Source: an uncultured Bacteroidota bacterium (GTDB lineage Bacteria > Bacteroidota > Bacteroidia > Bacteroidales > P3). From it: 64,000 nucleotides of DNA. This document shows positions 1-64,000 of the stretch, piece after piece. The notes beneath the pieces are model-generated. The model ran no database searches, was not told the DNA's origin, and worked only from the letters and a program-made list of their open reading frames with translations. Location: positions 62,001 through 126,000 of the forward strand of contig CADAWR010000007.1 in the NCBI GenBank assembly GCA_902791695.1, written 5' to 3'. Position 1 is the first letter of the stretch. Each line of letters opens with the position of its first letter. The position numbers were made by a program, and so were the translations under genes.

Positions 1-782
1 GGCAGACCGGTGTGGAGGTAGGTGTTGAAGGGACTCTCGACCTCCAGGTGCTTGTTGAGGATGCGGCGGAGGGTGAAGTCGCCTACGGCGTATTTAACCG
101 TGGGGTCGGCCTGCAAGGGCATTCCGCGCTTGAGGCGGTTGAGGTATACGCTTGCTATCAGTGGCTTCTCGGGGCCGTAGTTGGTTTCCTCTTCGACGAT
201 TGAGGCGAGGATGATAAGGTCTTTAAGGTCGTTAGGGTCGTTAGGGTCTTTAAGGTCGTTAAGGGCGCGGGTGCGCCAGAAGGCCTCGTATTCTTTCTCC
301 ATGCGCTGCATGAACTGGTGGGGTGTGACGGTCCAGTAGACCTCGTAGGTGTCGGGGCGGATGAGGTGGAAGCTGTCGAGGGTGACGTTGAAGTCGTTGT
401 GCATGAGCTTGGTGTTGAGGTATTCGTTTAGCTGCCCTGGCAGGCGGAACTTGCCGATGGTGAGCCGTATGGGGTCCTGCTGGCCGTTGCGCAGCTTGCG
501 CACCAGGGCCAGGGTTCGCATGTGGGGTTCGACGACATAGGAACCGGGGCGCACGTCGTCGAGCCGTAGCAGGCTGGCTACGAGGCGGAAGGCTGTGGTG
601 CTGTGCAGCACACCGTCGGCCACGAGGCTGTCGCACAGGGCGTCGCGGGTTGTGGTGTCGGGCAGGTAGAGGCGGCAGGGGTCGCCGTTGGCGGTGGGTT
701 GGCGCAATCCGAGGGCGCCGGCAAGGCAGCCTGCCAGCACGGCGAGGACGATGATTGTCAGGGCTATGGCGTGTTTCTTCAT
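1..782 (-). CDS. mltG: MltG/YceG endolytic murein transglycosylase (C-terminus beyond window)
   Basis: Inner-membrane lytic transglycosylase that cuts growing glycan strands and limits their length. The start ATG (782-780) overlaps the stop of the upstream GNAT gene by 4 nt. Residues about 6-26 form one N-terminal membrane segment. Family signatures in order are IVEEET (the catalytic Glu lies here), ASVYLNRL and LQADPTVKYA, followed by a conserved RRILNKH-type stretch. About 260 codons are inside the window; the last part of the YceG domain lies beyond position 1. Just before the catalytic motif is a run of Asn/Lys-Asp-Leu/Pro triplets encoded by 9-nt direct repeats (about 215-263), which is not typical of the family. 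Last visible gene of the topA-led minus operon. Identification is firm. Confidence 0.93.
   Translation of the reverse strand, partial: MKKHAIALTIIVLAVLAGCLAGALGLRQPTANGDPCRLYLPDTTTRDALCDSLVADGVLHSTTAFRLVASLLRLDDVRPGSYVVEPHMRTLALVRKLRNGQQDPIRLTIGKFRLPGQLNEYLNTKLMHNDFNVTLDSFHLIRPDTYEVYWTVTPHQFMQRMEKEYEAFWRTRALNDLKDPNDPNDLKDLIILASIVEEETNYGPEKPLIASVYLNRLKRGMPLQADPTVKYAVGDFTLRRILNKHLEVESPFNTYLHTGL
215..263 (-). repeat. 9-nt coding tandem repeat (Asn/Lys-Asp-Leu/Pro) inside mltG
   Basis: Read on the minus strand, about five consecutive 9-nt units of the form RAnGACCYT give LNDLKDPNDPNDLKDL just ahead of the catalytic IVEEET motif. The same unit recurs in nqrA at 34682-34757. The unit length keeps the reading frame. 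Confidence 0.8.
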
Positions 783-1168
783 AGTATCTTCTGCATTCGT
801 ATGGTGTCGATGTAGTGGCTGTCGTATTCGAGCCACTCCTTGAAATGGCCGCACTGGGTGTAGCCTGCTTTACGGAAGAGGGCGAGGGAGGCGGTGTTGG
901 GAGCCGCGATGTCGGCGTAGAGCGTATGTAGAGCCGTTTCATGAAGCGGCTCTGCATAATATAGGTTCTCGAGGGCTTTGAGCATGGCGAGGGCGTAGCC
1001 TTGGCGGCGGTATTCGGTGGCCACCATGATGCCGACGGCGGCGCGGTGGTTGACAGGGTCGTAGTTGTACAGATCTACGCATCCATAGGGCAATGCGTAG
1101 AGGCGTAGGCTGCCGCTCGACAGCGACGCCCCTTCTTCGGCCACTAGTGTCAGCTTATCTTTCCCCAT
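779..1168 (-). CDS. GNAT-family N-acetyltransferase, N-terminally short
   Basis: Acetyl-CoA-dependent acetyltransferase of the RimJ/SpeG-like GNAT group, 129 aa. Visible landmarks are the beta4 segment (VGIMVATEYRRQGYA, with the R/Q-x-x-G-Y/x-A pyrophosphate loop), IAAPNTASLALFRKAGY and a C-terminal FKEWLEY. Relatives normally carry about 50-60 further residues at the N-terminus (the alpha1/beta1 region). Here upstream sequence in the same frame is antisense-like recG coding DNA, so the first credible start is ATG 1168, which overlaps the recG stop by 19 nt. The fold is therefore probably incomplete or the gene has been trimmed. Substrate unknown; family assignment good, function uncertain. 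Confidence 0.8.
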   Translation of the reverse strand: MGKDKLTLVAEEGASLSSGSLRLYALPYGCVDLYNYDPVNHRAAVGIMVATEYRRQGYALAMLKALENLYYAEPLHETALHTLYADIAAPNTASLALFRKAGYTQCGHFKEWLEYDSHYIDTIRMQKIL

Positions 1169-3234
1169 AGCATCTTGTTTTTTGAGTGGCGTATGTAGTC
1201 CTGCAGCCTGGGGTATGCCGCGAGGGTGGGGTCGGTGGCGAGGAGGTCGCGCACTTCGTCGCGGGCGGCGGCCACGAGTGGCTCGTCGTCGACGATGGAG
1301 GCTATCTTGAGGTCGAGCATGCCGCTCTGCTGCAGGCCCTGCATGTCGCCGGGGCCTCGCAGGCGCAGGTCGGCTTCGGCAATCAGGAAGCCGTCGGTGG
1401 TGCTGCACATGGTGCGTATGCGCTCCTGCGAGCTGTAGCCGAGCTGGTCTTTGGTCATGAGGATGCAGTAGCTCTGTCCGGAGCCGCGGCCGACGCGGCC
1501 GCGGAGCTGGTGCAGCTGGCTGAGGCCGAAGTGCTCGGCGTTTTCGATGACCATGACGGTGGCGTTGGGCACGTCGACGCCCACCTCTATCACCGTGGTG
1601 GCCACCATGATGTGGGTCAGGCCGCGCTTGAAGCGGTCCATCTCGAAGGCCTTCTCGTCGGCGGTGAGGCCGCCGTGGAGCATGGAGACGTGGTATTGCG
1701 GACGCGGGAAGTAGCTCTGCACCATCTCGAGGCCGTCGATGAGGTCTTTGAGGTCCATCTTGTCGCTCTCGTGGATGAGGGGGTAGACGACATAGACCTG
1801 GCGGCCGGCGTCTATCTGCTGCTTGAGGAAGGCGAACACCTTGGGGCGGTTGGGCTCGGTGCGGTGGTAGGTGCGCACGGGCTGGCGTCCCGGTGGCAGC
1901 TCGTCGATGACCGAGCAGTCGAGGTCGCCATAGACGGTCATGGCCAGGGTGCGCGGTATGGGTGTGGCGGTCATCACCAGCACGTGGGGCGGGGGAGTGG
2001 CTTTGGCCCAGAGTTTGCTGCGCTGCTCGACACCGAAGCGGTGCTGCTCATCGATGACCACGAGACCGAGGTCGCGGAAGCTGACGTTGTCTTCTATCAA
2101 GGCATGGGTGCCGATGACTATGTGGGTCTCTCCGCTGGCTATGCGCTGCTTTATCTGGCGCTTGTCGGCTGGGCGCACGCTGCCTATCAGCAGCTCCACG
2201 TTGAGACCGAGGCCGTCGAGCATGGAGAGGAAAGTGTTGTAGTGCTGTGTGGCAAGAATCTCGGTGGGGGCCATGAGGCAGGCCTGCGAGCCGTTGTCGA
2301 CGGCCAGCAGCATGCACATCAGTGCCACGAGGGTCTTGCCGCTGCCCACATCGCCCTGCAGCAGACGGTTCATCTGGTGGCCGGAGCGCATGTCTTCGCG
2401 TATCTCCTTGATGACGCGCTTCTGGGCTCCCGTGAGGGGGAACGGTATCTTCTCGCTGTAGAAGCGGTTGAAGTGGTCGCCCACGGTGGCGAAGATGCGG
2501 CCTGCCGAGTGTTGCTGGCGTTCGCTGTGGGCCCACTGGTAGTCGAGCTGCATGAAGAAGAGTTCCTCGAACTTGAGGCGTGTGCGCGCTGCGTCGAGTT
2601 GCTGAAGGCTGTCGGGGTAGTGGATAGCTATGAGGGCTTCGCGGCGGCCGAGGAGGCGGTATCGCTCTATGATCTCTTTGGGCAGTGTCTCTTCTATGCC
2701 GCCGAGCGATGCTGTGAGGGTCTCGGTGAGGCGCGCCATTGCGCGGGTACCGAGCCCGTGCTGCTTCATCTTCTCCGTGGTGGTATAGACCGGCAGGTAG
2801 GGCTGGCGGCTGCTGTCGGCGGCGGTGTCGGCTTCCAGCTCAGGGTGCGTCATCTGCCACTGGCCATTGAAGACCGAGGGTTTGCCCATGATGATGTATT
2901 TGACGCCGGGCTTGAGTTTTTCGCGCACCCACTTGGTACCCTGGAACCAGACGAGCTGTAGGGTGCCGGTGCCGTCGTTGAAATCGACGGTGAGGCGCTC
3001 ACGATAGCGGCCGGTGCTCACGGTCTGCATGTTGCTGACGGTGCCGCGCAGCACTACGTACTGGTTCTCGTCTTGCAGCGACGCAATGGTGCTCTGTTGC
3101 GAGCGGTCGATATGCCGGAATGGGAAGTACTCCAGGAGGTCGCCGCAAGTGTGTATGCCGAGTTCCGCGGCCAGCACTTTGGCCTTTGAGGGGCCTACGC
3201 CTTTGAGGTACACTATGTCGTCATTCGGCAGCAT
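1150..3234 (-). CDS. recG: ATP-dependent DNA helicase RecG
   Basis: Double-stranded-DNA translocase that regresses stalled replication forks and processes branched intermediates. At 694 aa it is full length. The order is an N-terminal wedge/OB domain (residues about 55-140), Walker A GDVGSGKT (about 294-301), a DEQHRFG Walker B box, MTATPIPRT, and QLRGRVGRG motif VI. The C-terminal tail ending WGKIS is complete. The start overlaps the coaD end by 14 nt, so translation is probably coupled within the minus operon. Confidence 0.97.
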   Translation of the reverse strand: MLPNDDIVYLKGVGPSKAKVLAAELGIHTCGDLLEYFPFRHIDRSQQSTIASLQDENQYVVLRGTVSNMQTVSTGRYRERLTVDFNDGTGTLQLVWFQGTKWVREKLKPGVKYIIMGKPSVFNGQWQMTHPELEADTAADSSRQPYLPVYTTTEKMKQHGLGTRAMARLTETLTASLGGIEETLPKEIIERYRLLGRREALIAIHYPDSLQQLDAARTRLKFEELFFMQLDYQWAHSERQQHSAGRIFATVGDHFNRFYSEKIPFPLTGAQKRVIKEIREDMRSGHQMNRLLQGDVGSGKTLVALMCMLLAVDNGSQACLMAPTEILATQHYNTFLSMLDGLGLNVELLIGSVRPADKRQIKQRIASGETHIVIGTHALIEDNVSFRDLGLVVIDEQHRFGVEQRSKLWAKATPPPHVLVMTATPIPRTLAMTVYGDLDCSVIDELPPGRQPVRTYHRTEPNRPKVFAFLKQQIDAGRQVYVVYPLIHESDKMDLKDLIDGLEMVQSYFPRPQYHVSMLHGGLTADEKAFEMDRFKRGLTHIMVATTVIEVGVDVPNATVMVIENAEHFGLSQLHQLRGRVGRGSGQSYCILMTKDQLGYSSQERIRTMCSTTDGFLIAEADLRLRGPGDMQGLQQSGMLDLKIASIVDDEPLVAAARDEVRDLLATDPTLAAYPRLQDYIRHSKNKMLWGKIS

Positions 3235-3682
3235 GGGTTAGGCGTTCTCGTTCAAGGGTGCTGCTTATGTTCCGGTGGTCGGCGTCGGCCATCACCAGCA
3301 GGGTCTCTATCGTGGGGTCTTGTGAGCGGTTGACGCTGGCTATCAGCTGCTCGTACTCGAAGTCGGCGGCGGTGCGGATACCGCGTATTATCACTTTGGC
3401 ACCGAGCTGGTGGCAGAGGTCTATGGTCATGCCGCTGTAACAGACAACCTCCACTGTCGGGCAGTCTTTCATGGCCTCGCGTATGCGTTGCATGCGCTCC
3501 TCGGGGCTGAACATGCCGCCAAAGGCACCGTTCGCTCCACTGCGGTCGCGCTCAGCTTTCTCGCTGTTGACACCCACAGCCACCACCACCTTGTCGAAGA
3601 GGGGCAGCACGCGGCGCAATATGGCCTCATGCCCTTTGGTGAAAGGGTCGAACGAACCGGGGAAAAGAGCTAAAACTGCCAT
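3221..3682 (-). CDS. coaD: Phosphopantetheine adenylyltransferase
   Basis: Penultimate step of coenzyme A synthesis: ATP + 4'-phosphopantetheine gives dephospho-CoA. The nucleotidyltransferase signature is clear: FPGSFDPFTKGH at the N-terminus, then IIRGIRTAADFEYE and the ISST motif near the end. 153 aa. Two departures from the family are visible: roughly 12 extra residues around SGANGAFGG before SPEERM, and a shortened C-terminus that ends soon after ISST (LERERLTHAAE), without the usual R-E-L...F-L/V-P tail. The end overlaps the recG start by 14 nt; the start overlaps the upstream OM-barrel gene by 13 nt. Confidence 0.94.
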   Translation of the reverse strand: MAVLALFPGSFDPFTKGHEAILRRVLPLFDKVVVAVGVNSEKAERDRSGANGAFGGMFSPEERMQRIREAMKDCPTVEVVCYSGMTIDLCHQLGAKVIIRGIRTAADFEYEQLIASVNRSQDPTIETLLVMADADHRNISSTLERERLTHAAE

Positions 3683-4341
3683 ATCAGTCTGACGCTTATG
3701 CTGTGGTTGTAACAGTTGTTGGTGCGGGTCTTCCAGCGCTCCTGCACCTCGCCGCTGCTGTTGACCTCGTAGCCGTCGTATTGGTAGAAATTCCAGTCGC
3801 GTTTCACCGGCAGTATGGAATATTGCCAGCGGAAGTTGAGCTGCAGACCGCGCCAGATGGTGAAGCGTGCATCGGCCACTACCATGAGGTCGCTGCTGAG
3901 GAAGGTCATATCGGTGGTATCAGGCTTGAAAAAGGTGCTATCGAAGCCTAATATACCGTGTGGCTGCTGTACAAGGCGTCCGTAGCTGATGCCGGCGCCG
4001 AAGAGCATACCGCCATGGGGATCTTGCCAATGGAGGAGAAGTGGTATCTCGATGTAGTTGGCGGTGAGGTTCAAGCGGTATAGATAGTAGCGAGTGTCGC
4101 TTATGCTTTTTGCGCCGCGCTGACTGAAGAGTGCTTCTACGCTTATGCCCCACTGGTTGTTGCTGCTTATTGCGGCCAGCGCGCCAACGCCGCCGGTGTA
4201 GCCGAAGTGCTTGAAGCCCTTGAGCTCGTCGCCCTCTATCTGGTTTACCGTCATACCTGATGACAGGAAGGCGTGGATGCGCTGTGCATTGGCACCCACA
4301 GCCAACAAGGAGAGCAGCAGTATTATCGTTAGACGTCTCAT
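3670..4341 (-). CDS. Outer-membrane beta-barrel protein (PorT-like small barrel)
   Basis: Predicted 223-aa outer-membrane protein. Signal peptide MRRLTIILLLSLLAVGANAQ with AxAQ cleavage, then alternating hydrophobic strands, the IEIPLLLHW strand typical of the Bacteroidota outer-membrane barrel group that includes PorT, and a C-terminal aromatic ending (WQF) typical for BAM recognition. I chose ATG 4341 because it directly precedes the signal peptide and forms an ATGA overlap with the upstream glycosyltransferase. Specific role unknown. Its place between a membrane glycosyltransferase and coaD is conserved-looking operon packing but says little about function. Confidence 0.85.
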   Translation of the reverse strand: MRRLTIILLLSLLAVGANAQRIHAFLSSGMTVNQIEGDELKGFKHFGYTGGVGALAAISSNNQWGISVEALFSQRGAKSISDTRYYLYRLNLTANYIEIPLLLHWQDPHGGMLFGAGISYGRLVQQPHGILGFDSTFFKPDTTDMTFLSSDLMVVADARFTIWRGLQLNFRWQYSILPVKRDWNFYQYDGYEVNSSGEVQERWKTRTNNCYNHSISVRLIWQF

Positions 4342-6233
4342 AGGTTGTTCCAATTGCGTATCAGTATGGTGAAGTCGGTGGCGGTGCTGTAATGGCGCAT
4401 ATAGCGCAGAGTGAGGCGCTCGCGCAGCTGCTCTGTGGCGTCGCCGCGTAGCATGTCGGCAGGCGAGAAGACGCCCCTGTGGTTGGTGTAGCCTACCCAT
4501 GTGAGCGAGCCAGCGAGGACCGAGAGGCAGTGTGGAAAGAAGCTGCCCTTACGCTTCTGGAACCAGAAGAGCAGCGGTGAGAGCAGTAGCACCATAAGCG
4601 ATGTGCCGATGTCGAACAGACGCTTACGGCGTCGTGAGGTGTCGGTGCTAATAGTGTTGAGGTCGGCTATGTAGAGGTCGTCAGGTGAGAGGACGCTTTC
4701 GCTGCCAATGATGTAGGCGCTTTCCGACGGAGCTATCTTGTATTCCACACCGGTGGTGCGCAGGCATGCCATAAGCTCAATCACATGGCGGATGTCGCAC
4801 CCGCAGAAGACCACCTCATCGGCATGTTCGATGCGGATTATGTCCTGCAGATGGTGTGCATCGGTGTCGTCGGTAACGGTTACATTATCAGTGCTCATAC
4901 CCATGGAGGAATAGAGCTCCTTTAGGCGAGCCGTCTCAGCGGGAGAGCCTACGGCGAGGGTCACGCCACGCGTATGTGCGCGCAACGCGTATCCTTTGAC
5001 GTTGTTGACGCTCAGCAGCACCCTCACTATCAGTGTTGCCATCAGTGTCCATACAGAACCAAGCACCAGCAGCATGCGTGAATAGCGCTGACTCTCGTCG
5101 AGCAGCGAATAGAAAGCCAGCAGCATCAGCAGGCCGGTGCCCATGCCACTTACAATGCGGCCGATGCGCACCGGCTTATCGTAGCCGCCGCCGAGCCAGC
5201 TGCTGCACATAAGTATAAGTATGTACAGCGGTATCACCAGCAGAGTGTATTCCGCAGGGTAGTATTCCGCGCCGCCCCACTTGACGTTTTCCCACAGAGC
5301 CTTGATTAGCACGAAGCCGCCGTAGGCCAGCAGGAAATCGGCCAGCGGTACCGCTATACGCTGAGCTATGCGCTGCATCCATGCCAGTGTGGCGCGAAGC
5401 CATATGGCCACCTGCAGCAATAGGTTGAACAGCCGTGCATCCTTGCCACTGAAGTATTTGCGTACAAAGATTGCCATGGCGTTATAGAACGTGTACACGT
5501 AGTTCATCGACCCTTTGCGGGTGCTTTCACCCTTGTAATGGATGATACGTGTGGTGGGCAGATAGTAGTTTTTCCAGCCAGCAAGCTTGATGCTCCACGA
5601 ATAGTCGATATCCTCGCCATACATGAAGTAGGTCTCGTCCAGGCCGCCAATCTTGTCGTACACCTCGCGGCGCAGCATGAGGAAGGCTCCCGGGAGTATC
5701 TCAATCTCGTTGACATCGTCCTCGCCAAGGTGCCCCATGTAGTAGGCGGCAAAGCGCTTGGAGCGGGGAAACAGGCGCGTTAGACCGCTGATTTTGTAGA
5801 ACGACGCTGCTGGCGAAGGAAAGCCACGTTTGCTCTCGCGCAGGTAGTTGCCTTTGCCGTCGACCATCTTCACCGTCAGTCCGCCGCAGTCGGCGTGCTG
5901 CACCATGAAGTCGACGCAACGCACGAAAGTATCGTTCTCCACGACGGTGTCGGGGTTGAGCAGCAACAGACAATCGCCTGTCGATTTGGCAAGCGCCATG
6001 TTGTTGGCGCGGGCGAACCCCACGTTCTCATGGTTCTCTATGACGTGCACCTGCGGAAAGTCGCTGTGCACCATCTCCATGCTGCCGTCCACCGAGTCGT
6101 TGTCCACGACCCACACATCGAGCCCCAGTTCGCTGCCGTCGGCCAGCCTGCGGGAAGACCCGTAGACCGACGCCAGGCACTGCTTGAGGAAGTACTTGAC
6201 GTTATAGTTGACTATTATGACCGATAGGGTCAT
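4338..6233 (-). CDS. Family 2 glycosyltransferase with C-terminal membrane domain
   Basis: 631 aa. Residues about 1-260 are a GT-A family 2 domain (SVIIVNYNVKYFL, VVDNDSVDGS, LLLNPDT as the DxD-like metal site, GGLDETYFMYGEDIDYSW). Residues about 260-430 hold several membrane segments. Residues about 430-540 form a Rossmann-like region resembling the nucleotide-binding part of polyprenyl-phosphate sugar-phosphate transferases, but the phosphotransferase catalytic domain itself is not evident after RRKRLFDIG. Probably adds sugars to a surface glycan or lipid-linked precursor. The start overlaps the topA stop by 4 nt; the stop overlaps the barrel gene by 4 nt. Confidence 0.88.
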   Translation of the reverse strand: MTLSVIIVNYNVKYFLKQCLASVYGSSRRLADGSELGLDVWVVDNDSVDGSMEMVHSDFPQVHVIENHENVGFARANNMALAKSTGDCLLLLNPDTVVENDTFVRCVDFMVQHADCGGLTVKMVDGKGNYLRESKRGFPSPAASFYKISGLTRLFPRSKRFAAYYMGHLGEDDVNEIEILPGAFLMLRREVYDKIGGLDETYFMYGEDIDYSWSIKLAGWKNYYLPTTRIIHYKGESTRKGSMNYVYTFYNAMAIFVRKYFSGKDARLFNLLLQVAIWLRATLAWMQRIAQRIAVPLADFLLAYGGFVLIKALWENVKWGGAEYYPAEYTLLVIPLYILILMCSSWLGGGYDKPVRIGRIVSGMGTGLLMLLAFYSLLDESQRYSRMLLVLGSVWTLMATLIVRVLLSVNNVKGYALRAHTRGVTLAVGSPAETARLKELYSSMGMSTDNVTVTDDTDAHHLQDIIRIEHADEVVFCGCDIRHVIELMACLRTTGVEYKIAPSESAYIIGSESVLSPDDLYIADLNTISTDTSRRRKRLFDIGTSLMVLLLSPLLFWFQKRKGSFFPHCLSVLAGSLTWVGYTNHRGVFSPADMLRGDATEQLRERLTLRYMRHYSTATDFTILIRNWNNL

Positions 6234-8554
6234 TTCTTCTTGGCCTTCTTCTTGCCGGCGCCCTCAATGATTTCCATGGCCTGTTCCAGCGTCATCTTCA
6301 GCGAGTCAACGTCTTTGGCCAGGCGGAAGTTCTCACCGCGGTAGGTAAGGTACGGGCCGAAGCGTCCTATGTTGCTCACCACGGCGTCGCCGTCCTTGAT
6401 GCCTATCTCGTGCGGGTATACCTTCTTCAGCTCTTCCTTCTTTTCCTCGACCTTGCGCTTGGTGTCGATAATCTCTATGGCACGCTCAAGAGTCACCTCG
6501 TACGGATCGTCGTTCTTGCCGAGCGAGTAGAACTTGCCGTTGTGGCGCACATAGGGGCCGAACTTGCCGATGCTCACCGTCACCTCCTTGTCCTCGAACT
6601 CGCCGAGGGTGCGTGGCAGCGAGAACAGGCCGAGGGCCTCCTCGAGGGTTATAGTCTCTATGCTCTGGCCTTTCTTCATGCTGGCGAAGCGCGGCTTTTC
6701 GTCGCTGTTGGTTTCGCCAATCTGCACCAGGGTGCCGTAGCGACCAATCTTGGCGTAGACGTTCTTGCCGCTGGCGGGGTCAACGCCCAGCAGGCGGCTG
6801 CCGGTGGTGCGCTGGCTGGTCTGTTGCGTCTGGCGTATGTTCTTGTGGAAAGGCACATAGAACTTGTCGATAACCTTGCGCCACTCCTTCTTGCCGTCGG
6901 CGATGTCGTCGAAGTCCTTCTCCACGGTAGCCGTGAAGTTGTAGTCCATGATGTTGTTGAAGTGGTCCATGAGGAAGCTGTTCACCACGCATCCGATGTC
7001 GGTGGGGAAGAGCTTGCCCTTCTCGGCGTAGCCCTTCTCGGTGCGCGTCATCTGTTTCACCTGGCCGTCCTTGAGCGTCAGCACGGTGCACTGGCGAGGC
7101 TCAGCCTCACGGTCCTCCTTGATGATGTATTCGCGTTTGAGTATGGTGCTGATGGTGGGGGCGTAGGTCGACGGGCGTCCGATGCCGAGGTCCTCGAGCT
7201 TCTTCACAAGGCTTGCCTCGGTGTAGCGCGGCGTGTGCTGCGTCCAGTGTTCGGCGGCCTCGCAGCTTTCCATGGTCAGGCGTGTGCCTTCGGGCAGCTG
7301 CGGCAGCAGCGACTGGGTCTGGTTGTCGTCCTCGTCGTCGGTGCTCTCCATGTACACCTTGAGGAATCCGTCGAACTTCACCTGCTCGCCGCTACACTGG
7401 AAGCTGAGAGTCTGACCGCTAATGGCAATCTCTATCTCCGTCTTCTCGAGCTCGGCGTCGGCCATCTGGCTGGCCACGGTGCGCTTCCAGATGAGCTCGT
7501 ACAGGCGGCGCTGTGCGCTCTCGGTGTTGATGGTCTGTGCCTCGAGGTTGGTGGGGCGTATGGCCTCGTGGGCCTCCTGTGCGCCCTTGGTCTTGGTCTG
7601 GTAACGGCGTGTCTTGACGTATTCCTGACCGTACTGGTTCTCAATTTCCTTCTTCGCCATGCCGAGAGCGAGCTCGCTGAGGTTCACGCTGTCGGTACGC
7701 ATGTAGGTTATATATCCGCTCTCATACAGTTGCTGTGCTACCTGCATCGTCCTTGCCACGCTGAAGCCCAGCTTGCGGCTGGCCTCCTGCTGCAGGGTGC
7801 TGGTGGTGAACGGCGGCGCCGGCATACGGCGCAAAGGTTTGGTCTCTATCTTGCCAATCTTGAAGCTGGCGCCCACGAGGCTCTGCAGGAAGGCTTCGGC
7901 CTCCTCGGCAGTGTCGTAGTGGCGTCCCAGCTCGGCGTGCAGCACCTTCCCGCTCTCGATGGGGCGGAACTGGGCTACGACGCGGAAGTAGGGCTTGCTG
8001 ACGAAGTTCTTGATCTCCTCCTCGCGCTCCACTATCAGGCGCACCGCCACGCTCTGCACGCGGCCGGCGCTCAGCGCGGGCTTGATTTTGCTCCACAGGA
8101 TGGGGCTGATCTCGTAGCCCACCAGGCGGTCCAGCACGCGGCGTGCCTGCTGGGCGTCCACAAGGTTCATGTCAATCTGGCGCGGGTTCTCGATGGCGTG
8201 CAGGATCGCCGACTTGGTAATCTCGTTGAACACAATACGCTGGGTGGTCTTGGGGTCCAGCTTCAGCGTCTCCTGCAGGTGCCATGCTATGGCCTCTCCC
8301 TCGCGGTCCTCATCGGACGCGAGCCACACCTTGTCGGCTTCCTTGACAGCTTTCTTAAGCTCGTTCACCAGCGTGCGCTTGTCGTCGCTTATCTGGTACT
8401 GCGGCTCGTAGTTGTCGTCCACATCGATGCTCATCTCCTTCTTCGCGAGGTCGCGGATGTGGCCGTAGCTCGACTTCACTGTGTAGTCTTTGCCGAGAAA
8501 TTTCTCGATGGTTTTTGCCTTGGCAGGCGACTCAACTATTACTAGATTCTTCAT
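6230..8554 (-). CDS. topA: DNA topoisomerase I (type IA)
   Basis: Relaxes negative supercoils. 774 aa starting MKNLVIVESPAKAKTIEKFL. Toprim domain with DEDREGE (about residues 80-87), active-site Tyr284 in YITYMRTDS, and PPFTTSTLQQEA. Instead of zinc ribbons the C-terminus carries three Toprim C-terminal repeats (GRYGTLVQIG, GKFGPYVRHNGKFYSL, GRFGPYLTYRGENF) and a basic AGKKKAKKK tail, as in other Bacteroidota. The reading frame stays open upstream of 8554, but that extension has no homology and overlaps nadE, so ATG 8554 is the start. First gene of the minus operon down to mltG. Confidence 0.97.
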   Translation of the reverse strand: MKNLVIVESPAKAKTIEKFLGKDYTVKSSYGHIRDLAKKEMSIDVDDNYEPQYQISDDKRTLVNELKKAVKEADKVWLASDEDREGEAIAWHLQETLKLDPKTTQRIVFNEITKSAILHAIENPRQIDMNLVDAQQARRVLDRLVGYEISPILWSKIKPALSAGRVQSVAVRLIVEREEEIKNFVSKPYFRVVAQFRPIESGKVLHAELGRHYDTAEEAEAFLQSLVGASFKIGKIETKPLRRMPAPPFTTSTLQQEASRKLGFSVARTMQVAQQLYESGYITYMRTDSVNLSELALGMAKKEIENQYGQEYVKTRRYQTKTKGAQEAHEAIRPTNLEAQTINTESAQRRLYELIWKRTVASQMADAELEKTEIEIAISGQTLSFQCSGEQVKFDGFLKVYMESTDDEDDNQTQSLLPQLPEGTRLTMESCEAAEHWTQHTPRYTEASLVKKLEDLGIGRPSTYAPTISTILKREYIIKEDREAEPRQCTVLTLKDGQVKQMTRTEKGYAEKGKLFPTDIGCVVNSFLMDHFNNIMDYNFTATVEKDFDDIADGKKEWRKVIDKFYVPFHKNIRQTQQTSQRTTGSRLLGVDPASGKNVYAKIGRYGTLVQIGETNSDEKPRFASMKKGQSIETITLEEALGLFSLPRTLGEFEDKEVTVSIGKFGPYVRHNGKFYSLGKNDDPYEVTLERAIEIIDTKRKVEEKKEELKKVYPHEIGIKDGDAVVSNIGRFGPYLTYRGENFRLAKDVDSLKMTLEQAMEIIEGAGKKKAKKK

Positions 8555-8667
8555 ATTTTTGGGTATTTTTTTGTTCGTTTTAGGCTTTCTATGCGGTATT
8601 GAAAACGTATATATATTTAATTTATTGTATTGGAACGATATTTTTTTGCATTTTTTTTGTATTTCTG

Positions 8668-8795
8668 CCGTATCCTCTCCGTACCCTCTCCGTCTGTTCA
8701 CCGGTTGTTCTACTGTTGTTCGACGGTTTAAACCGTTAAACAATCGGTGAACAACCGGTGAACAGACGTAGAAGAGACGGAGGGGATAGGGAGGG
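8668..8795. repeat. Dispersed intergenic palindrome, copy A (11-nt units)
   Basis: Fills the divergent topA/nadE gap. The core is three 11-nt units from 8695 (TGTTCACCGGT, TGTTCTACTGT, TGTTCGACGGT), then the centre TTTAAA, then complementary units (ACCGTTAAACA, ATCGGTGAACA, ACCGGTGAACA). Outer flanks CCTCTCCGT on the left and GACGGAGG on the right extend the symmetry. Copies B-D lie at 19200, 26832 and 36617. The rest of 8555-8875 is AT-rich; near the nadE start there is only a weak TATATTTT-like element. Confidence 0.85.
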
Positions 8796-8875
8796 GAATG
8801 GAGAAAAAAAACGGACCTGTGTGCAATATTATCCGCACGTGTGCGTTTTTTATATTTTACGAAAACTATAACATC

Positions 8876-10432
8876 ATGAAAATACATATCGTACAGCACG
8901 ACATCCTTACCCTCAAGCCTGAGGACAACATGGAGTGGATAGCCGCCGAACTGGAGGCCGAATCTTCGCGCGAAGCACTGCTCACCGTCTTCCCCGCCTG
9001 CACCATCTGCGGCGCGCCCCTGTTTGCCGCCGCTGCATATACCGACCTGCAGAAGCGAGCCCAGGCAGCCCTGCAACGCCTGATAGAGCTGTCGGAGCAC
9101 CGTGCCTTTCTGGTGGGCATGCCGCTGCAGATTCAGGACAAGGGCCTGTGCAACGCCATCGTCTTTGTGCAGAACTGCGCCATCCGTGGCGTGGTGACCA
9201 AGAAGTACCTCACCGTCGACGAGCAGCGCTGTTTTGTGCGCGGCGAGGGTGTGCAGGTGATGGACTATCACGACCAGCGTATAGCCATAGGCTTCTACGA
9301 GGACCTCAAGGAGTTGTCGAAGGGCCATGTGGAGCAGCCCGACGTGGTGGTGTGCTGTGGCGGACAGGTGTTTGACTACCAGCGTCCTTACCGCACGCGC
9401 TACCGCATGAGCAAGATTGTGGAGACGCTCAACGCCGGACTGGTGTATGTGAACCGCATCGGCGGCGAGGGTCCGTACCTCTATGCCGGAGGTTCGATGG
9501 CCATGAATGCCGCAGGCGGCGTGCTGTGCCAGATGCCATATTTCGAGCAGGCCTGCCAGACGGTGGATATGCAGCAGCTGGAGACTGTCGATGACGAGAA
9601 GCCTGAGGCAGTGGAGCTGGTCTACAAGGCCTTGGTCTGCGGACTGCACGATTACTTTGCCAAAAACGGCCTTCAGCGCGCTGTGCTGGGTCTCAGCGGC
9701 GGCATCGACTCGGCCCTTGTGGCCACACTGGCTGTCGATGCCCTGGGCGCGGAGAATGTACACGGCCTGCTGATGCCGAGCCAGTATTCGACCGACCACT
9801 CTGTGAAGGATGCCGAGGATCTGGCCAACAATCTGGGCATAAGCTACGACATAGTGCCCATACGCCCGATGTTCGACCAGTTCCGCGAGAGCCTCAAGCC
9901 CGTCTTCGGCGACCGCGCCGAGGATGTGACCGAGGAGAACATGCAGGCCCGCATACGCGGCACGCTGGTGATGAGCTATGCCAACAAGTTCGGTGCCTTG
10001 GCGCTGAACACCACCAACCGCTCGGAGGCCGCCATGGGCTACGGCACGCTATACGGCGATTCGTGCGGTGCCCTGGCCGTGATCGGCGACCTGTACAAGA
10101 CCGAGGTGTACCAGCTGAGCGAATGGATTAACCGCGACGGCATACGCATACCGCAGAACACCATCGACAAAGCCCCCAGCGCCGAGCTGCGCCCGGGCCA
10201 GAAGGACAGCGACTCGCTGCCCGACTACGCTGTGCTCGACGCCGTGCTCAACCTCTACCTCGACGAGGATATGTGCGAGGACGAGATTGTGGAGGAGGGC
10301 TATGAACGCGAATTGGTGCAGAGGGTGCTGCGCGGTGTGGTGCGCAACGAGTGGAAGCGCCTGCAGTTTGCGCCGCAGCTCAAGGTGGCGCCGGTGAGCT
10401 TCGGGCTCGACCGCCGCTGGCCGATAAGTTAA
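8876..10432 (+). CDS. nadE: NAD+ synthetase with degenerate glutaminase domain
   Basis: Makes NAD+ from deamido-NAD+. 518 aa. The C-terminal synthetase domain is intact: the P-loop SGGIDSALVATL follows LGLSGG, with NTTNRSE, GDLYKTEVY and the KAPSAELRPGQKDSD loop. The N-terminal nitrilase-like domain (residues about 1-230) should supply ammonia from glutamine through a Glu-Lys-Cys triad. Here the Glu position is Ala41 (FPACT where FPE is expected) and the Cys position is Tyr141 (GFYED where ICED is expected); the Lys (109/110) remains. Glutaminase activity is thus very unlikely, and the enzyme is inferred to use free ammonia. I use ATG 8876; upstream in-frame codons lie in repeat-flanking DNA. 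Confidence 0.94.
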   Translation: MKIHIVQHDILTLKPEDNMEWIAAELEAESSREALLTVFPACTICGAPLFAAAAYTDLQKRAQAALQRLIELSEHRAFLVGMPLQIQDKGLCNAIVFVQNCAIRGVVTKKYLTVDEQRCFVRGEGVQVMDYHDQRIAIGFYEDLKELSKGHVEQPDVVVCCGGQVFDYQRPYRTRYRMSKIVETLNAGLVYVNRIGGEGPYLYAGGSMAMNAAGGVLCQMPYFEQACQTVDMQQLETVDDEKPEAVELVYKALVCGLHDYFAKNGLQRAVLGLSGGIDSALVATLAVDALGAENVHGLLMPSQYSTDHSVKDAEDLANNLGISYDIVPIRPMFDQFRESLKPVFGDRAEDVTEENMQARIRGTLVMSYANKFGALALNTTNRSEAAMGYGTLYGDSCGALAVIGDLYKTEVYQLSEWINRDGIRIPQNTIDKAPSAELRPGQKDSDSLPDYAVLDAVLNLYLDEDMCEDEIVEEGYERELVQRVLRGVVRNEWKRLQFAPQLKVAPVSFGLDRRWPIS

Positions 10433-10455
10433 GTTACGAATTAAGAGTTACGATT

Positions 10456-12000
10456 ATGAATAGGATAAAGAAAATAGGGCTGATAGGTCTGATGGGGCTG
10501 ATGGGTCTTGTTGGTAATGTGCAGGCCCAGATGCAGGCTCTGTTCGGTTACTCGACCTTCTACCTGCCGCAGGAGGACCGCCCCTACATGGAGACCTATC
10601 TGCAGGTCGACGCCTGGACTGTTGGCTTCGTGCAGCAGCCGTCGGGAGTGTACAAGGCTACGGTGGAGGTGACCCTTGTGGCGCGTCAGCAGGACTCGGT
10701 GGTCTACGCCAAGAAGTACGAGCTGGGCAGCCCCACGGTGGGCAGCCTCGACGAGCTGGATTTCAGCTTCCTCGACGTACAGCGCTTCTCGCTGCCCAAC
10801 GGCATATATGACATTGAGCTCTCGCTGCGCGACCTTTCGATCGAGGACGGTGTTCCCGCCAGGGTGAGCGAGAAGGTGGTGGTGAACTACGACCGCCGTC
10901 ATCCAATGATATCGAGCCTGCAGCCTATGGCCGAAGCCACCCCCACGGTGGGGGAGGGGACAATACTCTCGCGCGGCGGCTATGACATGGAGCCATACGT
11001 GAGCGACTTCTATCCCGAGCAGGTGGAGCAGATGAACTTTTACTATGAGGTCTACAACATTGAGCAGGAGGTGGGGCGCAAGCCCTTCCTGGCAATGGCT
11101 TACATAGAGCGCGCTGAGACTGGCAGCCGGTTGGACGGCATGCAGGTGGTGAGCCGAAAGAACAGCGCCCCGCTGGTGCCTGTATACGGAAGCATAGACA
11201 TCAAGGAACTGCCGTCGGGCAACTACAACCTCGTTGTCGAGTTGCGCAACCGCGACAACCAGACCATGATGTACAAGAAGGTGATGTTCTACCGCTCCAA
11301 CCCCGGTGTGAAGGCCAAGGAGATGAGCGACTTCGCCACCACGTTTGCCGGCAAGTATACCGACGAGCCCCAGCTGAACATATACCTGGACGGCCTCTAC
11401 CCGATAGCGTCGGAGATGGAGAAGGAAGTGAGCCGCGAGCTCATCAAGCGCCCCGGTCTGGAGGAGAAGCAGGCCTTCCTGTACCGCTTCTGGACGGCAC
11501 GTGACGCTATGGCCCCTGAGGCGGCTTGGCTGCAGTATAAGGAACGCATAGACTATGTGCAGGAACACTTCAGCTATCCCCGCACGCCGGGCATACACAC
11601 CGACCGTGGCCGCGTGTACCTGCAGTACGGTCCGCCGGACTTTGTGCGCGACGAGAAGAACTATGTGGGCGCCAACAAGATTGGCAGCAACCAGATACAG
11701 TCGTTCAACGACATGCAGATGGGCACCAACCAAGCTCCCACCGATGGCCTTGCGGGCACGTCGCAGGGACATGTCTACTACCTGCCGTACCAGCTATGGC
11801 GCTACAACAAGCTTGAGACCGACGATCCCAACCGCGTGTTCCTGTTCTGGGACGAGCACCGCTCGGGCTACTACACGCTGCTCAACAGCAACGCCCGAGG
11901 CGAGGTGCAAGAGGTGGGCTGGGAGCGCCGCCTATGCCGCCAGCAGTTGCCGGAGGACGCTGTGGGCGAAGTGGGAGAGCAGTTCATGAGAGGCTATTGA
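10456..12000 (+). CDS. GWxTD domain-containing secreted protein
   Basis: 514 aa, Sec signal peptide ending VQAQ, no lipobox. N-terminal half has beta-rich domains with repeated LPSGNYNLVVELR-type strands. The C-terminal half has the Bacteroidota GWxTD region, here GIHTDRGRVYLQYGPPD with Ile in place of Trp, followed by the LPYQLWRY strand. The function of the family is not established; such proteins are predicted periplasmic or OM-associated. The signal peptide contains a Gly-Leu-Met/Ile run coded by 9-nt repeats (10474-10515). Starts 23 nt after nadE and is followed 4 nt later by the acyltransferase, so probably one operon. Confidence 0.85.
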   Translation: MNRIKKIGLIGLMGLMGLVGNVQAQMQALFGYSTFYLPQEDRPYMETYLQVDAWTVGFVQQPSGVYKATVEVTLVARQQDSVVYAKKYELGSPTVGSLDELDFSFLDVQRFSLPNGIYDIELSLRDLSIEDGVPARVSEKVVVNYDRRHPMISSLQPMAEATPTVGEGTILSRGGYDMEPYVSDFYPEQVEQMNFYYEVYNIEQEVGRKPFLAMAYIERAETGSRLDGMQVVSRKNSAPLVPVYGSIDIKELPSGNYNLVVELRNRDNQTMMYKKVMFYRSNPGVKAKEMSDFATTFAGKYTDEPQLNIYLDGLYPIASEMEKEVSRELIKRPGLEEKQAFLYRFWTARDAMAPEAAWLQYKERIDYVQEHFSYPRTPGIHTDRGRVYLQYGPPDFVRDEKNYVGANKIGSNQIQSFNDMQMGTNQAPTDGLAGTSQGHVYYLPYQLWRYNKLETDDPNRVFLFWDEHRSGYYTLLNSNARGEVQEVGWERRLCRQQLPEDAVGEVGEQFMRGY

Positions 12001-12004
12001 TGAG

Positions 12005-12817
12005 ATGTACCTGATAGCGGACATAGTATATCTGATTATCTACTACCTTGTGGGTTACCGCATCAAGGTGGTGAGGCGCAACCTTGCCGCCTCCTTTCCG
12101 GAGAAGACTGAGAAGGAACGCAAGGCCATCGAGCGTCGCTACTACCGCTATCTGGCTGACATTGCGGTGGAGTTTGTGCACAATCTCTTCGCAACGCCTG
12201 ATTCCATCAAGCGCCGCTACCGCTTCACCAACCGACAGGTGGTTGACCGCTACTATGAGAACGGGCAGACAGTGATACTACTCTCGGCACACTACGGCAA
12301 TTGGGAATACATGGTCAGCTCGCTCAACATGCAGTTGCTGCATCATGGCATCGGTGTAGGCAAGCCGTTGAACGACAAGGTGACAGGTCCCTTTATTGCC
12401 AAGAAGCGCATACGCTACGGCACCGAGGTTGTGGACCAGCGTGATGTGCGCCAGGTGGTGGAGTTCTACCACCGCCACCATGTGCCCTGTGCGCTGATGA
12501 TGCTCGGCGACCAGTCACCCTCCAACCCCGTGAAGAGCTATTGGACCACTTTTCTCAACCAAGATACGGCCTTTCTCTACGGCGCAGAGCATTTTGCGCG
12601 GCAATATAACTATCCTGTGATATACTATACGGTGCGGCGTGTGCGGCGTGGCCATTATGAGATAACCTTCAGCCACTTCTGCGACAATCCGCAGGAGGTG
12701 CCGCAGTACAGCATCGTGGAAAAATACGCCCGCACCCTTGAGCGGCAGATACAGGAGCAGCCGGAATACTGGCTCTGGAGTCACCGCCGCTGGAAACTAA
12801 AACGACCTGAACAATGA
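12005..12817 (+). CDS. LpxL/HtrB-family lipid A acyltransferase
   Basis: 270 aa. Lysophospholipid-acyltransferase-like enzyme that adds a secondary acyl chain to lipid A at the inner-membrane inner face. The HX4E catalytic motif is HYGNWE; other landmarks are RRNLAASFPEK at the N-terminus, the MLGDQSP segment and C-terminal WLWSHRRWK. An in-frame stop at 11987 rules out a longer product, so ATG 12005 is used; this leaves the N-terminal membrane anchor slightly short. The stop overlaps the next gene by 4 nt. Confidence 0.92.
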   Translation: MYLIADIVYLIIYYLVGYRIKVVRRNLAASFPEKTEKERKAIERRYYRYLADIAVEFVHNLFATPDSIKRRYRFTNRQVVDRYYENGQTVILLSAHYGNWEYMVSSLNMQLLHHGIGVGKPLNDKVTGPFIAKKRIRYGTEVVDQRDVRQVVEFYHRHHVPCALMMLGDQSPSNPVKSYWTTFLNQDTAFLYGAEHFARQYNYPVIYYTVRRVRRGHYEITFSHFCDNPQEVPQYSIVEKYARTLERQIQEQPEYWLWSHRRWKLKRPEQ

Positions 12818-13821
12818 ACGTAGCTGTAGTCATACTGAACTGGAACGGACGCTCGATGCTTGAGCGCTTTATGCCCTCTGTGGTAAAATATTCGGAGAAT
12901 GTTATTGTGGCCGACAACGGCTCTACCGACGACTCTCTGGTTTTTCTTGAGGCGGAATATCCCGAAGTGAGGGTTATTAGGCTTGACCGCAACTATGGTT
13001 TCGCCGAAGGCTACAACAAGGCTCTCGCGCAGGTGGATGCCGATTATTACGTGCTGCTCAACAGTGACGTCGAGTGTACGCCACGTTGGCTCGAGGCCCC
13101 CATCCGCATTATGGAGGCCAACCCACGTATCGCTGTCATGCAGCCCAAGTTGCTTATGTACGACAGCAAGAATACTTTTGAATATGCCGGCGGCGCTGGT
13201 GGCTTTATCGATAGCTACGGTTACCCATTTTGCCGTGGACGCCTATTCTCCACCATGGAGAAAGACCATGGGCAGTATGACGACGAGTGCGATATTTTCT
13301 GGGCTACGGGCGCTGCTATGTTCGTGCGTGCCAGCGTGTGGCATGAGCTCGGCGGTCTGGACGGCGACTTCTTTGCGCACATGGAGGAGATTGACTTCTG
13401 CTGGCGTGTCCACAATGCGGGTTACCGTGTTGCATATTGTCCGCAGTCCACTCTCTACCACGTAGGTGGCGGCACATTGCCGAAAAGCAATCCCTTCAAG
13501 ACGCAGTTGAACTTCCGCAATAACCTGTCGATGCTCTATAAGAACCTGCCAGACGACAGCCGCGACAAGGTGCTGCGCCTGCGCATGTTCCTTGATGGTG
13601 TGGCGGCGGTAAAGTTCTTGCTGGAGGGACACTTTGGTGAGTACCGCGCTGTGCGCAAAGCCCACAAGGAGTTCAAGGAGTGGCGCGAGGTGCTGGAAAA
13701 AAAGCGTGCGGCCATTAAGCCACACGCTGTATCACAGGTCTATCAGGGGATGCTGTTGATAGAATACTATCTGTTGCGTCGCAAGACATTCACTGAATTG
13801 CGAGGGCGCTTCAGCCGCTGA
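12814..13821 (+). CDS. Family 2 glycosyltransferase
   Basis: 335 aa cytoplasmic GT-A enzyme of the rhamnosyl/WbbL-like group: VVILNWNGRSMLE, VADNGSTDDS, VLLNSDVE (metal-binding DxD-like) and GGLDGDFFAHMEEIDFCWR. No transmembrane part, in contrast to the GT2 at 4338-6233. Co-translated with the LpxL-like gene (ATGA overlap), which suggests a role in envelope glycolipid or LPS synthesis. The stop abuts the convergent stop of the OmpH-like gene with no intervening base. Confidence 0.9.
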   Translation: MNVAVVILNWNGRSMLERFMPSVVKYSENVIVADNGSTDDSLVFLEAEYPEVRVIRLDRNYGFAEGYNKALAQVDADYYVLLNSDVECTPRWLEAPIRIMEANPRIAVMQPKLLMYDSKNTFEYAGGAGGFIDSYGYPFCRGRLFSTMEKDHGQYDDECDIFWATGAAMFVRASVWHELGGLDGDFFAHMEEIDFCWRVHNAGYRVAYCPQSTLYHVGGGTLPKSNPFKTQLNFRNNLSMLYKNLPDDSRDKVLRLRMFLDGVAAVKFLLEGHFGEYRAVRKAHKEFKEWREVLEKKRAAIKPHAVSQVYQGMLLIEYYLLRRKTFTELRGRFSR

Positions 13822-14442
13822 TTATTTGCCTTTTATTTGCTTGTATTCCTCGTTCAGGCCTTTGACAATCTCGTCGGTGATATCCATGGCGGGGTTGAGG
13901 TACAGGGTGGGGGAGTCGTTGAAGGTTTTGCGCAGGATGATATCGAACTGCTGATTGGCGGCGTTATACTCGCGAACATAGGCGAAGATGGCATTCAACA
14001 GTTTTGTGTTTTCGCTCATCTGGCGCTCCAGTATCTTGGCGCTGAGCTCCTGCTCAAGGGTCGACATCTTATCGGCGCGCTGCTTCAGTTCGGCCTCTTT
14101 CTGCTGTTGCTGCGTCAGTGTCATGCTGGCACCGTTCTTAAGATACTCCTGGTAATCGTTCTGGAACTTCTCCATTTGCTGGCGACCGTAGGCTTCCTGT
14201 TGGTCTTTGTAAGCCAGGAGTTCCTGCTCCATGTCGATGGCATACTGGTACTTGGCCAGCAGCGTGTCTGTGTTTACATAGGCTATCGTCAGGCCTCCCT
14301 CTTTTTCCAGCGGCGCAGTGGCGTCGGCGTTCACCTTGCTCTTTGTGCCCACACCGGTGAAGTGGATAATATAGATGCCGATGATGCCTAGCAGTAGCAC
14401 GGCATTGCAGATAATCAGAATTTTGCTTGTCTTGTTTTCCAT
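13822..14442 (-). CDS. OmpH/Skp-family periplasmic chaperone-like protein
   Basis: 206 aa. Hydrophobic N-terminal segment (residues about 8-28, ICNAVLLLGIIGIYII) without a clear cleavage site, so probably an inner-membrane anchor. Then IAYVNTDTLLAKY, the start of the OmpH domain, followed by a long Gln/Glu/Lys-rich coiled coil (about 70-160) and a C-terminal beta segment (FDIILRKTFNDSPTLYLNPAMDITDEIV). Skp-like proteins hold unfolded OM proteins in the periplasm. 15 nt downstream of gltX. Confidence 0.87.
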   Translation of the reverse strand: MENKTSKILIICNAVLLLGIIGIYIIHFTGVGTKSKVNADATAPLEKEGGLTIAYVNTDTLLAKYQYAIDMEQELLAYKDQQEAYGRQQMEKFQNDYQEYLKNGASMTLTQQQQKEAELKQRADKMSTLEQELSAKILERQMSENTKLLNAIFAYVREYNAANQQFDIILRKTFNDSPTLYLNPAMDITDEIVKGLNEEYKQIKGK

Positions 14443-14457
14443 TGTATTGTTTGTGTT

Positions 14458-15981
14458 TTATTCTACTTCTCCTATTGTGTCTATGGCGCGCTGCACACGG
14501 CGTATTGTCTCCTCCTTGCCGAGCATCATCACCAGTGTCAGCATATCGGGACCGACAGTCTTGCCGACAACAGCGAGGCGCAGTGAGTTCATCACCGAGC
14601 CCATGTTCAACTCATTGCCCTTTATGTAGTCCTCAAGCAAGGCTTGATGGATGGCGTCGTACTCAAACGGCACTGTGTTGAGTATCTCTATCACCTTGGC
14701 CATGTGCGTGGTCATACCGGCTTTCCAGCGCTTTTTGATGGCCGCGGGGTCGTACTCCGTCGGTGCTACAAAGAAGTAGCAGCAGGTGTCCCACAGCTCT
14801 TTCGGGAAGGTGATACGCTCCTTCATCATGCCGGCCACCTTGACCACGTATTCGTGGCTCGCGGCTATCCCACGGGCAATCAACTCTTTCTCCAAATAGG
14901 CCGCAACCTCTTCGTCGCTGAGCATCTGGAAGTATTCGTGCTGGAACCACTTGGCCTTGTCTAGGTTGAACTTGGCTCCGTTCTTGCTGATATGCTCCAC
15001 GTTGAAGAGCTTTATCAGTTCGTCCATACTCATAATCTCTTGCTCGGTGCCGGGGTTCCAACCCATTAGCGCCAGCATGTTGACCACAGCGTGCGGCAGG
15101 TATCCCTGCTCGCGGTAACCGCTGCTCACCTCACCGCTCTTCGGGTCATGCCACTCCAGCGGGAATACTGGGAAGCCCAGTCGGTCTCCGTCGCGCTTGC
15201 TCAGCTTTCCGTTGCCTTCAGGCTTCAACAGCAGCGGCAGGTGGGCGAAGCGCGGCATGGTTTCCTCCCACCCGAATGCCTTGTACAGCATCACGTGCAG
15301 CGGAGCGCTCGGCAGCCATTCCTCGCCACGGATTACATGGGTGATCTCCATCGTGTGGTCGTCGACGATGTTGGCCAGGTGGTAGGTGGGCATACCGTCG
15401 CTCTTGAAGAGCACCTTGTCGTCCAGCAATCGGCTGTTCATCGTCACATCGCCGCGTATCATGTCGTGCACCGTGATGTCTATGTTGTCCGGGAACTTGA
15501 AGCGCACCACATAGGGCTCGCCGGCATCTATGCGGCGCTGCGCCTCCTCCATACCGAGACTCAGGCTGTTCTCCATACTGCCACGTGTAGTGCAGTCATA
15601 TTGGAATGTTTTCTTCTGAGCTTCGTATTCCTTACGCTTGGCGTCGAGGGCTTCCGGCTTGTCGAAAGCATAGTAGGCCCAGCCGTCGCGTATCAGCTGT
15701 TCGGCATACTGGCGGTACATTGCCTTGCGGTCGCTCTGGCGATAGGGTCCGTAGGGGCCGCCGATGTGCACGCCTTCGTCAAACTCTATGCCCAGCCAGT
15801 CGAGGGCTTCTATGATGTATTGCTCGGCACCCGGCACAAAGCGTGTCTGGTCCGTGTCCTCGATGCGAAGTATCATCTTGCCGCCGTTCTGGCGCGCGAA
15901 GAGGTAGTTGTAGAGGGCTGTGCGCACGCCCCCGATGTGCAGTGGCCCCGTAGGTGATGGGGCGAATCTTACTCTTACCAT
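14458..15981 (-). CDS. gltX: Glutamyl-tRNA synthetase
   Basis: Charges tRNA-Glu. 507 aa class I synthetase: [13 protein letters not shown] (HIGH-type motif) at residues about 6-18, [20 protein letters not shown], and the KMSKS-type loop GKLSKRDG. The C-terminal anticodon-binding region is complete to GEVE. The start is 4 nt from the stop of the upstream OM-barrel gene, giving a minus operon from the peptidase to the OmpH-like gene. Confidence 0.97.
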
Positions 15982-15985
15982 TGGT

Positions 15986-16756
15986 TTATCTGTCGTTGAA
16001 ATTTCCTAATGCGTAGCCTATGCTCAGCATGAAGGCTGTGTTGTTTCCGTTCGGTATCTCTGTCTTCAGGCTGCTGTCGCCTCCTTGCCCCATGCTCTGC
16101 GTGATGATGCGCAGGATGTCTGGCTCTGTGCTCGTCGCCATAAAGCCGTGGTCCATATACAGCATGGCGCTCCATGGCCCAAATTGGTAGGTGAAGCCCA
16201 CCAGCACGCTCACGTCGATGTGTTTCAGATGGTTGAACACCGCTCGGTCCTTGGCCGTCCCTGTCACGTCATAGTCGTAGTTGGCTATGGGCGACGGGTT
16301 GCCCGGCGACACCACGCGGTCCTTGCAGCGCCCGAAGAGGCCCACGTTGAAGGCCGGTCCCGCAATGATACCCGCTATATGCCCGCTCTGTCGTATCGGC
16401 AGCTCCAGGCGGAAGCCCACCAGCAGCGGCAGCTGCAGGTAGTACGCGTGGTAGTAGCCGTCCCTCACGCTCATCGTGTTCTCGTTCTCCAGCACCTCGT
16501 GGAAGTTGCTGCCACGTCGATTCAGGTTCAGCCCGCTCTGCAGGTATACAAACTCGCCGAAGATGGTCTGCGTGTTGACGAAGGTGTAGTTGATGTATCC
16601 GCCCACTCCGGCACCCAGTATCGGCGACTTCGTCGACAGGTCGTCGCTGATGGTGGCCACTCCGAGTCCTACGCGCACACCGTAGTCGGCAAACTGCGCC
16701 TGCGCGCCCATCACACCCATCAGGCCCATCACACCCATTAAAAATATCTTCTTCAT
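15986..16756 (-). CDS. PorT-family-like outer-membrane beta-barrel
   Basis: 256 aa. The signal peptide contains a [10 protein letters not shown] run coded by 9-nt repeats (16706-16740) and is cleaved after AQAQ. The mature part has [28 protein letters not shown] and [15 protein letters not shown] strands, the pattern of the Bacteroidota outer-membrane barrel family related to PorT. No ligand can be predicted. Sits 4 nt from the DPP IV stop and from the gltX start. Confidence 0.83.
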
Positions 16757-16760
16757 GGTC

Positions 16761-19088
16761 TTATAGTTTTCTCATTATGAAGTCCGTCATCAGCTGGTAC
16801 AGGTTCAGCCTCGTGTTGCCCGTGGCGTCGTAGATGCTGTGGTTCTTGTTCGGGTAGATGCGGAACTCGAACTGTTTGCCCGCGTTCTCCAGCTTCTCCA
16901 CCATCTCGGCCGAGTTCTGGAAGTGTACGTTGTCGTCGCCCGTGCCGTGTATCAGCAAGTAGTTGCCCTGCAGCCGCTCGGCAAAGTTCAGCGGCGAGTT
17001 CTCGTCGTACCCCTTGGCATTGTCCTTCGGCAGGCCCAGGAAGCGCTCGGTGTATATGTTGTCATAGTAGCGCCAGTTCATCACCGGTGCCACAGCTATG
17101 GCCATCTTGAACACATCGTTGCCCTTCAGCAGGCTCAGCGTGCTCAGGTAGCCGCCGAAGCTCCAGCCCCATATGCCGATGCGCTCCTTCTCCACCCAGC
17201 TCTGCTGACCCAGCCAGCGTGCTGCCTCTATTGCATCCTCGCACTCCATGCGCCCCAGGTCGCCGTAGGTCTGCTTCTTGAATTGTGCACCACGGCCGCC
17301 CGTACCGCGTCCGTCGAAGCAGAAGACCACCACGCCCTTCTCGGCCAGCATGTGGTACCAGTAGTAGTCCGAGTAGCCGTAGCTGTTGCTCACCTGCTGA
17401 TTGCCGGGGCCGCCGTAGACGTAGATAAGCACGGGGTAGCGCTTGCTCTCGTTGAAGTTGGCAGGCTTTATCGTATAGTAGTTCAACTCCGTGCCGGTCG
17501 AAGTGGTGAAGGTGCCGAACTGCTTGTGGCCGGTGCCGTAGTCGGACATCTTCTTTTGCAGGTCAGCGTTGTCCTGCAGCACCTTGATCAGTTTGCCATT
17601 GGCGTCGTGCAGCGTGTATGCCGGTGCCATGTTGGCATTGCTGTAGGTGCATATGTAGTATTTGCAGCCATCGCTGAAGGTGGCGTTATAGGTGCCGCCG
17701 CTTGTGGGGGCGTTAATGTCTTTCGTGAATGAGTAATCGGTGCCGATGAAGTTGGGGTATATGCTGATTATATTCGCCTGGCTGTAATTCAGGCATTTCT
17801 TCTTCTTCCCGTCGAAGCCTGTCACGAAGAGGCTCTTGTTCACCGCACCGTGCTCGCGGCTGGTGTAGTACAGGCGCTGGTGCTCAGTGTCCACTCCCGC
17901 CACCTCGCACACCTCGTAGCCCCCCGTGGTCACCTGCTTCGCAAGCCGTCCGTCCATGTTGTAAAGGTACACGTGGCGGTAGCCGTCACGCTCGCTCGTG
18001 ATAAGCATCATCTCCTGCGCCTTCTTGCCCTTGCCCACGGTGATGAACTGCCACGTGTCGGGCACCTCCACGTACGTGTCGCACTGCTCCTCGTAAAGTT
18101 TGCTGATGGTATTGTTGTTAAGGCCGCCCGTCGAGGTGTTTACGGCCAGTATCTCCATCGTGTTCTGCAGCCGGTTCATCACCATCACGGCCAACACGTC
18201 CGGAGTGTTGGTCCATTGGAAGCGCGGGATATACTCCCACTTCGACCTGCCGTCCGCCACCGTGGTGCTGCGTCCGTCGAGCGCAGGGGTGAAACGTCCT
18301 TTCGTCTCGATGTTGTACACATGCAGGCTCACCACACTGTTGTCCTCGCCGGCCTTGGGGTACTTGTATCTGTAGTCCTCGGGATAGAGCTTGCCCCACA
18401 TCTGCATGTTGTACTCCCTCACCTTGCTCTCGTCAAAGCGCAGGTAGGCTATCTTCTTCGAATCCGGACTCCACTGGAATCCCTGCGTGATGGCGAACTC
18501 CTCCTCGTACACCCAGTCCGTCGTCCCGTTGATCACCTCGTTCACCCTTCCGTCCGTCGTGATCTGGTGCTCCTCCAGCGTCTCGAGGTCCATCCAGTAC
18601 AAGTTGTTGTCGCGCACAAAAGCCGTCTTCGTACCGTCCGGACTCAGCGTCGTCAGCCTCTGCTTGCCGTTCTTCGTCAGCTTCACAAAGTCGTTGCCGC
18701 CAACGTTGTACAGCCAGTAGTCGCTCACACCGCTGTGGCGGTACAGCGGCTCGAAACCGCTGCTCAGCAGTATCTTGCTCTCATCCTTGCTGAACTCGTA
18801 GCCCTCCATCCTCGGCAGCACCGCCGCCTTCATCTTCGCCCTCGGACCACCAAAAAGGCACACGTCCTCCACCTTCTCGCCCGTCGCGTAGCTGTACTTC
18901 GCTATCCCCGTGCGGCTCATCGTGCAGTAGTGTTCGCCGTCGGCCATCGACCGTAGGCTCCCAATGCCGCTCGGCGCAAAAGTGCGCCTCGTCCAGATAT
19001 CCTCCAGCGTGATATTCTCCTCCTGCGCAGTGGCCGCACCACCCGCAAGCATCGTCGCAAATGCCATATATACAAACAGTTTCTTCAT
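16761..19088 (-). CDS. Dipeptidyl peptidase IV-type S9B serine peptidase
   Basis: 775 aa secreted (signal peptide cleaved around ATAQ). Residues about 30-500 form the DPP IV N-terminal beta-propeller (repeated W-S-P-D-G/S-K-type strands such as FQWSPDSKKIAYLRFDE). The C-terminal alpha/beta-hydrolase has catalytic Ser643 in GWSFGG (Phe in place of the usual Tyr), Asp718/719 in HGTGDDNVHF and His750 in NKNHSI. The DWVYEEEF stretch is the S9B double-Glu motif that binds the substrate N-terminus. Releases X-Pro/X-Ala dipeptides, probably in the periplasm. Has its own upstream promoter at 19124. Confidence 0.95.
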   Translation of the reverse strand: MKKLFVYMAFATMLAGGAATAQEENITLEDIWTRRTFAPSGIGSLRSMADGEHYCTMSRTGIAKYSYATGEKVEDVCLFGGPRAKMKAAVLPRMEGYEFSKDESKILLSSGFEPLYRHSGVSDYWLYNVGGNDFVKLTKNGKQRLTTLSPDGTKTAFVRDNNLYWMDLETLEEHQITTDGRVNEVINGTTDWVYEEEFAITQGFQWSPDSKKIAYLRFDESKVREYNMQMWGKLYPEDYRYKYPKAGEDNSVVSLHVYNIETKGRFTPALDGRSTTVADGRSKWEYIPRFQWTNTPDVLAVMVMNRLQNTMEILAVNTSTGGLNNNTISKLYEEQCDTYVEVPDTWQFITVGKGKKAQEMMLITSERDGYRHVYLYNMDGRLAKQVTTGGYEVCEVAGVDTEHQRLYYTSREHGAVNKSLFVTGFDGKKKKCLNYSQANIISIYPNFIGTDYSFTKDINAPTSGGTYNATFSDGCKYYICTYSNANMAPAYTLHDANGKLIKVLQDNADLQKKMSDYGTGHKQFGTFTTSTGTELNYYTIKPANFNESKRYPVLIYVYGGPGNQQVSNSYGYSDYYWYHMLAEKGVVVFCFDGRGTGGRGAQFKKQTYGDLGRMECEDAIEAARWLGQQSWVEKERIGIWGWSFGGYLSTLSLLKGNDVFKMAIAVAPVMNWRYYDNIYTERFLGLPKDNAKGYDENSPLNFAERLQGNYLLIHGTGDDNVHFQNSAEMVEKLENAGKQFEFRIYPNKNHSIYDATGNTRLNLYQLMTDFIMRKL

Positions 19089-19123
19089 GTTGCGTGTAAC
19101 TTTCGTCCTTTATTTATAAATTG

Positions 19124-19131
19124 CAAATATA
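19124..19131 (-). promoter_or_regulatory. -7 element for the DPP IV operon
   Basis: On the minus strand this reads TATATTTG, a match to the Bacteroidota -7 consensus TAnnTTTG, 36 nt upstream of the peptidase start. Confidence 0.6.
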
Positions 19132-19199
19132 CGAAAAAATCTGACACCCCCAAAATATTTTGCCCTTTTTCTCCGCCATCTTCCCCATTCCTCTCCACT

Positions 19200-19335
19200 G
19201 TAGCGCCAGTGGCGCTACGCCACCTCTCCGTCACCTCTCCGTCTGTTCTACGGTTGTTCTCCGACTGTTTAACGGTTTAAACCGTCGAACAACCGGTGAA
19301 CAACCGTCGAACAGACGGAGAGGGTACGGACCGGC
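19200..19335. repeat. Dispersed intergenic palindrome, copy B (11-nt units)
   Basis: Lies in the divergent gap between DPP IV and the SUMF1 lipoprotein. Left arm from 19244: TGTTCTACGGT, TGTTCTCCGAC, TGTTTAACGGT; centre GTTTAAAC; right arm ACCGTCGAACA, ACCGGTGAACA, ACCGTCGAACA; then GACGGAGAGGGTACGG. Its left flank carries a small palindrome at 19200-19218 with arms GTAGCGCCA and TGGCGCTAC. A related GCGCC palindrome flanks copies C and D. Confidence 0.85.
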
Positions 19336-19372
19336 AACGGAGAAATTATGTGTCCGGATTGAAAAAAAATAC

Positions 19373-19380
19373 TATTTTTG
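19373..19380 (+). promoter_or_regulatory. -7 element for the SUMF1 lipoprotein
   Basis: TATTTTTG matches TAnnTTTG, 22 nt before the chosen ATG at 19402. No convincing -33 TTTG at the usual 19-20 nt spacing. Confidence 0.5.
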
Positions 19381-19401
19381 CATTTGGAAATGCATCACGG
19401 T

Positions 19402-20280
19402 ATGAAACACAAGGTTTTGACATACAGTCTGCTGGCTGCCACTGTGTTGTTCGCGGCCTGCAAGGAAAAGGAGTTTTCGGTGGAGACGGGCGACGGCGGC
19501 TCTGTGCCGCAGCAGCAGGTACACCCACTAACTGCCGAGGTGGAGACAATCAGCGTGCCCAACAGTTCGGTGAAGTTCGACATGGTGCTTGTCAAGGCTG
19601 GCACCTTTACCATGGGTGGTGTCGATGCCGAAGGGCCGCAGCATCAGGTGACGCTGACGCACGACTTCTACATCGGCAGCACCGAGGTGACGCAGGCTCT
19701 GTACATGGCCGTGATGGCCGCCAATCCCTCGGCGTTCAACTATGATGTCACGTATCCGGTTGACAATGTGAGTCATTTCGACGCCGTCCAGTTCTGCCAG
19801 AAGTTGACCAAGCTCACCGGCTATCGTTTCTCGCTGCCCACCGAGGCTCAGTGGGAATATGCCGCGCAGGGCGGCCATCGTGCACAGGGAGCGCTCACCG
19901 ACTATGCCGGCAGCAACAATATCGGCACCGTGGGCTGGTACTGGGACAATGCGCCGCACTACCAGACCGAGGACCCCTTTACCCACGAGACGCTCGTTGC
20001 GCGCCACACCAGCGCCGTTAAGGGCAAGCAGCCCAACGCCCTGGGGCTCTACGACATGACAGGCAACGTGCGCGAATGGTGTCTGGATTGGTATTCTGTG
20101 CTCGGCAACGGAAGCGTCACCGATCCGGCGGGGCCGCTCTCGTCCGACCGTGGCCGCGTGTACCGCGGCGGCAGCTGCAACGACTCGGCGCAGTACTGCC
20201 GCGTGGCTCACCGCGAGGGGCTCAGCTCCACCAGCAAGGGCTTCGACTTCGGCTTCCGTGTGGTCGTAAACATGAATTGA
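19402..20280 (+). CDS. SUMF1/FGE-domain lipoprotein
   Basis: 292 aa. ATG 19402 is preferred because MKHKVLTYSLLAATVLFAAC is a good lipoprotein signal (Cys lipobox LFAAC) and the -7 element lies just upstream; ATG 19390 is possible. Residues about 50-290 form a formylglycine-generating-enzyme-like fold: VKAGTFTMGG, FYIGSTEVTQALY, RFSLPTEAQWEYAA, YDMTGNVREWCLDWY, YRGGSCNDSAQYC and FGFRVV. The paired Cys of true FGE are not clearly in register, so sulfatase activation is not assured; in Bacteroidota the fold is common in surface lipoproteins of unknown role. Converges on the CDF gene with only 2 nt between stops. Confidence 0.88.
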   Translation: MKHKVLTYSLLAATVLFAACKEKEFSVETGDGGSVPQQQVHPLTAEVETISVPNSSVKFDMVLVKAGTFTMGGVDAEGPQHQVTLTHDFYIGSTEVTQALYMAVMAANPSAFNYDVTYPVDNVSHFDAVQFCQKLTKLTGYRFSLPTEAQWEYAAQGGHRAQGALTDYAGSNNIGTVGWYWDNAPHYQTEDPFTHETLVARHTSAVKGKQPNALGLYDMTGNVREWCLDWYSVLGNGSVTDPAGPLSSDRGRVYRGGSCNDSAQYCRVAHREGLSSTSKGFDFGFRVVVNMN

Positions 20281-20282
20281 CG

Positions 20283-21245
20283 TCAGCAGCAGTCGTGCTG
20301 ACAGCAGTGGCTGCTCTTTGTCTCCAACTCAAGTGTGCTGTGGTGTATGCCCAGCTCGTCAAGTAGATGCTTCACGCGGTCGGTGACCTCTTCTAGCATT
20401 GCCGCTTCGGGTATCACGATGTGGCACGTCAGCGCCGTCTCCGTCGTCGATATGGCCCAGATGTGCATGTGGTGCACATTGAGTACACCTTCCTGTGACT
20501 CAATCTTTTTGGCTATCTCGTCCACGTCGAAGCCTTCTGGTACGGCGTCGGTGCTCATGCGCAGGCTCTCGCTGAGCAAATCCCATGTGCTGATGAGTAT
20601 CACAACGGCGATGACGAGGCCTATGATGGGGTCGACGATGGTCCAGCCGGTGAGATTGATGACCACGCCGCTGACCACCACGCCGATTGATACCAGCGTG
20701 TCGGCGAGCATGTGGAGGAATGCGCCGCGCGTGTTGATGTCGTGCTTCTGCTGGCGGCTCAGCGCCCACGCTGTGAGGCCGTTGATGACGATGCCCACCG
20801 TGGCGGTCCAGATGATAAGGCTGCCGTTGACCTCAGTGGGGTTAAAGAATTTCTCCACGCTCTCCACGATGATGGCTCCCACAGCCACCAGCAGGATGAT
20901 GGCGTTGAGCAGCGAGATGAGCACCGAGGCCTTGCGGTGGCCGTAGGTGAAACGCTTGGTGGCGTGCGATGAGGCCAGCTTTAGTGCTATCATGGCCAGC
21001 ACCAGCGAGAAGACGTCGCTGAGGTTGTGGCCTGCGTCGCTAAGCAGACCGATGCTGTTGCCGATGAAGCCCGCCACCGCCTCAACGATGACGAAGGCAA
21101 GGTTCAGCGCCACCGCCACAATATATATTGTAGACAACTTCTCTATCGCATGCGCGTGGTGGTGATGGTGATGTCCGTGGTGCTCGTGACCATGTTCATG
21201 GTTGTGCTCATGATGGTGTTCGTGATGTTCATGTATGTGTTCCAT
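20283..21245 (-). CDS. Cation diffusion facilitator (Zn/Co/Cd) transporter
   Basis: 320 aa ZitB/CzcD-type proton-coupled exporter of divalent metals. Six membrane helices with the two metal-site helices visible: HNLSD in TM2 and HMLAD in TM5. The N-terminus has about 18 His among the first 35 residues (HEHHEHHHEHNHEHGH and onwards), and the C-terminal cytoplasmic domain ends SHCCQHDCC. Both tails look like metal-capture or sensing elements. A -7 element lies upstream (21279); no metalloregulator gene is adjacent. Confidence 0.94.
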   Translation of the reverse strand: MEHIHEHHEHHHEHNHEHGHEHHGHHHHHHAHAIEKLSTIYIVAVALNLAFVIVEAVAGFIGNSIGLLSDAGHNLSDVFSLVLAMIALKLASSHATKRFTYGHRKASVLISLLNAIILLVAVGAIIVESVEKFFNPTEVNGSLIIWTATVGIVINGLTAWALSRQQKHDINTRGAFLHMLADTLVSIGVVVSGVVINLTGWTIVDPIIGLVIAVVILISTWDLLSESLRMSTDAVPEGFDVDEIAKKIESQEGVLNVHHMHIWAISTTETALTCHIVIPEAAMLEEVTDRVKHLLDELGIHHSTLELETKSSHCCQHDCC

Positions 21246-21278
21246 AATGCTGTTTTTTGTTGTTGTTTTTCAGTTTGC

Positions 21279-21286
21279 AAAATTAC
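21279..21286 (-). promoter_or_regulatory. -7 element for the CDF gene
   Basis: Reads TAATTTTG on the minus strand, fitting TAnnTTTG, 34 nt upstream of the start. Confidence 0.45.
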
Positions 21287-21328
21287 TAACTTTTGCAGAC
21301 GTGGTACCATCACCAATAATGGTTAATG

Positions 21329-21368
21329 CAATCCGGCACCGCCGACGGTTGCCGATGGTGCCGGATTG
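21329..21368 (-). terminator. Terminator-like hairpin after the OM protein gene
   Basis: Perfect 12-bp stem CAATCCGGCACC / GGTGCCGGATTG around a 16-nt loop, 22 nt past the stop of the minus-strand gene ending at 21390. There is no T-run, so it may be Rho-assisted or a transcript-stabilising hairpin. Confidence 0.55.
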
Positions 21369-21389
21369 AGACTATTGCTGTGTTTGCGA

Positions 21390-22169
21390 TTAGAGGCGGA
21401 TGCGGTGGGTGATGGTGATGTATCCGACGCGGCGGTCCACACCGTTCCATGGTTTGCCAAAATTGCCGTTCCACGACGTTCCTTCGTAGCCTTCGTTGAA
21501 GAAGTTGTGCAGGGGCATTGAGAACATCAGCACGGTCTTGCTGCGGGCCGTGAAGTCGTAGGTGAGGCCGAAGTCGAGGCCGAGGCCATCGCTGAACATA
21601 CCCTTGTCAGCACCTACGATGTCAAGGTTACCGGTGCCACCAATGACCTTGTCGTAGAAGACGCCACCTTCGATGGCCATTTTCGAGAAGGTTAGCACTA
21701 TGCCGCCGCGGGGCTGGAAGTAGAAGCTTCGGAGGTATTGGTTCTCATATTTAAAGCAGAGTTCCTGGCTCTTGAAGAAGGCACCGGCGTAGAGACCTAC
21801 AATGGTGGGTGTCCAGGAGGCATCGAGACCAATGCAAAAGTCACCCATCTTCTTGAAGGGAATACCGAAAGCGTCATAGTAGGGGCCGTAGATGTCCTGG
21901 TTGGGCAATCCGATGTTTTCGAAGCCACTCTTGGCCATACCAACTGGGAAGACGAGGTCGGCGCCAGGGAGAATGCAGGCAAGGGCGACGGAGTCGACAT
22001 GGTTGTCGGCACCGAGGGTGCTAACGACTAAGCCCTGTGCAATATTGTACAGTATGGTGGTCCAGTAGTTGTTGGACCAGGCACGTGCGTTGAGGGTCAC
22101 TGTGCTCTGGGCTGAAGCGCTGGTAGCCAGCATGGCCACAGCTGCGAGAGTAATTATTACTTTCTTCAT
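21390..22169 (-). CDS. Predicted outer-membrane or secreted protein, unknown function
   Basis: 259 aa. I start at ATG 22169 because it opens a good signal peptide (MKKVIITLAAVAMLATSASAQ). The mature chain is rich in aromatic, alternating segments (GLGLDFGLTYDFTARSKTV, VGYITITHRIRL at the end) typical of an OM beta-barrel. I do not recognise the family. It follows frdB on the same strand with a 19-nt gap from its start to the frdB stop, so it may be co-transcribed with the fumarate reductase genes, but no functional link can be seen. Confidence 0.7.
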   Translation of the reverse strand: MKKVIITLAAVAMLATSASAQSTVTLNARAWSNNYWTTILYNIAQGLVVSTLGADNHVDSVALACILPGADLVFPVGMAKSGFENIGLPNQDIYGPYYDAFGIPFKKMGDFCIGLDASWTPTIVGLYAGAFFKSQELCFKYENQYLRSFYFQPRGGIVLTFSKMAIEGGVFYDKVIGGTGNLDIVGADKGMFSDGLGLDFGLTYDFTARSKTVLMFSMPLHNFFNEGYEGTSWNGNFGKPWNGVDRRVGYITITHRIRL

Positions 22170-22188
22170 AATATGTATTGTTTGTTTG

Positions 22189-22950
22189 TTAATCTTCTCT
22201 GCGGTCACGGCCGAACATCTGGCCAATCCATTGGCGATTGAGGCGGGCGATGTTCTGGCGCTTTATCTGCTTGGGGCATTCGGCTTCGCAGGCGTAGGTG
22301 TTGGTGCATCCGCCAAAGCCCAACTCGTCCATCTTGATTATCATCTTGCGGGCGCGGTCGAGAGCCTCAGGCTGGCCTTGCGGCAGCAGGTTGAGGTGGC
22401 TCACCTTGGCACCCACGAAGAGCATGGCACTGGCGTTCTTGCAGGCAGCCACGCAGGCGCCGCAGCCGATGCAGGCGGCGGCATCCATGGCCTGGTCGGC
22501 GATGTGCTTGGGCACAAGGATATTGTTGGCGTCGGGCACGCCGCCGGTGGTGGCGCTGATGTAGCCGCCGGCCTGGATTATCTTGTCGAAGGCGGTGCGG
22601 TCGACCACCAGGTCCTTGATGATGGGGAATGCTTTAGCCCTCCACGGCTCCACCCAGATCTCGTCGCCGTCGTGGAAGTGGCGCATGTGGAGCTGGCATG
22701 TGGTGACGCCGTCGTCGTTGCCGTGCGGGCGGCCGTTGATGTAGAGGCCGCACATGCCGCAGATGCCCTCGCGGCAGTCGTTGTCGAAGCACACGGGGTG
22801 GGCTATCTTGTCGTTGATGAGTTTTTCGTTGAGCTGGTCGAGCATCTCGAGGAACGAGCAGTCGGCGCTGATGTTGTCAATCTCGTAGGTCTCGAAGTGC
22901 CCTTTGGCGCGGGCGTTCTCCTGGCGCCATATATGTAGTGTGAATTTCAT
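22189..22950 (-). CDS. frdB: Fumarate reductase/succinate dehydrogenase iron-sulfur subunit
   Basis: 253 aa. Carries electrons between the FAD subunit and the membrane quinone site. N-terminal 2Fe-2S ferredoxin domain with [14 protein letters not shown] and a fourth Cys in TTCQLH. C-terminal domain with [11 protein letters not shown] and [13 protein letters not shown] for the 4Fe-4S and 3Fe-4S clusters. Belongs to the B-type (menaquinone) enzymes together with the single cytochrome b subunit encoded upstream. 3 nt after frdA. Confidence 0.95.
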
Positions 22951-22953
22951 GGC

Positions 22954-24891
22954 TTACTTGTAATTACGTTTCACAATCTGTATGTGCTCGTAGTTGAGCT
23001 CCTCTTTGTGCATCACCTCGGGCTTGTCGTGGCCTTGGTACTCCCAGGCGGCTACGAACATAAAGTTGTCGTCGTCGCGGAGTGTCTCGCCGTCCTCGGT
23101 CTGGTGCTCGATGCGGAAGTGGCCGCCGCAACTCTCCTCGCGCTGGGTGGCGTCGTCGACGATGAGGCGTGCCAGCTCGAAGTAGTCTTCGAGGCGGTAG
23201 GCTTTCTCCAGCTCGGGGTTCATCTCGGCGGCCTTGCCGGGAATGAAGACATGCTGGTAGAAGTCGGCTTCAAGTTCGGCAATCTTCTCTTTGGCGGTGG
23301 CCAGGCTTTCCTTAGAGCGAGCCATGCCGCAGTATTCCCACATGATGCGGCCGAGGGCCTTGTGGTAGTGGTCGACGCTGTGCTGACCCTGTATGTTCAT
23401 GAGGCTGTCCATGCGGGCGCGCACGTTGGCTTCGGCCTCGTCGAACTCGGGGCCTTCGGCCTTTATCTTGCCCACGTATATCTGGTCGGCCAAGTAGTTC
23501 TGCATGGTGTAGGGCAGCACGAAGTATCCGTCGGCGAGTCCCTGCATGAGGGCCGATGCACCGAGGCGGTTGGCACCGTGGTCGCTGAAGTTGGCCTCGC
23601 CAGCGGCGAAGAGGCCGGGGATGGTGGTCTGCAGTTCGTAGTCGACCCACAGGCCGCCCATGGTGTAGTGCACGGCGGGGTATATCATCATCGGGTACTC
23701 GTAGGGGTCTACGTCGACAATCTTCTGGTACATCTGGAAGAGATTGCCGTATTTCTGCTCCACGACGTCGCGTCCGAGGCGCTTGATGGCGTCGGCGAAG
23801 TCGAGGTATACGGCCAAGCCCGTGGGACCCACGCCGTAGCCGGCATCACAACGCTCCTTGGCAGCGCGGCTGGCGACGTCACGCGGCACCAAATTACCGA
23901 AGGCGGGGTAGCGGCGCTCCAGGTAATAGTCGCGGTCCTCTTCAGCGATGTCGAGGGCTGTCTTCTCGCCGCGGCGTATAGCTTCGGCGTCCTCTTTCTT
24001 CTTGGGTACCCAGATGCGGCCGTCGTTGCGTAGGCTCTCGCTCATCAGCGTGAGCTTCGACTGGTAGTCGCCGTGGACGGGGATGCAGGTGGGGTGAATC
24101 TGCACGTAGCAGGGGTTGGCGAAGGCGGCACCTCGGCGGTGGCACACCCAGGCGGCGCTGCCGTTGCTGTTCATGGCATTGGTCGAGAGGTAGTAGACGT
24201 TGCCGTAACCACCCGTGGCCACCACGACGGCGTGGGCGGCATATCGCTCCAGCTCGCCGGTGACGAGGTTGCGGACAATGATACCGCGTGCTCTACCGTC
24301 CTTGATGACGAGGTCCATCATCTCGTGGCGCTCGTGGAGGACGACGGTTCCGCGGGCAATCTCACGGCTCAGGGCACCGTAGGCTCCCAGTAGCAGCTGC
24401 TGGCCGGTTTGTCCGCGGGCGTAGAAGGTACGGCTGACCTGTGCACCGCCGAATGAGCGGTTGTCGAGCAGGCCACTATAGTCGCGGGCGAAGGGGACGC
24501 CCTGCGCCACACACTGGTCGATGATGTCGCCGCTGACCTCGGCCAGACGGTAGACGTTGGCCTCGCGGGCGCGGTAGTCGCCACCCTTGATGGTGTCCTT
24601 GAACAGGCGCTCCACGCTGTCGCCGTCGTTCTGGTAGTTCTTGGCGGCGTTGATACCGCCCTGTGCGGCGATGGAGTGCGCGCGGCGCGGCGAGTCCTGG
24701 ATGCAGAAGATGTCCACGTGGAACCCTAATGCGCCGAACGATGCGGCTGCCGAGGCGCCGGCCAGGCCGGTACCGACCACTATGATGTCGAGCTTGCGCT
24801 TGTTGGCGGGGTTCACCAGCTTCTGCGCGGCTTTGTAGTTGGTCCATTTCTGACTGAGAGGACCTTCGGGTATCTTGGAGTCTAATATCAT
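22954..24891 (-). CDS. frdA: Fumarate reductase/succinate dehydrogenase flavoprotein subunit
   Basis: 645 aa catalytic subunit interconverting fumarate and succinate. FAD dinucleotide fold [15 protein letters not shown] near residues 37-51, the [12 protein letters not shown] segment with the His that covalently holds [21 protein letters not shown], the active-site [17 protein letters not shown] region and [14 protein letters not shown]. Length and domain order are those of Bacteroidota Frd/Sdh A. The 27-nt spacer to frdC contains an 8-nt tandem repeat (GTTAATGY). Confidence 0.96.
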
Positions 24892-24894
24892 TGC

Positions 24895-24918
24895 GTTAAT
24901 GTGTTAATGCGTTAGTGT
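24895..24918. repeat. 8-nt tandem repeat in the frdC-frdA spacer
   Basis: GTTAATGT, GTTAATGC, GTTAGTGT in direct succession (plus-strand reading). A closely similar run lies in the nqrE/S41 spacer at 30112-30136. Confidence 0.7.
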
Positions 24919-25878
24919 TTAAAGGCCGAGGTATACGAGTATCGGCACAATGGCGAAGCCGAGGACAACAATCCATGTGTATATGCTGCCCAGCGCCTCG
25001 ATGATGTTGTTGTACTTGTAGTTGTTCAGGCCGAGGGTCTGGAAGGCCGAGGGGAAGGCATGGCGCAAGTGCATGAAGATGACAAAGAAGAAGAAGAGGT
25101 ATCCGAGCACAATGTGCCAGTGGTGGAACTTCTCGCGCACCATGTAGTAGAAGTCTGGCTCGGGGTCGCTCTCGGGCAGCACCTTGCGCAGGGTCTGCCG
25201 TTCGTCGTAGGTGAGGTGGCGTATCCACTTGCCGTCGCCGGTGATGTTGCCCTCCTCGCTGGCGCGCTGCACGATGTTGATGATTCCCAGCTGGTCGCGC
25301 ATCTTGCCTATGTATTCCTCCACCTCCGTGGCGTCGCCGTTTTCGTCGGTGTACATGGCCGACTGGGCCTCCAGCTCGTCAATCATCTCTTCGGGCGTCA
25401 AGCCCATCTGCTGCGAGTACTGCACCAGGCCCATAATCTCCTGGTCCTGCAGTTTCTCGGTCTTCACCATATACTCGCCCTTGACGAAGCCAAGCTTGAC
25501 AAAGTAGAAGTCGCAGAAGTGTATTATGAGACAAACAAAGATAAGGATGCCCGTCCACACCATCAGCTTCGATGTGGTGTGGGTCTTGCTCTTCGAGGCC
25601 TCATGGTAGCGCACGGGGCGTGCCAGACGGTTGGTCACCGCCAGCCACAGCGTCAGCAGTATGTGCAGCGCTATGACGCCGAGAAGCACAATCTCGAATA
25701 TCTTCACCACCCAGTTGGTGCCCATGAAGTGGCAGAACGCCGAGTACCAGGCGCCCTCGTCGTGGCGCAGGATAAAGAGATTGGCAGTCATGTGGAACAG
25801 CAGGAAGACCAGCAGGAAGCTGCCCACCAGTGCCACAAGAATCTTCTTTGTGATAGAGTGTATTTTCGGTAAATTCAT
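24919..25878 (-). CDS. frdC: Fumarate reductase/succinate dehydrogenase cytochrome b subunit with large insert
   Basis: 319 aa membrane anchor with five helices (about residues 13-33, 55-80, 102-125, 232-255, 290-315) and the di-heme B-type pattern of His near helix ends (LLFHMT, ALHILLT, IIHFCDFYF, HWHIVLG, FMHLRHAF). Start chosen at ATG 25878 (MNLPKIHS); earlier in-frame codons are upstream of the promoter-proximal leader. Typical Bacteroidales homologues are nearer 220-230 aa. The excess is an acidic soluble stretch between helices 3 and 4 (about residues 133-228, LQDQEIMGLVQ... to ...DPEPDFYYMV). First gene of the frdCAB operon. Confidence 0.92.
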   Translation of the reverse strand: MNLPKIHSITKKILVALVGSFLLVFLLFHMTANLFILRHDEGAWYSAFCHFMGTNWVVKIFEIVLLGVIALHILLTLWLAVTNRLARPVRYHEASKSKTHTTSKLMVWTGILIFVCLIIHFCDFYFVKLGFVKGEYMVKTEKLQDQEIMGLVQYSQQMGLTPEEMIDELEAQSAMYTDENGDATEVEEYIGKMRDQLGIINIVQRASEEGNITGDGKWIRHLTYDERQTLRKVLPESDPEPDFYYMVREKFHHWHIVLGYLFFFFVIFMHLRHAFPSAFQTLGLNNYKYNNIIEALGSIYTWIVVLGFAIVPILVYLGL

Positions 25879-25923
25879 GTTGTTTAGTATATTACTTGTT
25901 ACTTGTTCGATATTGGATTGCTG

Positions 25924-25931
25924 CAAAGATA
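25924..25931 (-). promoter_or_regulatory. -7 element for frdCAB
   Basis: TATCTTTG on the minus strand, a full TAnnTTTG match 46 nt upstream of frdC. Divergent from the promoter at 25963. Confidence 0.65.
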
Positions 25932-25962
25932 CTAAAAAAAAGCATGATTTATGAAAAATTTG

Positions 25963-25970
25963 TATATTTG
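25963..25970 (+). promoter_or_regulatory. -7 element for the coiled-coil protein
   Basis: TATATTTG, a full TAnnTTTG match, 54 nt before the ATG at 26024 in an A-rich leader. Confidence 0.65.
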
Positions 25971-26023
25971 CATTATTGAATAACCGACAACATAAAGAAC
26001 AAACAATTAAAAACTAAAGCATT

Positions 26024-26758
26024 ATGGTTAAAAAAGTTATTGCATTGGCCCTTGCCGCATTCATCGGCACCAGCCTCATGGCACAGAGCGTGCAGGAAAC
26101 CACTGTCATGGTGGGCGAGAAGACCGTCACCGCCTATACCGTCAGCCTCCAGAAAAACGCCGACATGGTGCAGGACGCCATGAACCAGCGCCTCAAGGAA
26201 GCCAAGCTCAAGACCAAGAAGAGCGAGGGCTATTTAGCCGTTCTGGATCAGGTGTTTGCCGAGATTTCGCAGACTTCCATGAGCCTCTACACTAAGGTCG
26301 AGGAGCAGGGCAAGCGCAAGGACAAGGTGGCTGTCGTCACCGTCTGCGCCATCAGCAACGACCTCACCATCAGCCAGAACGCCATCAACAGCAACGTCCG
26401 CAATTTCGTGCAGAACTTCGTCCAGTACGTCAACAGGTATGAGGCCGGCCAGCAGATGGAGGCCGAGCAGGCCAACCTGAAGAAAGCCGAGAAGGCCGCC
26501 GGCAAGGCTGCCGCCGTCGTCAGCGGCCTGGAGAGCGACATAACCAAGGCCCAGAAGAAGATAGAAGACCGCCGCAAGGACATCGAGAAGTACCAGCAGA
26601 AGATTGCCGAGTGCGAGAAAGAGATTGCCGACCTCGAAAAGAGCATAGAGAAGAACAGCGGCAAGAAGGCCGAGGCCGAGAAGAAATCCGCCGAGGCCCA
26701 GCAGAATGTGAAAGCCGTCGAGGGCGAAGTGGAAAAATACCGCCAGATGAGCGAATAA
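26024..26758 (+). CDS. Secreted coiled-coil protein, unknown function
   Basis: 244 aa. Signal peptide MVKKVIALALAAFIGTSLMAQ. Residues about 22-125 are a small alpha/beta region (TVMVGEKTVTAYTVSL, VAVVTVCAISNDLTIS). Residues about 140-244 are an almost uninterrupted Lys/Glu/Ala coiled coil (KKAEKAAGKAAAVV... KYQQKIAECEKEIADLEKSI). Probably periplasmic, possibly a helical spacer or OM-tethered rod. I do not recognise the family. Single-gene unit: own promoter at 25963 and a strong terminator right after the stop. Confidence 0.8.
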   Translation: MVKKVIALALAAFIGTSLMAQSVQETTVMVGEKTVTAYTVSLQKNADMVQDAMNQRLKEAKLKTKKSEGYLAVLDQVFAEISQTSMSLYTKVEEQGKRKDKVAVVTVCAISNDLTISQNAINSNVRNFVQNFVQYVNRYEAGQQMEAEQANLKKAEKAAGKAAAVVSGLESDITKAQKKIEDRRKDIEKYQQKIAECEKEIADLEKSIEKNSGKKAEAEKKSAEAQQNVKAVEGEVEKYRQMSE

Positions 26759-26783
26759 CCGCCACCTTCGGCAACAAAGACAA

Positions 26784-26812
26784 AGAGGCTCCATCGAGCC
26801 TCTTTTTTTTTT
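26784..26812 (+). terminator. Rho-independent terminator
   Basis: Perfect 8-bp stem AGAGGCTC / GAGCCTCT with a CATC loop followed by a run of ten T, 26 nt after the coiled-coil gene. Confidence 0.92.
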
Positions 26813-26831
26813 GTGCCGCGTTGCCAGCATC

Positions 26832-26972
26832 CCGTACTCTCTCCGATGTCCCTCCGATGTCCCTCCGATGTCTCTCCGTATCCGCTCCGACCCCTCTCCG
26901 ACAAAAACCGTTAAACAACCGTAGAACAGTCGGAGCGGATACGGAGCGGAGTCGGAGCGCCACTGGCGCTCC
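26832..26972. repeat. Dispersed intergenic palindrome, copy C (divergent)
   Basis: Left part is a tandem array of 11-nt units related to CCCTCCGATGT (three near-identical), then CTCTCCGTATC and CGCTCCGACCC. The right part keeps two core units (ACCGTTAAACA, ACCGTAGAACA) followed by GTCGGAGCGGATACGGAGCGG. The left TGTTC-type arm is missing. Outer palindrome GGAGCGCCA / TGGCGCTCC at 26954-26972. Confidence 0.78.
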
Positions 26973-27028
26973 AGTGGACCGGCTCCGGTGTTCCGATTAC
27001 CCCCAATAAAGGGCTATCAATAAAAAAT

Positions 27029-27059
27029 TTTGCCACATTAAAAATAATTCGTATCTTTG
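27029..27059 (+). promoter_or_regulatory. Complete Bacteroidota promoter (-33/-7)
   Basis: TTTG at 27029-27032, 19-nt spacer, TATCTTTG at 27052-27059. The best -33/-7 pair in the window, placed just before the candidate structured RNA. Confidence 0.8.
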
Positions 27060-27064
27060 CAGTC

Positions 27065-27302
27065 GCATTCGAGAGCGAATGCTGTAAGCAAGAAAAGCAT
27101 TGCAATACTGTCCTTATCTATAAATTCGCCAAATTTAAAGCAGGAGGATGAGCATTTATGCTTTCGCTTGTATGCGTATGCGATATTCTATTAGCATACC
27201 ATCAGGCGTGAGATATGTTCCCTAAAAAGTTCGTTCCTGCAAAGGTGTTTGGCGATACCTATAGATAAACGACATGAGCACATAACCTCATGCCTTTTCT
27301 TA
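27065..27302 (+). ncRNA. Candidate structured non-coding RNA
   Basis: No reading frame fits here, yet the sequence folds strongly. After the promoter comes a hairpin GCATTCG-AGAG-CGAATGC (27065-27082). Then three nested long-range stems: 27114-27122 with 27260-27268 (TTATCTATA/TATAGATAA), 27126-27133 with 27248-27255 (TCGCCAAA/TTTGGCGA) and 27140-27145 with 27235-27240 (GCAGGA/TCCTGC). Inside lies GTATGC/GCATAC (27176/27194). A hairpin CATGAG/CTCATG followed by CCTTTTCTT ends the unit at about 27302. The long interrupted helix recalls 6S-type RNAs, but it could also be a leader of the gene at 27337. Type not assigned. Confidence 0.55.
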
Positions 27303-27336
27303 TTTCATACTAATAAAAAATTAACATTAAAAAAAG

Positions 27337-27888
27337 ATGAAAAAGATTCTATTTTTACTGATGATTTTGGCGTGTAGTGTTGCCAATGGACAGAATTTAT
27401 CATTTCAAGCTGATCTCTATAACGGAAAGGCTTTAGATGTAATGTCTGATTATACCATAGGATTGAATGCCGCGGCCGGTATTTCTTTTTCTGATCGCTT
27501 TTTTGTTGGGATTGGCGCTGGTTTTCGCATGACAGATGCATTGTATTATTCATCATACAGCCTAAGAAGAAGCTATTCTTTAAAGTACTTGTTGCCCGTG
27601 TTTTTACGTGCGAAGTATAATATTCTTAGATATAAAGTTTCCCCTTTTTTGATGGTGGATGCCGGTACAACCTTTGATGTTGGAAAAAGTTCAAATAAAA
27701 ATGTCGGAGGATTCTTTTTTGAACCATCAGTAGGCGTAAATATCCGATTCAATGACAGATTGTCAATGTATATAGCTACAGGACCTAATGTACAACATAC
27801 GGAATACACCTACTATGGTTATTCGAGTACTTACAAAAAGCAAGGTTATACCACAACAGCTTTACTTAAGGTGGGACTGGCTTTCTGA
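27337..27888 (+). CDS. Small outer-membrane beta-barrel protein, AT-rich
   Basis: 183 aa. Signal peptide MKKILFLLMILACSVANGQ, then barrel strands (YTIGLNAAAGISFSDRFFVGIGAGF, LPVFLRAKYNI, YIATGPNVQ) and a C-terminal Phe (LLKVGLAF). Fits the outer-membrane protein beta-barrel family. Codon use is clearly more AT-rich than in neighbouring genes, and together with the RNA candidate upstream it forms an island of about 1.1 kb between a palindromic repeat and the nqr terminator, suggestive of acquisition. Function unknown. Confidence 0.8.
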   Translation: MKKILFLLMILACSVANGQNLSFQADLYNGKALDVMSDYTIGLNAAAGISFSDRFFVGIGAGFRMTDALYYSSYSLRRSYSLKYLLPVFLRAKYNILRYKVSPFLMVDAGTTFDVGKSSNKNVGGFFFEPSVGVNIRFNDRLSMYIATGPNVQHTEYTYYGYSSTYKKQGYTTTALLKVGLAF

Positions 27889-28034
27889 GATGGTTTGTAA
27901 AATATTAACAACTAGGTAAATATAAAGCTCGGACGGAGGTTGTTTTATTATTCTTCGTATGAATGATAGATGAACGCTGCCGAAACAGTAGCGTTACCAT
28001 ATACCGAGGCAAAAGGTTATAAAAAGATAAGCAA

Positions 28035-28072
28035 AAGGGGAGCAAAACCTATAGTGTGGTAATGCTCCCCTT
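28035..28072 (-). terminator. Terminator of the nqr operon (possibly bidirectional)
   Basis: 10-bp stem AAGGGGAGCA / TGCTCCCCTT with an 18-nt loop. Read on the minus strand it is followed by TTGCTTATCTTTTT, 68 nt past nqrF. It also faces the end of the plus-strand barrel gene. The rest of 27889-28139 shows nothing further. Confidence 0.7.
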
Positions 28073-28139
28073 GTATGGTGTTGTCTGTTTGTTATAAGCG
28101 ACTGTGTTTCATTATGCGGTCACAATCTGTGATAGCATA

Positions 28140-29444
28140 TTATTTCTTAGGGGCGCCGCCGCCGAAGTCGTCATAGGCGATGTTCTCGGGCTGGACGCCG
28201 AGGTTGTCGAGCATATTGACGACGGCGCTGCTCATGGGGCCGGGGCCGCACATGTAGTACTCGATGTCCTCGGGAGCGGGGTGGTCCTTGAGGTAGGTGT
28301 CGTACATCACCTGATGGATGAAGCCGGGGGTGTAGGGCACGCCGGCGGCATCGGCGGCGGGGTCGGGCCGGTCGAGGGCGAGGTGGAAGTGGAAGTTGGG
28401 GAAGTCCTTCTCCAGCTGGTGGAAGTCGTTGAGGTAGAACACCTCGTTGAGGGCACGGGCGCCGTAGAAGTAGTGCATGGGGCGGTTCTGGCAATGCAGC
28501 GTGCGGGTGAGGTGCATGATCTGAGCGCGGAGGGGAGCCATGCCGGCGCCGCCGCCCACCCAGATCATCTCGTTGCCCTTGGGGTCGTCGCTCCAGGTGC
28601 CGTCCTCGGTGCCGCGGACGCGGAACTCGCCGTAGGGGCCGCTCATGATGACCTTGTCGCCGGGTTTCAGCGAGAAGATGTAGCTGGAGGCAATACCCGG
28701 GTTGACGTTCTGGAATCCGCTGCGGTCGGCCGTGAAGGGAGGTGTGGCGATACGTACGGTGAGCATGAAGACGTCACCTTCGGCGGGGTAGTTGGCCATA
28801 GAATAGGCGCGGACGGTGGGCTCGGTGTTGACGCAGACGAGGTCGAACATCTTGAACTTCTCCCATGCGGGCAGGTATTCGTCGCCGATAAGGCTGCGGT
28901 CAAAGTCGCTGTAGTTGATGCGGAAGGTGGGTATCTTGATCTGCGCGTAGCTGCCGGGCACGAAGTCCATGTGCTCGCCGGCAGGCAGCTGCACCTTGAA
29001 CTCTTTGATGAAGGTGGCTACGTTGCGGTTGCTGACCACCGTGCACTCGTATTCCTTGATGCTGAGGATGCTCTCGGGGAGCTTGAGGGAGAGGTCTTCC
29101 TTGACCTTCACCTGGCAGCCGAGGCGCCAGCCTTCCTGTATCTGCTTGCGGTTGAAGTGGGGCGTTTCGGTGGGGAGGATGCTGCCTCCGCCCTTGACGA
29201 CGCGGCACTTGCACTGGCCACAGCTGCCCTTGCCGCCGCAGGCCGAGGGCAGGTGGACGCCTTGCTCGCTGAGGGTGCTGATGAGTGTTCCGCCCGTGGG
29301 GACGGTCATTTCTTTGTCGTCGTTGATGGTTATCTTCACGTTGCCCTGCGGGATGAGCTTGGCACGCAGGATGAGCAGTGCCGCCACCAGCAGCAGGATG
29401 ACGACCAAGATGAGTATGATTGAGATGATAAGTGTTTGTGTCAT
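28140..29444 (-). CDS. nqrF: Na+-translocating NADH:quinone reductase subunit F
   Basis: 434 aa electron-entry subunit. N-terminal membrane helix (residues about 5-28), 2Fe-2S ferredoxin domain with CGGKGSCGQCKC and a later Cys (RLGCQV), FAD domain with RAYSMANYP, and NADH domain with VGGGAGMAPLRAQI and YMCGPGPM. Ends GGAPKK. Last gene of the nqr cluster, followed by the terminator at 28035. Oxidises NADH and passes electrons to the membrane subunits that pump Na+. Confidence 0.97.
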   Translation of the reverse strand: MTQTLIISIILILVVILLLVAALLILRAKLIPQGNVKITINDDKEMTVPTGGTLISTLSEQGVHLPSACGGKGSCGQCKCRVVKGGGSILPTETPHFNRKQIQEGWRLGCQVKVKEDLSLKLPESILSIKEYECTVVSNRNVATFIKEFKVQLPAGEHMDFVPGSYAQIKIPTFRINYSDFDRSLIGDEYLPAWEKFKMFDLVCVNTEPTVRAYSMANYPAEGDVFMLTVRIATPPFTADRSGFQNVNPGIASSYIFSLKPGDKVIMSGPYGEFRVRGTEDGTWSDDPKGNEMIWVGGGAGMAPLRAQIMHLTRTLHCQNRPMHYFYGARALNEVFYLNDFHQLEKDFPNFHFHLALDRPDPAADAAGVPYTPGFIHQVMYDTYLKDHPAPEDIEYYMCGPGPMSSAVVNMLDNLGVQPENIAYDDFGGGAPKK

Positions 29445-29456
29445 TGCAGTATTGTT

Positions 29457-29490
29457 TTAACTACTTAACTACAGTCTACTTAACTACTAA
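29457..29490. repeat. TTAACTAC repeats in the nqrE-nqrF spacer
   Basis: Three copies of the 8-mer TTAACTAC (two adjacent, one after AGTCTAC) fill the 42-nt gap between nqrF and nqrE. Confidence 0.7.
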
Positions 29491-30101
29491 AGTTTAAAGC
29501 CCATGAACGACATAAATGCCATTCCCATGAGGCCGGTGATGATGAAGGTGATGCCCACGCCGCGCAGGGCAGGGGGGATGTGGCTGTAGCGCAGCTTCTC
29601 GCGGATGGCGGCGATGGCCACGATGGCCAGGAACCAGCCGATGCCGCTGCCGAGGGCGAAGACCGTCGCCTCGCCGATGTTGGCATAGCCGCGCTCCTGC
29701 ATGAAGAGGGAGCCCGACATGACGGCGCAGTTCACGGCGATGAGCGGGAGGAAGATGCCCAGAGAGTTGTAGAGCGCGGGGCTGAACTTCTCCACCACCA
29801 TCTCCACCATCTGCACGATGGCCGCGATGACAGCGATGAACATGATGAGGCTCAGGAAGCTGAGGTCCACCTCGGCCAGCGAGGGCGATATCCATGCTAG
29901 CGCGCCTGGGGCGAGGAAGAATTTGTTGAGCAGGTAGTTGATGGGCACGGTAATGAGCAGCACGAAGGTGACCGCTATGCCGAGGCCCGCCGAGGTCTTC
30001 ACCGTCTTCGACACGGCAAGGTAGGAGCACATGCCGAGGAAGAAGGCGAAGATCATGTTGTCGACAAATATCGACTTGATGAATATGTTAATGTAGTCCA
30101 T
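29487..30101 (-). CDS. nqrE: Na+-translocating NADH:quinone reductase subunit E
   Basis: 204 aa, six membrane helices. Characteristic RnfA/NqrE sequence: [21 protein letters not shown] at the N-terminus with the Cys that, with its NqrD partner, holds the intramembrane Fe centre, [14 protein letters not shown] helix ([14 protein letters not shown]) and [21 protein letters not shown]. Forms the antiparallel pair with NqrD. Separated from nqrD by an S41 peptidase gene, which is unusual for this operon. Confidence 0.96.
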
Positions 30102-30111
30102 AATCTTGAAT

Positions 30112-30136
30112 GTGTAAATGTGTTAATGCATTAGTG
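30112..30136. repeat. 8-nt tandem repeat in the S41/nqrE spacer
   Basis: TGTGTAAA TGTGTTAATGCATTAGTG shares a stretch of about 20 nt (one mismatch) with the frdC-frdA spacer repeat at 24895-24918. Confidence 0.65.
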
Positions 30137-30147
30137 AATACGTTGAG

Positions 30148-31260
30148 TTATTCTTCCAATGTTTTAGCGACAAACAGCACCCACTCGTCCAAGTTGTCGG
30201 TAAGCACCTTAGGGTATGGCAATGTAATGCGCACGTCGGGGGCTATGCCTGTTTCGTCGATGCCACGGTCGGGCAATCGAAACGAGCGCGACATGGCGAT
30301 AGTAATCATCGAGCCAGAGTTCGGAAATGTCGCCACTCGGCAATTGGAATAGTCCAAACAGCCGATAGTGTTGTCACGCCCAAATACTATGACACGGTCG
30401 GAAGTGGACTTGACATCAATGAGAAATTGCTCTCCCGAGCTCGCCACTATGGGGTCGATGATGATGCCGACTTTCTTGGGCTTATGCGGATAATCGGCAA
30501 CGGAAGCAGTTTGCCCGATACCTATTGTTGACACCCATTCGCCGGTCGACGCAAGCAAGTAGGTGAGAAAATTTCTGTATGAGTCGTCGATAGTGGTGTC
30601 TTGTAATGATTCTGTCCAATTGTCGCGATTGCCGCTACTATTGCGAAACTCCACACCGTCATTTTTGCCAGGGTGGTCGTAGCATAAACAGAATAACGGC
30701 CAGTAGGCTCCATCGCTACCGCCCGAGTTGCCACGAATGTCGATTATCAGATTTTGGCACTGCGAGACCGTGAACGAATCAACGGTGTGGGCAATCCAAT
30801 CCCAATCAATCTGCCGGCCGAACGACGGCACACGAATAAGATAAGTCTTGTCGGTTACCTTGCAGGACAGTTGCTTTGGCGCGTATTCATCCATCTCTCG
30901 GAAGAATGTTATCTGCTTGTTTTCCGGGAAATATTGCTGTGAGAAGTTGTAGACATTGCCGTCATTAAGACCAGCCACGCAAAGGTGCCAGTCGGCAAAG
31001 AAGGCCGAATACTCACCGGCAGCCTCTGTGCCCGTTTTCTTGCCCTGCTTAATCTCCTTGCGCAACCGTTTTTTCAGAGCCTTATAGTCGCGCATATTGG
31101 TTTTGTTCACCTTGGTGGGGTAGCCCGAGTAATTCTCTTCGACTTGCGACACGACGAAGTCAAAATCTTCCAGATGTTGTTTGACCGACAGCGAGTCCTG
31201 CGCCCAAGCACTGAAACAAAGGCTACATACTATTGTGAGGGTCAATATTGCTTTCTTCAT
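30148..31260 (-). CDS. S41-family (TSPc) peptidase-like exported protein
   Basis: 370 aa with signal peptide (MKKAILTLTIVCSLCFSAWAQ). C-terminal TSPc domain: YLIRVPSFGRQ, LIIDIRGNSGGSDG, IVASSGEQFLID (candidate nucleophile Ser) and DNTIGCLDYSN; no PDZ domain visible. Belongs to the Bacteroidota S41 group rather than to tail-specific Prc. It sits between nqrD and nqrE on the same strand, with more AT-rich codons than the nqr genes and repeat-bearing spacers on both sides, so it looks inserted. Substrate unknown. Confidence 0.85.
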   Translation of the reverse strand: MKKAILTLTIVCSLCFSAWAQDSLSVKQHLEDFDFVVSQVEENYSGYPTKVNKTNMRDYKALKKRLRKEIKQGKKTGTEAAGEYSAFFADWHLCVAGLNDGNVYNFSQQYFPENKQITFFREMDEYAPKQLSCKVTDKTYLIRVPSFGRQIDWDWIAHTVDSFTVSQCQNLIIDIRGNSGGSDGAYWPLFCLCYDHPGKNDGVEFRNSSGNRDNWTESLQDTTIDDSYRNFLTYLLASTGEWVSTIGIGQTASVADYPHKPKKVGIIIDPIVASSGEQFLIDVKSTSDRVIVFGRDNTIGCLDYSNCRVATFPNSGSMITIAMSRSFRLPDRGIDETGIAPDVRITLPYPKVLTDNLDEWVLFVAKTLEE

Positions 31261-31297
31261 ATTGAATATCTTTTACTAAAAACCGTTTGGCCCTGTC

Positions 31298-31335
31298 GAA
31301 GGATCGCCGAAGGATCGTAGAAGGATCGTAGAAGG
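31298..31335. repeat. 11-nt tandem repeat between nqrD and the S41 gene
   Basis: GAAGGATCGCC, GAAGGATCGTA, GAAGGATCGTA, then GAAGG. Perfect 11-nt register. Located upstream of the S41 start in the 98-nt spacer. Confidence 0.85.
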
Positions 31336-31358
31336 CAGAGTATGTTTTGGGGTCGGTT

Positions 31359-31976
31359 TCATTGCTCGCAGAGGTCTTTGTTGCGGGAGCGGTGCCACCA
31401 GATGATGAGGCCGACGAGGATGAGGGCCATGGGGGGCATGATCATCAGGCCGTTGTTCTCGTAGCCGATGCCGTAGAGGCCAAGCTTCTCCATGACGGGG
31501 TAGCCCCAGAGGGTGCCGCTGCCGAAGAGCTCGCGGACGAAGCCGAGGACGATGAGGATGACGCTGTAGCCGAGGCCGTTGCCGAGTCCGTCGAGGAGGG
31601 AGGCCCACGGCTTCTGCACCATGGCGAAAGCTTCGAGGCGGCCCATGACGATGCAGTTGGTGATGATAAGCCCCACGAAGACGGAGAGCTGCTTGCTGAC
31701 GTCGTAGACGTAGGCTTTCAGCACCTGGTCGACCAGCACCACGAGGGTGGAGACGACGACGAGCTGCACGATGATGCGGATGCGTGGCGGGATGGTGTTG
31801 CGCAGCAGCGAGATGATGACGTTGGCCAGCACCACCACCACGGTGACGCTGAGGGCCATCACCACGGCGGGCTTGAGCTGTGCCGTCACAGCCAGACAGG
31901 AGCATACGCCCAGCACCTGTACCAGAATGGGGTTGTTCTTGCTGAAAGGAAGTTTTATCAAGTCAAAGTTCTTCAT
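31359..31976 (-). CDS. nqrD: Na+-translocating NADH:quinone reductase subunit D
   Basis: 205 aa with six membrane helices, paralogue of NqrE. PILVQVLGVCSCLAVTAQLK carries the conserved Cys of the intramembrane Fe site, followed by IITNCIVMGRLEAF and LGNGLGYSVILIVLGFVREL. The start overlaps the nqrC stop by 4 nt. Confidence 0.96.
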   Translation of the reverse strand: MKNFDLIKLPFSKNNPILVQVLGVCSCLAVTAQLKPAVVMALSVTVVVVLANVIISLLRNTIPPRIRIIVQLVVVSTLVVLVDQVLKAYVYDVSKQLSVFVGLIITNCIVMGRLEAFAMVQKPWASLLDGLGNGLGYSVILIVLGFVRELFGSGTLWGYPVMEKLGLYGIGYENNGLMIMPPMALILVGLIIWWHRSRNKDLCEQ

Positions 31977-32584
31977 TGCTCGTCCTCCTTATTATCAATA
32001 GTTAGTGCATTTAGAGAACTATACCGTTCGAAAGCATCTTCCATCATGGCGGTAACTCCGTTGCTGGTCATGGTGCCGCCGCTGATGGCGTCTACCTCAT
32101 AAGGGTTGCCCTTGTCGGCATTCTTCCTCAGAACGATGGGTTGGCCGGAGAATTTCTTGCCGATGAAGCGTTGTGCAAACTTATCGGAAGCTATCTCGCC
32201 TCCAAGGCCGGGAGTCTCGCCCTTGTGGTCGAAGACGGCGCCCACCACGATGCCGTTGCCGTCGAGTGCCAAGTAGCCCCAGATGGGTCCCCACAGGCCG
32301 GTGCCATGCAGCGGTATTATGACTCCGCCTTTGTAGGAGTAGTAGATATAGCCTTTGTCGCAGAGTTCATTTTCTGTAATGTGCTCAGCGTAGAGTTTGT
32401 CGGCGTTCTCGCGGGTCGCTTCCACGCCGATGGTCTTCAGTATCATCTGCTTGGTCTCGGCCTGCTGGTTGCGGGTCTGCAGCGGCTTGAGGCTCACGGC
32501 GACAACCGTCAGTATCAGTGCCGCCACCACGACGAGCACAGCCGAGTAGATGAAGATATAGGTGTTAGAAAATGTCTTTTTCAT
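31973..32584 (-). CDS. nqrC: Na+-translocating NADH:quinone reductase subunit C
   Basis: 203 aa. One N-terminal membrane helix (residues about 8-30) and a periplasmic FMN domain. The covalent FMN-binding Thr lies in the S-G-x-T-x-T motif, here SGGTMTSNG, near residue 178. [13 protein letters not shown] and [10 protein letters not shown] are family landmarks. Shorter than the gammaproteobacterial version, as usual for Bacteroidota. ATGA overlap with the true nqrB stop at 32581. Confidence 0.96.
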
Positions 32585-32712
32585 CGGGCAATCCTCCTTT
32601 CTCTACGCTTGATATTGCGGCTGACGACGCAGTGGTCAATCAGCGGTGCCATGCAGTTCATGAAGAGGATGCTGAGCATCATGCCCTCGGGGTAGGCGGG
32701 GTTGCAGACGCG
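32581..32712 (-). pseudogene. nqrB: Out-of-frame C-terminal tail of nqrB
   Basis: Read from 32712 this frame gives [20 protein letters not shown], then [20 protein letters not shown], ending in TGA that overlaps the nqrC start (ATGA), exactly as expected for the real end of NqrB. It has no start codon of its own. Confidence 0.9.
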
Positions 32713-33691
32713 CCAGGCCGTAGATCCACTTGCCGGTGTTGGTCTGCGCGGCGGTGACGGGGTCGGTGGCCATGAAGACCGCGCCGAAGGCGAAGCCGCC
32801 CATCAGGAAGTGGTAGTAGAACGGCAACTGCATATAGTCGTTATATCCGATGGCGTTGAACAGCAGTCCCATCAGGCCACCGCCGAGGAATACACTCAGC
32901 ATGATGCGCCAGCTGGCAATGCCGGTCATCAATAATAGTATAGCGCCGAGGGCTATGGCTATGACCGAGGTCTCGCAGGTGGAGCCTGGGATGGTGCCTA
33001 TCAGCATGTCGAGAGCGGAAGCAGAGGGGTTAGTGCCTGCCGCCAGCTCGCCCATGGGTGTGGCACCGGCGATGGCGTCGCTGCCCCAGAGGTCGGCAGC
33101 AATCCACACCTTGTCGCCACTCATGTGGGTGGGGTAGGCGAAGAAGAGGAATGCGCGCGCCACAAGGGCGGGGTTGAGGAAGTTCATGCCGCTGCCGCCG
33201 AAGACTTCCTTGCCGATGATTACGGCGAAGGCTACGGCCAGCGCCAGCTGCCACAGCGGCGTGGTGACGGGCACTATCATAGGTATCAGCAAGCCTGTGG
33301 CGAGATAACCTTCGTTCACCTCATGGTGACGGTACTGCGCAAAGGCAAACTCGATGAACAATCCCACGGCGTAGCTCACCACGATGAGTGGCAGCATGCG
33401 CAGGAAGCCGAACCACCACATGTACAGCCAATGCCAGTCGGCACCGGTGCTCATGGCGGTCTGGTAGCCGATGTTCCACATGCCGAACAGCAAGGCGGGC
33501 ATAAGCGCGATGACCACGATGATAATGGAGCGCTTCATGTCCACCGCGTCGCGGATATGACTGCCGCTCTTGGTAACAGTCTTGGGGGTGAAGGCGAAGG
33601 TGTGGAACGCCTCGTAGGTGCTCCCCAGCCAGCTCCACTTGCCCTTGGGCTCAATCTTCTCAAACCAGTCTTCGAGCCATTTCATATTCAT
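32636..33691 (-). CDS. nqrB: Na+-translocating NADH:quinone reductase subunit B, C-terminus frameshifted
   Basis: 351 aa as read. Normal NqrB up to [17 protein letters not shown]: ten-helix membrane core, [18 protein letters not shown], and the FMN-attachment Thr in IAGATPMG. After that Gly the frame yields an unrelated [11 protein letters not shown] tail. About 26 nt appear missing at 32713-32716 compared with the usual ten-residue hydrophobic link before R-V-x-N-P-A-Y-P-E-G. The correct C-terminus is preserved in another frame at 32581-32712. Either a real null or truncating mutation, or a sequencing/assembly error. Start overlaps the nqrA stop by 4 nt. Confidence 0.93.
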
Positions 33692-35043
33692 GAGATAGCC
33701 TCCTTTCTAAGCACCTCGAGTGCTTCTCTGATAATTGTCTGTATCTCCGTCTTCGAGGGGTCGATGAACTCGCACAGGGCGAAGTCCTCGGGTTCCACCT
33801 CGTAGATGCCGAGCTTCTCCTGCAGCTCTACATCACCCACAATGCAGGCTTTGATGAGTTGCAAGGGGTAGATGTCGAACGGGAACACTCGCTCGAAGCT
33901 GCCCGTGAAGAGGAACGGACGCACCGACCCGTGCATGTTGGTATTGAACGAGTAGGTGGGCTTTATGGGCATCAAGGGTTCAAGAGCCTTGAACGGCCTT
34001 AACAGGCCGCTGAGGAAAGTATAGCTGAAGCTGTACTTCTTCAAGCCGGGCATTAGCCAACCCATGAAGTCGTACTGGTCGCCCTCCTCGATGAATGTCA
34101 CCTGTTGGTCGTACATCCCGAGGAAGCCGTCGGCCTTGATGGCGTTGCCGCTCAACACACTGCCGCTGATGATTCTTGTTGTATGCTGTAGAGACGACTC
34201 TGCCGATGGGTAGAGAGGATTCATCAGTTGTATGTCGCTGATGCGCTGCATGCAGGCACCGCACAACACTCGGTAGTATTGCGGAGCTTTGGCTGCCGGG
34301 CCACCCACGCTTATGACGCGCTCCGGACGGTATTCGCCAGTCGTTACCCAGCGGCCGATATTGGCCACATCCTGCGCGTTCACACTCCACACATATTCAC
34401 CTTTGTTGATGGGACTTATGGCCGCCACGATGGTGCCGATGTTGCCGGCAGGGTGGGGACCTTCAGCCTTCACGCAATGTACCTTGCCGTAAGCTTCAAG
34501 CGCCTTTACTCCCGCATCGAACTCGTGCTCGCGCCCTTTCAGCGCAAACTCCACGTCTGGTGCCAACGGGTTGGTGTCGCGCATACTGACGAATATGCCC
34601 TTGGGCTTGTGGTCGGGATTGGCAATGGTGCCAAAGGGGCGTTCCTTAATCATCCACCAGCAGGGACTGTCTGGGGTAAGGCCTTTAGGATCCTTAAGGT
34701 CTTTAAGGTCTTTAAGGTCCTTAAGGTCCTTAAGGTCTTTAGGGTCCTTAAGGTCTTTTTTTACCACCACCTCCAGCAGCTTCCTCTTCTCGCCTCTCAC
34801 GATGGACTCCACGGTGCCGGTTACCGGTGAGGGGAGGAAGAGGCGAGGGTCGTTCTTGTCTTCCACCAGCGGCTGTCCGGCGCACACGGTGTCGCCCTCG
34901 GCCACCAGCAGGCGCGGCGTGAAGCCCACCGCATCCGGTGGCTTCACGCCGTAGCGCTCTATGCTGCGGGCGTCGACGATGTGCCGCTCGGGCATGCCGT
35001 CCAGTGGTATGTCGAGCCCTTTCTTAATCTTTATTGTCTCCAC
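33688..35043 (-). CDS. nqrA: Na+-translocating NADH:quinone reductase subunit A
   Basis: 451 aa peripheral cytoplasmic subunit involved in quinone binding. Starts METIKIKKGLDIPLDG; landmarks are VGFTPRLLVAEGDTV (barrel-sandwich fold), LPSPVTGTVESIVRG, GVKALEAYGKVHCV and YPLQLIKACIVGDVELQEKLGIYEVEPEDFALCEFIDPSKTE (given in part). Residues about 97-122 are a low-complexity run of Lys-Asp-Leu/Pro triplets coded by 9-nt repeats, extra to the family. 8 nt after aspA. Confidence 0.95.
   Translation of the reverse strand: METIKIKKGLDIPLDGMPERHIVDARSIERYGVKPPDAVGFTPRLLVAEGDTVCAGQPLVEDKNDPRLFLPSPVTGTVESIVRGEKRKLLEVVVKKDLKDPKDLKDLKDLKDLKDLKDPKGLTPDSPCWWMIKERPFGTIANPDHKPKGIFVSMRDTNPLAPDVEFALKGREHEFDAGVKALEAYGKVHCVKAEGPHPAGNIGTIVAAISPINKGEYVWSVNAQDVANIGRWVTTGEYRPERVISVGGPAAKAPQYYRVLCGACMQRISDIQLMNPLYPSAESSLQHTTRIISGSVLSGNAIKADGFLGMYDQQVTFIEEGDQYDFMGWLMPGLKKYSFSYTFLSGLLRPFKALEPLMPIKPTYSFNTNMHGSVRPFLFTGSFERVFPFDIYPLQLIKACIVGDVELQEKLGIYEVEPEDFALCEFIDPSKTEIQTIIREALEVLRKEAIS
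34682..34757 (-). repeat. 9-nt coding tandem repeat (Lys-Asp-Leu) inside nqrA
   Basis: About eight units of AARGACCYT on the minus strand, encoding a run of Lys-Asp-Leu/Pro triplets between the lipoyl-like domain and the conserved PCWWMIKERPFG region. Same unit as in mltG (215-263). Confidence 0.9.
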
Positions 35044-35051
35044 AATATGCT

Positions 35052-36473
35052 TTATTTGTTGACAGCCGTCAGGTCGACGGGCTGCAGCATGTTTTCAGGC
35101 TTGAGTATCTCGTCAAGCTGCTCCTTGGTGAGCAGGCCGTGCTCCAGCACCAGCTCGTAGACACCGCGGCCGGTCTCCGAAGCCTCTTTGGCAATCTTGG
35201 TCGAGGTCTTGTAGCCGATGATGGGGTTGAGCATGGTGACGATGCCGATGGAATGCTCCACCAGCTGGCGGCAGCGCTCCTCGTTGGCGCGTATGCCGTC
35301 GATGCAGAAGCGGCGCAGAGTGTCGTAGCCGTTCTCCAGCAGGTGGATGCTCTCGAACAGGGTGTAGGCAATGACGGGCTCCATCACGTTGAGCTCCAGC
35401 TGGCCGTTGTCGCTGGCCAGGCTGATAGTCATGTCGTTGCCGATGACGCGGTAGCACACCTGGTTCATCACCTCGGGTATGACGGGGTTCACCTTGCCGG
35501 GCATGATGCTGCTGCCAGGCTGGCGCTCCGGCAGGTGTATCTCGTTGAGGCCGCAGCGGGGGCCGCTCGAGAGCAGGCGCAGGTCATTGCATATCTTGTT
35601 GGTCTTGATAGCCAGGCGCTTCATGGCGGCGCTGTAGGCAATCATGCAGGTGGTCGCCGAGGTGGCCTCGATGAGGTTGTCGGCCAGCGTGATATTCCAT
35701 CCGGTGATTTTGCGCAGAGCCTTGATGCAGGCCTCGCTGTAGCCGGGCTTCGAGCAGATGCCGGTGCCGATGGCGGTGGCACCCATGTTGACAATCAGGA
35801 ACTCGTCGGCTGTGGCTCGCAGGTTCTTGTATTCGCCGCGCAGCGAGTCGGCGAAGGCGCCGAAGGTCTGGCCGAGGGTCATGGGCACAGCGTCCTGCAG
35901 CTGGGTGCGGCCCATCTTGATCACGTGCGCGAACTCCTTGCTCTTGAAGTCCAGTGCGGCGATAATCTGCTCCAGATGCGGCATGAAGCCCAGGTGTTCG
36001 AGGGCCAGGGCCATGTGGATGGCGCAGGGGTAGGCATCGTTGGTCGACTGCGAGGCGTTGACGACATCGTTCGGCGAGCAGTACTGGTATTCACCTTTCT
36101 TATGTCCCATGCGCTCCAGTGCGAGGTTGGCGATAACCTCGTTGGCGGCCATGTTGGTGCTGGTGCCCGCACCGCCCTGTATCATGTCGATGGGGAACTG
36201 GTCGTGGTACTTGCCCTCGATAAGCTGGTCACAGGCCCACATGATGGCGTCGCCCTGCTCGGGGGTGATCATGCCGACTTCGACGTTGGCCATGGCGGCG
36301 GCCTTCTTGGTGATGGCCATGCCGCGGATGAAATTAGCGTAGTTGCTCAGCAGGTTACCGCTGATGTTGAAGTTCTCGATGGCGCGTGATGTTTGCACAC
36401 CATAGTAGGATTCTGCAGGTACTTCGCGGCTGCCAAGCAGGTCGCTCTCGGTACGGTATTTCTTGTCTTCCAT
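35052..36473 (-). CDS. aspA: Aspartate ammonia-lyase
   Basis: 473 aa; converts L-aspartate to fumarate and ammonia. Class II fumarase/aspartase superfamily: TSTNMAANEVIANLA, NASQSTNDAYPCAIH, GRTQLQDAVPMTLGQ, and the signature loop GSSIMPGKVNPVIPE with the catalytic Ser. Directly upstream of nqrA (8-nt gap), so probably read into the Na+-NQR genes. It supplies fumarate for the reductase encoded at 22.2-25.9 kb. Promoter at 36545. The alternative, class II fumarase, is less likely given the aspartase-like length and the DLLGSREVP N-terminus. Confidence 0.94.
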   Translation of the reverse strand: MEDKKYRTESDLLGSREVPAESYYGVQTSRAIENFNISGNLLSNYANFIRGMAITKKAAAMANVEVGMITPEQGDAIMWACDQLIEGKYHDQFPIDMIQGGAGTSTNMAANEVIANLALERMGHKKGEYQYCSPNDVVNASQSTNDAYPCAIHMALALEHLGFMPHLEQIIAALDFKSKEFAHVIKMGRTQLQDAVPMTLGQTFGAFADSLRGEYKNLRATADEFLIVNMGATAIGTGICSKPGYSEACIKALRKITGWNITLADNLIEATSATTCMIAYSAAMKRLAIKTNKICNDLRLLSSGPRCGLNEIHLPERQPGSSIMPGKVNPVIPEVMNQVCYRVIGNDMTISLASDNGQLELNVMEPVIAYTLFESIHLLENGYDTLRRFCIDGIRANEERCRQLVEHSIGIVTMLNPIIGYKTSTKIAKEASETGRGVYELVLEHGLLTKEQLDEILKPENMLQPVDLTAVNK

Positions 36474-36544
36474 AGTAGGATTACTGTTGTTAATTATTTG
36501 ATTTTTTGTTTATTACTGTAATACTCTCCCATTTCGAGAGACCG

Positions 36545-36552
36545 CAAATATA
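36545..36552 (-). promoter_or_regulatory. -7 element for aspA-nqr
   Basis: TATATTTG on the minus strand, preceded by an A/T tract, 72 nt upstream of aspA. Matches TAnnTTTG. Confidence 0.65.
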
Positions 36553-36616
36553 CAAAAAAAAAATTCTCACCAAAGGTGAAAAAGTTTTTCTTCATCGACA
36601 TTGCACGGCCTCTTCG

Positions 36617-36752
36617 CACCCTCTCCGTACCCTCTCCATCTGTTCTACGGTTGTTCACCGGTTGTTTAACGGTTTTTATAGTAGAACAACCGGTGAACAA
36701 CCGTAGAACAGACGGAGAAGAGTCGGAGAGACGACGTGGCGCCGGCGGCGCT
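36617..36752. repeat. Dispersed intergenic palindrome, copy D (11-nt units)
   Basis: In the divergent aspA/redoxin gap. Left arm TGTTCTACGGT, TGTTCACCGGT, TGTTTAACGGT from 36640; right arm ACCGGTGAACA, ACCGTAGAACA ending at 36711; outer flanks CCCTCTCCGTA and GACGGAGAAGAG. A GCGCCG/CGGCGC palindrome follows at about 36740-36752. The rest of 36474-36845 is AT-rich leader DNA. Confidence 0.85.
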
Positions 36753-36845
36753 ATGGTGGAGGAGGGGTGGCCTGTTGACAAACTGTTTATTTCTTTTATT
36801 TGTAAAGATACAATATAAAATGGAGCGAAGCGTTTTTATAACCGT

Positions 36846-38255
36846 ATGAAGCGTTTTACGATGATACTTATGGCCTTGGCCTTGGCGACGGCCGGCATGG
36901 CGCAGACCAACGTGCTGATTAGCGGTACGTCGGCCAACGCCGTCGGCAAGCGAATGGGCCTGTACGGCTACAGCGACATGCTGTCGATGGCCGAAGTGCT
37001 GCTCGACGAGACGGTGGTGGACAGCGGCGGCCGTTTCGAGTTGCGTTGTTATGCCGATTATCCGCGGCTGGTGTACGTAGAGGTGGAATGCTACAGCCAG
37101 TCGTTCTACGTCGAGCCGGGCCGCACATATGAGGTGTGGCTGCCGGAGTTTGATTGGGCTGTCGATGAGAAGCGTAACGTGTATCTGGACCCTGAGCCGC
37201 TGCCGCTGGAGTTCCTGCACCTGCCTGCCGACGAGTTGAACCTGCGCATAGGGCGCTTCGAGGCATTGGTGGACAGCATTCTGGTTGCCGAACGCGTCTT
37301 TTTCGACCCGCGCTACAAGCCTAACCGCCGCCGTATGGACACCCTGCAGCACACCGTGCGTGCCGCCGTGGGGCCGTTGCAGGACGACTTCTTCGGTCGC
37401 TATGTTGACTACACTCTGGCCGAAATGACGCTGAATATGCGTTTTGCCAAGCGCGAGAAGTTGATAGCCAAATATATAACTGACCAGCCGATTAGATATT
37501 ACGACGAGCAGTACATGCGATTGTTCCTGGCGCTCTATGCCGGAAGCATATCGCACGGCACACGGCGCATAGGGCAGGACCGCTTGGTGGCCTGGGTGGA
37601 TGAAGGCAATGTCGGCCGCTATGCCGACTCCATAGGCCTGGATCCGCTGTTGCGCAACGAGCAGGTGCGCGAGCTGGCCATGCTGCAGGCCCTCAAGGAG
37701 AGCTGGTACGACCATGCCTACAGCCGCGAGGCTGTGATGCGGATGATTGAGAGGGTAGGGCAGGAGAGCAAGTTCAAGGAGCACAAACGGCTGGCGGAAT
37801 CGCTGAAGATGAGCCTGAAAGAGGCTACGGCGCCTGATGTGCCACACACGGTGTTGCCGGATGTGGAGCACAACATGGTGAGCCTCGACAGCTTTGCCGG
37901 CAAGTGGGTCTATATGGCCTTTGTGCGCGTCAACGAGCCTGCCTCGTTGGCCGAGATAGAGACCATGGCGCACTTCCGCGACAGCGTCTATGCCAAGCAC
38001 CCCGACGTGGTGTTTGTGGGCATCTCGTGCGACCGCGAGTTCCAGAAGATGTACCACTTCCTGAAGAACAGCCGCCGCGGCCACCGCTACAATTGGACGT
38101 GGCTGCATTATGACGGCGACTACCGGCTGCTGGAGCGTTACGGGGTGGTGAGCTATCCCACCTTTGTGCTGCTACGTCCCGACGGCACGCCGCAATATGA
38201 GCTGACGCCGGCACCGGCAACCGGAATATTGATGAAATTGGCAACTGACAATTAG
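36846..38255 (+). CDS. Thioredoxin-fold exported protein without CxxC
   Basis: 469 aa. Signal peptide MKRFTMILMALALATAGMAQ. Residues about 22-120 resemble the N-terminal DUF4369-like domain of Bacteroidota TlpA proteins (LISGTSANAVGKRMGLYGY). The C-terminal 130 residues form an AhpC/TSA-type thioredoxin fold: LDSFAGKWVYMAFVRVNEPASLAEIE, VFVGISCDRE, YGVVSYPTFVLL with the cis-Pro. Where TlpA has WCxxC there is VRVNEP, so the redox pair is lost. Probably structural or ligand-binding in the periplasm. 18 nt before the TPR gene. Confidence 0.82.
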   Translation: MKRFTMILMALALATAGMAQTNVLISGTSANAVGKRMGLYGYSDMLSMAEVLLDETVVDSGGRFELRCYADYPRLVYVEVECYSQSFYVEPGRTYEVWLPEFDWAVDEKRNVYLDPEPLPLEFLHLPADELNLRIGRFEALVDSILVAERVFFDPRYKPNRRRMDTLQHTVRAAVGPLQDDFFGRYVDYTLAEMTLNMRFAKREKLIAKYITDQPIRYYDEQYMRLFLALYAGSISHGTRRIGQDRLVAWVDEGNVGRYADSIGLDPLLRNEQVRELAMLQALKESWYDHAYSREAVMRMIERVGQESKFKEHKRLAESLKMSLKEATAPDVPHTVLPDVEHNMVSLDSFAGKWVYMAFVRVNEPASLAEIETMAHFRDSVYAKHPDVVFVGISCDREFQKMYHFLKNSRRGHRYNWTWLHYDGDYRLLERYGVVSYPTFVLLRPDGTPQYELTPAPATGILMKLATDN

Positions 38256-38273
38256 GAATATAGAAATCAAGAT

Positions 38274-41200
38274 ATGAAGAGACTGATTTTAATGGGGCTG
38301 ATAGGTTTGATGGGTCTGACAGGCTCGTTGACCTATGGGCAGAAAGAGACTGGCGACGAGAGGACAACGGGCCTTTACCGCCAGGCTATGGACCTCTACC
38401 AGAAGCAGAAATACTCTGCCGCACAGCAGATTTTTGATCAGGTGGCGGCTCTCGGCGCCACGGCCGACGCGCAGTGGCTCACCATCAGCGACGCCTGTTA
38501 CTATGCTGGCGTGTGCTCGGAGAAGCTGGACAACGACGACGCCTACTTCCGCCTCGAGGAGTTCCTGCGCCTCTATCCGCAGAGCTCGCGACAGGACATG
38601 GCACGCTTCTACCTCGGCAATTTCTACTATGCACGCGGCGACTACGACCGTGCGCTGGAGTACTACAAGGCCGTCGACCCCAAGGAGGTGGAGTACGACC
38701 ACCGCAGCGAGTACAACTTCAAGAAGGGCTACTGCTACTTCCAGAAAGGTGACACCAAGCATGCTTCGGAACTCTTCTCGCAACAGGTGGGCGGCAAGTC
38801 GAAGTACAGCGCCTCGAGTCTCTACTACTATGCCCACATACAGTACATGAACGGGCAGTATGACTTGGCCCTCAGGAACTTCCGCGAGCTGCAGGGCGAC
38901 AAGAAGTTCTCCAAGATAGCGCCGAGCTACATTGCGCGCATCTACTATTATCTGGGCAAGGACGACGAGCTCCTGCGCCTGGCTCCGAAGCTACTGAACG
39001 ACAAGGACGCCTTCAAACGTAGCGAGATTGAGCAGATGGTTGGCGAGGTGTACTTCAACCGTGGCGAGTATGCCAACGCCTTGCAGCACTACAATGCCGC
39101 ACGCAACGAGCTGCGTATGGAGCAGCCGTCGAGTTGCACGCCCCAGGACAACGACTACCAAGTGGGTTACAGCCACTACATGCTTGGCAACTTCGACAGC
39201 GCCGCCGTCTATTTGAGCCGCAAGACACAGTGCAACGACAGCGTGGCACAGAACGCCCTCTATACCCTCGGCGACACCTATGTGCGACTGGGTCGCAAGA
39301 TGGATGCCCGCAGCGTGTTCCTGATGGCCAGCAAGATGGACTTCAACAAGCAAATCAAGGAGGACGCCCTCTTCAACTATGCCAAGCTGAGCTGCGAACT
39401 CAATCAGGATGCCATGGGCGGCAGCATCAAGTCGTTCGAGAGCTACCTGAGCAAATACCCTCGCGGACGCCACAAGACCGAGGCTGAGGAGATACTGACC
39501 GAGCTCTACTGCTCCACCAACAACTACAAGGAAGCCATACGCCTGCTGGAACAGGTGCCGCAGCGCAACGCCGCCCTGGAGCAGGCCTACCAGCGCGCCC
39601 TCCTCAACCGTGGCATAGAGCTCTGCAACAGCGGCAAGGAGGAAGAGGGGGTGCAGATGTATGAGAAAGCCGTGAAGGTCAACGCTGTGCCGCGCATCAC
39701 CGCAGATGCCAACTACCTGGTGGGTGAATGGCAATACCGCAACGGCAAGACCTCGGAGGCAGAGAAGAGCCTCAACAAACTGCTGCTGTCGTCCTATGCC
39801 GGCACTTCGCCCTACGCCGACCAGGCACGCTACACCTACGCATACATACAGATGCGCCAGAAGCGCTATGAAGAAGCCCTGGAGACACTCGGCGAGCTGG
39901 ACCGCCGCATAGCCACTGCCACCGACAAGAACGCGGTGATGATGCGCAACGACGTACACAACCGTATGGGCGACTGCCTCTACGTGCAGAGCCGCTTTGC
40001 GGAGAGTATAGCACAGTACGACAAGGTTATTAATGCCAACGGCTGCGATGCCGACTATGCCACATACCAGAAAGCTTTAGCCTATGGTGCACAGGGCAAG
40101 AACAGCGAGAAGCTCACCTACCTCAACTACATATTCGAGAAGTACGACAACTCGCCCCTGAAGTCGAAGGCCATGCTCGAGATTGCCAACACCTACATGA
40201 TGTGTGACAACAACGAGATGGCAATGACCTACTACAACAACTTCATCAAGCAGTATCCGCAGAGCGTCTATGTGAAGACAGCATTGCTCAACCAGGGACT
40301 AATTTATTACAATACCGAGCGTCCCGACCAGGCACTGCGGACTTTCGATCGCCTGCTTACCCAGTACCCCGGTACCGACGAAGCCCGTGATGCTCTGGGC
40401 ACAGTGAAGAACATATACATAGAGCAGAACCGAGTGGACGAGTACTTCAGCTATGTGAAACGTACCACCAAGGTCACTGTCTCCACGGTGGAGCAGGACA
40501 GCACAACCTTCCTTGCTGTCGAGGGCCGCTATCAGGAAGGCGACTACGAGAACGCCGCTGCTGGTCTGGAAAGCTACCTCAACAAGTTCCCCAACGGCCT
40601 ATTCGCTGTCAAAGCCCACTACCTGCTGGCCGACAGCTATTTCCGTCAGGGTCAGAACGAGAGGGCACTGCCGCACTATGTGGCTGTTGCCTCAACGGGC
40701 ACCAACCAGTATAGCGAGCGCTCGCTATACAATGCCGCAAACATAGCCTACAGTCTCGGCGACTACAACCAGGCCGCCACGCTCTACCAGCGCCTCATGG
40801 AGAATGCGGAGAGCGACAACAGTCTGCTGCAGGGTGAAGTGGGTGGATTGCGTTGCGCCGTTGCCCTCAGGAACCACAGCGGGGTTATGGAGGCCGGTCA
40901 GCGTTTAGTCGACGAGCCCAAGGCCACGGCTGAGCTCAAGGAAGAGGCTTGGCTTGCAATGGCCCGCAGTTGCTACGCCAACGGACAGCACGATGGAGCC
41001 TATGAGAACTACGGCCGTCTGACACGTTCGGCAAATGGCGACTACAATGGCGAGGCTCGCTGCCGCCAGGCCGAGATACTGATTCAGGGCGGCAAGCTGC
41101 AGCAGGCCGAGAAGATGATCGAGGGCATCGTCAGCGACGCCTCGAGCGACTACTGGCTCGCCTACAGCTTCATACTCTGGGCCGATGTCTACTACGCCAA

Positions 41201-41366
41201 CGGCAACACCCTTCAGGCCAAGCAGACCCTCCAGAGCGTCATTGACAATTATGACGGCGACGACCTCGTGGCGGTGGCCCGACAGAAACTTGACGCCATC
41301 GTGGCCGCCGAAAAGCCCGCCGCCGAGCCCGAGGAAGAGGAAATAGTAATCGACATTAACGAGTAG
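38274..41366 (+). CDS. Large tetratricopeptide-repeat exported protein
   Basis: 1030 aa. Signal peptide with a LMGLIGLMGLTG run coded by 9-nt repeats (38291-38325), cleaved near TYGQ. Nearly the whole chain is TPR/Sel1-like helical repeats (e.g. ARFYLGNFYYARGDYDRALEYY, KAHYLLADSYFRQGQNERALPHY), several of the YbgF/BamD type with Y-P-x-S (LRLYPQSSR, IKQYPQSVY). The acidic tail reads PEEEEIVIDINE. Likely a periplasmic scaffold at the outer membrane. Its stop is 6 nt before the OM-barrel gene, which is probably its partner. Stop codon is TAG. Confidence 0.85.
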   Translation: MKRLILMGLIGLMGLTGSLTYGQKETGDERTTGLYRQAMDLYQKQKYSAAQQIFDQVAALGATADAQWLTISDACYYAGVCSEKLDNDDAYFRLEEFLRLYPQSSRQDMARFYLGNFYYARGDYDRALEYYKAVDPKEVEYDHRSEYNFKKGYCYFQKGDTKHASELFSQQVGGKSKYSASSLYYYAHIQYMNGQYDLALRNFRELQGDKKFSKIAPSYIARIYYYLGKDDELLRLAPKLLNDKDAFKRSEIEQMVGEVYFNRGEYANALQHYNAARNELRMEQPSSCTPQDNDYQVGYSHYMLGNFDSAAVYLSRKTQCNDSVAQNALYTLGDTYVRLGRKMDARSVFLMASKMDFNKQIKEDALFNYAKLSCELNQDAMGGSIKSFESYLSKYPRGRHKTEAEEILTELYCSTNNYKEAIRLLEQVPQRNAALEQAYQRALLNRGIELCNSGKEEEGVQMYEKAVKVNAVPRITADANYLVGEWQYRNGKTSEAEKSLNKLLLSSYAGTSPYADQARYTYAYIQMRQKRYEEALETLGELDRRIATATDKNAVMMRNDVHNRMGDCLYVQSRFAESIAQYDKVINANGCDADYATYQKALAYGAQGKNSEKLTYLNYIFEKYDNSPLKSKAMLEIANTYMMCDNNEMAMTYYNNFIKQYPQSVYVKTALLNQGLIYYNTERPDQALRTFDRLLTQYPGTDEARDALGTVKNIYIEQNRVDEYFSYVKRTTKVTVSTVEQDSTTFLAVEGRYQEGDYENAAAGLESYLNKFPNGLFAVKAHYLLADSYFRQGQNERALPHYVAVASTGTNQYSERSLYNAANIAYSLGDYNQAATLYQRLMENAESDNSLLQGEVGGLRCAVALRNHSGVMEAGQRLVDEPKATAELKEEAWLAMARSCYANGQHDGAYENYGRLTRSANGDYNGEARCRQAEILIQGGKLQQAEKMIEGIVSDASSDYWLAYSFILWADVYYANGNTLQAKQTLQSVIDNYDGDDLVAVARQKLDAIVAAEKPAAEPEEEEIVIDINE

Positions 41367-41372
41367 AACACC

Positions 41373-43091
41373 ATGAAAAAGACATTCATCATATCAGCAC
41401 TGCTGCTGGGCACCACAGCCCTCTTCGCACAGAACGACGACGCCTATAACGCCAGCGTTGTGGTGAAGGGCTCCTACCGCCCCGTGATTGAGCAGGCCCA
41501 GAAGCTCAACTTCCCGGCAGAAATCACCGACACGCTGGGCCGTATGCAGCACGACTTCCGCTACAGCATTGAGCCCACACGCATTAAGGCTCTCTACGAA
41601 CCATCGCGCATCAAGGCCGCCCGCATCGTCGGCGAACCAGCCACCAAGCTATACAACAACTACCTGCGCCTCGGGTTTGGCAACTATTGGACCCCCTTGG
41701 CCGACCTTTATTGGAGTTCCACGCGCGACAAGAAGAAGACCTATGGAGTGCGCTTCAATCACCTCTCATCGTGGGACCGCTTGCCCGGCTATGGCAGCAA
41801 CCATTTCGGCAACACCGCCGTCACACTCTTCGGCAAGTACATCATCGGCGAGAAACTGCAGCTCAGCTCCGATCTCGGCTATGAGCACGACCACAACCTA
41901 TACTATGGCTTCCACGACAGTACGCTGTCAAAGGTGTTTCCTGCCTATACGCGCGACAGCATTTCACTCAAGGATTACCGCGCCTCGTATAACGTGGCCA
42001 CGTGGAACATCGGACTCCGCAACATGCAGCTCGACCCCAATAAGTTCGGCTATGCTGCTAATGTTCATGTCAGCGACCTATGGGCTATTTGGGGACAAAA
42101 CGAGTTCAACCTCAACCTCAGCGGCGACGCCCGCTACGGCTTCGAGATGATGCGTCAGTACAAGGGTGTAGCCTACCTGCACATGGAGTGGGACGCCTAC
42201 ACCGACGGCTTGCGCTTGGGCGACAAGATGCCCCTCGGCTACATTCCAGCGCCCGTGCAGGACACCATGCGCTCGTGGCGTAACATTGTGAAGGCAAACC
42301 CGTACATTGATTTCATGTTCAGTGGTCTGCAGTTCCATGCCGGATTGACGGCCGCTTGGGATTCTTACACTGCCGACACTGTCACCACCTTCCGCATGTT
42401 CCCAGACGTGGTGGTCAGCAAGCTACTTCTTGGAGACAAGTTGGCCCTCAGCCTCGGGGCCACCGGCGGCATCGAGGCCAACAGTATTAACACCATGCGC
42501 ATCGTCAACCCGTATATTGCCCCCGTCAACGAGATGCGTGCAATGCGTCACTATGATTTCACAGGGCGCGCCCGCTGGAGCATCAGCCGCAAGCTTGAGG
42601 CCGACGCCGAGGTGAGTTACCAGTTGCTGCGCGACGACCTTACTTTTGCACTCAACCCCCTCTATGGCCTCAACAACGTCTACAGCCCGCTGTATGTGGA
42701 CAACAACCGCCTCACCCTTGGTGCCACCGTGGCTTTTGTCAATGACGAGATACTCACTATTCGCGGAGGTGGACACTACTATGCCTATGATTCGATACCC
42801 CTCTACAGGCCGAAATGGGACGCCCTTATCAGCGCCGACCTCAACTATCGTGACCGTTGGTTCTTCCACCTCGAAAGCCGTCTGCTGGGCTCGATGCAAG
42901 CCGACAATGACCAGACGTTGCCCATGCGCTATGGCGTAGCCGCCGAGGTGGAGTATCGTCACAATAAAGCTTTGAGTTTCTTCCTGCGCATGGACAACCT
43001 CGCCTTCCAGCGCTACTACCTCTGGGCCAACTACCCGTCGCAGCGCGGCCTTTTCATCATCGGCTTAACATATACTATTCCCCACAAATGA
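41373..43091 (+). CDS. Outer-membrane beta-barrel (TonB-receptor-like, no plug)
   Basis: 572 aa. Signal peptide MKKTFIISALLLGTTALFAQ, short N-terminal VVVKGSYRPVIEQAQKLNFP segment, then a barrel of alternating strands (LRLGFGNYWTPLADLYW, FNLNLSGDARYGFE, FHLESRLLGSM, LFIIGLTYTIPHK at the end). No carboxylate-clamp or TonB box seen. Genetic pairing with the TPR protein is a recurrent Bacteroidota arrangement; cargo unknown. The stop overlaps folC by 4 nt. Confidence 0.82.
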   Translation: MKKTFIISALLLGTTALFAQNDDAYNASVVVKGSYRPVIEQAQKLNFPAEITDTLGRMQHDFRYSIEPTRIKALYEPSRIKAARIVGEPATKLYNNYLRLGFGNYWTPLADLYWSSTRDKKKTYGVRFNHLSSWDRLPGYGSNHFGNTAVTLFGKYIIGEKLQLSSDLGYEHDHNLYYGFHDSTLSKVFPAYTRDSISLKDYRASYNVATWNIGLRNMQLDPNKFGYAANVHVSDLWAIWGQNEFNLNLSGDARYGFEMMRQYKGVAYLHMEWDAYTDGLRLGDKMPLGYIPAPVQDTMRSWRNIVKANPYIDFMFSGLQFHAGLTAAWDSYTADTVTTFRMFPDVVVSKLLLGDKLALSLGATGGIEANSINTMRIVNPYIAPVNEMRAMRHYDFTGRARWSISRKLEADAEVSYQLLRDDLTFALNPLYGLNNVYSPLYVDNNRLTLGATVAFVNDEILTIRGGGHYYAYDSIPLYRPKWDALISADLNYRDRWFFHLESRLLGSMQADNDQTLPMRYGVAAEVEYRHNKALSFFLRMDNLAFQRYYLWANYPSQRGLFIIGLTYTIPHK

Positions 43092-44416
43092 CCTATCAGG
43101 AGACTTTAGATTTCATGTTTTCGCAGCTGCCGATGTACCACCGCATCGGCGCTGCTGCCTATAAGGCTGACATACAGCCAACCATTGACATGATGGCGGC
43201 ATTGGGCAACCCCGAGTGCAAGTTCAAGAGCATCCATGTGGCTGGAACCAATGGCAAAGGATCGGTGAGCCACTTCCTTGCCTCCATCCTGCAGGAGGCT
43301 GGCTACAAAGTAGGCCTCTACACATCGCCCCACCTCGTCGACTTCCGTGAGCGAATACGTATCAACGGCGAAATGATACCACAGCAAAATGTGGTCGATT
43401 TTGTCGACCACAACCGCAATATGTTCGGCAGACTCCACCTCTCTTTCTTCGAGATGACGGTTGGCATGGCATTCGATTATTTTGCCAAAGAGAAGGTTGA
43501 CATCGCCGTCATTGAGGTAGGCATGGGTGGACGCCTCGACAGTACAAATGTTATCACACCGCTGCTCTCCGTCATCACCAACATAGGCCTTGACCACACC
43601 CAGTTTCTGGGCTACACGTTGGAGAAGATAGCCGGCGAGAAGGCTGGCATCATCAAGCCCGGCGTTCCCGTTGTTATAGGGGAGACCCAACCCGAAACCA
43701 AACCCGTCTTCGAGCGCGTCGCAGCCGAACGGCATGCACCCATCACTTTTGCCGACCAACATTGGCGCGTGCGTACAAGCGAAAGCAACCGCGACGAGAG
43801 CCGCCTTATCTTCGATATGCTCGACCTTGATATGTCCGGCGACCGCGAGGACGACGAATGGTGTCATGGCCTTGTGTCGCAGCTTGCTGGCAGCTATCAA
43901 CTCAAGAATATTGCCACCGTTTTCGAGGCAGTCCGTCAACTACCACTTCCTCTGAACGGTAACATTGTGGAAAAAGGCATCGCCCACGTTGTTGACAACA
44001 CGCACCTCCACGGCCGATGGCAGACGATAGGTGAGGCCCCCCTCACCATCTGTGAGACAGCCCACAACGCCCCAGGTATTGACTCCATGCTTGGCAAGCT
44101 GGCCTCGATGCCGTTCCGCGCCCTGCATGTCATCTACGGCTGTGTCAACGACAAGGACTACAGCAAGATACTGTCGCACCTACATGCCGAGTTTACACGT
44201 CTCGGCAAGCCGTTTGACTGGCGCTTCTCGCAGCCCTCTGTGCCGCGCGGGCTGCCCGTGGCTGACCTGCAGGCCGCTGCCGCCACCCTCGGCATAGAGG
44301 GCGAGGCTTACATCAACGTCAAGGACGCCATAGTCGCCGCCCGCACCGCTGCTGCCCGCAGCGACCTTGTCCTCGTCACCGGCTCCATCTTCCTCATCGC
44401 CGACGCACTTGCCTGA
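43088..44416 (+). CDS. folC: Bifunctional folylpolyglutamate/dihydrofolate synthase
   Basis: 442 aa Mur-ligase-like ATPase that adds glutamate to dihydropteroate and to folates. VAGTNGKGSVSHFLASIL (P-loop) at residues about 54-71, the substrate segment LYTSPHLVDFRERI, VDIAVIEVGMGGRLDSTN, ITNIGLDH and the C-terminal HVIYGCVNDKDYSKIL. Full length. Followed by a strong terminator at 44433. Confidence 0.96.
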   Translation: MTYQETLDFMFSQLPMYHRIGAAAYKADIQPTIDMMAALGNPECKFKSIHVAGTNGKGSVSHFLASILQEAGYKVGLYTSPHLVDFRERIRINGEMIPQQNVVDFVDHNRNMFGRLHLSFFEMTVGMAFDYFAKEKVDIAVIEVGMGGRLDSTNVITPLLSVITNIGLDHTQFLGYTLEKIAGEKAGIIKPGVPVVIGETQPETKPVFERVAAERHAPITFADQHWRVRTSESNRDESRLIFDMLDLDMSGDREDDEWCHGLVSQLAGSYQLKNIATVFEAVRQLPLPLNGNIVEKGIAHVVDNTHLHGRWQTIGEAPLTICETAHNAPGIDSMLGKLASMPFRALHVIYGCVNDKDYSKILSHLHAEFTRLGKPFDWRFSQPSVPRGLPVADLQAAAATLGIEGEAYINVKDAIVAARTAAARSDLVLVTGSIFLIADALA

Positions 44417-44432
44417 CAGACCATAGTCTAAA

Positions 44433-44466
44433 ACAAAGGGCCGCAGCATGTGCTGCGGCCCTTTGT
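44433..44466. terminator. Bidirectional terminator between folC and a lipoprotein gene
   Basis: Perfect 16-bp stem ACAAAGGGCCGCAGCA / TGCTGCGGCCCTTTGT with a 2-nt centre, A-tract on the left and TTTAT on the right, between convergent stops. Confidence 0.9.
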
Positions 44467-44482
44467 TTATGGCTGTCGCTTG

Positions 44483-45244
44483 TTATTTGCGTTTCATCTT
44501 GGTACCACCCTGGTCGCCCCAGCCGATAGTGGCAACGGGGAAGTTGTTGAAGGTGACGTCAAGAGTGTGTTGTGCAATAGGTGTTACACCTGTGCGTTCG
44601 TCATACACGCTACTGAACACTACGCTGGCACTACCTGACAAAGTCTTGTCCTGCTCGTTGTATGTGAAATTGGAGTTGGTATGGCTGACATAGACATAGT
44701 CGGCTTCTGTAAATGTGTAGAATTCGCCGCTCGGATCTGGTTGGGTAAACATTGCTTGGTGAAGGGCGTCGCTGTTGATTTCTTCCGAGAATGCTTCACA
44801 GAATTGACCATACAAATCCATGTTACCACCTTGAGGCTGAACGAGGAACAAACGATAGTGTGGAAGATCGACGAAGGTGTTGTCACCCTCTATGCGGCGG
44901 CTGCCGAAGAGGTCAATCTGCAGGGTGTTTGCAGTACCCTGGACTTTGTTCAAAACAATGTAGTTGCAAATAGTCTTGGTTACGTTATCCCATTTGATAG
45001 TGAGAACACCCTGCGGCACAGTGGGGTTGGGGTCGTCAGGATCCTGCGGCTGAGGATTGGGGTTAGGATTGGGATTCGGGTTGGGGTTAGGATTGGGGTT
45101 GGTTCCGCCTCCGTTGTTACCGCTATTGCTGCCGTTGTTGTTGGTGGTGGCAGGGTTGGTGTCGTTCTCGTCCTTTTTGCAGGCCACGGTAAGCAGGCTG
45201 CATGCTAGCAGTGCGATGCCGAAAAACTTGAATGCTCTTTTCAT
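44483..45244 (-). CDS. Surface or periplasmic lipoprotein with Asn-Pro repeat linker
   Basis: 253 aa. Lipoprotein signal ending LTVACKKDE (Cys near residue 22), then a disordered linker of Asn/Ser/Gly and about eight Asn-Pro dipeptides (coded by 6/12-nt repeats, 45055-45100), followed by a compact beta domain (GVLTIKWDNVTKTICNYI..., TFNNFPVATIGWGDQGG). The domain is not one I recognise. Alone on the minus strand with its own -7 element at 45321. Confidence 0.78.
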   Translation of the reverse strand: MKRAFKFFGIALLACSLLTVACKKDENDTNPATTNNNGSNSGNNGGGTNPNPNPNPNPNPNPNPQPQDPDDPNPTVPQGVLTIKWDNVTKTICNYIVLNKVQGTANTLQIDLFGSRRIEGDNTFVDLPHYRLFLVQPQGGNMDLYGQFCEAFSEEINSDALHQAMFTQPDPSGEFYTFTEADYVYVSHTNSNFTYNEQDKTLSGSASVVFSSVYDERTGVTPIAQHTLDVTFNNFPVATIGWGDQGGTKMKRK

Positions 45245-45320
45245 TAGTTTAAATGATTTTGTTTAACTATGGTATTGTTTAATAATGTTTTATGTTGTAT
45301 GTTGATTGTCTGTTCAAATG

Positions 45321-45328
45321 CAAAGATA
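45321..45328 (-). promoter_or_regulatory. -7 element for the lipoprotein gene
   Basis: TATCTTTG on the minus strand (full TAnnTTTG match), 77 nt upstream of the start. Confidence 0.6.
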
Positions 45329-45380
45329 TATTTTTTTTCCAAATAAAGGTGTTTTTTCTATCGCATTGAGATATTTTTCG

Positions 45381-45388
45381 TATTTTTG
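45381..45388 (+). promoter_or_regulatory. -7 element for dnaX
   Basis: TATTTTTG, fits TAnnTTTG, 26 nt before the dnaX ATG. Confidence 0.6.
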
Positions 45389-45413
45389 CACATATAAAAT
45401 ATGAGTTATTATA

Positions 45414-46517
45414 ATGGAAAACTACGTTGTATCAGCACGTAAATATCGCCCGGCAACTTTTGCAACCGTCGTCGGCCAGCAGCATATCACGCAGACACTG
45501 AAGAATGCCATCCGTACAGGTCAGCTTCCACAGGCATTCCTTTTTTGTGGTCCACGTGGTGTTGGTAAAACTACCTGTGCACGTATTCTGGCTAAAACCA
45601 TCAACTGCGAGCACCTTACAATTGATGGTGAGGCCTGCAACGAATGCCAGAGCTGTTGCTCCTTCAACGATGGCGCCTCAATGAGTATCTTTGAACTAGA
45701 CGCTGCAAGCAATAACTCTGTGGACGATATACGCGAACTGGTCAAACAAGTTTATATACCCCCTCAGACCGGACGCTACAAGGTTTACATCATTGATGAG
45801 GTACATATGCTCAGCCAGGCCGCTTTCAATGCCTTCCTCAAAACCCTCGAAGAACCCCCGGCATACGCCAAGTTTATCCTTGCCACAACAGAAAAACACA
45901 AGATAATACCCACCATCCTCAGTCGCTGTCAGGTATTTGACTTCAAGCGCATTGAGATAAGCGATATTGTGGCACATCTGAAGTATGTTGCTGACAGCGA
46001 GGGTGTGAAGTACGAAGACGGCGCATTGGAGTTGATTGCTCGCAAAGCTGAAGGCGGTATGCGCGACGCCCTCAGCACTTTCGACCAACTTGTGAACTTC
46101 ACCGGTGGCAACTTGACCCGTCAAGGATGTCTGGAAAACCTTAACATGCTGGACGAGGAATACTACTTCCGTATGGTGGACTTCATGCGCGGCGGTAACA
46201 TCAGCGGTGCACTGCTGCTTTACCGCGAGGTTATTGCCAAAGGATTTGGCGGCCAGCATTTTCTCACAGGTCTCTGTGAGCACCTGCGCAACCTCATGGT
46301 AAGCCTCGACCCGCAGACCCTCAAACTCATCGACGGCAGCGACAGCCTCCGCATCCGTTATGGACAGCAAGCCCAACAATGTGGTCTGCCGCTGCTCCTA
46401 TCTTGGCTTGGAACTGCGAGTGACTATGAATTTCGTTTCCGTGAGGCTAACAACAAAAATCTCTTTGTTGAGATTTGTATGATGAAGCTTGCGTCGGCAA
46501 CACTTCCACAAACATAG
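45414..46517 (+). CDS. dnaX: DNA polymerase III subunit gamma/tau, ended by an in-frame TAG
   Basis: 367 aa up to TAG at 46515. Clamp-loader AAA+ ATPase: Walker A GPRGVGKTT (residues about 46-54), zinc-binding Cys cluster (CEHL...ACNECQSC), DEVHMLS Walker B, and the SRC sensor (ILSRCQVFDF). Domain III ends around NLFVEICMMKLASAT. Bacteroidota DnaX proteins normally continue through a Pro-rich linker to a conserved C-terminal domain; that continuation is present, in the same frame, immediately after the TAG (46518-47087). The product would correspond to a gamma-like form. TAG is used as a normal stop by neighbouring genes, so codon reassignment is not the explanation. Confidence 0.93.
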   Translation: MENYVVSARKYRPATFATVVGQQHITQTLKNAIRTGQLPQAFLFCGPRGVGKTTCARILAKTINCEHLTIDGEACNECQSCCSFNDGASMSIFELDAASNNSVDDIRELVKQVYIPPQTGRYKVYIIDEVHMLSQAAFNAFLKTLEEPPAYAKFILATTEKHKIIPTILSRCQVFDFKRIEISDIVAHLKYVADSEGVKYEDGALELIARKAEGGMRDALSTFDQLVNFTGGNLTRQGCLENLNMLDEEYYFRMVDFMRGGNISGALLLYREVIAKGFGGQHFLTGLCEHLRNLMVSLDPQTLKLIDGSDSLRIRYGQQAQQCGLPLLLSWLGTASDYEFRFREANNKNLFVEICMMKLASATLPQT

Positions 46518-47087
46518 ATTGCAAGGGGTCCTAAGACAGACATAGAACCCCAACCTAAGCCTGCGCCCCAGCCGGTCGCTGCTGCTGTTGCTCCTGCCCA
46601 GCCCTCGGCGCCCCCGCAACAACCCGTCAAGACCGCCAGTCATCCGGCTCCTCAGGGTTCTCTCCTAACAGGCTCCATCTCTATAGCCACCGTTACTACA
46701 CCCAAAGTCGAAGTGCCAAATATTCAGGCCGAAGTGAAGCCTCTCACGCAGGAAGACATGGAACGTTACTGGCATGAGGTTGGTGATGAGCTTGACATCG
46801 CGGAACTCTTGAAAGACGCTTCAGTGAAGCTTGGAGAACAGCATGGCATTATCGAAATTGACGCACTGACAACATACTTTCATGAAGACTTCAAGCCGCA
46901 CAGGATGGATGTGCTCGAGGCGTTGCGTAGAAAAAGCGGCATGAAGATGCTTGACTGTAAGGTAAACCAGCTCTTTGTCGACAAGGACGAACTTGTCTAC
47001 TCGCCCGATGAAAAATACAAGGCAATGGTACAGAGCAACCCCGCAATGCAGCATATGCGGCACCTATTCCCAAGTATAGACTTTTGA
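46518..47087 (+). pseudogene. dnaX: Tau C-terminal region of dnaX, downstream of the in-frame TAG
   Basis: Open for 189 codons in the dnaX frame. First a Pro/Ala/Gln linker (QPKPAPQPVAAAVAPAQ), then a C-terminal domain (LTQEDMERYWHEVGDEL, IIEIDALTTYFHEDF, MLDCKVNQLFVDKDELVY, HLFPSIDF) that matches the usual Bacteroidota tau tail in layout. Could be made by TAG read-through, by reinitiation (GTG 46713 or ATG 46758), or not at all. 4 nt before dapF. Confidence 0.8.
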
Positions 47088-47091
47088 TAAA

Positions 47092-49889
<2,798 letters not shown>

Positions 49890-49891
49890 TT

Positions 49892-52555
49892 TCAGTCGCC
49901 GGCGACCTTCAGCGCCTCCTCAACGAGTGCACGTTTCCACGGAGTGCTCATGTCGAAAATCTCCTCGATGGGCTTGTTGAGCATTTCCACCAGCAGGTGG
50001 GTGTTGTCCTGATGCTCAATGCGTTCGAGGACTTCTGAGATTTTCTCCCAGTCGCGGTTGGCGTAAAGCAGTGGAATGAAGTTGCTGAGGTCGAAATTGC
50101 GCAGCACCATATTGTCTATACCTTCTGTCTCGATGCGGCTATGTGCACGCGCTAGTTTTATTTCGCCCACCTCCTGTAGCACCTGTTGGTATTTCTCATA
50201 CAGCACATACTCGTTGAGCAGGAAGGCGATGACATCGACGTCGAGCGACTCCCACATTCTCTGTGGCAGTGGGTGGGCAGTGAAGCGCCCAATCATGAAG
50301 CTGCCGGCGGTAAGTCCCGAGATTCCTTTGTCGATACACATCTTGTATACTTTTTGAAAGAAGTCAATCTTGTGCTCGGTGGTCAGCAGGTTGAACAGGC
50401 GGCTCTGGTCGTTGTGGTCACCCATGCGGCTCCGCAGTACGCCGTCAATGTATTCGTTCGGGTGTTGCTCAAACCATGTGTTGACAATAGTAGATGCTTT
50501 CTTGGGCTGATTCTGCAGGTTACAGCGTATCAGTCGTGCTAGTTTGCTTATGTCGGTGATATATGATACCTCGTTCGAGGTGACTATCTGCTGGTATTTT
50601 TCATATGCTTTCTGCATGTGGCTGAAAAATACCTTTTCTTCGTCGTTGAGTTCTACGTTGGCGCCCTGCAGATATTTGGTGAAGCGTGCTGGTTTGAATG
50701 CCGCCTGCCCTTTGTAGATGCTCTGCCGCTTGGAGCTTATGGTAAGCATCTCGCCTTCGGCAATGGTTACGCCTTCGCTGTTGACTATGGTGTTCCCGTC
50801 AATTGAGATACCGTACGACTGCAGGTCCATGAAGGCCGGTATTCCGTATCCGCGGCAGGCGGTCACTACGTGAATGGCGGCGGGCTGCATCGAGAGTATT
50901 GCGTCGAGCTCGTTGAGGGTGATGGTGTCCTGCGGCACAAAATGATTCTGGCATAGGCACACATGCTCCCCTTTACTTTTATATTCGTGTGCTTTCGCCA
51001 CCGTGAAGCACAGGCGAGCCGATATTGCTGTGCGAGGCAGCACGCTTAGACCGTGTCCGAAAAATTGCAGTTTGGATATGGTGCGGTCGTCAATCGAGGC
51101 CGATATTATCTGTCTCAGGTGGTAGGGTTTTATAAGGTCGGGCACATAACGGTCTGCTATCAGGCCCTCGTTGACCATGTCTATGGCCGATATTAGGGCT
51201 GCTCGGCCGGTCATCTCCGAGGCGTTGAGCTGCAGCACGGAGAAGAGGCTGAGCTGATGGGGACGGCTCTCTACGGCAAACTCAATGGTCACCGGCGTCT
51301 TGTATCGGCTTTCCAGTTTCTTAAGCAGCGGGTCGAAATGGTAGACAGCTGGGAACTGATTACGTATCTCGCTGCGGTCACTGTAGGCGCGATCTTCAGT
51401 GGTGACGTCGCCTGTCATTATTTCTTCTCCGAAAATGTTGCGGTAGCTCTCTATTTGCTTTCCTTCGCCAGTGCGTGAATGACGGCTGTACAGCACTCCG
51501 GGGTAGCTCAGGTCATTGCCGATAGTCCACACCATGCGCTGCAGTATCAGGCTCGGGAAGGCCTGTTTGCCTTGCATGAAGGTGAGGATGAGATCGGGGT
51601 TGTTGATATAGAACTGTCGCACGAACTGCGTCAGGCGTAAGGCTTGGTGGTATGCATCGGTGATAAGCCTCTCTTCCCCCGCGGCTGTAATCTTCGTCTC
51701 CAGTTCTGCGATGCGCGAGTCTTGGTCGTCGACATTTAGTTTGATGTCGGTGGTCTGGTATTTATGGTCGAGTCCCAGCATCTCGCATATGGTGTGCAGG
51801 GTGCTGAGGTATACGCGATTGGCCATCGTGGGCGCGAAGCTGGTTTTGAGAGCCTGATAGGCAACCTTTGTAACGCCAATGTTTAGCAGCGTCGGCATCA
51901 GTCCCGGTATGTACTGCGGCATCGCGCATCGTATTGCGAAGACCAGTGGGTTGCGTACGTCCCCAAGCCGGCAGTTGGTCATTATCTCTAGGTCTCTTAT
52001 GGCTCTCTGCAGCAACTCCGGCAGGTGCTCTGGGTTATTGAACGACTTTGCTGTGAGTATCACGAAGTCTGGCACAGGGTAGCAGTTCCTCGTCAGGTCG
52101 AGGAGCATGTGCCCCTTGTAGCTTATGGCCTCGTCTGTAAAGTTAGCGGTGGTGGTGAGGGTGGTTATCAGTTCGTCCGAGTCATATAGGGGGTTCTGCT
52201 TAACGAAGTCGATACATTGCTGGCGGAAAGCGTTGCGGTTGTCATCCAGTGCAGCCTTCTCTTCGGTGCTGATGGTGCCGAAGTGTTCCAAGAGCAGGAG
52301 CTCAAGAAACTGTCGTTGTTCGTCACCGCGCAGCTTCAGCAGCTGGTACATGTCATACCAGCGCGGCGGGAACTCATGCACATTGTCTTCGTCTCCTTTA
52401 AGGCGGTATATTACAGTGCCGGGTTTGTTGCCCTCCAGTTTGTTTTCAGGATCCTCACTGTCATGATTGAAAATCTCCATGCCTTCTTTGGCATAGAGAT
52501 TCACCATATAGTAGTTGGGATAACTTGCCCTTATACGAAATGATGCTACTTTCAT
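49892..52555 (-). CDS. PPDK-derived protein lacking the PEP TIM barrel
   Basis: 887 aa. Stretches align by eye with pyruvate phosphate dikinase. Residues 147-170 (YKGHMLLDLTRNCYPVPDFV) match its K-G-x-x-L-x-E-M...P-V-P-P-G-F start. Residues 198-227 (GDVRNPLVFAIR...IPGLMPTLLNIG) match G-D-P-x-N-P-L-L-V-S-V-R...M-P-G-M-M-D-T-V-L-N-L-G. Residues 341-385 match the F-T-R-N-P-x-T-G-E...G-E-D-V-V-x-G block, and 452-468 (AALISAIDMVNEGLI) the link to the phosphohistidine domain (495-620, His562 in AIHVVTACRG). Many catalytic residues are changed. The C-terminal PEP/pyruvate barrel is absent; residues about 625-887 are an unrelated, mostly helical region. Function unknown, possibly regulatory. ATGA overlap with the upstream TPR lipoprotein. 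Confidence 0.72.
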   Translation of the reverse strand: MKVASFRIRASYPNYYMVNLYAKEGMEIFNHDSEDPENKLEGNKPGTVIYRLKGDEDNVHEFPPRWYDMYQLLKLRGDEQRQFLELLLLEHFGTISTEEKAALDDNRNAFRQQCIDFVKQNPLYDSDELITTLTTTANFTDEAISYKGHMLLDLTRNCYPVPDFVILTAKSFNNPEHLPELLQRAIRDLEIMTNCRLGDVRNPLVFAIRCAMPQYIPGLMPTLLNIGVTKVAYQALKTSFAPTMANRVYLSTLHTICEMLGLDHKYQTTDIKLNVDDQDSRIAELETKITAAGEERLITDAYHQALRLTQFVRQFYINNPDLILTFMQGKQAFPSLILQRMVWTIGNDLSYPGVLYSRHSRTGEGKQIESYRNIFGEEIMTGDVTTEDRAYSDRSEIRNQFPAVYHFDPLLKKLESRYKTPVTIEFAVESRPHQLSLFSVLQLNASEMTGRAALISAIDMVNEGLIADRYVPDLIKPYHLRQIISASIDDRTISKLQFFGHGLSVLPRTAISARLCFTVAKAHEYKSKGEHVCLCQNHFVPQDTITLNELDAILSMQPAAIHVVTACRGYGIPAFMDLQSYGISIDGNTIVNSEGVTIAEGEMLTISSKRQSIYKGQAAFKPARFTKYLQGANVELNDEEKVFFSHMQKAYEKYQQIVTSNEVSYITDISKLARLIRCNLQNQPKKASTIVNTWFEQHPNEYIDGVLRSRMGDHNDQSRLFNLLTTEHKIDFFQKVYKMCIDKGISGLTAGSFMIGRFTAHPLPQRMWESLDVDVIAFLLNEYVLYEKYQQVLQEVGEIKLARAHSRIETEGIDNMVLRNFDLSNFIPLLYANRDWEKISEVLERIEHQDNTHLLVEMLNKPIEEIFDMSTPWKRALVEEALKVAGD

Positions 52556-53079
52556 TCCATCACAAGATTCTGGTCCGAGGCATTGGCCATGATGGCGTCA
52601 AACATATCTTCGGGACTCATACCAATGTAGTTGATCATAACCTTGGTGTCGGCGGCAAGGTAATGGTCAGGATAGTTCTCCACGAAGTAATTGTATGCCT
52701 CTTTGGCCTCGTCGTATCTTTCGGCGCTCTCGTATGCGTAGCCTTTCAGGAAGTAACATCCGGCTATATCCTCGTATCCGGGGTACAGTGTGATGATGCT
52801 GTCCAGCAGGTTCACGGCATCGTCGCTCATGCCGAGGTTGATGCAGAGGTCGGCGGCACGTGCCATGAAAGCCGGTGCCAGGCTGTCTTCTGGGAAGTCT
52901 GCGGCGAACTGGCGGTAGAGTGCCAGCATCTCCAGCGCTGCACTGTCGTCGCTGCTCACGTCTATGGCCGAAAGCTTCTGCTCATGTTCTGCTATCTTTT
53001 CAAGCTCTTTCTCACGGTTGGGCGAACTACATGCAGCCACCAGCATCACGCCCACAAGCAGTATCAATATTTTCTTCAT
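52552..53079 (-). CDS. TPR lipoprotein
   Basis: 175 aa. Lipoprotein signal MKKILILLVGVMLVAACSS (Cys17). The rest is two to three tetratricopeptide-like hairpins (PAFMARAADLCINLGMSDDAVNLL, GCYFLKGYAYESAERYDEAKEAYNYF, ENYPDHYLAADTK), similar in style to BamD/YbgF-like proteins but short. Probably periplasmic and lipid-anchored. Between def (11-nt gap) and the PPDK-derived gene (4-nt overlap), so one transcription unit from ruvX. Confidence 0.82.
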   Translation of the reverse strand: MKKILILLVGVMLVAACSSPNREKELEKIAEHEQKLSAIDVSSDDSAALEMLALYRQFAADFPEDSLAPAFMARAADLCINLGMSDDAVNLLDSIITLYPGYEDIAGCYFLKGYAYESAERYDEAKEAYNYFVENYPDHYLAADTKVMINYIGMSPEDMFDAIMANASDQNLVME

Positions 53080-53090
53080 GGGGTTTTGTG

Positions 53091-53651
53091 TTATTTCTTT
53101 ATTTTCATTCTGTATTTCGTTCTCACTCTGCCGGCGGCGATGTCATTCAGACGGCGCTTGAGCATGGTCTTGCGCAAGCTGCTGAGGCGGTCGGTGAAGA
53201 CTTTACCGTCCAGATGGTCCACTTCGTGCTGTATCACACGGGCATAGAGACCCGTGGCGTCGTCGGTATGCTCCTGCCAGTCTTCATCCCAGTAATGCAC
53301 CTTCACGGTGGTGGGACGCAGCACATCCTCGTGGATGTCAGGCACGCTCAGACAGCCCTCGTTGAAGTAGTCTTTCTGGTCGCCGAACTCCAGTATCTCG
53401 GGGTTGATCAGCGTGTGCTGCTCAGTCACATCGCCGTAGCTGTCGGTCTTCTCGTCGTAGGGGCGGAAGCCAATCACCACAACTCTTATCGGCAGGTCTA
53501 TCTGCGGTGCTGCCAGGCCCACGCCGTCGGCGGCATACATGGTCTCATACATGTTCGCCACCAGCTCTTTTAGGTTGGGGTAGTCTTTCGTTATCTCCTG
53601 CGCTTCTTTTCTTAAAACAGGGCTTCCGTAGCCCACAATTGGTAGAATCAT
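53091..53651 (-). CDS. def: Peptide deformylase
   Basis: 186 aa metalloenzyme removing the formyl group from nascent proteins. All three motifs are intact: GVGLAAPQI, EGCLSVP (metal-binding Cys) and QHEVDHLDG (two His plus catalytic Glu). C-terminal basic tail KYRMKIKK. 10 nt after ruvX. Confidence 0.97.
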   Translation of the reverse strand: MILPIVGYGSPVLRKEAQEITKDYPNLKELVANMYETMYAADGVGLAAPQIDLPIRVVVIGFRPYDEKTDSYGDVTEQHTLINPEILEFGDQKDYFNEGCLSVPDIHEDVLRPTTVKVHYWDEDWQEHTDDATGLYARVIQHEVDHLDGKVFTDRLSSLRKTMLKRRLNDIAAGRVRTKYRMKIKK

Positions 53652-53661
53652 ATATTAACTT

Positions 53662-54072
53662 TTAGCATTTTCTCATATAGTCCTGCAGCATTATAGTCGC
53701 TGCAATCTGGTCAATCATGCCTTTGTTGCGGCGGTCTTTCTTCTTCAGGCCGCTGTCTATCATGGTCTGGAAGGCCATCTTCGACGTGAAACGCTCATCC
53801 ACCCTTGCCACCTCCTTGTCGGGAAACACTTCCTTCAGCTTGGCCACGAAAGGCTCAATGTACTGCATCGACTCGCTGGGTGTGCCGTCCATGTGCTTGG
53901 CCTCGCCAACCACGAACATATCCACCTCCTCGCGAGTGCAGTAGTCCTTCAAGTACTGGAATAGGGTAGGGGTCTCCACTGTCGTCAGTGCAGTGGCTAT
54001 AATGCGCACGGGGTCGGTCACTGCCAACCCCGTGCGTTTTACTCCATAATCTATGGCCATTATGCGACCCAT
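53662..54072 (-). CDS. ruvX: Putative pre-16S rRNA nuclease / Holliday junction resolvase-like YqgF (RuvX)
   Basis: 136 aa RNase H-like protein: MAIDYGVKRTGLAVTDP at the N-terminus (catalytic Asp), FVVGEAKHMDGTPSE, VARVDERFTSKMAF and DQIAATIMLQDYM. ATG 54072 (MGRIMAIDYG) is chosen; a longer in-frame start would run into the tRNA at 54109. Length is normal for the family. Confidence 0.95.
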   Translation of the reverse strand: MGRIMAIDYGVKRTGLAVTDPVRIIATALTTVETPTLFQYLKDYCTREEVDMFVVGEAKHMDGTPSESMQYIEPFVAKLKEVFPDKEVARVDERFTSKMAFQTMIDSGLKKKDRRNKGMIDQIAATIMLQDYMRKC

Positions 54073-54108
54073 TGTCTGTAACCTTAAAAGGTTCACTCGT
54101 TTCTCTTG

Positions 54109-54182
54109 TGGCCCCTCTCGGGTTCGAACCAAGGACCCGCTGATTATGAGTCAGCTGCTCTAACCAACTGAGCTAAGGGGCC
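54109..54182 (-). tRNA. tRNA-Ile2 (anticodon CAT, lysidine-modified type)
   Basis: Full cloverleaf on the minus strand: acceptor GGCCCCT/AGGGGCC, D arm GCTCAGTTGGTTAGAGC, anticodon stem GCTGA-CTCATAA-TCAGC, T arm with GGTTCGAACCC. CCA is not encoded. The CAT anticodon could mean Met, but the GGCCCCTTAGCTCAGT 5' end is that of the minor isoleucine tRNA whose C34 is converted to lysidine to read AUA. 36 nt upstream of ruvX and possibly co-transcribed. Confidence 0.93.
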
Positions 54183-54299
54183 GATTTCTCGCTGATTTTC
54201 GGCACTTTCGTGCTTTCGGTCTGTCTCTGAAATCGGCTGCAAAATTACACACATTTTCTGACATGACAAAATTTTTTTTCTCATTTCATATTTTTTTTA

Positions 54300-54307
54300 T
54301 ATTTTTG
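54300..54307 (+). promoter_or_regulatory. -7 element for ilvE
   Basis: TATTTTTG in a T-rich stretch, 47 nt before the ilvE ATG; matches TAnnTTTG. Confidence 0.6.
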
Positions 54308-54353
54308 CCTTTACGTTAATAAACAATGTAAATAACATAATAAATTAACACAC

Positions 54354-55367
54354 ATGAATATAGATTGGCAAAACCTTCCGTTTGGTTACGTAAAAACGGA
54401 TTACAACGTGCGCTGCTGGTATCGCAATGGCCAGTGGGGTGAGATTGAGGTTTCTTCCTCCGAGCACATCGAAATGCACATGGCTGCCTCCAGCCTCCAC
54501 TACGGCCAGGAAGCCTTCGAGGGCCTGAAAGCCTATCGCTGCAAGGATGGTAAGATCCGCATCTTCCGTCCCGAAGCCAACGCCGAGCGTCTGCAGAGCA
54601 CCTGCCGCGGCATCATGATGCCCGAGCTCTCCACCGAGAAGTTCGTCGAGATGTGCAAGCGCGTCATCAAGCTCAACGAGCGCTTCATCCCGCCCTATGG
54701 CACTGGTGCATCCCTCTACCTCCGCCCGCTGCTCATCGGTACCGGTATCACCGTGGGTGTCAAGCCCGCCGACGAATACCTGTTCTTGATCTTCGTCACC
54801 CCCGTCGGACCTTACTTCAAGGGCGGCTTCAAGGCCAACCCCTATGTCATCACCCGCAAGTACGACCGTTCCGCCCCCCTCGGCACCGGCGTCTACAAAG
54901 TCGGTGGTAACTATGCCGCTTCCCTCAAAGCCCACGTCGAAGCTTGCCACGGCGGCCAGTACGCCTGCGAGTTCTACCTCGACGCCAAGGAGAAGAAGTA
55001 TGTCGATGAGGCTGGCGCCGCCAACTTCTTCGGCATCAAGGACGGTGCCTACATCACCCCGAAGAGCACCAGCATCCTGCCCTCCATCACCAACAAGAGC
55101 CTCATGCAGCTCGCCGAGGATATGGGCATGAAGGTCGAGCGTCGTCCTATCGACGTTGAAGAGCTCAGCACCTTCCAGGAGGCCGGTGCCTGCGGTACCG
55201 CCGCCGTCATCAGCCCCATCGAGCGTCTCGACGACCCCGAGACTGGCAAGAGCTACGTCTTTGGCAAGGAGCCTGGTCCCTACAGCACCAAGCTCTACAA
55301 TGCCCTCCGCGCCATCCAGCTCGGCGAGGCCGAAGACAAGCACAACTGGAACACCATCATGGACTAA
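54354..55367 (+). CDS. ilvE: Branched-chain amino acid aminotransferase
   Basis: 337 aa fold-type IV PLP enzyme that transaminates Leu, Ile and Val. The PLP Lys is K182 in GTGVYKVGGNYAA; other landmarks are SLHYGQEAFEGLKAYR, YLRPLLIGTG, VDEAGAANFFGI and the phosphate-binding GACGTAAVISP. C/G-ending codons dominate very strongly, which suggests high expression. Flanked by its own promoter and a terminator. Confidence 0.96.
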   Translation: MNIDWQNLPFGYVKTDYNVRCWYRNGQWGEIEVSSSEHIEMHMAASSLHYGQEAFEGLKAYRCKDGKIRIFRPEANAERLQSTCRGIMMPELSTEKFVEMCKRVIKLNERFIPPYGTGASLYLRPLLIGTGITVGVKPADEYLFLIFVTPVGPYFKGGFKANPYVITRKYDRSAPLGTGVYKVGGNYAASLKAHVEACHGGQYACEFYLDAKEKKYVDEAGAANFFGIKDGAYITPKSTSILPSITNKSLMQLAEDMGMKVERRPIDVEELSTFQEAGACGTAAVISPIERLDDPETGKSYVFGKEPGPYSTKLYNALRAIQLGEAEDKHNWNTIMD

Positions 55368-55384
55368 TCAATCCATGACAACAA

Positions 55385-55415
55385 AAAAGCCGCTCCATTC
55401 GGGGCGGCTTTCTTG
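55385..55415. terminator. Terminator between convergent ilvE and gcvH
   Basis: Stem GCCGCTCC / GGGGCGGC (one G-T pair) with an ATTC loop, A-tract before and TTTCTTG after. Placed to serve both genes. Confidence 0.82.
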
Positions 55416-55433
55416 TTGTTGTTGCCTTAAATC

Positions 55434-55811
55434 TTAGGCACCGATTTTGGCTTTGTAAGCCTCGGCATCCATCAGGGCGTCGATGTCGGCCATGTTCTCG
55501 GGTTTGATCTTGATGATCCAGCCATTGCCGTAGGGGTCGGCGTTGATGGCGCTGGCATCCTCCAGGGCGGTGTTGAACTCAACCACCTCACCCTTCACGG
55601 GCATCAGCAGGTCAGCCACGGTCTTCACGGCCTCCACGCTGCCGAAAGCCTCACCGGCCTCGACGGTGTCGCCCTCGCAGGTGACGTCGACAAACACGAT
55701 GTCGCCGAGCTCGTGCTGAGCGTAGTCGGTGATACCAACGAAAGCAAATTCGCCTTCAATACGCACCCATTCGTCGTCCTGGGTGTACTTCAGATTTGCA
55801 GGAATGTTCAT
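55434..55811 (-). CDS. gcvH: Glycine cleavage system H protein
   Basis: 125 aa lipoyl carrier. Lipoylated Lys63 in GSVEAVKTVADL, preceded by GDIVFVDVTCEGDTVEAGE and followed by LMPVKGEVVEFN. Shuttles the aminomethyl group between P, T and L proteins, none of which is encoded in this window. Own -7 element at 55859. Confidence 0.96.
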   Translation of the reverse strand: MNIPANLKYTQDDEWVRIEGEFAFVGITDYAQHELGDIVFVDVTCEGDTVEAGEAFGSVEAVKTVADLLMPVKGEVVEFNTALEDASAINADPYGNGWIIKIKPENMADIDALMDAEAYKAKIGA

Positions 55812-55858
55812 GTTTTTGCGTTATTTAAGTGAATAATTATCCTTTTACTTTCAAATTG

Positions 55859-55866
55859 CAAAAGTA
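55859..55866 (-). promoter_or_regulatory. -7 element for gcvH
   Basis: TACTTTTG on the minus strand, full TAnnTTTG match, 48 nt upstream of gcvH. Confidence 0.6.
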
Positions 55867-56147
55867 CATCTTTTTTTTGAATTACATCAATTATTTTTTT
55901 CTCTACCGGAGAATAGTTCTTCAAGCATTCGAGTAATTCGCCCATAAATGACCTGCGTAACTTAAAAAACCAATCCATCGCGCGCAGCCAGCGATACCTG
56001 AAAAAATCTACAAGATTCCTCCCGCCCCGCACCCGGATAAATCCCGCCGTAGGCGGAAATAATTTACAAGATTTACTAGATTTCGCTCGCGCAGCGAGCA
56101 GGAGAATAAAGTGACCTGCGTGGCTGTATAATTCGCCGTAAAAAAAT
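55867..56147. other. Non-coding gap between gcvH and rho
   Basis: No gene supported. Holds AT-rich sequence with two short GC-rich inverted repeats (CCGCCGTAGGCGG around 56045-56057 and CGCTCGCGCAGCGAGC around 56087-56098) and two similar GACCTGCGT segments (about 55950 and 56113). It ends in the phased AATTAACG boxes. Confidence 0.6.
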
Positions 56148-56187
56148 AATTAACGTTCAATTAACGAACAATTAACGGCAATTAACG
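56148..56187. repeat. Four AATTAACG boxes at helical spacing upstream of rho
   Basis: AATTAACG begins at 56148, 56159, 56170 and 56180, that is 11, 11 and 10 nt apart, so all face one side of the helix. About 45-85 bp upstream of the rho -7 element. Looks like an upstream protein-binding or bent-DNA element. Confidence 0.7.
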
Positions 56188-56231
56188 TTAACATAAACCG
56201 TAAAAAATTCTTCATTATCTGTTTTTTTTCG

Positions 56232-56239
56232 TATCTTTG
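56232..56239 (+). promoter_or_regulatory. -7 element for rho
   Basis: TATCTTTG, full TAnnTTTG match; implies a leader of about 80 nt before the rho ATG. Confidence 0.65.
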
Positions 56240-56322
56240 CACCGTCAAATCGATAGACACTTTGGCGCTAAATCACAGCCATCGTGTTGACAATCAGTCA
56301 GAACTTTTTATTAAATCCTATA

Positions 56323-58263
56323 ATGTACAGTAAGACAGAACTGGAGGCGAAAGCCCAAATTGACCTTATCGGAATAGCGGAACAGCTCGGCATATCTAAG
56401 CTGCGCGCTATGACCCTCAACCCACAAGACCTTATTTACCGCATACTCGACCGCCAGGCCGCCAACCCCGAGAGCCCTGCGCCTCAGGCTCAGACGCCCG
56501 ACGGCGAAGGCCAGCGCCAGCGTCGTCAGCACCTCAAGCCCCAACTCCTCGCCGAGTCGTCCATGAACAACCCCGAGGTGCACCGCAAGAACAACCGCCG
56601 CAACAAGGAACAGGGCAACAAGCCCGCCAAGCCTCAGGCCGACGCCCAGCCTAAGGACAAGTTCGAGATGCCTTCCTTCAATATCGGCGACCTCGAGATG
56701 CCTACGGTGCCCACGGTGCCCGACATCCTGTCGCCCGACGGCCGTTTCCTGCGCCCCGCAGCTCCCGTCGAGGCCGGTAGCCCCGACACCAAGCCCGCCG
56801 AGGAGCCCAAGCAGGCCCCTGCCGAGCCCAAGGCCGTGGAGCCCAAGCCTGTCGAGGAACCCAGGCCCGAGGCAGCTGCCGAGCAGCCCGCCAAGCGCAA
56901 GCGCGGCCGTCCCCGCAAGAACCAGCAGCCTGCCGTCGAGCAGTCTGCCGACCAGCCGGAGGCCAAGGTGCAGGAAGAGCCTCAGGCTCAGCCTCAGCCC
57001 GAAGCAAAGCCCGCGAACACCTTTGAGAAAGAACACGTCAGTGAGCAGCCTCAGCGTCAAGAGCCTAAGCCAGAGCCCCAGAGGCCCAAAGACTCAGAGG
57101 CTCAGTCCCCCAAGCCTGCCCAGCGCCGCCGCTATGCCTTTGAGACCGAGGGCGTCATCGAGGCCGAGGGCGTCCTTGAGATGGTGCCCGACGGCTACGG
57201 CTTCCTGCGCTCGTCCGACTTCAACTACCTCACTTCGCCCGACGACATCTACATCAGCCCGCAACAGATACGCACCTATGGCCTCAAGAGCGGCGACACC
57301 ATCCGCGGCACCGTGCGCCCGCCGCGCGAGGGCGACAAGTTCTTCCCTATGGTCAAGATTCTCAACATCAACGGCCTCACGCCCGACCGCATCCGCGACC
57401 GCATCCCCTTTGAGTCTATGACCCCGCTCTTCCCCGACGAGAAGTTCAAGCTCACAGGCCATCCTCAGGAGACTCTCTCTACGCGTATCATCGACCTCTT
57501 CACCCCCATCGGAAAGGGTCAGCGCGGCCTCATCGTGGCACAGCCCAAGACCGGTAAGACAACACTCCTCAAGGAGATTGCCAACGCCATAGCTTTCAAC
57601 CACCCCGAGGTATACCTCATGGTGCTCCTCATCGACGAGCGCCCCGAGGAGGTGACGGACATGCAGCGCTCCGTCAAGGCCGAGGTCATCGCCTCCACCT
57701 TCGACGAGCCCGCCGACCGCCATGTGCGCATCGCCAACATCGTGCTCGAGAAGGCTAAACGCCTCACCGAGTGCGGCCACGACGTGATGATAGTCCTCGA
57801 CTCCATCACGCGTCTGGCACGCGCCTACAACACCGTCCAGCCAGCCTCCGGCAAGGTGCTCAGCGGTGGCGTCGAAGCCAACGCCCTGCAGAAGCCCAAA
57901 CGCTTCTTCGGCGCGGCACGCAACATCGAGGGCGGCGGCTCGCTGACCATCATCGCCACAGCCCTCACCGAGACGGGCAGCAAGATGGACGACGTCATCT
58001 TCGAGGAATTCAAGGGCACCGGCAACATGGAGCTGCAGCTCGACCGTAAGCTCAGCAACAAGCGCATCTACCCCGCCATCGACATCAACGCCTCCAGCAC
58101 CCGCCGCGACGACCTCCTCGTCAAGCCCGACATACTGGCGCGCAGCGTCGTGCTCCGCAACCACCTCACCGACCTCACGCCCATCGAGGCCATGGAGTTC
58201 CTCCAGAAGCAGATGGTACACACCCGCAGCAACGAAGAATTCCTATACACCATGGATAAATAA
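56323..58263 (+). CDS. rho: Transcription termination factor Rho with long disordered insert
   Basis: 646 aa hexameric RNA helicase. ATG 56323 ([12 protein letters not shown]) matches the family N-terminus better than GTG 56284. Order: N-terminal helical domain (about 1-50), a Pro/Gln/Glu/Ala-rich disordered insert (about 50-265) containing the AT-hook-like RKRGRPRKN, the RNA-binding cold-shock domain ([20 protein letters not shown]), then the ATPase with Walker [11 protein letters not shown] (about 407-416), [25 protein letters not shown] and the Q/R loops. Large inserts are known in Bacteroides Rho and have been linked to phase separation. Followed by a strong terminator. Confidence 0.96.
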
Positions 58264-58265
58264 AT

Positions 58266-58294
58266 AAGAGGGCCGCCCGACGGGCGGCCCTCTT
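58266..58294 (+). terminator. Rho-gene intrinsic terminator
   Basis: Near-perfect stem AAGAGGGCCGCCCG / CGGGCGGCCCTCTT directly after the rho stop; short T-run only. Confidence 0.8.
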
Positions 58295-58546
58295 ACCCAT
58301 CTCTCGTCCTTCTCATACCCTTCTCATACCCATCTCCACAGGTGGCTCATATTTGTATTGGTTTCTCAGTATGTCAAAGAATTCTTTTAGAGTTTCTTGG
58401 AAAGGTTCTCGCTGGCCAGTTCGTTCCCCTTTTCGAATGCAAAAGTACGACCGCCGCATTGCGGTCTACGAATTTTTATGAAAAAAATTTCATTATTTCA
58501 TAAAGTATTCATTACCGCACGGTTATACATCAATCTCTCCGCATAG
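58295..58546. other. Non-coding DNA after rho
   Basis: Starts with an 11-nt iteration (CTTCTCATACC twice, then CATCTCC, 58311-58340). The remainder is AT-rich with no supported gene; TTTCGAATGCAAAAGTACGA near 58433 contains a minus-strand TACTTTTG that resembles a -7 element but leads to no gene. Confidence 0.5.
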
Positions 58547-58700
58547 CGTTACAGCGTTACAGCGTTACAGTTCATTTTGTGGTTATCCTATCTGCTAAAA
58601 ATAGTCCTTATATCTATATATTATAATATATAGATATAAGAATTCAATTTTGACTTTTGGAATACCTGTTTTGGAACTGTAACGCTGTAACGCTGTAACG
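58547..58700. repeat. 154-bp symmetric nested palindrome
   Basis: Outer arms are 27-bp perfect inverted repeats, 58547-58573 (three CGTTACAG units plus TTC) and 58674-58700. Exactly centred between them is a 34-nt perfect palindrome, 58607-58640 (CTTATATCTATATATTA and its complement). Both share the same midpoint at 58623/58624. The inner spacers are only loosely symmetric. No coding frame. Confidence 0.9.
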
Positions 58701-58714
58701 GTGGTGTGCTTTCC

Positions 58715-58789
58715 ATTCGTGTTATTCGTGTTCGAAAAAGTTGAAACAGAAATAATTCGTGTTCATTCGTGCGATTCGTGTTCGAAAAA
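58715..58789. repeat. 50-bp-period direct repeat ending ATTCGTGTTCGAAAAA
   Basis: CATTCGTGnnATTCGTGTTC followed by GAAAAA occurs at 58714-58739 and again at 58764-58789, exactly 50 bp apart. Adjacent to the nested palindrome. Confidence 0.75.
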
Positions 58790-58911
58790 CGAGAAGCATT
58801 AGCGTCAAATTCACCTCCAATTGGCCGTTAAGAAAACTTAACGTTTGGTTTAAAAAAACACAAAAAATGCCATTGTTTATAAATTTATTATCGCGTGTGA
58901 GAAATTTGTCG

Positions 58912-58919
58912 TATCTTTG
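58912..58919 (+). promoter_or_regulatory. -7 element for the surface-protein locus
   Basis: TATCTTTG, full TAnnTTTG match. Gives a leader of about 100 nt, A-rich just before the ATG at 59025. Probably drives the three following genes. Confidence 0.65.
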
Positions 58920-59024
58920 CACAATGATATTATAGCCAATGTTATGCACTTTTGGTGTGTAATGTATTTGGTGATAATAGCTTACGGATAATAGTGTAGA
59001 AACAAAAAAAGACAAAAACAAAAT

Positions 59025-59291
59025 ATGGAAAAAGTAAAAAAAGCGTACATAGCCCCACTCCTGACGGTAGTGGAGTTCCGTACGGAAAGAGGCTACGAAG
59101 GGTCTGCCGCCATCACATGGGAGACTCCTGCACAGCAGATCAACATGTTCATCATGACTGAGTCTGGAATGATTACAGAAGAGCATGATGAGAACGGCAA
59201 TCTGGCCGCTGGTTACATGGGCGGTCAGGAAGACCACAGCGGTGATGGTAGCAGCTCCAACTGGTCTTATGCCAACGGTGGCTGGTTTTAA
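59025..59291 (+). CDS. Small protein with Tyr-x-x-Pro start, ERGY motif and GGWF C-terminus
   Basis: 88 aa, no signal peptide or membrane segment. N-terminus MEKVKKAYIAPLLTVVEFRT, then ERGYEGS, a variable acidic middle (EEHDENGN, GQEDHSGDG) and C-terminal NWSYANGGWF. Short proteins of this layout (K-x-Y-x-x-P...E-x-G-Y/F near residues 27-30) are frequent but uncharacterised in Bacteroidales, often beside surface lipoprotein genes. Residues up to ERGY could serve as a leader with the rest as a mature peptide, but no processing enzyme is encoded nearby. Composition is closer to the host average than the next gene. 32 nt before the FISUMP-like lipoprotein. Confidence 0.7.
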   Translation: MEKVKKAYIAPLLTVVEFRTERGYEGSAAITWETPAQQINMFIMTESGMITEEHDENGNLAAGYMGGQEDHSGDGSSSNWSYANGGWF

Positions 59292-59323
59292 TCAACAGTG
59301 AAACAGATTAAAGGAGAAACGAT

Positions 59324-60955
59324 ATGAAAAAATCAAAATACCTTTTGTTTGCAGGTGTCGCCTGTCTGTTGGCGACGGCTTGCCAGAAAGATAGGGATTC
59401 GTTGGTTGATATTACTCTTGACAAGTTTGTTATGGGTGATACTCAATTCAAGTCCAGCGATGATAGTAAAGTTGCTTTGCAATACTCAAGCAACAAGCTT
59501 ATATATGAGGTGGGTGATGTTATCAAAGTCAATGGTAAAACCTACACATTGAGTAAGACGGGCGAGGTGTGGTATGCTAATGGCCCCGAACAAACAGCAA
59601 ACCAGTTCTACTGCGCATATGCAGACGGTGTTGAGAGTACGCTTTCCTATAACTCTAGCAATAATACGTACCAATTTAGTCTTACGCCCAGTACCACCTC
59701 GAACAAGGTTCTCTTGGGAGGTGTTACTGAGAATAATGTTTTAACTCTTCATCCGGCATGCGCTATTATTCGTTTGCCTCTAAATGATTCATATACCAAT
59801 GTTAAGGTCGGTTTTGAAACATCGGCAGTGTTGAAAGCTGGTACAATGACTATTACAAGTGAGGGCGTGACACTTTCTGGTAGTACTTATATGTTGGGAG
59901 TGGATGTGAATGGTGATGACGCAGACTTTTTGAAGATGGAATATACTACCGATGAAGGTGGTTATTGGTATGTTGCAGTACCTGTTTCAAATACTGTGTC
60001 AACAAAATTGTATTTCTATTGGAAAAATAGTGGAGGAACAGAAGTTCGTAATGTTACATCGGGGCAGGTTACGTTGGCAAAAGGATGGGTATATACGGCT
60101 GGCACTTCCCGACAGACTCCTTTTAATGCTTATGGAATAGGAAATCATAGATTTAAGGTTAGTGACAGTCAATTTGTTCGTTTCTCTGCGGGTAATCTTC
60201 AGTGTATACGAGAATATGACCCGCTTACTTATGCTAGAACTAATAAATGGCGCTTTGCCGAACATCAATATGATATGATACAATCGGGAAATAACAATAT
60301 TTCCGAATCTAATACCTCAACTTGGATTGATTTATTTGGTTGGGGAACTAGTGGTGACAATACTGGTCGTACATCGGGTATTGCATACGAACCATATGAA
60401 ACATCTGGCACTTTTGGCTTTGCAGATGTGACTGCAAATATTGCAGGCACTAGAGCAGATTGGGGTGTTGGGAACAGTAATAATATTTATTATGGTTCTA
60501 CTATTTCGCGAGTTGCATGGAGAACATTAACTGATGCAGAATGGAACTACCTTATAACAAAATCAGGGTGTTGTGGGTATGCTATAATAGGAAATGTATA
60601 CCATGGTGTTGTATTAATACCTGATGATCCTAGCGATCCGTGGAGTATACCAAGTGGGCTTAGCTTTAACTCATCTAAATCTTCTTATAATGATAATGAG
60701 TATAGTTTGTCGGATTGGGATAAAATGGAAATGGCTGGTGCAATTTTCCTTCCCGCCGCTGGAATCCGAGCAAGTAATGTTACATCGCAGTATAATTCAG
60801 AAGGCTATTATTGGTCTACCTCGAATAGTGGATCATCGGAAAATGCTCATAAAACAAAGGCTTATTGTTTGAAATTTACAGGAAATAGTATTAATACAGC
60901 TCAAGAAGAATTTAGATCTAGAGGTTTTTCTGTAAGACTTGTAATGAATAATTAA
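59324..60955 (+). CDS. FISUMP-like surface lipoprotein
   Basis: 543 aa. Lipoprotein signal MKKSKYLLFAGVACLLATAC (Cys20). Residues about 25-270 are beta-rich and resemble the N-terminal part of fimbrillin-like/Mfa-type proteins (VALQYSSNKLIYEVGDVIKVNG). Residues about 275-540 match the Fibrobacter succinogenes major paralogous domain style: GIGNHRFKVSDSQFVRFSAGNLQ, WRFAEHQYDMI, WRTLTDAEWNYLI, MAGAIFLPAAGIR, YYWSTSNSG, FSVRLVMNN. Probably surface exposed. Markedly AT-rich codons. 13 nt before the next gene, so co-transcribed. Confidence 0.8.
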   Translation: MKKSKYLLFAGVACLLATACQKDRDSLVDITLDKFVMGDTQFKSSDDSKVALQYSSNKLIYEVGDVIKVNGKTYTLSKTGEVWYANGPEQTANQFYCAYADGVESTLSYNSSNNTYQFSLTPSTTSNKVLLGGVTENNVLTLHPACAIIRLPLNDSYTNVKVGFETSAVLKAGTMTITSEGVTLSGSTYMLGVDVNGDDADFLKMEYTTDEGGYWYVAVPVSNTVSTKLYFYWKNSGGTEVRNVTSGQVTLAKGWVYTAGTSRQTPFNAYGIGNHRFKVSDSQFVRFSAGNLQCIREYDPLTYARTNKWRFAEHQYDMIQSGNNNISESNTSTWIDLFGWGTSGDNTGRTSGIAYEPYETSGTFGFADVTANIAGTRADWGVGNSNNIYYGSTISRVAWRTLTDAEWNYLITKSGCCGYAIIGNVYHGVVLIPDDPSDPWSIPSGLSFNSSKSSYNDNEYSLSDWDKMEMAGAIFLPAAGIRASNVTSQYNSEGYYWSTSNSGSSENAHKTKAYCLKFTGNSINTAQEEFRSRGFSVRLVMNN

Positions 60956-60968
60956 AAAAACAATTATT

Positions 60969-63900
60969 ATGAAAAAAATGTATTTACGTGCTTTAGAGAA
61001 AATATGTATTGTGTTTCTGTGTGTATTTTCTTTTTATACATCGAATGCACAAACATATGAGGTGATTCTAGAGGCTTCACCTAGTAATGGAGGAATTGTG
61101 ACTGGAGCGGGTTCCTATAGTAATGGAACTACTGTTACAATAAGAGCAGATGCAGCTGCAGGTTACCGGTTCCTATATTGGGAAGATGGATACCTTGGTG
61201 ATGTATATACTGATTCTGAGATTGAGATTACGGTAGATGATGAGCGTTATTTTGTCGCATATTTTGAAATTCAGTATTTAATAAATGTTACAATTCTTCC
61301 ACAATACGCGGATACGGCGTGTTCTGTAATAGGTGGAGGTTATGTTAGTTCGGGTTCTGCACCTGATTTGTACGCTGTTGTTCGCACGGGCACTCCATAT
61401 AGATTTGATCATTGGGAGTATAATGGGATAACAAGTGGTATTACGCCAGTTAATATTGGTGTTGTTAATAGCGATATTGATGTTACGGCTGTTTTCGAAT
61501 ATATTCCCCAGGAGCGTACCATCAGCGTGGCTACGAATGACGCGAACCTCGGCACTGTGCAGATTGCCAGTGGCGGAAGTCAGGACAACACCTCCCTCAA
61601 TATCTATGAGGGTCAGCAGGTCTCCCTTACGGCTTCTTATGTCGACCCCAACGCTACCTTCGCAGGATGGTACCTGAGCGGCAACAAGGTGTCGGACGAC
61701 CTCGTGTACCAGTTCACCCTGCCCAACGGCAGCGAGAACCGCACCTATACCGCCAATTTCATCTCGCCGGATGTATATTTCACCATGACGGCCGAGAAGG
61801 TCGGCGGCAACGGCGGTACGATTACCCCGAGTCAGCCCGCAAGTGTACAGGCCGGCAGCCCGTTCACCTTCAGCGTCAACACGGTCTATACCGGCTGGGT
61901 CTTCGACGGATGGTATGACGGTTCGAGCCAGCAGGCCAACCTGGTCACCGCCGACCAATCATACACAATCAACCAGGTGGTCGAGAATGTGACGCTCTAT
62001 GCCCGCTTCCACCACCTGCCCTACAACGTGACTGCCACTGTGTACCCCACCGGCGCCGGCACCGTGAGCCCCGCGCAGGCTGAGGTCGCCGCTGGCGGCA
62101 GCATCACGCTCACCGCCTCGGCCAACAGCGGCTACCGCTTCCTCAACTGGGACGGCAACGCCAACAACACCAACCCCTCGTATACTATCAGCCCTGTCAA
62201 CGAAGACAAGGCTGTTACGGCCAACTTCATGCAGACCTATGCTGTCACTGCCACCGCCACCCAGGGCGCTGCCCCCACCATCACCGCCAACACCACGGCC
62301 CACGACGGCCGCTATGACGCTGGCTCGCAGGTGACGGTCACCGCCGGTGCGGTCGACGGCTATGAGTTTGCCTACTGGACCGTCAACGACACGCCCGACC
62401 AGCAGGCCACCAGCACCGAGTATGTTATCAACTCGCTGTCCGAAGACGTCACCCTCGTGGCCAACTATGCACCTCTCTATCGCGTGCGATTATATAAGAA
62501 CAATAATAATGTAGTAGCCACGCTGAATGGTGAGGGTTATGTCCGTCAGGGCACAGATCATCAGGTTAGCGTCGACTTCGACAACAACCTCTACACCTTC
62601 AACGGCTGGTCCTACTTCGGCAACCAGAACATCATCTCTACTGACAATCCCTTCAACTTCACCGTCAGCAACAACGTCGACCTGGTGGCCAACTTTACGG
62701 TCAACACCGTGTACCACACCGTGACCATCAACGTCGAGGGCACCGGCTGCTACGTCACCAGCGACCAGATCGCCAACATCGTGAGCGGTCAGGGCAACCA
62801 GGTGGAGGAAAACACCGAGATTACCCTCGTGCCGCATGCTGTGGGTGACTACCGCCTCGTGCGCTGGACTATTGGCAACACTAACTATCCCGCCGCCCAG
62901 TATTCGACCTACAGCACCACGGTGACCAGCGACCTCACCATCACCGCCGTCTTCGAGGAGGCCAATGTCTACCATGTGACCTTCCTGACCGACCCCGAGA
63001 ACGACCCCATCATCGAGTTCATCGGTGTCAACCCCAATGGTATCTATGCCGAGAATGAAGCCCTCGACGTCACCGTCACCGCCCACGGCAACCCCAACTA
63101 CGAATTCGTGGGCTGGCTGCTCAACGGCCGCCTCTACCGTTCGGCCCGCACCGAGCACCTGCAGATTGCCCACGTGACCGCCGACATGGAGTTCACGGCT
63201 ATGTACGATGTGTACCAGACCGAGGATATCGACTACCTGATTTATGACGACCCCGTCGCCAAGACCACCATTCTCGGTGTGCAGGACGGCTACCGCACCA
63301 GCATCAGCACCGTCAACATCCCCGTGTCGGTGACCGCTATTGCCGACCAGGCCTTTGCCGGCTGCACCAGCCTGTCGAGCCTTGTGATCCCCGCCAACGT
63401 GCAGACCATCGGCAGCTATGCCTTCAGCAACTGCACGGCTCTGACCACCATCATACTGCCCGACGGCGTAACCCTGGGCGATTATGCCTTCAACAACTGC
63501 CGTTCGCTGCGCAATGTCGAGCTGCCTGCCAGCATGACCGCCATCTCCGAAGGCCTCTTCTACGGCTGCAACGACCTGGCGTCGGTTGATATCCCCGCCG
63601 GTGTTACGAGCGTTGGTAGCTTCGCCTTCGACGGCTGCCGCAACATCTACACGCTGACCGTGCCCGCCTCGGTGACCACCATCGGTGCCCGTAGCTTCGC
63701 CGGCATGAGCGGCCTGCGCATTGTCAACCTCGCCGGCGGTCTCCAGACCATCGGCAGCAATGCCTTCGAGAACAGCACCCGCATAATGATTACCAACTTC
63801 GACGGCACGCTGGCCGAATGGTGCGCCATCAGCTTCGAGAACGAGAATTCGCAGCCTGTGTCGCGCTCGCGCAACCTGGCCATCGGCGGTGAGCTCGTCA

Positions 63901-64000
63901 CCGAGCTGAACATCCCCGCCGGCATCACCGAGATCAAGCCCTACGCCTTCTACGGTGACACCCTGATTACCGAGATAACGATGCCCGCCGATGTCACCAC
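60969..64000 (+). CDS. Giant secreted InlB-repeat/BspA leucine-rich-repeat protein (3' end beyond window)
   Basis: Open from ATG 60969 to the window edge, 1010 codons seen. Signal peptide of about 27 residues ending SNAQ. Residues about 28-740 are some ten divergent InlB B-type repeats (pattern G-x-V/I-x-x-G...A-x-x-G-Y/F-x-F-x-x-W...V-x-A-x-F, e.g. ITLTASANSGYRFLNWDG). From about residue 760 come BspA-type leucine-rich repeats of about 23 residues (IPANVQTIGSYAFSNCTALT, IPAGVTSVGSFAFDGC). Probable cell-surface adhesin. Base composition changes sharply at about 61505: the first 540 nt are AT-rich like the lipoprotein upstream, the rest GC-rich like the chromosome. Confidence 0.88.
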   Translation, partial: MKKMYLRALEKICIVFLCVFSFYTSNAQTYEVILEASPSNGGIVTGAGSYSNGTTVTIRADAAAGYRFLYWEDGYLGDVYTDSEIEITVDDERYFVAYFEIQYLINVTILPQYADTACSVIGGGYVSSGSAPDLYAVVRTGTPYRFDHWEYNGITSGITPVNIGVVNSDIDVTAVFEYIPQERTISVATNDANLGTVQIASGGSQDNTSLNIYEGQQVSLTASYVDPNATFAGWYLSGNKVSDDLVYQFTLPNGSENRTYTANFISPDVYFTMTAEKVGGNGGTITPSQPASVQAGSPFTFSVNTVYTGWVFDGWYDGSSQQANLVTADQSYTINQVVENVTLYARFHHLPYNVTATVYPTGAGTVSPAQAEVAAGGSITLTASANSGYRFLNWDGNANNTNPSYTISPVNEDKAVTANFMQTYAVTATATQGAAPTITANTTAHDGRYDAGSQVTVTAGAVDGYEFAYWTVNDTPDQQATSTEYVINSLSEDVTLVANYAPLYRVRLYKNNNNVVATLNGEGYVRQGTDHQVSVDFDNNLYTFNGWSYFGNQNIISTDNPFNFTVSNNVDLVANFTVNTVYHTVTINVEGTGCYVTSDQIANIVSGQGNQVEENTEITLVPHAVGDYRLVRWTIGNTNYPAAQYSTYSTTVTSDLTITAVFEEANVYHVTFLTDPENDPIIEFIGVNPNGIYAENEALDVTVTAHGNPNYEFVGWLLNGRLYRSARTEHLQIAHVTADMEFTAMYDVYQTEDIDYLIYDDPVAKTTILGVQDGYRTSISTVNIPVSVTAIADQAFAGCTSLSSLVIPANVQTIGSYAFSNCTALTTIILPDGVTLGDYAFNNCRSLRNVELPASMTAISEGLFYGCNDLASVDIPAGVTSVGSFAFDGCRNIYTLTVPASVTTIGARSFAGMSGLRIVNLAGGLQTIGSNAFENSTRIMITNFDGTLAEWCAISFENENSQPVSRSRNLAIGGELVTELNIPAGITEIKPYAFYGDTLITEITMPADVT

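Follow-up and report, generated by a model that had tools for sequence, protein, structure and literature searches.

What kind of element is an inverted array of 11-nt units that recurs in the gaps between genes, and what keeps it there? The question comes from an original prediction made on the 64,000 nt of Bacteroidales DNA analysed here (the whole of which we call the window), which described four copies (A to D) of a dispersed intergenic palindrome and considered selection for a cruciform or an RNA hairpin, or else a recent REP-like spread. Copies A, B and D are indeed built as described, with inverted arms of 46-62 nt that are 81-89% complementary and consist of 11-nt units in phase with the centre. 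A full copy comprises, in register, at least two outer units (CTCTCCGTACC, CKCTCCGTCTG), three core units (TTCTACGGTTG, TTCACCGGTTG, TTTAACGGTTT) and TTTAAA, followed by the mirror image. The outer flanks that had been noted are present, but they are not separate from the units: the CTCTCCGT letters are 11-nt units too, and the whole of about 110 bp is a single 11-nt-phased array, the ends of which fade out. Copy C had been given the same build, which does not hold; it is one-armed, with core units on one side only, next to AAAAACCG; outer 11-mers such as CTCCGTATCCG pair to give the stem and enclose both the core units and AAAAACCG. This second, one-armed class recurs genome-wide.

Table 1. 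Coordinates of the array copies and of the associated features in the window.
Feature	Position	Strand	Context
Copy A, full inverted 11-nt-unit array	8668..8795	.	topoisomerase I gene (-) / NAD synthase gene (+), divergent gap
Copy B, full inverted array, TTTAAA centre	19222..19336	.	DPPIV-like peptidase (-) / FGE-sulfatase (+), divergent gap
Copy C, one-armed (type 2)	26832..26962	.	co-directional gap
Copy D, full inverted array	36610..36732	.	fumarase-type lyase (-) / thioredoxin-like (+), divergent gap
-7 promoter motif TATATTTG	19124..19131	-	between copy B and left gene
-7 promoter motif TATTTTTG	19373..19380	+	between copy B and right gene
-7 promoter motif TATCTTTG	27052..27059	+	downstream of copy C, directed away from copy C
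Accessory GC-rich inverted repeat GTAGCGCCAGTGGCGCTAC (GTAGCGCCASTGGCGCTAC type)	19200..19218	.	abuts copy B
Accessory repeat, similar to that of copy B	26954-26972		abuts copy C
Accessory repeat, weaker	about 36736-36755		abuts copy D

The location of three of the four copies in divergent gaps is confirmed, copy C being the co-directional one, and the eight genes flanking A to D are unrelated according to their Pfam names (topoisomerase I, NAD synthase, peptidase, FGE-sulfatase, fumarase, and others). The GC-rich accessory repeat found at B, C and D is palindromic as well, but shorter than the arrays that it adjoins. At 8555-8667, the position of copy A upstream of the DNA topoisomerase I gene would be of interest if the arrays were supercoiling-responsive. 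Elsewhere in the window, at 58547-58700, CGTTACAG units with an 8-nt step form a perfect inverted repeat of 27 nt (arms 100 nt apart), the letters of which bear no resemblance to the 11-nt arrays.

Chance can be excluded as the origin of the arrays, as the unit pattern TGTTCNMCGGTTGTTC (up to 2 mismatches) matches the window 12 times where 0.13 would be expected, and the outer pattern (up to 3 mismatches) matches it 15 times where 0.12 would be. Four copies was an undercount. A search of the genome with copy B gave at least 80 strand matches (best 40 of 137 candidates scored), and a covariance model built from 45 copies pointed to at least 77 distinct strong places (hand count among the best 150 strand matches of 995 candidates, E<2e-22); the dispersed, multi-copy, intergenic nature of the family stands, and the further copies on which the original prediction had staked itself do exist. 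We then read 829 kb continuously, i.e., 38% of this genome, with gene calls from our own script and with scan thresholds set while viewing the data, and counted 53 elements, 35 full (>90 bits) and 18 partial or one-armed. The family accounts for 46 of the 56 strongest quasi-palindromes in these 829 kb, and none of the 54 outer-unit pair matches is more than 150 nt away from an element. This genome also has a dispersed inverted repeat of another, GAGCCCCGYAGGGGCG-like type, at C3:28946, C3:90109 and C2:242633. Copy B has no match in phage or plasmid records; as a side observation, four IMG/VR viral contigs carry the unit pair of this genome. In line with the original prediction, no named element was matched in Rfam (searched with the window) or in the phage and plasmid records, and no description of such arrays was found in the open-access literature.

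Where do the elements sit relative to genes? They occupy 50 of 266 eligible gaps, never two in the same gap, and these gaps are divergent (24), co-directional (20) or convergent (6), with an excess of divergent ones (24/50 occupied vs 68/266 eligible). Our gene-calling script placed 2 of the 53 elements inside genes, both as a result of over-long start calls; copy A is not intragenic, since its neighbours are the topoisomerase I gene and the NAD synthase gene, and as for the element at C3:199620, the first likely start (199541) of the tyrosine recombinase-like gene is downstream of it. One more element, next to the end of a contig, has a single neighbouring gene. It may be mentioned in passing that the C3:199620 element is one-armed and just upstream of what is likely an Xer-type tyrosine recombinase gene (family assigned by eye).

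The -7 promoter motif of Bacteroidota is TAnnTTTG. It is found between the element and the start codon, directed towards the gene, at 48 of 73 start sides (43 forward vs 3 reverse in the last 140 nt), at 4 of 32 stop sides, and within 1 of the 53 elements. As the motif stands between element and start codon, the elements as a rule precede the promoters and do not belong to the 5' UTRs of the neighbouring genes, a placement that argues for a role at the DNA rather than the RNA level. We consequently consider it very improbable that the arrays act as transcribed hairpins, be it as terminators, mRNA stabilisers or structured RNA. Strong hairpins are predicted (although folded as DNA) and one inner pair tolerates G-U-type changes, as such RNAs would, but the elements typically precede the promoters, 24 of the 50 occupied gaps are divergent, so that an element there is not covered by the transcript of either neighbour, and Rfam recognised tRNA only in the window, with no structured-RNA family at the arrays.

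Over the 829 kb, the 49 neighbour intervals average 15.4 kb with a minimum of 5752 nt; none of them is shorter than 5.5 kb, where 14 to 15 would be expected under four nulls (including class-matched gaps), and their coefficient of variation (CV) is 0.54 vs 0.96-0.99. None of 3000 permutations under each of the four nulls reached the observed minimum-spacing count or CV. Full copies alone also leave no interval below 5.5 kb (P 0.0007 or less), with a CV of 0.85 that is not more even than chance (P about 0.23); evenness is thus a property of both classes together. None of the 18 partial or one-armed copies falls within 5.5 kb of a full copy, vs 5.2 expected in random free gaps (P=0.001). The CV goes down to 0.49 after adding three arrays made of other units, a value that leaves out a fourth, low-complexity sequence-blind call at C2:63466, 4 kb from an element. 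The sister species RUG12227 gives a CV of 0.36 over 20 intervals, a single interval of more than 60 kb being left out, with one interval below 5.5 kb.

We also used a sequence-blind scan, which rates each position by how palindromic it is and by how well the sequence matches itself at a set lag; this combination, with a lag of 11, is a simple finder for such arrays. In the DNA of this genome and of its first relatives, it made 95 calls at lag 11 (none in shuffled DNA) vs 5, 5, 2, 0 and 7 at lags 9, 10, 12, 13 and 14. Among other members of the genus, G012 has 8 lag-11 calls in 100 kb, four of which are near-perfect TATTACGGTAG arrays, and G023 has 4 in 100 kb, with 4 at lag 12 as well. G113, which we picked for its many matches to a TTYNAC skeleton and which is therefore not a random sample, has 22 lag-11 calls in 320 kb vs 2, 6, 3 and 0 at lags 9, 10, 12 and 13. 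Its units (TTGTCCAGTCG, TTGTACAATAT, TTGTCCGCTTG, AAACTTTGGTA) are other sequences, and still all 22 arrays are intergenic (13 divergent, 7 co-directional and 2 convergent gaps), the promoter motif is directed towards the gene at 19 of 33 start sides vs 1 reversed, no interval out of 21 is below 5.5 kb vs 6.5 expected (0/5000), and the interval CV is 0.52 vs 0.91 expected. About 207 kb from other families gave 5 calls, in AT-rich DNA scoring equally at other lags. Some members of the genus may lack the system, as 9 of the 16 genus genomes sampled (G001, G004, G014, G015, G016, G021, G024, G107 and G132) have no lag-11 call in the 4 to 40 kb taken from each. A pattern confined to one clade, with 4 of 120 genus genomes rich in arrays, was an idea suggested by the unit pattern of this genome (75-110 matches in 4 of them, 1 match in 1, none in 115) that the sequence-blind scan proved too narrow.

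Is the pairing of the two arms itself under selection? A first arm test gave large z values, an artefact of mixed registers; restricting the comparison to copies in one register (34 of 46 copies kept here, 18/24 in RUG649, 7/17 in RGIG6226, 9/14 in RUG12227) removed it for the core units here. In this genome, an arm matches its own partner at core units 2-3 only as well as it matches the arms of other copies (z 0.0, n=34). A consistent mismatch marks the innermost unit pair (z -5.7), since TTTAAC usually stands opposite TTCGAC; compensation is present at outer unit 4 (z +4.0). Units 2-3 do compensate in RUG649 (z +4.1, n=18), weakly so in RGIG6226 (z 2.3, n=7), and not in RUG12227 (z 0.7, n=9). 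Arm complementarity is, thus, mostly a by-product of the shared unit, plus some true mirroring. The arm compensation that the original prediction relied on, and the lack of which it took as contrary evidence, is therefore seen in units 2-3 of RUG649 and, in this genome, in the outer unit but not in core units 2-3 or the innermost pair.

These results bear on cruciforms, which would be extruded under negative supercoiling between divergent promoters and serve as supercoil buffers or as substrates of structure-specific proteins. Copies A to D, folded as single-stranded DNA, do so far better than shuffles (z -9.5, -10.3, -5.5 and -12.1, respectively), one G012 and two G113 arrays are paired at 47 of 47 positions, and both the mirrored changes and the excess of divergent gaps are as one would wish. 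Selection for a cruciform as originally put forward nevertheless keeps only part of its ground, the perfect pairing in G012 and G113 being set against the partial covariation and the central mismatch maintained here; in addition, the one-armed class obeys the same spacing rule and nothing about a cruciform requires an 11-nt period. We regard it as improbable.

Are the same places occupied in related species? Where both genes flanking an occupied gap here could be mapped, the orthologous gap holds an element in 12/12 cases in RUG12227 and 6/7 in RGIG6226, vs 1/42 and 0/29 for control gaps without an element here (Fisher, 4e-11 and 4e-6, respectively). In the reverse direction, 13 of 16 RUG12227 and 3 of 4 RGIG6226 elements have a partner here, counting elements with both flanks mapped and leaving out those with one or none; a doubtful pair, C2:187244 here / G109C6:77094 in RUG12227, is outside the limits set for the comparison with control gaps. 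A RUG649 copy has its right flank in the same gap as window copy B. The species sharing these addresses are roughly 75-95% identical in aligned flanks. What occupies an address can differ: C1:57091 is a full copy here and one-armed in RUG12227, C1:64674 is the reverse, C3:96658 has CGGTTG units here vs TTCAGTAG units in RGIG6226, and RGIG6226 has a chimeric copy at C3:248738, one arm being of the CGGTTG type and the other of the TTCAGTAG type. The unit consensus of RUG649 copies is particular to that genome, as is that of RGIG6226 copies, in which an arm often contains four core units. In RUG12227, some 51-55 kb (C5, about 99000-153000) are missing from this genome at the same place; no profile match falls in this extra segment, and the sequence-blind scan made a single weak call there, at 143632. 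Polysaccharide, AMP-ligase and AAA-ATPase families are represented among ten of its genes.

The main rival explanation is a MITE-like non-autonomous element, the ends of which would be arrays of transposase-binding units, with target immunity spacing the insertions, a preference for promoter-upstream DNA keeping them intergenic, and ectopic gene conversion keeping the copies alike. The high copy number with a species-specific unit consensus, the homogeneity of the one-armed class, the chimeric RGIG6226 copy (G075C10:191278), with one arm per unit type, and a minimum spacing such as immunity would produce are all in line with it. We nonetheless find it rather unlikely, as the addresses are kept across these diverged species, the spacing rule holds across classes and unrelated unit families, and the two unshared sites that were aligned turned out to be rearranged gaps, with no clean empty site and no target duplication. 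The Y1 (RAYT) transposase, which it had been proposed to look for in linkage with the arrays, has no match in this genome (PF01797, 0 matches in an assembly 95% complete), while being present in 19 of 25 genomes searched (RUG649, RGIG6226 and RUG12227 are not among the 25). The transposase families sampled were PF01797 and the Mu-type C-domain PF09299, a search in which no control genome matched. Were the arrays mobile elements with target immunity after all, they would be a rare case of immunity acting across whole genomes and unit families.

Dispersed bacterial palindromes are usually interpreted as mobile debris or RNA hairpins. According to PMC3733652, REPs are single stem-loops of 20-40 bp with a GTAG or CGTC tetranucleotide at one end, the CGTC type being seemingly without dedicated transposase and having Bacteroidetes among its listed phyla; in PMC12306157, also on REPs, the main text mentions Bacteroidota once, in one table row. 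Like REPs, BIMEs and REPINs (PMC3733652), our arrays are dispersed intergenic palindromes, many per genome, with a species-specific consensus; unlike those 20-40 bp stem-loops, they are about 110 bp long and made of iterated 11-nt units, they are evenly spaced upstream of promoters at addresses kept across species while the sequence is replaced, and this genome gave no match to a Y1 transposase. The recent REP-like spread once envisaged fits poorly with positions common to sister species. Closer to home in Bacteroidales, the BrickBuilt MITE of Porphyromonas gingivalis is likewise intergenic, dispersed, tandemly built and stem-loop-forming (PMC4596501), but has 23-nt units, 19 copies, a leader and a tail with terminal repeats and, in some cases, target duplications; even spacing is not described for it in the sections of PMC4596501 used here.

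A third family of explanations takes the arrays for operators at which an OmpR/PhoB-type global regulator would recognise 11-nt direct repeats upstream of promoters. In the account of PMC4415409, the PHO box consists of two 11-nt direct-repeat units of 7 conserved and 4 less conserved letters, and it shares with our arrays the tandem 11-nt units upstream of promoters; the unit heptamer GTTCACC is even that of the S. coelicolor PHO box. PHO boxes are, in that account, the direct repeats of a regulon, whereas we are dealing with evenly spaced mirror arrays all along a chromosome. Even spacing and one array per gap are not what one expects of a regulon, the genes beside A to D are unrelated, 6 of the 50 occupied gaps are convergent, and the unit letters change at fixed addresses. 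Regulator operators thus appear quite improbable to us. PHO boxes act on phosphate genes via PhoB/PhoP, and the Pfam names of the eight genes beside A to D suggest no phosphate role.

What is kept, then, is an 11-nt phase, a two-fold symmetry, a minimum spacing of about 6 kb and a mean of about 15 kb, while the sequence is free, and this is why we favour, albeit tentatively and at slightly less than an even chance, chromosome-organising anchor sites for a predicted DNA-binding protein. Even spacing, shared addresses, replaced units and the 11-nt period all lead to this reading; even spacing and conserved position are both expected of an anchor site, and both were found. The 11-nt step fits a protein reading one face of the DNA, as the original prediction had proposed. 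The predicted protein would bind the arrays along one helix face with one contact per turn, each arm loading several copies and the two arms facing each other; one anchor per chromosomal domain of 8-20 kb would set the spacing, and gene conversion via the shared outer units may keep the units of one genome alike. A few observations speak against anchor sites, namely a pair of RUG12227 elements only 4.0 kb apart, 42 calls at lag 8 in the DNA of this genome and its first relatives, the 9 of 16 sampled genus genomes with no lag-11 call, the chance-like CV of full copies taken alone and the small similarity of unit letters between species; the arm covariation (outer unit here, units 2-3 in RUG649) counts against a pure binding array, which needs none.

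Familiar relatives of an anchor site would be the parC centromeres of R1-type plasmids, with their 11-bp ParR repeats, and matS, a chromosomal anchor site. They resemble our arrays in having iterated units that load an oligomeric protein, or sites for chromosome handling that are scattered; the difference is that here the geometry is kept and the sequence is not. Position and geometry conserved with the sequence turning over is the reverse of what ordinary binding sites and repeats do. A further proposal, which we hold to be possible but somewhat short of an even chance, is that the chromosome is addressed by geometry, with an array every 8-20 kb, selection acting on phase, symmetry and spacing, and letters replaced wholesale, per locus and per species, so that unrelated unit families would do one job, even in one genome. 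If the arrays are anchors, they would provide a dense map of chromosome domains that is visible in the sequence, and domain size could be tested from sequence alone, in a genus represented here by metagenome assemblies (all genomes with record titles being of this type).

The unit letters of different species share little (TTCTACGGTTG, TTCAACGATAC, TTGTCCAGTCG, TTGTACAATAT), which makes one sequence-reading protein unlikely for all of them. We had considered a universal skeleton, TTYNAC followed by a 5-nt linker; it failed in G113, where no such pair cluster was found in 320 kb and the units are TTGTCC.. and TTGTAC.. instead. Triples of the TTYNAC skeleton are nonetheless present at least once in 68 of 120 genus genomes and five times or more in 32, vs 3 of 120 with five or more for the reversed pattern (hand count). 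Outside the genus, five or more triples were found in 4 of 246 sampled genomes (G187, G225, G301 and G315), among which G225 and G315, from another family of the order, have tandem 11-nt arrays of TTTAACTCCCC / TTTTACTCCCC.
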